A DNA stretch of 21,672 nt, from IMG/VR virus record IMGVR_UViG_3300025674_000469, positions 1 through 21,672 of that record; one strand, written 5' to 3'. How positions within the stretch are numbered: position 1 is the first letter of the stretch; each line of letters opens with the position of its first letter. Shown here in pieces: positions 1-21,672 of the stretch. The DNA is from a virus. The notes under the pieces are model-generated. The model searched no databases, had not been told where the DNA came from, and saw only the letters and a list, made by a program, of their open reading frames with translations. Both the position numbers and the translations under genes were made by a program.

Positions 1-112
1 AGCAACCAGAGATGACAAGCCAAATATACAATATAAATGTATTAAATCTAAAGCAGAACTTGAGACAAATATAGATGGATCTTTCTCTATTAAGTCTTTA
101 ATACTAGAATAA
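1..112 (+). CDS. C-terminal fragment of an unidentified protein (5' end outside window)
   Basis: An open frame enters from the left edge (frame starting at base 2) and ends at a TAA at 110-112, giving 36 residues that end in a Ser-Ile-Lys-rich tail. No motif is visible and I do not recognise the family. The stop overlaps the ATG of the next tiny frame (TAATG at 110-114), the same coupling used throughout this block, which supports the frame being real. Its start, length and function cannot be judged from this window. Confidence 0.5.
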   Translation, partial: ATRDDKPNIQYKCIKSKAELETNIDGSFSIKSLILE

Positions 113-168
113 TGGAACCCATTTGTTATATATTTATTGTGTTATGGTTGGTTGGAATTAGCAGCTAA
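112..168 (+). CDS. 18-residue hydrophobic micropeptide
   Basis: An ATG at 112 overlaps the preceding stop (TAATG), and the frame closes at a TAA at 166-168 that itself overlaps the next ATG. The peptide is almost entirely hydrophobic (Ile, Leu, Val, Trp) and could span or sit in a membrane. The only support is its place in an unbroken chain of stop/start overlaps and its composition. It may instead be a short leader that keeps ribosomes moving along the operon. I do not recognise it. Confidence 0.35.
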   Translation: MEPICYIFIVLWLVGISS

Positions 169-248
169 TGGAATTTTTCTTTCCTATAAATACAGTTATT
201 GCAATGATTGCTGTAATTTTTATGATTCTTTGGACTTTACGTCCATGA
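168..248 (+). CDS. 26-residue single-pass membrane peptide
   Basis: The frame starts at the ATG at 168 (TAATG overlap with the previous stop) and ends at the TGA at 246-248, overlapping the next start as ATGA. After a short N-terminus (MEFFFPINT) residues 9-22 form one apolar segment, followed by Trp-Thr-Leu-Arg-Pro, a typical membrane-exit sequence. It would be an inner-membrane micropeptide. Function is unknown. Coupled overlaps on both sides argue for translation. Confidence 0.5.
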   Translation: MEFFFPINTVIAMIAVIFMILWTLRP

Positions 249-370
249 AGAAACCTAACAAAAAACGTAATCCTTTTGCAAAACAATTAAGACACTTTAC
301 TTCAAAAGTGTTTAAGGTTAAAAATAAATATGACAGAAAAAAACTGGAAAGGCACAATATTAGACACTGA
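245..370 (+). CDS. Small strongly basic protein (41 aa)
   Basis: The start is taken at the ATG at 245, which overlaps the preceding stop as ATGA. A longer frame from upstream exists, but its extra residues read through the membrane-peptide gene in another frame. The protein is dominated by Lys, Arg and Asn (starts MKKPNKKRNPFAKQLR) with no acidic patch, so nucleic-acid or ribosome binding is possible. Short basic proteins with a similar Asn-Pro-Ala-Lys-x-Leu-Arg start are, from memory, frequent in uncultured marine phage genomes. No function is known. Its 3' end overlaps the next gene by 41 bases. Confidence 0.7.
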   Translation: MKKPNKKRNPFAKQLRHFTSKVFKVKNKYDRKKLERHNIRH

Positions 371-551
371 AATTGTATCAGGACATTGTCCTGAATGTGA
401 GATGTATACAATATTAGTTGGTCTACATAGAACTTTTTTCAGATGTACTAACTGTGGTTTTGATGTGGAGCAAAAAGTTAACGGTATTATAAAATACATG
501 AAAGTTGATAAACATTCCAAAATGAAACTAACAGATTTAGACAATGGCTAA
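330..551 (+). CDS. Zinc-ribbon protein (73 aa)
   Basis: A small protein with two Cys-x2-Cys knuckles, C20-P-E-C23 and C39-T-N-C42, fifteen residues apart. This is the spacing of a classical zinc ribbon that binds one zinc and usually contacts DNA, RNA or another protein. The rest is a short beta-type segment and a Lys-rich tail. The ATG at 330 lies inside the 3' end of the previous gene, and the stop overlaps the next start. Phage zinc-ribbon microproteins often modify host transcription, but no specific target can be inferred here. Confidence 0.75.
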   Translation: MTEKNWKGTILDTEIVSGHCPECEMYTILVGLHRTFFRCTNCGFDVEQKVNGIIKYMKVDKHSKMKLTDLDNG

Positions 552-681
552 AAAATTTAAAGATCAAGTCGTACACGAAGCTATTCATCACAAAACTTCA
601 ATTGGACGTAGACCCAGTCTACAAAAAATGAACAAATATAAAAGACGTACATTTAAACGTTATGCTGGCCAGGGCCGGTAA
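544..681 (+). CDS. Conserved small basic phage protein (45 aa)
   Basis: The ATG at 544 overlaps the end of the zinc-ribbon gene by 8 bases. The TAA at 679-681 overlaps the next ATG (TAATG). The sequence contains a Thr-Ser-Ile-Gly-Arg-Arg motif near residue 19 and a C-terminal Met-Asn-Lys-x-Lys-Arg-Arg ... Gly-Gln-Gly-Arg ending. I recall this pattern as recurring in many marine phage genomes, including pelagiphages, always as a 40-70 residue hypothetical protein. The strong positive charge suggests nucleic-acid binding. Function is unknown. Confidence 0.75.
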   Translation: MAKKFKDQVVHEAIHHKTSIGRRPSLQKMNKYKRRTFKRYAGQGR

Positions 682-893
682 TGAAATTCGTTCTTGTGCT
701 TAAAATATGTTCATTGCTATACAGCGATTGTATGCCACCTGTCAAAAACAATATTTTTTTCAAAACCCATTATGATTGTGCAACCTATGGTTATACTCTT
801 GCAAAAGAAATGATGACCGAATTAGGGCAAGATCTTGTCAATAATAAGAGACTTGTAATTGGTTTTAGATGTAATCCTATTTTGGACACTTAA
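681..893 (+). CDS. Conserved hypothetical protein with spaced cysteines (70 aa)
   Basis: It begins at the ATG at 681 (TAATG). The N-terminus MKFVLVLKICS is hydrophobic and could be a short signal or membrane anchor. Further cysteines at residues 17, 33 and 64, together with a central Tyr-Asp-Cys-Ala-x-x-Gly-Tyr segment, could form disulphides outside the cytoplasm. I recall proteins with the same Cys/Gly-Tyr layout from uncultured marine phages. No enzymatic motif is present. It is the last gene before a non-coding gap with a hairpin and a candidate promoter, so it may close an operon. Confidence 0.7.
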   Translation: MKFVLVLKICSLLYSDCMPPVKNNIFFKTHYDCATYGYTLAKEMMTELGQDLVNNKRLVIGFRCNPILDT

Positions 894-898
894 TTGTC

Positions 899-924
899 TG
901 CCGGAGCTGTGAAAGCTCACGGCA
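899..924 (+). other. RNA hairpin after the first gene block
   Basis: TGCCG-GAGCT, a GTGAA loop, then AGCTC-(A bulge)-CGGCA. This is a 10-pair stem with one bulged A, starting 5 bases after the stop of the 70-aa gene. The tail is AAC-AAAA rather than a U run, so it is a poor intrinsic terminator. It may act as a 3' stabiliser, a pause site or an RNase site, possibly Rho-assisted. Confidence 0.5.
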
Positions 925-973
925 AACAAAAGGTGTGAGAAGAGGTCATCAGAATATAATAAATAAATAATCA

Positions 974-1002
974 TTGCAACTATTATTATTTTGTTATATA
1001 TT
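974..1002 (+). promoter_or_regulatory. Candidate sigma70-type promoter
   Basis: TTGCAA at 974-979 and TATATT at 997-1002 are separated by 17 bases, close to the bacterial consensus. The site lies in the only sizeable gap of the left block, 44 bases before the gene at 1046, downstream of the hairpin. The region is very AT-rich, so chance matches are likely. Confidence 0.4.
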
Positions 1003-1045
1003 CCCAGTTTAATGTATAAAAAAAGAGCAAAAAGAAAGGATAATA

Positions 1046-1264
1046 ATGCGATATACATATAAGGTGAGAGAGTTAGGTAAAGACATCGTAGACGAAAAAA
1101 CCAACGAAGTAGGTAAAGATGTTGGAAGTACAGAAGAAATGCAAGCTATGTCTTTTAAAAAATTAAAATCTAAACTTGATCATAAGAAAGAATATCACGT
1201 AGAGTATACCAACAAGAAAGGTAACTTTATATCAACTATAATAAAAGGTAAGGAGAAAAAATAA
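1046..1264 (+). CDS. Hypothetical charged protein (72 aa)
   Basis: A good ribosome site (AAAGGA, ending 6 bases upstream) precedes the ATG. The protein is hydrophilic and rich in Lys, Glu and Val, with alternating charge and a short beta-like pattern (YHVEYTNKKGNF) near the end. No cysteine or catalytic motif is seen and the family is not recognised. It is the first gene after the candidate promoter at 974-1002, and its stop overlaps the next start (TAATG). Confidence 0.65.
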   Translation: MRYTYKVRELGKDIVDEKTNEVGKDVGSTEEMQAMSFKKLKSKLDHKKEYHVEYTNKKGNFISTIIKGKEKK

Positions 1265-1560
1265 TGGTCAACATAGAAGACTATAAACCGCAAACAAAAG
1301 AGTCCATGGCGGAGTGGATGTCGTTAGCAAAACCTGGAGAATGTATTATTTACTACAAAGGGTTTTTAGGAGAAGACATAACAAAAAATTTTGAGTTAAG
1401 AAAGTTTGGTCAATATGTTTTGGATATGGAAAAAACATATGTCAATCTTTTTCAAAAAAAGGTGAGTGGAAGATCGGAAATAACAGATAAAACTGATATT
1501 GTTTATCTCTACATTGCACAAAAGAAAGGAGTTAAAAATGGCAAATCCCAAAATACATAA
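1264..1560 (+). CDS. Conserved hypothetical protein (98 aa)
   Basis: Starts at an ATG overlapping the previous stop, with GGAG eight bases upstream. The middle holds a Pro-Gly-Glu-Cys-Ile-Ile-Tyr-Tyr-Lys-Gly-x-Leu strand-turn segment around residues 24-35, then a helical segment with alternating charge. The last 8 codons overlap the ribbon-helix-helix-like gene in another frame. I recall comparable ~90-residue proteins ahead of small DNA-binding proteins in marine phages, but no function is assigned. Confidence 0.65.
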   Translation: MVNIEDYKPQTKESMAEWMSLAKPGECIIYYKGFLGEDITKNFELRKFGQYVLDMEKTYVNLFQKKVSGRSEITDKTDIVYLYIAQKKGVKNGKSQNT

Positions 1561-1714
1561 ATCTGTTTCTGTACCTATAGCTGCTTGGAAAAAAGCACAA
1601 TACTTGCGAGATAAAATAGTACAAGGTACTGATTTGAGTATAAGTAAAGTAATTGAAAGTATGATTAATGAAAAGGCTAAAAAACATGGATACAAAAATG
1701 GAAAAGCGGACTAA
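1538..1714 (+). CDS. Ribbon-helix-helix-like DNA-binding protein (58 aa)
   Basis: The start is set at the ATG at 1538 because AAAGGAG lies 7 bases upstream. The open frame extends further back but those residues lack an RBS. After MANPKIH comes a short strand (KSVSVPIAAW), then two helices (KKAQYLRDKI and ISKVIESMINEKAKK) joined by a Gly-Thr-Asp turn. This is the order and size of an Arc/CopG-type ribbon-helix-helix repressor, which would dimerise and insert the strand in the DNA major groove. Assignment is by pattern only. It is a candidate regulator of one of the repeat arrays in this window. Confidence 0.55.
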   Translation: MANPKIHKSVSVPIAAWKKAQYLRDKIVQGTDLSISKVIESMINEKAKKHGYKNGKAD

Positions 1715-1877
1715 AATATTTTGTCCAAAATGTAAAGGTAATGGTTTTTACCGTGTACCTTATCATTTAACACATGAAGAAACACACGCACAGTGTGATG
1801 ATTGTAATCGGACAGGTGAATTATGGATTGAAGATAAATTTACTCCCGATGAATTAAGAGACAAGGGTGTTATTTGA
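1686..1877 (+). CDS. DnaJ-type zinc-finger protein (63 aa)
   Basis: Two zinc knuckles of the DnaJ cysteine-rich type are visible: C13-P-K-C16-K-G-N-G and C37-D-D-C40-N-R-T-G. The gene therefore encodes about one zinc-binding half of that domain, with no J domain. Such stand-alone fingers occur in phages and may bind unfolded protein or RNA. The ATG at 1686 is preferred (1698 is the alternative). Both lie within the 3' end of the preceding gene. The stop TGA shares bases with a TTG start of the lipoprotein gene. Confidence 0.7.
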   Translation: MDTKMEKRTKIFCPKCKGNGFYRVPYHLTHEETHAQCDDCNRTGELWIEDKFTPDELRDKGVI

Positions 1878-2002
1878 AATACATATTAATGATAACCTTG
1901 TTTTTGTTGGTTGGCTGTAAACATTTAGATCCAAATGATTTACTTGACCCAACATCAACAATAATTAAAAAAATGTTAACAGGGAAAAAAAATGATAACT
2001 GA
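1874..2002 (+). CDS. Small lipoprotein with TTG start (42 aa)
   Basis: The frame opens with TTG at 1874-1876, overlapping the preceding TGA (TTGA), and closes at the TGA at 2000-2002, overlapping the next gene by 11 bases. The N-terminus is a short Lys-Tyr head and a run of Leu, Ile and Phe ending in Leu-Val-Gly-Cys (Cys at residue 15), a standard lipobox cleaved by signal peptidase II. The mature part is only 28 residues and contains Asp-Pro-x-Asp-Leu-Leu-Asp-Pro. It would be membrane-anchored, perhaps a lysis or superinfection-exclusion factor. The size resembles phage Rz1-type or exclusion lipoproteins, but no partner gene is identified. Confidence 0.6.
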   Translation: MKYILMITLFLLVGCKHLDPNDLLDPTSTIIKKMLTGKKNDN

Positions 2003-2183
2003 TAAGGTGGCTAAAGAAATGGAAGAAGAATATAAAGAACAAATTAAACTACAAGGTAAACGAGTGCCGATGACTAAAGAAGAAGAGTATCGAAACGCGG
2101 ATGTACCGGATGAAGTGTTATCTAAAAATTTTGATAACGACTTTATTAAACATTTAAAAAAATTTTTTAAAGGAGAAAAATAA
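1992..2183 (+). CDS. Small charged helical protein (63 aa)
   Basis: ATG at 1992 follows a purine-rich stretch (GGGAAAAAA). The protein is very rich in Glu and Lys (residues 1-35 predicted one charged helix) with a Pro-Asp-Glu-Val turn and a Lys-rich C-terminus (HLKKFFKGEK). No motif is recognised. Overlaps on both sides (lipoprotein upstream, TAATG to the nuclease downstream) place it in the same operon. Function unknown. Confidence 0.65.
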   Translation: MITDKVAKEMEEEYKEQIKLQGKRVPMTKEEEYRNADVPDEVLSKNFDNDFIKHLKKFFKGEK

Positions 2184-2710
2184 TGTTAAATTTAGAATTA
2201 AATGATGAAATAAGAAACTACGCTAACTTACAAGTTAGTGTTAAGAACTTTGGAGTAAGATCTGCCGGCTTCAATGGGAACAAGATACGTCAATACACGG
2301 GTATTGTTGGTGAGTGTATGATTCACAAAGCATTGGATAGGGATCTACCCAACTATAATAGCGGATCGTTGATCGAGGATTTAAAAATAAATGGTAAAAA
2401 AGTTGATGTGAAGACGATGGCTAGAAACGTTGATATGCGAGACTTTTACGTCCATAACTTTGTCGGGTACCAAAAAGACAGAGACAATGATGTTTTATTA
2501 TTTAATAGTATAAATAAAAAAACAGGTAAGGTACAAATTTGTGGTTGGTTATCTAAAGATGACTTTTTAAAGAAGGCTTCTTTTTTTGATAAAGGTAGTG
2601 AAAGAAAACGAACGGATGGTACAACTTTCATAACGCAAGCTCCTTTGTATGAAATAGAAAATAATAAGTTAAATCAAATCAACTCTGTGGAAGATATAAA
2701 AAATATATGA
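2183..2710 (+). CDS. PD-(D/E)XK-type nuclease-like protein (175 aa)
   Basis: AAAGGAG precedes an ATG overlapping the previous stop. The residues expected of a PD-(D/E)XK fold are present: Glu44 in the helix Gly-Ile-Val-Gly-Glu, and Asp75-Val-Lys77 in the strand Lys-Val-Asp-Val-Lys after Leu-Lys-Ile-Asn-Gly-Lys. Downstream are Asp-Val-Leu-Leu-Phe (strand) and Ile-Cys-Gly-Trp-Leu (strand), as in restriction-endonuclease-like folds. It would cleave DNA with Mg2+; the substrate is unknown. It lies just upstream of a second nuclease, suggesting a host- or recombination-directed DNA processing set. Confidence is moderate because no close homologue is named. Confidence 0.6.
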   Translation: MLNLELNDEIRNYANLQVSVKNFGVRSAGFNGNKIRQYTGIVGECMIHKALDRDLPNYNSGSLIEDLKINGKKVDVKTMARNVDMRDFYVHNFVGYQKDRDNDVLLFNSINKKTGKVQICGWLSKDDFLKKASFFDKGSERKRTDGTTFITQAPLYEIENNKLNQINSVEDIKNI

Positions 2711-2886
2711 AATGTTGGCATTGTAATACTGAATTAATATGGGGTGGTGATCATGACATCGACGAAGAGAATGATACTTACTCAATGGTAACTAATTTAT
2801 CGTGTCCCGAATGTCATAGTTTTGTAGAAGTATACTATCCTAACGAACAAACACAAAAAGAATATAAAAAATATGAAACACAATAA
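2707..2886 (+). CDS. Conserved zinc-ribbon protein (59 aa)
   Basis: The ATG at 2707 overlaps the preceding TGA (ATGA). Four cysteines form two knuckles, C3-W-H-C6 and C33-P-E-C36, separated by an acidic loop with Trp-Gly-Gly-Asp-His-Asp. The C-terminus is Lys/Glu/Tyr rich. I recall this exact layout (Cys-Trp-x-Cys, Trp-Gly-Gly-Asp-His, Val-Thr-Asn-Leu-Ser-Cys-Pro) as one of the most frequent small proteins in uncultured marine phages, usually beside replication or nuclease genes. Role unknown. It overlaps the exonuclease gene by 14 bases. Confidence 0.8.
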   Translation: MKCWHCNTELIWGGDHDIDEENDTYSMVTNLSCPECHSFVEVYYPNEQTQKEYKKYETQ

Positions 2887-3565
2887 TCAATACATCTATC
2901 CAAAATGCGTTAGGTCCAATGTCGACGGTAAACGGGTCTATGATATTAACGATGGTCAATTTAAATTACCTAGTGTCACAACAATACTCTCTGCCACACA
3001 ATCGGCCGAGAAGCGCGAAAAATTAGCCGCTTGGAGAAAAAGGGAGGGAGAGGCCAATGCAGCGCGGATCGTTGAAAAATCAGGTGCTAGAGGCACAGCA
3101 ATGCATAAGATTTTGGAGAAGTATGTCCTAGGAGAAGGATATATGGATATGACAACAGTGGGTCAAGAAGCACATAATATGGCACAAAGAGTTATTGAAC
3201 AAGGTTTATCAAATGTGAGTGAGTATTTTGGATCAGAAGTAACTTTATACTACCCCGGACTATATGCAGGACAGACCGATTTAGTGGGGTTACATAAAAA
3301 TGAACCTGCTATTATTGACTTTAAACAAACTAATAAACCAAAAAAGAGAGAATGGATTGAAGACTATTGTGTACAGTTAGCGGCGTATACTATGGCACAT
3401 AATTTTGTTTACAGAACAAATATATCAAAAGGTGTCATTATGATGTGTAGTAAAGATAATTACTATCAAGAATTTATTATACAAGGACTTGAGATGAAAA
3501 AATATATGCATGAGTTTTTAAAAAAAATAGATCAATACTATGAAGAAATGAGAGGTAAAGATTGA
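2873..3565 (+). CDS. RecB/MGME1-like PD-(D/E)XK exonuclease (230 aa)
   Basis: The full motif set of a RecB/Cas4/MGME1-type nuclease is visible: Pro-Ser-Val-Thr-Thr-Ile-Leu at 33-39, Gly-Thr-Ala-Met-His78 (motif I), Glu122 in a strand, Tyr-Ala-Gly-Gln-Thr-Asp136 (motif II), Ile-Ile-Asp149-Phe-Lys151 (motif III), and Gln168-Leu-Ala-Ala-Tyr172. These coordinate Mg2+ and bind the DNA end. Phage members of about 220-300 residues act as single-strand exonucleases in recombination, replication-intermediate processing or recycling of host DNA. The ATG lies within the zinc-ribbon gene, and the end overlaps the next gene by TTGA. The family is clear; the exact substrate is not. Confidence 0.85.
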   Translation: MKHNNQYIYPKCVRSNVDGKRVYDINDGQFKLPSVTTILSATQSAEKREKLAAWRKREGEANAARIVEKSGARGTAMHKILEKYVLGEGYMDMTTVGQEAHNMAQRVIEQGLSNVSEYFGSEVTLYYPGLYAGQTDLVGLHKNEPAIIDFKQTNKPKKREWIEDYCVQLAAYTMAHNFVYRTNISKGVIMMCSKDNYYQEFIIQGLEMKKYMHEFLKKIDQYYEEMRGKD

Positions 3566-3792
3566 GATTAAGAGATTTACAAGCAATACTAGAAAGATTT
3601 ACAAATGGTCAAAAAGGAACAGTCATATCAGATTGTCCAGTATATATTGAGACCCAAAATGGACACTTGGAAGATATAAGACGTATTGAGATTCAAGAGT
3701 CTGCTATAATTGGAGATCCCAATCCGGCTAGATTAGTGTTGAAAACTGATAAAGATGAGAGAATTAGGTCAATTACGTTCAAACAAAGTTAA
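3562..3792 (+). CDS. Conserved hypothetical protein, TTG start (76 aa)
   Basis: The frame opens with TTG at 3562, sharing bases with the exonuclease stop (TTGA). Translation probably couples to the upstream gene since no strong RBS is seen. The sequence has a helix (LRDLQAILERF), a Pro-Val-Tyr-Ile-Glu-Thr strand and a Gly-Asp-Pro-Asn-Pro-Ala-Arg-Leu-Val-Leu-Lys-Thr segment. I recall short proteins with this Ile-Gly-Asp-Pro-x-Pro-x-Arg-Leu pattern following exonuclease genes in marine phages. No function is known. It ends the left plus-strand block. Confidence 0.65.
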   Translation: MRLRDLQAILERFTNGQKGTVISDCPVYIETQNGHLEDIRRIEIQESAIIGDPNPARLVLKTDKDERIRSITFKQS

Positions 3793-3814
3793 TTTTGTGT
3801 CAAAAATAAGGCAG

Positions 3815-4017
3815 TGTGCCACCATAAGAGAAATTCTAGGGCAATTATTTTTTTTTCTATTCGAAAAAAGTACGTGGCACACGTGGCACAGGGGTGTTTT
3901 TAGGCTATAAGTGTTGGTATAAGCGAATAGTAGCTGTGCCAGAGCAACTTTTTTTGGTGGCACAGCGTGGCACAAATGGTGATTTTATTGACTTTTTTGC
4001 ATTTCTGCCGTGGCACA
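3815..4017. repeat. Iterated GTGGCACA motif array
   Basis: Six perfect copies of the 8-mer lie at 3815-3822 (inverted), 3874-3881, 3883-3890, 3957-3964, 3967-3974 and 4010-4017, plus a 7/8 inverted copy at 3935-3941. Two pairs are spaced 9 and 10 bases apart, about one helical turn, and the first pair forms a tandem CGTGGCACA. A-tracts and T-tracts lie between the clusters. The array resembles replication-initiator iterons or an operator cluster. I saw no copies elsewhere in the window. Confidence 0.75.
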
Positions 4018-4078
4018 CTTTACGTAATTTTTAGTACAGTTGTGTGCTATATATGTCACATAAGTAGAGTTGGTATCC

Positions 4079-4100
4079 CCCGCGCGGGAAGTTTTTTGTT
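4079..4100 (+). terminator. Weak intrinsic-terminator-like hairpin
   Basis: A CCCGCGCGGG palindrome (4079-4088) is followed by AAG and then T6-G-T4. It is the only GC-rich block in this gap. The stem is short (3-4 pairs around a GCGC centre), so it may instead be a protein-binding palindrome. It separates the repeat array from the gene at 4153. Confidence 0.3.
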
Positions 4101-4152
4101 TTCAAAAAAAACATTTTTGCCCAAAAATATCTCTTATATGCTAGAAATAGAT

Positions 4153-4443
4153 ATGCCTAAAAAACGTAAGAAGTCTAAATACAAATATGCAACCATTGGT
4201 AATAAAAAATATTACTTCTATAAAATCGTATGGGCAGATCCGTGCGGGGATTCCGGGCATGCAGATGCTTCGGAAATGAAACATTTAACCACAGCTACAA
4301 TGATCACTCAAGCTTATATATTTGCAAAAGATAATAAACATGTGTGGACATTTGCTTCTTATGACGCAGATGCCGCAGTTTTTTCCGATAGAAATGTATT
4401 CCCAAAATGTATAATATCAAAACTGGAGAAGATAAAAATATGA
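4153..4443 (+). CDS. Conserved hypothetical marine-phage protein (96 aa)
   Basis: The start is set at the ATG at 4153 (MPKKRKK). An ATG at 4138 would add five residues, and neither has a clear RBS. After a basic N-terminus come a strand segment Lys-Tyr-Tyr-Phe-Tyr-Lys-Ile-Val-Trp, an acidic Asp-Pro-Cys-Gly-Asp-Ser-Gly-His-Ala-Asp motif, and a C-terminal Phe-Ser-Asp-Arg-Asn-Val-Phe-Pro segment. I recall this combination from many uncultured marine phages, always annotated hypothetical. No catalytic role can be assigned. It is the first gene after the repeat array and overlaps the next by ATGA. Confidence 0.75.
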   Translation: MPKKRKKSKYKYATIGNKKYYFYKIVWADPCGDSGHADASEMKHLTTATMITQAYIFAKDNKHVWTFASYDADAAVFSDRNVFPKCIISKLEKIKI

Positions 4444-4580
4444 AGAGAAAAACAGCATTTACATTTAGATTAAACTGTATTTTAAAAAGATGTAAAGAAG
4501 AAGGCAAGTGGGATTTATTATCAAGATTGGCATATAAATATAGCATCGTAATAAATGGAGATAAATATTATGACTTCTAA
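4440..4580 (+). CDS. Small basic hypothetical protein (46 aa)
   Basis: The ATG at 4440 overlaps the previous stop (ATGA) and the frame ends with TAA at 4578-4580, overlapping the next gene by 11 bases. The sequence is Lys/Arg rich with two cysteines five residues apart (C13, C18) and a Trp-Asp-Leu-Leu segment. No family is recognised. Support comes from the coupled overlap and the lack of another frame filling the gap. Confidence 0.55.
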   Translation: MKRKTAFTFRLNCILKRCKEEGKWDLLSRLAYKYSIVINGDKYYDF

Positions 4581-4752
4581 AGAAAAAGGTAAAAAATATG
4601 ATGGTAGATCAAGACCATCAAATGAAGCCTACAAAAATGGTTGGAATGAAATTTTTCTCAATCAAGTTATGAGAGAAGAAGTTGACATCAACGCAACAGG
4701 CACACATAAATACAGAATAAAAACAGGACCCAACAAAGGAAAAGTTGTTTGA
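4570..4752 (+). CDS. Small conserved hypothetical protein (60 aa)
   Basis: The start is at the ATG at 4570, because GGAG (4557-4560) sits 9 bases upstream; the earlier in-frame ATG at 4555 overlaps that site. The protein is hydrophilic: an N-terminal Lys/Gly/Asp segment, a helix (NEAYKNGWNEIFLNQVMREE), and a C-terminal Lys-Thr-Gly-Pro-Asn-Lys-Gly-Lys tail. The repeated Gly-Lys turns suggest a partly disordered, basic tail. Function unknown. Confidence 0.6.
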   Translation: MTSKEKGKKYDGRSRPSNEAYKNGWNEIFLNQVMREEVDINATGTHKYRIKTGPNKGKVV

Positions 4753-4829
4753 TTTTATCTATTGGTTTTGTGGTAGCAATATATGGAATTATTGTTTTAA
4801 TGTTGGTATCATGGAATAATGAAAAATAA
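4749..4829 (+). CDS. 26-residue membrane micropeptide, TTG start
   Basis: TTG at 4749 overlaps the previous TGA (TTGA). The frame ends with TAA at 4827-4829 and overlaps the next ATG by 11 bases. Residues 2-21 are apolar (Ile, Leu, Val, Gly), followed by Trp-Asn-Asn-Glu-Lys, a typical single-span micropeptide. It parallels the peptide at 168-248. Its role could be membrane depolarisation or regulation of lysis, but this is conjecture. Confidence 0.45.
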   Translation: MILSIGFVVAIYGIIVLMLVSWNNEK

Positions 4830-4965
4830 AACTTTGACTAAAAATATGCCTAATGTAAAATGGCATGCTATACCACCTGTAAAAGGGCCAGACTCACAAG
4901 GAGTAAAATATGGAATTAATAAGAAGAATAAGAAACAACGTATTAAGACTTTACCAAAAGTTTAA
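4819..4965 (+). CDS. Small conserved basic protein (48 aa)
   Basis: ATG at 4819 lies inside the previous micropeptide gene and the frame ends at TAA 4963-4965. The centre carries Asn-Val-Lys-Trp-His-Ala-Ile-Pro-Pro-Val-Lys-Gly-Pro-Asp-Ser-Gln-Gly-Val-Lys, a pattern I recall from other marine phage microproteins, and the C-terminus is strongly basic. No function is known. It is the last plus-strand gene before the minus-strand segment; its stop is 8 bases from the convergent stop of the terminase small subunit gene. Confidence 0.65.
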   Translation: MKNKTLTKNMPNVKWHAIPPVKGPDSQGVKYGINKKNKKQRIKTLPKV

Positions 4966-4973
4966 TAATGTTT

Positions 4974-5474
4974 TTAATCAGATGCAGGGATTTGTTTTGT
5001 TTTTGATTCTGTTGTTGTCTCTTCTGGACTAACATCAATTAAAGATTTGTGATCATCAAGAATTTGTTTAAGTTTAGATTCTAATTCTTTCTCCGACATA
5101 TTATCTAAATTACCTGTCATAATTAATTTTTGATCTACGTAAAGACCACCCGCTTTACCACGTGCTACTTCTGCGTTTATTGCGGCAGACCACGCTCCCT
5201 TCGCTCGTGCATCCTCTCTTAACTTTGCTAGTTCCCCAATATGTTTTTCAAAAGTGATACCATATTTTTCTTGTATCTCTGCTCGTAGCTCACCTATATA
5301 TCTGACTACTAATGGTGAAAGTTTTGGATTACGTAGCTCGCTCGCAGCCTGTCTAGGTCTAGTCTTATACCCTGCCTCATATGCACACTCGCTCGGACTC
5401 TTGCGCCCTTCGTTGTATACAAGTAATTCAGCAAATTTTTGCTGTCGTTCAGTTAAATTTTTAGGTAATCCCAT
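4974..5474 (-). CDS. terS: Terminase small subunit (DNA-packaging recognition protein)
   Basis: The N-terminal region Leu-Thr-Glu-Arg-Gln-Gln-Lys-Phe-Ala-Glu-Leu-Leu-Val, followed by Ser-Ala/Pro-x-Glu-Cys-Ala-Tyr-Glu-Ala-Gly-Tyr and Ala-Ala-Ser-Glu-Leu-Arg-Asn-Pro-Lys, is the helix-turn-helix signature of terminase small subunits (Terminase_2 type). A helical oligomerisation segment and an acidic tail follow, and 166 residues is normal for the family. It would recognise the packaging site and regulate TerL. I start at the ATG at 5474; a TTG at 5510 would add 12 residues, and neither has a good RBS. It is on the opposite strand to TerL and about 5 kb away, which is unusual. Confidence 0.85.
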   Translation of the reverse strand: MGLPKNLTERQQKFAELLVYNEGRKSPSECAYEAGYKTRPRQAASELRNPKLSPLVVRYIGELRAEIQEKYGITFEKHIGELAKLREDARAKGAWSAAINAEVARGKAGGLYVDQKLIMTGNLDNMSEKELESKLKQILDDHKSLIDVSPEETTTESKTKQIPASD

Positions 5475-5524
5475 AGATTGACTTTTAGCGTAATTTATCG
5501 TATTAATCAAGATGTAGCGTTGGC

Positions 5525-5698
5525 TTACGAAATATTTAATAGATATGGATACTGGGCGCTACTTCGCTTGCTCGCACCCTTATTTAATTTAGGCCTACCA
5601 TGCTTTGCTCGATACCAATGCGCTGGATAACCATTTTCTCTACACCATTCACGGTGTACAATATCTATTTGTGATTGCCACTTTGTAGGTTTATTCAT
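5525..5698 (-). CDS. Hypothetical protein (57 aa) behind a junction repeat
   Basis: The ATG at 5698 is set by the junction repeat that supplies its RBS (AAGGGA, 4 bases from ATG). Upstream in-frame codons merely read the repeat in another frame. Residues 11-37 hold His-Arg-Glu-Trp-Cys-Arg-Glu-Asn-Gly-Tyr ... His-Trp-Tyr-Arg-Ala-Lys-His-Gly-Arg, rich in Trp and His; I cannot assign it, though a metal- or nucleic-acid-binding role is conceivable. Its C-terminal codons carry a degraded resemblance to the repeat (GCGAGCAAGCGA). Last of the repeat-joined genes before TerS. Confidence 0.65.
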   Translation of the reverse strand: MNKPTKWQSQIDIVHREWCRENGYPAHWYRAKHGRPKLNKGASKRSSAQYPYLLNIS

Positions 5699-5725
5699 AT
5701 TATCCCTTCTGCTCGCTCGCTTGTT
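5694..5725 (-). repeat. Junction repeat, copy 1 (32 bp)
   Basis: On the minus strand this copy reads AACAA, GCGA x2, GCAG, AAGGGATAAT and ATGAA. It encodes the last residues (Gln-Ala-Ser-Glu-Gln-Lys-Gly) and stop of the 73-aa gene, the Shine-Dalgarno AAGGGA overlapping that stop, and the ATG of the 57-aa gene. It is identical to copy 3 over 32 bases and differs from copy 2 at one base. Confidence 0.9.
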
Positions 5726-5921
5726 TATAGCCCCAATCAAAATAATCACATATTTGATCTAGACTAAATGATTTAATTAATTTTATATCTTCAACTCCAT
5801 ACTCATCTTCTTTGTGATAATCTTGTAAATGAAAATCAATTAAATATTCTCTTAATAACTTTTTAGATTTAAATTCCATTGGCTCACAAGCCCCTTGTAA
5901 ATCTATTCTAACTACTTTCAT
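5700..5921 (-). CDS. Conserved hypothetical protein (73 aa)
   Basis: Starts at ATG 5921 with the RBS AAGGGA of junction-repeat copy 2. The sequence Lys-Val-Val-Arg-Ile ... Ala-Cys-Glu-Pro ... Leu-Arg-Glu-Tyr-Leu-Ile-Asp-Phe-His, then an acidic stretch and Leu-Asp-Gln-Ile-Cys-Asp-Tyr-Phe-Asp-Trp, matches a small marine-phage hypothetical family I recall. The last seven residues (QASEQKG) are encoded by the junction repeat and are shared almost exactly with two neighbouring, otherwise unrelated proteins, so the tail is probably not part of the folded domain. Confidence 0.75.
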   Translation of the reverse strand: MKVVRIDLQGACEPMEFKSKKLLREYLIDFHLQDYHKEDEYGVEDIKLIKSFSLDQICDYFDWGYKQASEQKG

Positions 5922-5948
5922 ATTATCCCTTCTGCTTGCTCGCTTGTT
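5917..5948 (-). repeat. Junction repeat, copy 2 (32 bp)
   Basis: Same organisation as copy 1, with one substitution in the GCGA run (GCAA), so the encoded tail reads Gln-Ala-Ser-Lys-Gln-Lys-Gly. It joins the stop of the 61-aa cysteine-rich gene to the start of the 73-aa gene. Confidence 0.9.
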
Positions 5949-6108
5949 CTTTTAACTCCCATTGACAATCACTATTATAAATTGCATTGGGATATTTTTC
6001 TTTAACTTGTATATCTTCACATTCAAAACAAACATAAGCATTATCCGTTATATTATCACAACCTTGTGTACAATCTTTATTTGGTTTAACGTGTTTTAAT
6101 AAGTTCAT
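5923..6108 (-). CDS. Small cysteine-rich, probably zinc-binding protein (61 aa)
   Basis: The start is the ATG at 6108 provided by junction-repeat copy 3. Cysteines at C13, C17, C27 and C30 (Cys-x3-Cys ... Cys-Phe-Glu-Cys) form a plausible single zinc site, with an additional Cys48. The remainder is polar. The C-terminal tail ends Gln-Ala-Ser-Lys-Gln-Lys-Gly, encoded by the next repeat copy. No family is recognised beyond a small zinc finger. It belongs to the repeat-joined cassette string. Confidence 0.7.
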   Translation of the reverse strand: MNLLKHVKPNKDCTQGCDNITDNAYVCFECEDIQVKEKYPNAIYNSDCQWELKEQASKQKG

Positions 6109-6135
6109 ATTATCCCTTCTGCTCGCTCGCTTGTT
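6104..6135 (-). repeat. Junction repeat, copy 3 (32 bp)
   Basis: Identical to copy 1 over 32 bases. It carries the last codons and stop of the 55-aa gene, the AAGGGA ribosome site and the ATG of the 61-aa gene. Confidence 0.9.
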
Positions 6136-6277
6136 GTTGATTATACTCATCATCTACCACTTCTTGAACATCAATGATTTCATCATTGTAACTTTTTTCT
6201 TCGTTTGCTTTTTTTTCTGCATCATATTCGTCATAAGCATCTACAAAAAATTCTTTTATAACTCTATATTTTTTCAT
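6110..6277 (-). CDS. Small acidic protein (55 aa) in the repeat-joined string
   Basis: Starts at ATG 6277 behind the AAGGGA of repeat copy 4 and ends within copy 3. After a basic head (MKKYRVIKEFF) the chain is very acidic and Asn-rich (Asp-Glu-Tyr-Asp, Val-Val-Asp-Asp-Glu-Tyr) before the repeat-encoded Gln-Ala-Ser-Glu-Gln-Lys-Gly tail. The beta-alpha start and acidic end resemble small phage inhibitor or mimic proteins only in composition. No function can be assigned. Confidence 0.65.
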   Translation of the reverse strand: MKKYRVIKEFFVDAYDEYDAEKKANEEKSYNDEIIDVQEVVDDEYNQQQASEQKG

Positions 6278-6312
6278 ATTATCCCTTCTGCTCGCTCGCT
6301 CGCTCGCTTGTT
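6273..6312 (-). repeat. Junction repeat, copy 4, with expanded GCGA tract (40 bp)
   Basis: Same sequence as copies 1 and 3 but with two additional GCGA units (8 bases longer), so five GCGA/GCAG units instead of three. It supplies the RBS and ATG of the 55-aa gene. The expansion shifts the upstream reading frame relative to the other copies. Confidence 0.9.
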
Positions 6313-6386
6313 AACTTAAAAAGCGGTGCTTTGGTTAGGTCAATCCCCGCTACTAACACCGCCTTAATTTGTATTAAATTAAACAT
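6279..6386 (-). CDS. Possible 35-aa leader peptide ending in the repeat-encoded tail
   Basis: An ATG at 6386, inside the 3' end of the GP88-like gene, opens a frame that runs to the TAA in junction-repeat copy 4. It ends Glu-Arg-Ala-Ser-Glu-Gln-Lys-Gly, like the other repeat-joined proteins. The first part (MFNLIQIKAVLVAGIDLT) is mildly hydrophobic. Against it: a terminator-like hairpin lies within the frame and there is no RBS. It may be a real small gene, a leader peptide, or a decayed cassette. Confidence 0.35.
   Translation of the reverse strand: MFNLIQIKAVLVAGIDLTKAPLFKLTSERASEQKG
6317..6362 (-). terminator. Intrinsic-terminator-like hairpin after the GP88-like gene
   Basis: Reading the minus strand, GCGGTG (6362-6357) and CACCGC (6328-6323) pair, with further GTTAG/CTAAC pairing possible inside. 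They are followed by TTTTT and AAG. The hairpin lies just after the stop of the GP88-like gene. Within the same stretch TTGACC (6344-6339) and TTTAAG (6320-6315), 18 apart, could form a promoter for the downstream repeat-joined genes. Confidence 0.5.
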
Positions 6387-7083
6387 CTAATACAAAACCC
6401 GTTTGATCTTTTTTAGCCCGTCCTTTAGCATATAAACCGACTACAATATTTTTTGGATCATTAAACCTTAAATCAGACTTATCCCCGTCTATAACTCTAA
6501 AATTTTTAAATCTTTTTGGAAGTTTTTTATTTCTAAAAACGGCGCTAATATTCCCGCCCCGCTTTAATATATAACTTGCTTTTTGTTTGTTATCCTCATT
6601 TAAACTATATGTTAAATGATAGTTTTTAGGATATGCGCCGTTAACATATTTTAAAGCCCGTTTATAAATTTTGGTGTAGTCGTAAAATTTAACTTTAGAA
6701 AATTCATTATATAACCCGTGTATATTCCAATCAATATCACTAGTGCCGTTTAATCTAACGGCGGGTTTTAAATTTAGCCGTTTAGCTTTTTTAATCAACG
6801 CGTTTATTTCACGCCTTAATTTATTTAAAAAACTTTCACGCTCTAAAAAATACCACAACGTTTTATTTAAACGGCCATTATAAACATTACTAAAACGACC
6901 CCGCCCCGCTGTAAATAAACAACTTGCTTTACATCCCGCGCTTGCCATGGGGCAAACATTAAAACCGCTAGTACGGGCGGGCGCTAAATATAAAATTCCT
7001 GTTAAATATTTGTATTTTTGGCCTTTAATGGTTTTGGCGTTATTATCTACGTTTAATAATCTTTTTGATTTATAAAATTTCAT
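6379..7083 (-). CDS. GP88/DUF7227-like cysteine-motif phage protein (234 aa)
   Basis: The N-terminal third has Asn-Ala-Lys-Thr-Ile-Lys-Gly ... Thr-Gly-Ile-Leu-Tyr-Leu-Ala-Pro, then Cys44-x6-Cys51-x3-Cys55 followed by Phe-Thr-Ala-Gly-Arg-Gly-Arg. Later come Val-Arg-Leu-Asn-Gly-Thr-Ser-Asp, Phe-Tyr-Asp-Tyr-Thr-Lys, Asn-Tyr-His-Leu-Thr-Tyr-Ser and Asp-Gly-Asp-x-x-Asp-Leu-Arg-Phe. I recall this series in the phage/plasmid family annotated GP88 or DUF7227, whose function is unknown. The three cysteines could bind a metal or Fe-S cluster, as in radical-SAM-like proteins, but this is unproven. ATG 7083 overlaps the upstream stop (ATGA). Confidence 0.7.
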   Translation of the reverse strand: MKFYKSKRLLNVDNNAKTIKGQKYKYLTGILYLAPARTSGFNVCPMASAGCKASCLFTAGRGRFSNVYNGRLNKTLWYFLERESFLNKLRREINALIKKAKRLNLKPAVRLNGTSDIDWNIHGLYNEFSKVKFYDYTKIYKRALKYVNGAYPKNYHLTYSLNEDNKQKASYILKRGGNISAVFRNKKLPKRFKNFRVIDGDKSDLRFNDPKNIVVGLYAKGRAKKDQTGFVLDV

Positions 7084-7283
7084 AAACAATTTTTACAGTA
7101 TCGCCCGTCAAAACTAGAACGCCAGTCGCCTTTTATATATTCCTCGCAACTTCTACAATTAACAAAAATATCCCCTTTTTTAGAATTATCTTTTTTATGT
7201 TTTTTCTTTTTGCCTATCTTTAATAATTCTGTAAAGGTTTCATTGCCTTTTAATTTTACGCCGTTTAAAATAGTCATAATCAT
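7080..7283 (-). CDS. Small protein with C-terminal zinc knuckles (67 aa)
   Basis: Starts at the ATG at 7283 (a second ATG lies two codons on; GGGA about 15 bases upstream favours the first). The middle is a dense Lys block (GKKKKHKKDNSKK). The C-terminus holds Cys-Arg-Ser-Cys and Cys-Lys-Asn-Cys 19 residues apart, one zinc-ribbon-like site at the extreme end. It is translationally coupled to the GP88-like gene by ATGA, suggesting the two work together. It is the first gene of the minus-strand segment and faces the divergent control region. Confidence 0.7.
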   Translation of the reverse strand: MIMTILNGVKLKGNETFTELLKIGKKKKHKKDNSKKGDIFVNCRSCEEYIKGDWRSSFDGRYCKNCL

Positions 7284-7320
7284 TTAATATATTTTCCCAT
7301 ATAATTAATAAATGCGCATT

Positions 7321-7392
7321 TTGTCGCAGGTCTTGAATTACTGGGCAATTTTCACCGCCCAATAATTCAACTAACACATTTTAACATATAAT
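7321..7392. promoter_or_regulatory. Divergent control region: TTGTCGCA site, large inverted repeat and TATAAT
   Basis: Between two divergent operons lie TTGTCGCA (7321-7328), then an inverted repeat with arms TTGAATTA (7333-7340) and TAATTCAA (7363-7370), a 2x2 internal loop, and inner arms GGGC/GCCC around a 10-base loop, and then a perfect -10 hexamer TATAAT (7387-7392). The -35 position overlaps the right arm and is poor, so the promoter may need an activator. The operators could control both directions. Confidence 0.55.
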
Positions 7393-7456
7393 CCCATTGA
7401 TTTAATTTACAAGTATGTTATTAAAATAAATATTAACAACTAACAAAAGGTTAAAA

Positions 7457-8065
7457 ATGAGTGATGAAAATAAAACGGTAAAATTATCTGACAAAGATAA
7501 AAAATACTGGTCTAATAGAATAGATAGTGAAGTTTCCGAAAAAAGACAGGAATTGGAACGCGCTATTGAATTAAAAGTAGATAAACAAATTAAAACGGAA
7601 TACAAAAAATTTGTATCTACTTTAAAACTTGCCTCTAAATTAACGGCTTTAAAAAAAGCGTCTAAAGAATATGACGACTTTGTGAAGTCAAAAGAGTTAA
7701 AAGAGCGTGAATTAAAAGATAAACAAAAAAAACTAGCGCGTGATATTGACGATGTTTATAATAGGCAAGCCAAAATTCACGGCTGGGACGGTACATATAG
7801 CGGTCAATATGAGGATTTTGAGGATTTTGATCGATTTTTGACGCGTGTATGTAAAGACGCCCTTCACGGTGAATTAAAAAAGAGCACAAAAGAAGGCGCT
7901 CAACTGTCTAAAATGGACGCTCAAAAGCAAAAGATGTTTGACGCTATACACCACCCGAAACTCTTATTTAAAAATATTGAGTTTGAAAACGCCATGAAAC
8001 ACGGCTTTTTAAATATGGGTATAGTTTACAATACATTACAAATTGCTAATAAAGGCGATGAATAA
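7457..8065 (+). CDS. Coiled-coil hypothetical protein (202 aa)
   Basis: AAAGG lies 8 bases before the ATG. Residues 1-105 are almost uninterrupted charged helix (Lys, Glu, Asp, Leu in heptad-like spacing), a likely coiled coil. A Trp-Asp-Gly-Thr-Tyr-Ser-Gly linker follows, then an acidic Phe-Glu-Asp-Phe-Asp segment and a mixed C-terminal domain with His-His-Pro-Lys-Leu-Leu-Phe. I do not recognise a family. It is first in a three-gene plus-strand operon ending in a nuclease, so it could be a DNA- or partner-binding accessory. Confidence 0.7.
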   Translation: MSDENKTVKLSDKDKKYWSNRIDSEVSEKRQELERAIELKVDKQIKTEYKKFVSTLKLASKLTALKKASKEYDDFVKSKELKERELKDKQKKLARDIDDVYNRQAKIHGWDGTYSGQYEDFEDFDRFLTRVCKDALHGELKKSTKEGAQLSKMDAQKQKMFDAIHHPKLLFKNIEFENAMKHGFLNMGIVYNTLQIANKGDE

Positions 8066-8310
8066 TGGTTATAAATAAATTTATTATTATTGAAATAACT
8101 GAAAATCAATACAGAGAAAATAGTATTGAGGTTGATTTTTCAATAGATTATAAATGTAATCACGGGTTTAATTCTTATGATGAGGCAAAAAAGAAAATGG
8201 ACGCTTTAAAAGAATTAAAAGATGAACACAGAAAATGGGTTAAATCTCAATATAAAATAATACAAATACCCTTTAATTCTGCCTTTAGTACCCCCAAAAA
8301 GACGGCATAA
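8065..8310 (+). CDS. Hypothetical protein (81 aa)
   Basis: The ATG overlaps the stop of the coiled-coil gene (TAATG). The N-terminus alternates hydrophobic and polar residues (FIIIEITENQY, SIEVDFSIDY), suggesting a small beta sheet, followed by a charged helix (YDEAKKKMDALKELKDEHRKW). The order beta-beta-alpha resembles many small phage proteins. No motif or family is recognised. It ends exactly where the nuclease frame can begin. Confidence 0.65.
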   Translation: MVINKFIIIEITENQYRENSIEVDFSIDYKCNHGFNSYDEAKKKMDALKELKDEHRKWVKSQYKIIQIPFNSAFSTPKKTA

Positions 8311-8733
8311 TTGACGCCGTTAAGGTTTTACCGTATAAGCAATTGTACGGTGAAACCTGAAAAAAAATTATATCAAAAATTTAAAAAAAATACCCCTCTA
8401 ATTCAACACACTAGACTAGAGACTTATATAAATCACGGTGTCCCTGATGTGCTTTGTTATAATGATTTATGCGGTTTTTTCATGGTTGAGTTAAAATATA
8501 CAACTACAAAAAAAGTTAGATTTTCCCCTCATCAAATACTATGGGCTACTCAAAAATCTAAACGTAATTTTCTGTTATTAGAACACGCCCCGCCCCGCTC
8601 CCCTTCTCTCATAAAACTTTATGAGAGTAAATCTATTGAAGGTTTATTATTAGATCACAGAGAAGTTAAACCGTTAGCGGTTAACGATTGGCAACTCATA
8701 CAAAAAATATTAATCAATCAAAAAAATAATTAA
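8311..8733 (+). CDS. VRR-NUC-like endonuclease (140 aa)
   Basis: The core is a PD-(D/E)XK/VRR-NUC pattern: Glu37, Gly43-Val-Pro-Asp46, Val-Glu60-Leu-Lys62 on a strand, then Arg-Phe-Ser72-Pro-His-Gln75 (the VRR-NUC serine/glutamine helix) and a final strand Phe-Leu-Leu-Leu-Glu. I recall close relatives in pelagiphage-like genomes with the same Phe-Ser-Pro-His-Gln motif. Family members cut branched or structured DNA. The first in-frame start is TTG 8311, right after the upstream stop; GTG 8350 is an alternative that would leave a 36-base hairpin as leader. It has no SD at either. Confidence 0.75.
   Translation: MTPLRFYRISNCTVKPEKKLYQKFKKNTPLIQHTRLETYINHGVPDVLCYNDLCGFFMVELKYTTTKKVRFSPHQILWATQKSKRNFLLLEHAPPRSPSLIKLYESKSIEGLLLDHREVKPLAVNDWQLIQKILINQKNN
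8323..8358 (+). other. Strong RNA hairpin at the nuclease gene start
   Basis: AGGTTTTACCGTA (8323-8335) pairs with TACGGTGAAACCT (8346-8358) over 13 base pairs with one G-U wobble, around a 10-base loop. It covers codons 5-16 of the TTG-started frame and overlaps the alternative GTG at 8350. There is no U tract on either strand, so it is not an ordinary terminator. It could gate translation or be processed. Confidence 0.65.
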
Positions 8734-8791
8734 GCGCCCCGCGCTCAACTGACCGCGCGCGACTGCCCGCGCCTAGTCGATCGCGATCCGC

Positions 8792-8847
8792 TTGTCAATG
8801 TGACATATTGTCGCAGGTTATATGCTCGTGGCCCGCGGGCCCACCCT
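8792..8847. repeat. Duplicated control element, copy A
   Basis: Contains TTGTCAATGTGACA running into TATTGTCGCA (24 bases, 8792-8815) and, 11 bases on, a 21-base block ending GCGGGCCCACCCT (8827-8847). The same two blocks recur at 10278-10301 and 10325-10345 with one mismatch each. The first block contains the inverted repeat TGTCA/TGACA plus a TTGTCGCA site. Confidence 0.85.
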
Positions 8848-8860
8848 CCCTAAAAAAATA

Positions 8861-8891
8861 AAAAAAAATAGTTTAGAATAATTCTAAACTA
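8861..8891 (-). terminator. Minus-strand intrinsic terminator
   Basis: TAGTTTAGAAT (8869-8879) and ATTCTAAACTA (8881-8891) are perfect inverted arms around a single A. On the minus strand the stem is followed by eight T, an A, then more T. It lies downstream of another minus-strand terminator, making a tandem pair. The stem is AT-rich, so alone it would be weak. Confidence 0.6.
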
Positions 8892-8904
8892 GAATTGAGA
8901 CAAT

Positions 8905-8935
8905 AAAAAAACCTACAACCCGAAAGGGTTGTAGG
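8905..8935 (-). terminator. Minus-strand intrinsic terminator with tetraloop
   Basis: CCTACAACCC (8912-8921) and GGGTTGTAGG (8926-8935) form a perfect 10-pair stem around a 4-base loop (GAAA on plus, TTTC on minus). On the minus strand the stem is followed by seven T (8911-8905). It is a textbook terminator, yet no protein gene lies between it and the next minus-strand terminator at 9047-9075. Confidence 0.8.
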
Positions 8936-9041
8936 CACTAATGATTTAGGCAGTTTGAGTTTTTAACTTCGGATACTACCAAACGGAAGTAAATTTATAT
9001 TAAACTATTTACGCTTCATTTAAATCGGCAAGTTGTCGCAC

Positions 9042-9075
9042 TAAAAACCCCGCCCCGCTAAAAGCGGGGCGGGGT
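9042..9075 (-). terminator. Strong GC-rich terminator of the five-gene minus operon
   Basis: ACCCCGCCCCGC (9047-9058) and GCGGGGCGGGGT (9064-9075) pair perfectly over 12 bases around a 5-base loop. On the minus strand a run of T follows. It lies 8 bases after the stop of the last gene of the operon read from 10176, so it is clearly its terminator. Confidence 0.9.
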
Positions 9076-9082
9076 GTGTTGG

Positions 9083-9292
9083 TTATTCTTCGGCTATCAC
9101 ATCATCAATGTGATAATCTATAATGTCCCATGATATACCCATTGACGCATCGTGTTTGTGTAAGCATCGAGATAATACATCTCTACATTGTTCAAGAGTT
9201 AACTTCTCTTTTTTACCTCGATCCTTTAATTGCTGTTTAACATCGTCAACACACCACTCAAGGCTTATTGTATTTTTATCGACCCACTTCAT
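9083..9292 (-). CDS. Conserved small phage protein (69 aa)
   Basis: Starts at ATG 9292, overlapping the upstream stop (ATGA), with GGAGAAA about 5 bases upstream. It contains Trp-x-Val-Asp-Asp-Val, a helix with Leu-Glu-Gln-Cys-Arg-Asp-Val-Leu, and His-Asp-Ala-Ser-Met-Gly-Ile-Ser-Trp-Asp-Ile-Ile-Asp. The latter resembles the His-Asp-Ala-x-x-Gly-Ile-x-Trp-Asp motif that I recall from a widespread phage and mobile-element hypothetical family. No function is established. It is the last gene of the five-gene minus operon. Confidence 0.75.
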   Translation of the reverse strand: MKWVDKNTISLEWCVDDVKQQLKDRGKKEKLTLEQCRDVLSRCLHKHDASMGISWDIIDYHIDDVIAEE

Positions 9293-9444
9293 TTATTTCT
9301 CCATTTCTGATCGACCTTATAACGATCATTGAACGTCTTCTGTTCATCGCGCTTCGTTGCCCAGCATAATGCAAAGCCGGCAACGGCAAAACTTAAAAGA
9401 AGTATTTTAAGTTCAAGCGGTGTTTCTAAAAAGAGTTCTACCAT
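9289..9444 (-). CDS. Small single-pass membrane protein (51 aa)
   Basis: Starts at ATG 9444, overlapping the previous stop by seven bases (ATGGTAG), and ends with a TGA overlapping the next start. After an acidic head (MVELFLETPLE), residues 12-29 are apolar (ILLLSFAVAGFALCW), followed by a highly charged cytoplasmic-type tail (Thr-Lys-Arg-Asp-Glu ... Trp-Arg-Asn-Lys). It is probably an inner-membrane protein with N-out/C-in topology. Possible roles include exclusion or a pinholin-like activity, but neither is shown. Confidence 0.65.
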   Translation of the reverse strand: MVELFLETPLELKILLLSFAVAGFALCWATKRDEQKTFNDRYKVDQKWRNK

Positions 9445-9632
9445 TTAGCCCCATCCTTTCTTATGCTTTGATAAATGTTTTTATTGATCTCACTAGCTTT
9501 CAACCCGTTCGGGTTAGCTGAATAAAGATTAATAAAATGTTGTCTATTATTATTAAACAATTCAATTCGACAATACTTTTCGGATCGGTGTTTAATATTT
9601 ACATCATAACCACGCCAATTATTTATGATCAT
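9438..9632 (-). CDS. Hypothetical protein (64 aa)
   Basis: Starts at ATG 9632, overlapping the upstream stop (ATGA), with AGGGGA 7 bases before it. The sequence is polar, with Trp-Arg-Gly-Tyr-Asp-Val near the start, Tyr-Cys-Arg-Ile-Glu-Leu-Phe (strand) and Tyr-Gln-Ser-Ile-Arg-Lys-Asp-Gly at the end. It looks like a small mixed alpha/beta domain. Not recognised. Confidence 0.65.
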   Translation of the reverse strand: MIINNWRGYDVNIKHRSEKYCRIELFNNNRQHFINLYSANPNGLKASEINKNIYQSIRKDGAKW

Positions 9633-9802
9633 AGTTTTTCCCCTCTTGTCTCTATTTTATACCCTAGCTTTTTGATTTCATCGATCGTTGATTGCTGTAG
9701 GGTTTTAAGCCCAGCGATCCGTGAAAAGCTTTTAGACTTTTCACATACGGGGTAAATTCTATTTACCCCGTAAATGTTTTTTATTTGGACGATTAGTTTC
9801 AT
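9629..9802 (-). CDS. Conserved small phage protein (57 aa)
   Basis: Starts at ATG 9802 and stops at 9629-9631; both ends overlap neighbours as ATGA. The sequence Val-x-Ile-Lys-Asn-x-Tyr-Gly-x-Asn-Arg-Ile-Tyr-Pro-Val-Cys-Glu, followed by a helix with Ile-Ala-Gly-x-Lys-Thr-Leu and Ile-Lys-Lys-Leu-Gly-Tyr-x-Ile, resembles a small hypothetical family that I recall from diverse phages. It probably folds as a strand-loop-two-helix unit. Function unknown. The two flanking overlaps make the frame secure although it is short. Confidence 0.7.
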   Translation of the reverse strand: MKLIVQIKNIYGVNRIYPVCEKSKSFSRIAGLKTLQQSTIDEIKKLGYKIETRGEKL

Positions 9803-10176
9803 AACTGTTTAAATTTATTTTCCTCTTTATAGTACATTTTTACATGACCTAAATCGGCCTCTGTAAAATCGTCCATTGGATCGAAGTCAACAGTTTTTGT
9901 ACCATCATACCAATTCTTTAAATAATAACCATGACACTTACTTTCATCGTCAGCGTCAGTAGTATAAAACTTAAAGCCGTTCTTTTTTATTATTTCTTTT
10001 ATTTCTGATTTATGATCTTTAATAAACTTAAAGAATTTCTTTTGGTCATCTTGACTTAACTTATCATTAAGATGAAACCAATTTCTATTCGTTATGTTAT
10101 CTCTACAATCATAACTCGTAAAGAAATAAACACAATCAACGGTGTTGTGGTCTAGTATTGTTTTTTCTAATTGCAT
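9799..10176 (-). CDS. Hypothetical protein, first gene of the minus operon (125 aa)
   Basis: AAAGGAAAAAA directly precedes the ATG at 10176. The protein is rich in Asp, Lys, Phe and Tyr, with a central charged helix (DKLSQDDQKKFFKFIKDHKSEIKEIIKK), a Cys-His-Gly-Tyr-Tyr-Leu-Lys-Asn-Trp-Tyr-Asp segment and an acidic region (Asp-Phe-Asp-Pro-Met-Asp-Asp). The family is not recognised. Its promoter must lie in the control region 10200-10345, which separates it from the divergently transcribed terminase gene. Confidence 0.7.
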   Translation of the reverse strand: MQLEKTILDHNTVDCVYFFTSYDCRDNITNRNWFHLNDKLSQDDQKKFFKFIKDHKSEIKEIIKKNGFKFYTTDADDESKCHGYYLKNWYDGTKTVDFDPMDDFTEADLGHVKMYYKEENKFKQL

Positions 10177-10199
10177 TTTTTTCCTTTTGTTATTTACAT

Positions 10200-10345
10200 T
10201 TATATTAACAAGTTATAACTTGTAAGGGTTAGGCAAAATGTCGCACCCGATTCGCGAATCGTAGGGATCCTAAAAGTTTGTCAATATGACATATTGTCGC
10301 ACCCCCCTGCGACCTTTTGTCGCACGTGGCCGGCGGGCCCACCCT
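10200..10345. promoter_or_regulatory. Divergent control region with copy B of the duplicated element
   Basis: In order: a perfect 16-bp palindrome ACAAGTTATAACTTGT (10208-10223), ATGTCGCA (10238-10245), a perfect 14-bp palindrome CGATTCGCGAATCG (10248-10261), TTGTCAATATGACA into TATTGTCGCA (10278-10301), the inverted pair TGCGAC/GTCGCA around CTTTT (10308-10324), and the block ending GCGGGCCCACCCT (10325-10345). The minus-strand TATAAC within the first palindrome could be a -10 for the operon starting at 10176. This is dense operator-like DNA. Confidence 0.7.
10278..10345. repeat. Duplicated control element, copy B
   Basis: The two blocks of copy A are repeated here, 23/24 and 20/21 identical, but the spacer is 23 instead of 11 bases and contains an additional TGCGAC/GTCGCA inverted pair. 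Copies A and B are in the same orientation and bracket the five-gene minus operon. Confidence 0.85.
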
Positions 10346-10467
10346 ATACCCAACTTTTAGACATTTACTTGCTAAAAATAGAAAATGGTATTAAGCTATG
10401 GGGGTACCCCTAAAAATTGAAATTTTGGTACAAAACAGAAGCCTAAAAAAATTCTGCAAAAATTTTT
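10346..10467 (+). promoter_or_regulatory. Leader region of the packaging/head operon
   Basis: This 122-base AT-rich stretch precedes TerL and must hold or transmit the late promoter. I see GGGGTACCCC, a perfect 10-bp palindrome (10401-10410), and AAAAATT/AATTTTT arms at 10447-10467 next to the start codon. No consensus promoter and no Shine-Dalgarno sequence are evident. Confidence 0.4.
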
Positions 10468-11934
10468 ATGAAACAAGAACTAATTGATAAGCTACCTCCT
10501 GACGTTAAGAAAGAGTTCATGAAGTATGCTATCAAGCTCTCCGAGAAAAAAACTCAAAGCAAAGTTAAAAACGATTTTCTATCTTTTGTAAAACATGTAT
10601 GGCCTGAATTTATTGAAGGTAAACATCATACAGAAATAGCAGAAAAATTTAATCGTTTAGCAAGTGGTGAGTGCAAACGATTAATTATCAATATGCCCCC
10701 TAGGCATACGAAGTCAGAGTTTGCGTCTTATCTCTTACCCTCTTGGATGGTAGGACGTAAACCTAATTTAAAAATAATTCAAACGACCCACACTACAGAA
10801 CTCGCGATCCGCTTTGGACGTAAAGCTAAAAACTTAATTGATACCCCCGAATACCAATCCGTTTTCAAAACAAGACTACGAGAAGATTCGCAAGCCGCGG
10901 GTAAATGGGAAACAGAACAAGGCGGTGAATATTATGCAGCCGGTGTTGGATCGGCCATAACGGGCCGTGGTGCGGATTTACTTATCATCGATGATCCACA
11001 TTCGGAACAAGATGCACTTAATCAACAAGCTTTAGAGCGAGCTTATGAGTGGTATACATCAGGACCACGACAACGTCTTCAACCTGGTGGATCAATTGTA
11101 GTGGTTATGACAAGATGGAATACAAAAGATCTAACCGGTATGTTAATCAAATCTCAAAAAGAATTAAAATCAGATCAGTGGGAAGTTGTAGAGTTTCCGG
11201 CAATCATGCCATCAGGCGATCCTGTTTGGCCTGGGTATTGGAAGTTAGATGAATTAGAAGCTGTTAAAGCATCACTGTCCGTGGGTAAATGGAATGCACA
11301 ATGGATGCAAGATCCAACGTCAGAAGAAGGATCTATTATTAAACGTGAGTGGTGGAACATTTGGGAAAAAGGTTATATTCCAAAATTAGAACATATCATT
11401 CAAAGTTATGATACGGCTTTTCTTAAAAAAGAAACCGCTGACTATTCTGCGATTACAACGTGGGGCGTCTTTTATCCAAACGAGGACAGCGGACCGGCTC
11501 TTATTCTATTAGATTCACATAAAGAACGATTAGAGTTTCCTGAACTACGTAAAGTTGCTTTCGAGCAATATAAATATTGGAATCCTGATACGGTCATCAT
11601 TGAGGGTAAAGCTTCTGGAATGCCTTTAACATATGAGTTGCGAAAGATGGGGATACCTGTTATAAATTTCACTCCTAGCAAAGGTAATGATAAACATGCT
11701 AGGGTAAACGCCGTTGCCCCACTATTTGAGTCAGGGCAAATTTGGGCGCCTGATCATAAGTTTGCAGAAGAGGTGATTGAAGAATGTGCAGCGTTTCCGT
11801 ATGGAGACAATGACGATTTAGTTGACAGTATGACTCAAGCTGTGATGCGGTTTAGACAGGGAGGTTTTATCACGCATCCAGAAGATGAAAAAAATGAAAA
11901 CAATTTTAGAAAACAGAATCCAGAGTATTATTAA
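10468..11934 (+). CDS. terL: Terminase large subunit (packaging ATPase-nuclease)
   Basis: At 488 residues it is a full-length TerL. The ATPase domain has the phage-type Walker A Met-Pro-Pro-Arg-His-Thr-Lys-Ser (76-83), Walker B Leu-Leu-Ile-Ile-Asp-Asp (171-176) and a coupling-type motif Val-Val-Val-Met-Thr-Arg-Trp (211-217). The nuclease domain (RNase H fold) has Tyr-Asp315-Thr-Ala, Ile-Ile-Glu379-Gly-Lys and Asn-Asp-Asp-Leu-Val-Asp453. It docks on the portal, pumps DNA into the head and cuts the concatemer. No Shine-Dalgarno sequence precedes the ATG. It opens the structural operon; TerS is far away on the other strand. Confidence 0.97.
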   Translation: MKQELIDKLPPDVKKEFMKYAIKLSEKKTQSKVKNDFLSFVKHVWPEFIEGKHHTEIAEKFNRLASGECKRLIINMPPRHTKSEFASYLLPSWMVGRKPNLKIIQTTHTTELAIRFGRKAKNLIDTPEYQSVFKTRLREDSQAAGKWETEQGGEYYAAGVGSAITGRGADLLIIDDPHSEQDALNQQALERAYEWYTSGPRQRLQPGGSIVVVMTRWNTKDLTGMLIKSQKELKSDQWEVVEFPAIMPSGDPVWPGYWKLDELEAVKASLSVGKWNAQWMQDPTSEEGSIIKREWWNIWEKGYIPKLEHIIQSYDTAFLKKETADYSAITTWGVFYPNEDSGPALILLDSHKERLEFPELRKVAFEQYKYWNPDTVIIEGKASGMPLTYELRKMGIPVINFTPSKGNDKHARVNAVAPLFESGQIWAPDHKFAEEVIEECAAFPYGDNDDLVDSMTQAVMRFRQGGFITHPEDEKNENNFRKQNPEYY

Positions 11935-11937
11935 TCT

Positions 11938-12933
11938 ATGCCATTAGCCGCACCCCTTATATTACCCTTTGCAGAATTAGCTGGGATTACCATTGCTGGC
12001 CTAGGTATGGCTGCAGCATCTCAAAAAGTTAGTGATTTTATTTCTGACAATCCTGAAATAAGTATGGAAATTTTAACAACGTTAGTTCCAGGAGGTGTAG
12101 GACTTAATGCATTATTTAAAGATAAAGATGCACCTTCTACAAAAGATATAGTTCTCGGAGAATTAGGTAAAGAAAAAGGTAACTATTCTAGTCCTGACGC
12201 TGAAGGAGCTTATTCTAGCAAAAGAGGAAGAATTATTAAAGCATTAGAAGAAGCGGGAAAAATTAAAAAAGGTCCTGATAAAGATTATGATTCCAGTAAA
12301 AAATATAAAGACTATAAAAAATTTTATGAAAAAGCGGACGGCGGTAGAGTTCCATATCAATCAGGTGGAATTTTAGATGGTGTTAAAAATATTATAGGTG
12401 AAGGATTAGATTTAGGAGCAGGTGCTGGTAAATTTTTATTAGGTGCTGCATCAGGTATACCTGGCGCTGGATTATTATTATCGGGTTTGAGTAAACTAGG
12501 TCAACCTACAATTTCAAATTTAGCACAACAAAACTTTCTAAATACTAGTGGTGCAGAGGTTGATGATCTTGGAAGATTAACAAGTGGTATCATGCAAGGT
12601 TATAATACAAGATTTGATTTATCACCTAGAGCAAGAGCTAGAATATCTGCAATAGAAAAATTAGGTTTAACACCAGAACGAAGAACAAAAATAGATTCAT
12701 TAAATGAATTTATAGCACAACAAGAAGCAGCACAAGCTGCAGCCGCTGCAGCAGCATCTGACTCTCAAAGAGCTAGAGAAGCTTTCTTAAGTATCTCACA
12801 AGGTGAAGGAGGATATTCTGGAAGTAGTGGTCCAACTTCTGCAGGAGCAGGTATGGGTGTTGGTGGTGGATATGCATCTGATTATGGATTTAAAGATGGT
12901 GGTGTTATAACACTTTTCGTGGAGACTAAATAA
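11938..12933 (+). CDS. Putative virion-associated protein with Gly-Gly motifs (331 aa)
   Basis: Follows TerL by 3 bases. A hydrophobic N-terminus (residues 1-27) and a second apolar Gly/Ala/Leu segment (about 155-190) suggest membrane interaction. The sequence has Ala-Asp-Gly-Gly-Arg-Val-Pro-Tyr-Gln-Ser-Gly-Gly near 135, a poly-Ala helix near 260-275, a Gly/Ser-rich region, and a C-terminal Phe-Lys-Asp-Gly-Gly-Val motif. I recall such Asp-Gly-Gly motifs ending structural or internal-virion proteins in uncultured marine phages. It may be an internal head or ejection protein, with no direct proof. Confidence 0.7.
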   Translation: MPLAAPLILPFAELAGITIAGLGMAAASQKVSDFISDNPEISMEILTTLVPGGVGLNALFKDKDAPSTKDIVLGELGKEKGNYSSPDAEGAYSSKRGRIIKALEEAGKIKKGPDKDYDSSKKYKDYKKFYEKADGGRVPYQSGGILDGVKNIIGEGLDLGAGAGKFLLGAASGIPGAGLLLSGLSKLGQPTISNLAQQNFLNTSGAEVDDLGRLTSGIMQGYNTRFDLSPRARARISAIEKLGLTPERRTKIDSLNEFIAQQEAAQAAAAAAASDSQRAREAFLSISQGEGGYSGSSGPTSAGAGMGVGGGYASDYGFKDGGVITLFVETK

Positions 12934-13160
12934 TGAATATTAAATATAACGACGTTATTGGAGCTTTTGTTAATACAGCAAATGATGAACCTGTAACGCA
13001 AGCAGAATTATTAGCATGGGCTGCAGAAAACCCATTACCCATTGATGAACCTAAAAAGTCAAACCCAGCTTTAATGAACGAAGTTATTGAAAGTTTGACA
13101 GTTAAAGAAACACCTGATACTACTGAAGTAGGTGTTGAAACAATTACAGATAAAGGATAA
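12933..13160 (+). CDS. Small acidic hypothetical protein (75 aa)
   Basis: ATG overlaps the stop of the previous gene (TAATG). The protein is acidic, with an N-terminal Ile-Gly-Ala-Phe-Val-Asn segment, a helix with Gln-Ala-Glu-Leu-Leu-Ala-Trp-Ala-Ala-Glu-Asn, and a Thr/Val/Glu-rich tail likely disordered. It sits between a virion-type protein and the portal, so a minor head role is plausible. The family is not recognised. Confidence 0.65.
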   Translation: MNIKYNDVIGAFVNTANDEPVTQAELLAWAAENPLPIDEPKKSNPALMNEVIESLTVKETPDTTEVGVETITDKG

Positions 13161-13168
13161 AATATCTC

Positions 13169-15682
13169 ATGGCTACAATAGATAAATCTTTGCCCAATCA
13201 AAAAACGACTGTAGAGCTTCCAGGAGAAGCGGAGATCGAAGAGGCAGTAAAAGAAAAAGTTGAAGAAGTACAAACCGAAGGCGGACCTGTTGAAATAGAA
13301 ATGACAGAAGAAGGTGGAGCAGAAGTTTCTTTTGATCCAGCTGTTGCATCTGTTGAAGGTGGTCAAGATCATTTTGAAAACCTAGCAGAATTTATAGGTG
13401 ATAATACTTTAGATGAATTAGGTTCAAAGCTTTACGATCAATACACAGAATACAAAGAATCAAGAGGAGACTGGGAACAGTCTTACAGAGAAGGTTTAGA
13501 ATTATTAGGTTTCAAATACGAAAGACGAACAGAGCCTTTTAGAGGTGCATCAGGTGTTAATCACCCTGTTCTTGCAGAAGCAGTCACACAATTTCAAGCA
13601 CAAGCTTATAAAGAATTATTACCAGCAAATGGTCCAGTGAGAGCACAAATTTTAGGAGATGTGAATCCACAAAAACAAGATCAAGCTAATCGAGTTAAAG
13701 ATTTTATGAATTATCAAATCATGGATCAGATGAAAGAATATGAACCAGAGTTTGATCAAATGCTTTTCTATCTTCCCCTGTCCGGCTCTACTTTCAAGAA
13801 AGTTTATTATGACGATCTCTTGGGTAGAGCCGTATCCAAATTTGTACCGGCGGATGATTTAATTGTCCCATACTCGGCTACATCTTTAGATGACACAGAT
13901 GCTATTATTCACGTTGTAAAAATTTCTGAAAACGATTTAAGAAAACAACAGGTTGCAGGATTTTATAGAGATATAGATTTAGGAAAACCACCTGTAACTG
14001 AAAATCAATTAGAAGATAAAAAATTAGAATTAGAAGGTATTTCAAGAGATGGTCAAGAAGATCAATACACACTTTTAGAAATTCACACAGATTTAGATTT
14101 AGAAGGTTATGAAGATGAAGGTGAAGACGGAGAACCAACTGGAATTAAATTACCTTATATTGTAACTATTGCACAATCTAATAATAAAATTTTATCAATC
14201 AGAAGAAACTATCAACCTACTGATCCATTAAAGAAAAAAATTCAATACTTTGTACAATTTAAATTTTTACCAGGTACAGGTTTTTATGGCTTTGGTTTAA
14301 TTCACATGATTGGTGGCTTAACAAGAACAGCAACCGCTGCGTTAAGACAATTACTAGACGCAGGAACGTTAGCTAACCTACCGGCAGGATTTAAGACAAG
14401 AGGATTAAGAATTAGAGACGATGCACAACCCTTACAACCTGGTGAGTTCAGAGATGTCGACGCTCCGGGAGGAAATATTAGAGATCAGTTTATGCCTTTA
14501 CCTTTCAAAGGTCCTGATGCAACTTTATTATCTTTAATGGGTGTTGTGGTTCAAGCAGGTCAACGCTTCGCGTCCATCGCAGATGCACAAGTGGGCGACA
14601 TGAATCAAAACGCGGCTGTCGGTACAACAGTAGCATTATTGGAACGTGGATCGCGGGTAATGTCAGCGATACACAAAAGATTATATGTAGGTCTAAAACA
14701 AGAATTTAAATTATTATCAGAAGTTTTTAAAACTTATTTACCACCCGTTTATCCTTATGATGTACCTGGTGCTTCTAGAGAAATTAAAGTTCAAGACTTT
14801 GATGATAGAATAGATATTTTACCCGTAGCAGATCCAAATATATTCTCTCAAACACAAAGAATATCTATGGCGCAAACACAATTACAATTAGCGCAATCTA
14901 ATCCACAAATACATAATTTGTATCAAGCTTATAGATCTATGTATGATGCATTAGGTGTAAAAAATGTAAATGCAATTTTACCACCGCCTCAAACACCACA
15001 ACCATTAGATCCAAGTTTAGAACATATTCTTGCAATGAGTGGTAAACCCTTTCAAGCGTTTCCAGGACAAGATCACAAAGCACATATTGATGCACACTTA
15101 AACTTTATGAGATTGAATATGGTGCAAAATAATCCAATTGCTATGAATGGATTACAAAAAAATATTTTAGAACACATTAGTTTAATGGCTCAAGAACAAG
15201 TTCAATTAGAATTTGTACAAGAGATACAAGAAATACAACAATTAACTCAACAATTAGGTCCAATGATGCAAAATCCACAAGCGATGATGCAAAATCCTAT
15301 GATGATGCAGTCACAACAACGTATTCAAAAAATTACAAGCGACATTGAATCAAGAAAAGCTAAACTTATTGCAGAAATGACAGAAGATTATGCAAAAGAA
15401 GAAGAAAAAATCATGGGTGAATATGGAGGAGATCCACTATTAAGACTAAAAGGTAGAGAATTAGATCTTCGAGCACAAGAAAACCAAAGAAAAAAAGACG
15501 AAGGTCAAGAACAATTGGATTTAGACAAAATGAAAGCCATGATGAACAAGGAAATACAGGAAGATAAGCTAGAACAGAACGAACAACTAGCAGGTTTAAG
15601 GGCTGGAGTTTCATTAGCGAAGCAACAAATGTCTGATGCTAGTAAAATTCATGATTTTGGTAGAAACTTTCCTAAAAAGTAG
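13169..15682 (+). CDS. Portal protein (837 aa)
   Basis: This large portal-like protein has an acidic, probably disordered N-terminus (1-65), then a core with Arg-Gly-Ala-Ser-Gly-Val-Asn-His-Pro (125-133), Gln-Ala-Gln-Ala-Tyr-Lys-Glu-Leu-Leu-Pro-Ala-Asn-Gly-Pro-Val (143-157), and Leu-Pro-Leu-Ser-Gly-Ser-Thr-Phe-Lys-Lys. This resembles podovirus/P22-type portals of marine phages as I recall them. From about 680 it is Met/Gln-rich and coiled-coil, consistent with the long portal barrel. A ring of twelve forms the head entry pore and TerL dock. Size and location between TerL and capsid genes fit. Confidence 0.85.
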   Translation: MATIDKSLPNQKTTVELPGEAEIEEAVKEKVEEVQTEGGPVEIEMTEEGGAEVSFDPAVASVEGGQDHFENLAEFIGDNTLDELGSKLYDQYTEYKESRGDWEQSYREGLELLGFKYERRTEPFRGASGVNHPVLAEAVTQFQAQAYKELLPANGPVRAQILGDVNPQKQDQANRVKDFMNYQIMDQMKEYEPEFDQMLFYLPLSGSTFKKVYYDDLLGRAVSKFVPADDLIVPYSATSLDDTDAIIHVVKISENDLRKQQVAGFYRDIDLGKPPVTENQLEDKKLELEGISRDGQEDQYTLLEIHTDLDLEGYEDEGEDGEPTGIKLPYIVTIAQSNNKILSIRRNYQPTDPLKKKIQYFVQFKFLPGTGFYGFGLIHMIGGLTRTATAALRQLLDAGTLANLPAGFKTRGLRIRDDAQPLQPGEFRDVDAPGGNIRDQFMPLPFKGPDATLLSLMGVVVQAGQRFASIADAQVGDMNQNAAVGTTVALLERGSRVMSAIHKRLYVGLKQEFKLLSEVFKTYLPPVYPYDVPGASREIKVQDFDDRIDILPVADPNIFSQTQRISMAQTQLQLAQSNPQIHNLYQAYRSMYDALGVKNVNAILPPPQTPQPLDPSLEHILAMSGKPFQAFPGQDHKAHIDAHLNFMRLNMVQNNPIAMNGLQKNILEHISLMAQEQVQLEFVQEIQEIQQLTQQLGPMMQNPQAMMQNPMMMQSQQRIQKITSDIESRKAKLIAEMTEDYAKEEEKIMGEYGGDPLLRLKGRELDLRAQENQRKKDEGQEQLDLDKMKAMMNKEIQEDKLEQNEQLAGLRAGVSLAKQQMSDASKIHDFGRNFPKK

Positions 15683-15710
15683 TTATAATTAAAAAATAAG
15701 GAGACAAAAA

Positions 15711-15911
15711 ATGACTAAAGATTATTTAAGAGGTCAAGGTTATGTTAAAGCACCTAAAATTGAAAAAGAATTAGGTGTTGGCAAGGATGGTTACCAACAA
15801 GGTGGCATTCCTGTTGAAATGACTAACCCGGATGAATCTCAAGTGGTTGATGTTAAAGGTACAAGACGTATGAGACCTGACAAAAAACCAGTTAAAGCAA
15901 CTTGGTATTAG
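15711..15911 (+). CDS. Small head-module protein (66 aa)
   Basis: A strong AAGGAG is 6 bases before the ATG. The protein is basic and Gly/Pro rich, with Leu-Gly-Val-Gly-Lys-Asp-Gly-Tyr-Gln-Gln-Gly-Gly-Ile-Pro, Val-Asp-Val-Lys-Gly-Thr-Arg-Arg-Met-Arg, and a C-terminal Lys-Ala-Thr-Trp-Tyr. I recall short proteins ending similarly after portal genes in marine phage contigs, with no assigned role. It may be a head-completion or minor virion protein. Confidence 0.7.
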   Translation: MTKDYLRGQGYVKAPKIEKELGVGKDGYQQGGIPVEMTNPDESQVVDVKGTRRMRPDKKPVKATWY

Positions 15912-15914
15912 TTT

Positions 15915-16301
15915 ATGTGGCTACAAGCTATTAAGTTAGCCGCGCAAGCTGGTTCAAAAATTTATGCTAACAGACAAAGAGCAAAGATGGCTATGTCTGA
16001 AGCACAATTATTGCATGCTGAAAAACAAGCTCGAGGTGAGGAAGCTTACCAAGGCAAATTGTTAGAAGCTAGACAATCAGACTGGAAGGACGAGGCTGTG
16101 CTCATAATATTGAGTACGCCAGTTGCAGTTCTAGCCTGGGCGGTCGTATCAGACGACCCCACTGCGATGGACAAAGTAAAATTGTTCTTCGAAATGTTTT
16201 CGCAACTTCCTCAATGGTTCACAAACTTGTGGATTTTGGTAGTAGCGAGCATTTATGGTATCAAAGGAACGCAAATATTTAGAAACGGAGGAAAAAAATA
16301 A
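15915..16301 (+). CDS. Holin-like membrane protein (128 aa)
   Basis: An amphipathic, charged N-terminal half (residues 1-58, Ala/Lys/Glu/Gln) is followed by two transmembrane segments at about 61-79 (AVLIILSTPVAVLAWAVV) and 102-116 (FTNLWILVVASIYGI), with a short Asp-Asp-Pro turn and a basic C-terminus. The Trp-Lys-Asp-Glu entry into the first span and the Ile-Tyr-Gly-Ile-Lys exit from the second resemble the GTA-type holin family. If so, it makes the membrane lesion that times lysis. No endolysin is in this window. Confidence 0.65.
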   Translation: MWLQAIKLAAQAGSKIYANRQRAKMAMSEAQLLHAEKQARGEEAYQGKLLEARQSDWKDEAVLIILSTPVAVLAWAVVSDDPTAMDKVKLFFEMFSQLPQWFTNLWILVVASIYGIKGTQIFRNGGKK

Positions 16302-16648
16302 TGGCAAACCCAAGATTTAATAAACAAGTAACAAACCCAAGAGGCCCTGCTAGAGTAAAAAGAGCTGGTGGTGGAATGGGTGGCAGAACTGGAGATATGA
16401 TGTATTCAAGAGGACAAGGTGAAAACATGATATCAAAAAGAATGCCAACTGAACTTATGGACAGAGGCGCTATGAAAAAAGGCGGCAAAGTTAAAAAGAA
16501 AAAACAAGGCTACAAAGATAGAAAAGATGAATCTATTGCTATGAGAATCAAAAAGAAAAGAACGAAGAAGCAATTAAAAGCATCTCGTGATGAGTCTTAT
16601 GGTAAGTTTGGTTCTAAAGCTAAAAAATCTGGCAAAATAAATAAATAA
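16301..16648 (+). CDS. Strongly basic Gly/Lys-rich protein (115 aa)
   Basis: A GGAGG RBS lies ahead of an ATG that overlaps the holin stop. The protein has an Asn-Pro-Arg-rich head, a Gly-Gly-Gly-Met-Gly-Gly turn, and a long Lys-rich second half (Lys-Lys-Gly-Gly-Lys-Val-Lys-Lys-Lys-Lys-Gln). It is the first of five consecutive highly basic proteins. Such proteins may bind packaged DNA or be processed with the capsid. The family is not identified. Confidence 0.7.
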   Translation: MANPRFNKQVTNPRGPARVKRAGGGMGGRTGDMMYSRGQGENMISKRMPTELMDRGAMKKGGKVKKKKQGYKDRKDESIAMRIKKKRTKKQLKASRDESYGKFGSKAKKSGKINK

Positions 16649-16657
16649 GGAATAAAA

Positions 16658-16774
16658 ATGAAACCAGTACCCGCAGGTAAAAAAGGTAAAGGTCTACGTA
16701 AACTTCCTAAACCCGTTAGAAATAAAATGGGCTTTATGAAAAAAGGTGGACGAGTTAAAAAAAGGAAGAAATAA
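16658..16774 (+). CDS. Basic micropeptide (38 aa), conserved in marine phages
   Basis: AAGGA is 5 bases before the ATG, and the TAA at 16772-16774 overlaps the next ATG. More than a third of the residues are Lys or Arg, with a central Leu-Pro-Lys-x-Val-Arg-Asn-Lys-Met-Gly-Phe-Met and a Lys-Lys-Gly-Gly-Arg-Val tail. I recall near-identical micropeptides in the head module of many uncultured marine phages. A DNA-binding or charge-neutralising role is guesswork. Confidence 0.75.
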   Translation: MKPVPAGKKGKGLRKLPKPVRNKMGFMKKGGRVKKRKK

Positions 16775-16971
16775 TGGCTAAACTATGTCCTGCAGGAAAA
16801 GCTGCCGCAAAGAAAAAGTTCAAGGTATACCCTTCAGCTTATGCAAACATTTGGGCATCCAAATATTGCAAAGGTAAAGTAGGTAGAACTAAAAAAGCAA
16901 ACGGTGGTTTTATTGCTAAAGGATGTGGTAAGGTTATGTCTAATAAACGTAAAAAAACAAAAATAGTCTAA
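16774..16971 (+). CDS. Basic two-part protein (65 aa)
   Basis: The N-terminal part, Cys-Pro-Ala-Gly-Lys-Ala-Ala-Ala-Lys-x-Lys-Phe-Lys-Val-Tyr-Pro-Ser-Ala-Tyr-Ala-Asn, matches a short marine-phage motif seen in cyanophage and pelagiphage proteins. The C-terminal part (Lys-Ala-Asn-Gly-Gly ... Lys-Gly-Cys-Gly-Lys-Val-Met-Ser-Asn-Lys-Arg-Lys-Lys-Thr-Lys) resembles another motif I have seen as a separate small protein, so this may be a fusion. Three cysteines lie between and after them. Function unknown; part of the basic cluster. Confidence 0.75.
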   Translation: MAKLCPAGKAAAKKKFKVYPSAYANIWASKYCKGKVGRTKKANGGFIAKGCGKVMSNKRKKTKIV

Positions 16972-17246
16972 TGGCTAAAAAAGGTCTTAAAGAATGGTTA
17001 GACGAGAAATGGGTGGACATCGGAGCTCCGAAGAAGGACGGCAAGTATCAACCTTGCGGAAGATCGAAGGGGAGCAAAAGAAAATATCCGAAATGCGTAC
17101 CACTTGCAAAAGCCACACGGATGACAAGCTCACAAAAGGCGAGTGCTGTCAAACGAAAAAGAGCAGCGGGTAATACAGGACCAAAACCAACAAACGTTGC
17201 TACGTTTGCAAAAAGAAAAAAAATGAGTATGGGAGGAATGGTATGA
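16971..17246 (+). CDS. DUF5872-like basic protein (91 aa)
   Basis: Starts at an ATG overlapping the previous stop (TAATG). The series Leu-Lys-Glu-Trp-Leu-Asp-Glu-Lys-Trp-Val-Asp-Ile, Pro-Cys-Gly-Arg, Tyr-Pro-Lys-Cys-Val-Pro, Ala-Thr-Arg-Met-Thr, and Pro-Thr-Asn-Val-Ala-Thr is the pattern I associate with DUF5872, a small domain shared by marine phages and large DNA viruses. Two cysteines flank a Lys/Arg-rich core. It may bind nucleic acid. The last bases overlap the next gene by ATGA. Confidence 0.8.
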   Translation: MAKKGLKEWLDEKWVDIGAPKKDGKYQPCGRSKGSKRKYPKCVPLAKATRMTSSQKASAVKRKRAAGNTGPKPTNVATFAKRKKMSMGGMV

Positions 17247-17524
17247 GAAAACAGGATAAAATGCCTGCAAGAAATAAAAAGAACTTTAGACCTACAAAGT
17301 CTGGAGCAGGTATGACTCGAGCCGGTGTCGCTGCCTACAGAAGAAAAAATCCCGGTTCAAAACTAAAAACAGCCGTGACGGGTAAAGTAAAACCAGGATC
17401 AAAAGCTGCAAACCGACGTAAGTCGTACTGTGCAAGAAGCGCAGGCCAAATGAAAAAATTTCCAAAGGCAGCAAAAGATCCTAATTCTAGACTACGTCAG
17501 GCTAGAAAAAGATGGAAATGTTAG
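17243..17524 (+). CDS. DUF6321-like basic protein (93 aa)
   Basis: Coupled to the previous gene by ATGA. The sequence Ser-Gly-Ala-Gly-Met-Thr-x-Ala-Gly-Val-x-Ala-Tyr-Arg-Arg-Lys-Asn-Pro-Gly-Ser-Lys-Leu, then Lys-Ser-Tyr-Cys-Ala-Arg-Ser and a C-terminal Arg-Lys-Arg-Trp-Lys-Cys, is the signature I recall for DUF6321, an abundant and extremely conserved phage protein of about 90 residues. Function is unproven. High charge and conservation fit a DNA-binding or internal-head role. Together with the DUF5872-like neighbour it forms a recurrent pair. Confidence 0.85.
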   Translation: MRKQDKMPARNKKNFRPTKSGAGMTRAGVAAYRRKNPGSKLKTAVTGKVKPGSKAANRRKSYCARSAGQMKKFPKAAKDPNSRLRQARKRWKC

Positions 17525-17706
17525 AAGCACTAAAGAAACGATACGAAGCACAAATAGCCGAATCAATAGCAACAATAAATATCTATTTAAAAAGTCCAGT
17601 GGGTATAGGAGAACATCCGCAGCACTTGAACGAAGTAGATAAATTATTGCAAGTTATTGTAGATGCAGAAGAAAAAATAAAAGTAATTGAAAGGTGGGTT
17701 AAATAA
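17512..17706 (+). CDS. Small helical hypothetical protein (64 aa)
   Basis: The ATG at 17512 overlaps the end of the previous gene by 13 bases (an alternative ATG at 17518 also lies inside it). The protein is one long helix broken by Ser-Pro-Val-Gly-Ile-Gly-Glu-His-Pro (29-37), with regular Leu/Ile spacing. The second helix has Leu-Leu-Gln-Val-Ile-Val-Asp-Ala-Glu-Glu-Lys-Ile. Probably an antiparallel helical hairpin. Not recognised. Confidence 0.65.
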   Translation: MEMLEALKKRYEAQIAESIATINIYLKSPVGIGEHPQHLNEVDKLLQVIVDAEEKIKVIERWVK

Positions 17707-17945
17707 TGGAAGATCTAGTAATAATAGATAAGCTTAAGAAGGCCATATCCAACGCACAAATTCAGATTCAAGATACGATGATGAGTGGTGGGGTTGACAA
17801 TATGGAAAAATATAAATATATGTTAGGACAGGCACATGCCTATTCAATAATACTACAGGAAATCTCTAACCTGCTAAACTATAAGGAGCAAAAAAATGAG
17901 CAAGGAAACGTTATCGACATCGGAGACCAAAAAGGAAACTCCTAA
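17706..17945 (+). CDS. Small helical hypothetical protein (79 aa)
   Basis: Starts at an ATG overlapping the previous stop (TAATG). Two helices, Leu-Lys-Lys-Ala-Ile-Ser-Asn-Ala-Gln-Ile-Gln-Ile-Gln-Asp and Tyr-Met-Leu-Gly-Gln-Ala-His-Ala-Tyr-Ser-Ile-Ile-Leu-Gln-Glu, are separated by a Met-Met-Ser-Gly-Gly-Val turn. The layout resembles the preceding gene product, and the two may be partners. Its last 50 bases overlap the GroES gene, an unusually long overlap here. Family not identified. Confidence 0.65.
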   Translation: MEDLVIIDKLKKAISNAQIQIQDTMMSGGVDNMEKYKYMLGQAHAYSIILQEISNLLNYKEQKNEQGNVIDIGDQKGNS

Positions 17946-18369
17946 ACATGTCAATGCATTAGAAGAAAAATATAAAGAACAAGCAAAAGAAGAACCTCAC
18001 GCAAAAAGACTAGATCCAGAAAATATTAAGGAAGTTGTAGATCAACTACCTGAACCTGTTGGATATAGACTTTTAGTTTTACCTTTTACACCAAGAGAGA
18101 AAACTAAAGGTGGTATTTTATTTTCACAAGAACAATTAGACAAAGCTAGAATTGCAACCACATGTGGTTATGTTTTGAAAATGGGAGACCTAGCCTATAA
18201 AGATGAAGAAAAATTTATAGAGCCGTGGTGCAAAATAGGAGATTGGGTAATGTTTGCCAGATACGCTGGTGCAAGATTACCAATAGAAGGCGGAGAAGTG
18301 CGAATACTAAACGATGATGAAGTTCTAGGAACCATTGGTGACCCAGAATCGATTCTTCATTACATTTAA
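17896..18369 (+). CDS. GroES-like co-chaperonin (157 aa)
   Basis: Residues 53-150 form a Cpn10 fold: Val-Gly-Tyr-Arg-Leu-Leu-Val-Leu-Pro (first strand), the mobile loop Thr-Lys-Gly-Gly-Ile-Leu-Phe (70-76) that would contact GroEL, Gly-Tyr-Val-Leu-Lys-Met-Gly, Ile-Gly-Asp-Trp-Val-Met-Phe-Ala-Arg-Tyr-Ala-Gly, and a final Arg-Ile-Leu-Asn-Asp-Asp-Glu-Val-Leu-Gly-Thr-Ile. An extra charged N-terminus of about 50 residues is not in host GroES. It should cap host GroEL during folding of a virion protein, by analogy to T4 gp31 and marine viral GroES. GGAG precedes the ATG. Its position ahead of the scaffold and capsid supports this. Confidence 0.85.
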   Translation: MSKETLSTSETKKETPKHVNALEEKYKEQAKEEPHAKRLDPENIKEVVDQLPEPVGYRLLVLPFTPREKTKGGILFSQEQLDKARIATTCGYVLKMGDLAYKDEEKFIEPWCKIGDWVMFARYAGARLPIEGGEVRILNDDEVLGTIGDPESILHYI

Positions 18370-18383
18370 CATAGGAAGGAACT

Positions 18384-19337
18384 ATGCAAGAAGAAAACAG
18401 AAAACAAGATGAATTAATTGATGTTGGCGAAGAAAACGAAAAGCCGGTTGAAGTTAATTTAGATGAACAGCAACCTAAAGAGGAAGTTGTAAAAGAAGAA
18501 AAGGTTGAAGTAGAACAGGTAGAAGCAAGTGAAGAAAAACCTGTTGAAGAAAAAGTAGAAGATAAAAAAGATGAGTTAAAAGAATATAGTGATGGCGTTC
18601 AAAAACGTATTGCTAAATTAACTCGTAAGATGAGAGAAGCTGAAAGGCAAAGAGAAGAAGCCATTGCCTTTGCAGAATCAGCAAAAAGAGATAAAGAAAA
18701 TATGGAAGGTAGATTATCTAAATTAGATAAAAACTATGTTTCAGAATTTGAAAGTAGAGTTAAGACAAATTTAGCAGCAGCTAAACTTGCTCTTAAAAAT
18801 GCCATTGAATCTCAAAATGTTGAAGCTCAAGTCGCAGCGCAGGAACAGATTGCTAATGTAACTGTAGATGCCGCAAGACTTTCATCTATGAAAAATAGAG
18901 AAGAGCCTAAAAAAGAGAAAGAGGTTAATATTACTCCTCAAAGAAGTAATACACAGCCAGCTGTAACAGATCCTAGAGCGGAAGATTGGGCAGCCAAAAA
19001 CTCTTGGTTTGGCAACGATTCTGCTATGACTTATACTGCTTTTGATATACATAAAAAGTTAGTAGAAGAAGAAGGTTTTGATCCTAAAACTGACGAATAT
19101 TATACGGAAGTCGATAAAAGAATAAGACTTGAATTTCCGCATAAATTTGATAAGGTAGCGGAAACAACTACAGAAAGAGCAAAACCTGCTCAAAACGTAG
19201 CTTCGGCTAAACGTTCAGCCTCAACAGGACGCAAAAAAACTGTGAAACTCACATCAACACAGGTAGCAATAGCTAAAAGATTAGGTGTGCCACTCGAAGA
19301 TTATGCAAAACAATTAAAAATCACGGAAGGAGTATAA
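18384..19337 (+). CDS. Putative scaffolding protein (317 aa)
   Basis: AGGAAGGA is just upstream. The first 70 residues are extremely acidic (Glu, Val, Lys repeats). Residues 72-165 are a long charged coiled coil rich in Ala, Arg and Glu. The C-terminus has basic and Thr/Ser-rich stretches (Ala-Lys-Arg-Ser-Ala-Ser-Thr-Gly-Arg-Lys) and a final helix. Acidic plus helical composition, length and position before the capsid gene are those of head scaffolds, which fill the procapsid and leave or are cleaved before packaging. No catalytic motif is present. Confidence 0.7.
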   Translation: MQEENRKQDELIDVGEENEKPVEVNLDEQQPKEEVVKEEKVEVEQVEASEEKPVEEKVEDKKDELKEYSDGVQKRIAKLTRKMREAERQREEAIAFAESAKRDKENMEGRLSKLDKNYVSEFESRVKTNLAAAKLALKNAIESQNVEAQVAAQEQIANVTVDAARLSSMKNREEPKKEKEVNITPQRSNTQPAVTDPRAEDWAAKNSWFGNDSAMTYTAFDIHKKLVEEEGFDPKTDEYYTEVDKRIRLEFPHKFDKVAETTTERAKPAQNVASAKRSASTGRKKTVKLTSTQVAIAKRLGVPLEDYAKQLKITEGV

Positions 19338-19341
19338 GCAT

Positions 19342-19803
19342 ATGGAAAATGATAAAATGAAAACTTCACGTGCGAGTCAAACTAGAGAAAAAACTTCTCA
19401 CAAACAAGTATGGACTCCACCCAACTCACTCGATGCACCGCCTGCGCCAAAAGGCTTTCGTCATCAGTGGATAAGAGCTGAAAGCATGGGGTATCAAGAT
19501 ACCAAAAATGTTGCAGCTTCATTAAGAGAAGGATACGAATTAGTTAGAGCTGATGAATATCCAGATCAAGATTATCCGCAAATGTCTGAAGGTAGATACG
19601 CAGGGATCATTGGAGTAGGAGGCCTTTTGCTCGCAAGGATACCGGAAGAGATCGCAGCTCAAATTGAGGATTACTATAATAGGAAGACTCAAGAAAAAGA
19701 AGAAGCTATAAACAACGATCTTATGAAGGAAAAGCAAGCTGGGATGAAATTCAGAAATGAATCTGCATCTAGCGTAACTTTTGGTGGTACAAAGAAAAGC
19801 TAA
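19342..19803 (+). CDS. Conserved structural-module protein (153 aa)
   Basis: GGAAGGAG ends about 7 bases before ATG 19342; an in-frame ATG at 19357 is an alternative. After a basic, polar head come Trp-Thr-Pro-Pro-Asn-Ser-Leu-Asp-Ala-Pro-Pro-Ala-Pro-Lys-Gly-Phe-x-His-Gln-Trp-Ile-Arg, a domain with Val-Gly-Gly-Leu-Leu-Leu-Ala-Arg-Ile-Pro-Glu-Glu, then a Lys/Glu helix. I recall this order in marine phages, between scaffold and capsid genes. It may be a minor head or assembly protein. Confidence 0.7.
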   Translation: MENDKMKTSRASQTREKTSHKQVWTPPNSLDAPPAPKGFRHQWIRAESMGYQDTKNVAASLREGYELVRADEYPDQDYPQMSEGRYAGIIGVGGLLLARIPEEIAAQIEDYYNRKTQEKEEAINNDLMKEKQAGMKFRNESASSVTFGGTKKS

Positions 19804-19861
19804 TTATTTAGCAATTCCTACCCATTAAATTAACTTTAACAATAATAAGGAAACTAAAACT

Positions 19862-20515
19862 ATGGCAAATGCAAGTACAACTGGTTTTGGATTAAGAACG
19901 ATCACGACTGTTGGAAATACTCCAGCAACTTCTGGTCAATCTAATTACAAAATCAAATCAGGCCTAGGTGTTGGTATCTTCAAAAATAACCCTTGTTCAA
20001 TCCAGGATGCTGGTGGTGATCAAGGTTATTTACAAGATGCAAGTTTCGCAACAACTGATGATGGTGGAAGTGGTGGAGCAGCGTTCGATAATACTGGACA
20101 CGCTCCCCTAATTGGTGTGTTCAATGGAGCTTTCTATATTGATAGTTCTACGAGCAAACCAACTTTTGCTAATTCAGTTGCAGCAGGCACAACATTTGGA
20201 ACTGACTATAATACAGGTAGCAACGACGGAATAGGTTTTGTAAATGACAACCCGCAACAAGAATATGTTATTAAAGCGGACGCGGCAGTTACTCAAGCTA
20301 TGATCGGAGATGCTGGCTATAACACAAACAGCTTTACAGCAACTGATAATAAAGACGGTCAATCAACTGTTACTTTAGACATTGGTGGTGGAGCAGCAAC
20401 AACTCACATGTTCAAACTTGTGAGATCAGCTGACGATCCAGAAAACAATGATCTAACAGCAGTAGGTGCGAACGTTGTAGTATCAATTGCACAAGCTAGT
20501 AACTTGTATAACTAA
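19862..20515 (+). CDS. Putative capsid decoration or head structural protein (217 aa)
   Basis: AAGGAAA precedes the ATG after a 58-base gap. The protein is rich in Gly, Ala, Ser, Thr, Asn and Asp, low in Lys/Arg, with many short beta segments and no long helix: a beta-sandwich-like composition usual for decoration or head-fibre proteins. It starts Met-Ala-Asn-Ala with Gly-Phe-Gly-Leu-Arg, as in related marine-phage proteins I recall next to the capsid gene. It would be made in high copy. The assignment rests on composition and position. Confidence 0.7.
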   Translation: MANASTTGFGLRTITTVGNTPATSGQSNYKIKSGLGVGIFKNNPCSIQDAGGDQGYLQDASFATTDDGGSGGAAFDNTGHAPLIGVFNGAFYIDSSTSKPTFANSVAAGTTFGTDYNTGSNDGIGFVNDNPQQEYVIKADAAVTQAMIGDAGYNTNSFTATDNKDGQSTVTLDIGGGAATTHMFKLVRSADDPENNDLTAVGANVVVSIAQASNLYN

Positions 20516-20536
20516 TACGAATAGGAGTATATAACT

Positions 20537-21442
20537 ATGGCAATATCAAGAGCACAACTAGTTAAAGAACTAGAGCCAGGTTTGAACGCACTGTTCGGCT
20601 TGGAATACAAACAATACGCTAACGAGCACGCAGAAATATTCGACACAGAAACTTCTGACAGAGCTTTCGAAGAGGAAGTAATGTTATCAGGTTTCGCGAA
20701 TGCAGCTGTAAAACCAGAAGGTCAAGGTGTAACATTCGATGATGCACAAGAAACTTTCACAGCTCGTTACACTAACGAAACAATTGCATTAGCGTTTGCA
20801 ATCACAGAAGAAGCTATCGAAGATAACTTGTATGACAGACTTGCGTCTAGATATACAAAAGCGTTAGCAAGATCTATGGCAAACACGAAGCAAGTTAAGG
20901 CAGCAGCTGTATTAAACAATGCGTTTAATGCAAGCTTTGCTGGTGGTGATACAAAAGCACTTTGTGCTACAGATCACCCAACTTTATCGGGATCTTTCTC
21001 GAACGAGTTAGCAACACCTGCTGAACTTAACGAAACTTCATTAGAACAGTCGTTGATTGACATCGCGGCGTTTACTGATGAAAGAGGCCTAAAAATTGCG
21101 GCACAAGGAGTTAAATTAGTAATTCCTTCAGCGCTTCAATTTACTGCTGAAAGACTGATGAAGTCTGCAGGTAGAGTTGGCACAGCTGATAATGACATTA
21201 ACGCAATAGCGTCAATGGGAATGATTCCTCAAGGTTATGTAGTAAACCACTACTTAACTAACACGAAGAAATTCTTCATTAAAACAGATGTTCCTAACGG
21301 TCTTAAGCATTTCGTAAGATCACCTATCAAAACTTCAATGGAAGGTGACTTCGATACAGGAAATGTAAGATACAAAGCTAGAGAGAGATACGTTTTCGGA
21401 TTCTCTGATCCTAGAGGTATCTTTGGTTCTGACGCAGTATAA
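20537..21442 (+). CDS. Major capsid protein, Mu gpT-like HK97 fold (301 aa)
   Basis: AGGAG is just upstream. The series Phe-x-x-x-Tyr-Thr-Asn-Glu-Thr-Ile-Ala-Leu-Ala-Phe-Ala-Ile-Thr-Glu-Glu-Ala-Ile-Glu-Asp-Asn-Leu-Tyr, Ala-x-Ala-Arg-Ser-Met, a Leu-Cys-Ala-Thr-Asp-His-Pro-Thr-Leu loop, and Lys-Leu-Val-Ile-Pro-Ser-Ala-Leu, ending with Arg-Glu-Arg-Tyr-Val-Phe-Gly-Phe-Ser-Asp-Pro-Arg, is that of Mu gpT-type major head subunits widely seen in marine phages. It assembles into the icosahedral shell after scaffold-guided assembly. No N-terminal delta domain is visible. The terminator right after it fits high expression. Confidence 0.9.
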   Translation: MAISRAQLVKELEPGLNALFGLEYKQYANEHAEIFDTETSDRAFEEEVMLSGFANAAVKPEGQGVTFDDAQETFTARYTNETIALAFAITEEAIEDNLYDRLASRYTKALARSMANTKQVKAAAVLNNAFNASFAGGDTKALCATDHPTLSGSFSNELATPAELNETSLEQSLIDIAAFTDERGLKIAAQGVKLVIPSALQFTAERLMKSAGRVGTADNDINAIASMGMIPQGYVVNHYLTNTKKFFIKTDVPNGLKHFVRSPIKTSMEGDFDTGNVRYKARERYVFGFSDPRGIFGSDAV

Positions 21443-21465
21443 TCGTTAAAACTAATATTTAAAAA

Positions 21466-21489
21466 GGGGCTTTCGGGCCCCTTTTTTTT
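21466..21489 (+). terminator. Intrinsic terminator after the capsid gene
   Basis: GGGGC (21466-21470), loop TTTCGG, GCCCC (21477-21481), followed by eight T (21482-21489). Preceding A residues extend the pairing with the T tract. It ends the packaging/head transcript 24 bases after the capsid stop. Confidence 0.9.
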
Positions 21490-21509
21490 GTGGTATAAGG
21501 AGAGCAATC

Positions 21510-21672
21510 ATGAAAAATTTTCTAGTTAATATAAGAGCATATGGGTATCATGCGCGTTTTACAGTAGCGTGTGAGGATAGTGCTGAAGCTATTGAAAATT
21601 CAATAGTTGACAAACTAGGAGAAAAAGGTGTAAAATGGGAAAAAGACGGATTTACAAGTTCGTCTAAAAAAT
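21510..21672 (+). CDS. N-terminal part of an unidentified protein (3' end outside window)
   Basis: TAAGGAG lies 7 bases before the ATG. The 54 residues visible start Met-Lys-Asn-Phe-Leu-Val-Asn-Ile-Arg-Ala-Tyr-Gly-Tyr-His-Ala-Arg-Phe-Thr-Val, then an acidic helix (Glu-Asp-Ser-Ala-Glu-Ala-Ile-Glu-Asn-Ser-Ile). This beta-alpha start resembles small phage hypothetical proteins that follow capsid genes. It has its own RBS beyond a strong terminator, so it probably has its own promoter or is reached by read-through. It runs off the right edge. Confidence 0.7.
   Translation, partial: MKNFLVNIRAYGYHARFTVACEDSAEAIENSIVDKLGEKGVKWEKDGFTSSSKK

Follow-up and report, generated by a model that had tools for sequence, protein, structure and literature searches.

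A probable gene-cassette array joined by a repeated 30-bp junction element in HTVC027P-related pelagiphages

We analysed positions 1 to 21,672 of the IMG/VR virus record IMGVR_UViG_3300025674_000469, a stretch of 21,672 nt referred to here as the window. On its minus strand, a GP88-family gene (PF17338; 6379..7089) and the gene for the terminase small subunit terS (phrog_51; 4974..5510) form the upstream and downstream anchors of an array of small genes. These are cassette 1 (6110..6277; 55 aa, family F39), cassette 2 (5923..6108; 61 aa, family F56), cassette 3 (5700..5921; 73 aa, family F36) and, past the last junction, a terminal gene (5525..5698; 57 aa, family F48). The initial annotation had reported four junction repeats at this locus, and all four were confirmed, each on the minus strand. 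Those between cassettes 1 and 2 (6104..6135), between cassettes 2 and 3 (5917..5948) and between cassette 3 and the terminal gene (5694..5725) have the anatomy that had been described, namely the tail codons of one gene, its TAA stop, an AAGGGA ribosome site and the next gene's ATG. The copy at 6273..6312 had been counted as a gene/gene junction as well, but is a leader copy that heads the array and carries 8 extra bp of GCGA tetranucleotide repeat. As had been claimed, the genes between the copies are unrelated: the four genes that follow the four copies fall into four different families. The 20-bp core does not differ among the four copies, and a 15-mer of the GC-rich half of the repeat has 7 matches in the window (at most 3 mismatches) versus 0.30 expected in shuffles. 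A leader hairpin (6320..6366, minus strand) separates the GP88-family gene from the first element and is one of many unrelated hairpin types found at this position. A 35-aa open reading frame (ORF; 6279-6386), which would end in the leader copy, begins within the stop region of the GP88-type gene and crosses the hairpin; it is probably spurious and not a gene, because the hairpin differs in relatives.

The junction element has the minus-strand consensus AACAAGCGAGCGAGCAGAAGGGATAATATG (~30 bp), with CAAGCGAGCGAGC as its GC-rich half. Information content goes up at about -27 and drops directly past the ATG. The element holds the end of the upstream gene with its stop codon, together with the ribosome site and start codon that serve the next gene. 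ORFs that start at an element are mostly 45-110 aa long; 110 of 267 terminate in the next element, and 35 of 267 do not end in a nearby element, most of them stopping ahead of it. Two GCGA-type units are present in 91 of 128 internal copies, as the reading frame would favour. Codon use at the junctions (CAG 0.97, AGC 0.90, GCG 0.83, AAG 0.84) is far from that in the bodies of the same genes (CAG 0.05, AGC 0.12, GCG 0.12, AAG 0.09), and these rare codons kept at the junctions bear out the earlier claim of conservation at the DNA level. Neither a stem-loop nor a terminator lies within the element, as it has no stable fold (-1.9 kcal/mol, z -0.7, RNA parameters). A promoter was likewise ruled out: the sole -10-like hexamer adjoins the ATG, so that a start from it would be intragenic, and two -35 positions are unconserved. 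Shortened variants of the junction, e.g. CAAGCGAGGAATAATG, were seen at the 3' ends of the last cassettes in contigs L007, L011, L091, L095, L188 and L194, which suggests that arrays run on past the strict motif.

The exact 20-mer core was found in 68 IMG/VR contigs and a 17-mer in at least 119, to which split-pattern scans added no further contig. A mismatch-tolerant search gave 270 element sites in 120 IMG/VR contigs, window included. Relaxed patterns gave 327 sites in 167 contigs, a count that may include unrelated look-alikes; the reversed-motif control gave 0 sites in the contig set so tested. Apart from two contigs with one weak site each on the other strand, all sites have one orientation. 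The relaxed patterns also match the start of a GP88-like gene (family F9) in L150, L168 and similar contigs, where a ribosome site that resembles the element, rather than a cassette, probably accounts for the match. Among 50,697 deposited phage records, none covered 80% of a 40-bp query. The 17-mer had 16 matches in GTDB genomes, about chance level, in scattered taxa and none in SAR11, and this chance-like scatter rules out a host origin of the element. We found no description of the element in searches of open-licence papers, including a keyword search of one HTVC023P-type genome paper.

By sequence kinship, the phages that carry the array are HTVC027P-related pelagiphages, mostly uncultured ocean phages. 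The closest cultured backbone is that of Pelagibacter phage HTVC027P (TerL 76%), and because of this kinship their host would be SAR11. HTVC027P has a GP88-like gene (recognised by eye) and terS at the matching place, without an array. At the same locus, array-less relatives have CAAGCNN heptad or GAGC repeats, as seen in L143 (HTVC027P; 5092-6339) and in L146 (phage 023Pt_psg01; near 2300), and the GC-rich half of the element may have arisen from such repeats.

Array statistics were computed for 94 dereplicated arrays, the small genes of which were grouped into 83 protein families. A GP88-type gene lies upstream in 72 of the 94 arrays and terS downstream in 80; the arrays that lack a flank call are mainly on contigs that end too early to tell. 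The strand of the array is that of the GP88-family gene and terS, and each of 16 larger records has one single cluster of element sites. The order of genes within this fixed locus is shuffled: 115 adjacencies in the 94 arrays resolve into 111 distinct ordered pairs of small ORFan genes. The initial annotation had proposed cassette exchange and named comparisons with relatives that would bear on it. When gene content was compared across relatives, the element was kept and the genes between its copies differed; gene order was not fixed, whole cassettes differed and the breakpoints lay in the element. These comparisons thus support the cassette model. Across 80 leaders, the hairpin falls into 16 or more sequence types. 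A single type stands at the head of 27 arrays, whose first genes carry 17 different labels, so that the leader itself seems to be exchangeable. Leader hairpins from 17 sources had no match in Rfam, which rules out a known RNA family in them.

Pairwise comparisons place the borders of exchange at the element. Between L105 and the window, the flanks are 86-90% identical on both sides and every inner cassette is different; homology is lost 3 bp after the first ATG begins and returns 11 bp before the last ATG, the terminal gene being common to both. L007 and L011 (95-98%) differ by one cassette, and L093 and L122 have cassettes in common at 94-96% with flanks at about 80-83%. Altogether 553 contig pairs (not dereplicated) had both flanks aligned at 80% or more and different array content; in the cleanest cases homology ends within a few bases of the ATG. 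In pooled identity, pairs with the same upstream and different downstream genes are near-identical through the ATG and then drop, and in pairs with the same downstream gene similarity reaches back to about -22. The window's own cassettes recur elsewhere: cassette 1 in L019 (99% DNA identity), with another gene as its next neighbour, cassette 2 with 85% identical DNA in L010, and cassette 3 with 96% identical DNA in L055, where another gene follows. Cassettes can be 95-100% identical between phages whose terS genes are 63-69% identical, and the GP88-type gene tracks terS with a rank correlation of 0.63, against 0.16 for the cassettes. Across the element, linkage of its bases to the upstream gene falls from 0.95 to 0.26, and is 0.03 after it; for the downstream gene the values climb from 0.09 to 0.48, and past the element reach 0.90. 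This pattern is suggestive of crossovers at various positions in the element, which would be in keeping with homologous recombination; it falls short of proof because the bootstrap intervals at mid-element are wide. All arrays are metagenome assemblies, from which recombination is deduced and not directly observed.

We consider it likely (probability about 0.8) that the locus is a gene-cassette array of HTVC027P-related pelagiphages, in which genes are exchanged by homologous recombination via an element that also supplies translation signals. The unit of the array would be one small gene (roughly 45-110 codons) plus one 30-bp junction element. Two phages that share a cell, or two element copies within the same genome, would undergo homologous recombination, leading to the gain, loss or replacement of single cassettes drawn from a pool common to diverged phages. 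Because all junctions are near-identical in sequence, single cassettes could be exchanged in this way with each gene still translatable. A phage exonuclease and a putative annealing protein may carry out the exchange. The window encodes a phage exonuclease (phrog_298; 2873..3565, plus strand), a candidate partner in homologous recombination; HTVC027P has an annotated exonuclease and an endonuclease VII-like protein, and these nucleases fit such recombination. Matches to PF13479 were partial and below cut-off. We infer the mechanism, since no single-strand annealing protein was identified in a recombinase search that covered PF00589, PF00239 and PF13479. Mosaicism of temperate phages is homology-driven and involves Rad52-like recombinases (PMC3945230). 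The arrays resemble it in that exchange takes place at common sequence borders between diverged phages; they differ in that the border is one repeated standard sequence, and Rad52-like recombinases were not identified here, in a search that was not exhaustive.

It is unlikely, in our judgement, that the element is instead a translation-initiation or coupling signal under selection, with the shuffling of genes being ordinary illegitimate mosaicism. The model for such a signal is the start-associated sequence (SAS) of cluster K mycobacteriophages, which has a 13-bp consensus, GGGATAGGAGCCC (PMC3203893). It occurs over half the genome on non-structural genes, with a proposed role in translation (PMC3203893); nearly all copies point the same way, and some overlap the stop of the upstream gene (PMC3203893). 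Our element is likewise a non-palindromic repeat in one orientation with a ribosome site directly ahead of the start codon, and its stop, ribosome site and start, as well as the frame-favoured pair of GCGA-type units in most internal copies, would suit a translation signal. However, it is 30 bp long, is confined to a single array, marks exchange points and has a different consensus. Moreover, conservation to about -27 extends farther than a ribosome site, the upstream half of the element is linked to the upstream gene, and the breakpoints fall at the element.

The arrays also invite comparison with integrons: in both, each unit pairs a single gene with a single site, the locus is fixed, a site stands at the head and the cassette pool is shared. 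One may picture a dedicated cassette-exchange system of pelagiphages in which a putative phage factor recognises CAAGCGA-type repeats, giving integron-like capture without an integrase, a version that we regard as doubtful. Site-specific recombination proper, in which a dedicated recombinase acts on the element and moves single cassettes in the manner of the integron integrase on attC sites, is improbable. The one-gene, one-site organization at a fixed locus with a leader site would agree with it, but in 15 records of 17-51 kb, whose completeness as genomes is not known, tyrosine recombinases (PF00589) were matched in 0 of 15, with the control positive in 14 of 14 genomes, and serine recombinases (PF00239) were absent. 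Unlike integrons, these possibly incomplete records yielded no integrase IntI, and the element, which has no stable fold, is without attC-like folded imperfect inverted repeats (RNA-parameter fold). The linkage data shift gradually along the element, though with intervals wide enough at mid-element to accommodate a fixed crossover point.

An assembly artefact, by which the common 30-mer joined genes of different phages during metagenome assembly, is very improbable. Every copy does come from metagenome contigs, and chimeric joins could conceivably form at short repeats; yet 25 adjacencies each turn up in two or more IMG samples (three samples for two of them, four for one; sample table hand-typed from contig names), which makes chimeric assembly an unlikely source of the gene order. 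The initial annotation had suggested, as an alternative, that the tail QASEQKG might serve as a functional peptide tag. Protein-level selection for such a tag has a negligible probability. Most internal cassette proteins whose genes terminate in an element do carry the tail, but rare codons are kept at the junctions, where a tag would conserve the amino acids irrespective of the codons that encode them. Moreover, 35 genes have their stop ahead of a nearby junction or for another reason do not end there, leader copies are untranslated, homologous proteins lack the tail, and the tail is of low confidence in the structure model of cassette 1.

The initial annotation had also likened the junctions to the PeSLs of T4-like phages, which PMC4503421 (citing Arbiol 2010 and Comeau 2014) presents as short conserved junction sequences with modular gene shuffling between relatives. 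The analogy holds for function, small genes being shuffled at element junctions in both. It does not extend to structure: PeSLs consist of promoter and stem-loop motifs, whereas our element overlaps coding sequence, has no stem-loop and has no promoter suitably placed for the next gene, and because of these two absences the likeness is functional only. The element belongs to neither the T4 PeSLs nor the mycobacteriophage SAS. Mosaicism of phages is well known, but it is rarely possible to see how single small genes are cleanly exchanged. In the array, a standard joint stands at the apparent exchange points, at which dozens of uncharacterised small genes move between diverged genomes of SAR11-type phages. 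With the element as a simple probe, marine data can be searched for the cassette pool, and long reads make it possible to test how fast and by what mechanism genes are exchanged.

The cassettes also provide a list of candidate host-interaction genes. The 64 cassette representatives had few and weak Pfam and PHROG matches, and tblastn with two of them against deposited phages gave no match. Two cassettes were modelled structurally, with modest confidence. The proteins tend to be acidic, with a median net charge of -0.073 per residue and 77% of families negative. In HTVC027P, gp33 and gp34 at the array locus are reported to be highly expressed in early to middle infection (PMC12753301), and the cassettes may act early in infection on the host. 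Elsewhere in the window, a small plus-strand ORF (4555-4752) resembles by eye gp30 of HTVC027P, a reported ArfA-like ribosome rescue factor (PMC12753301).
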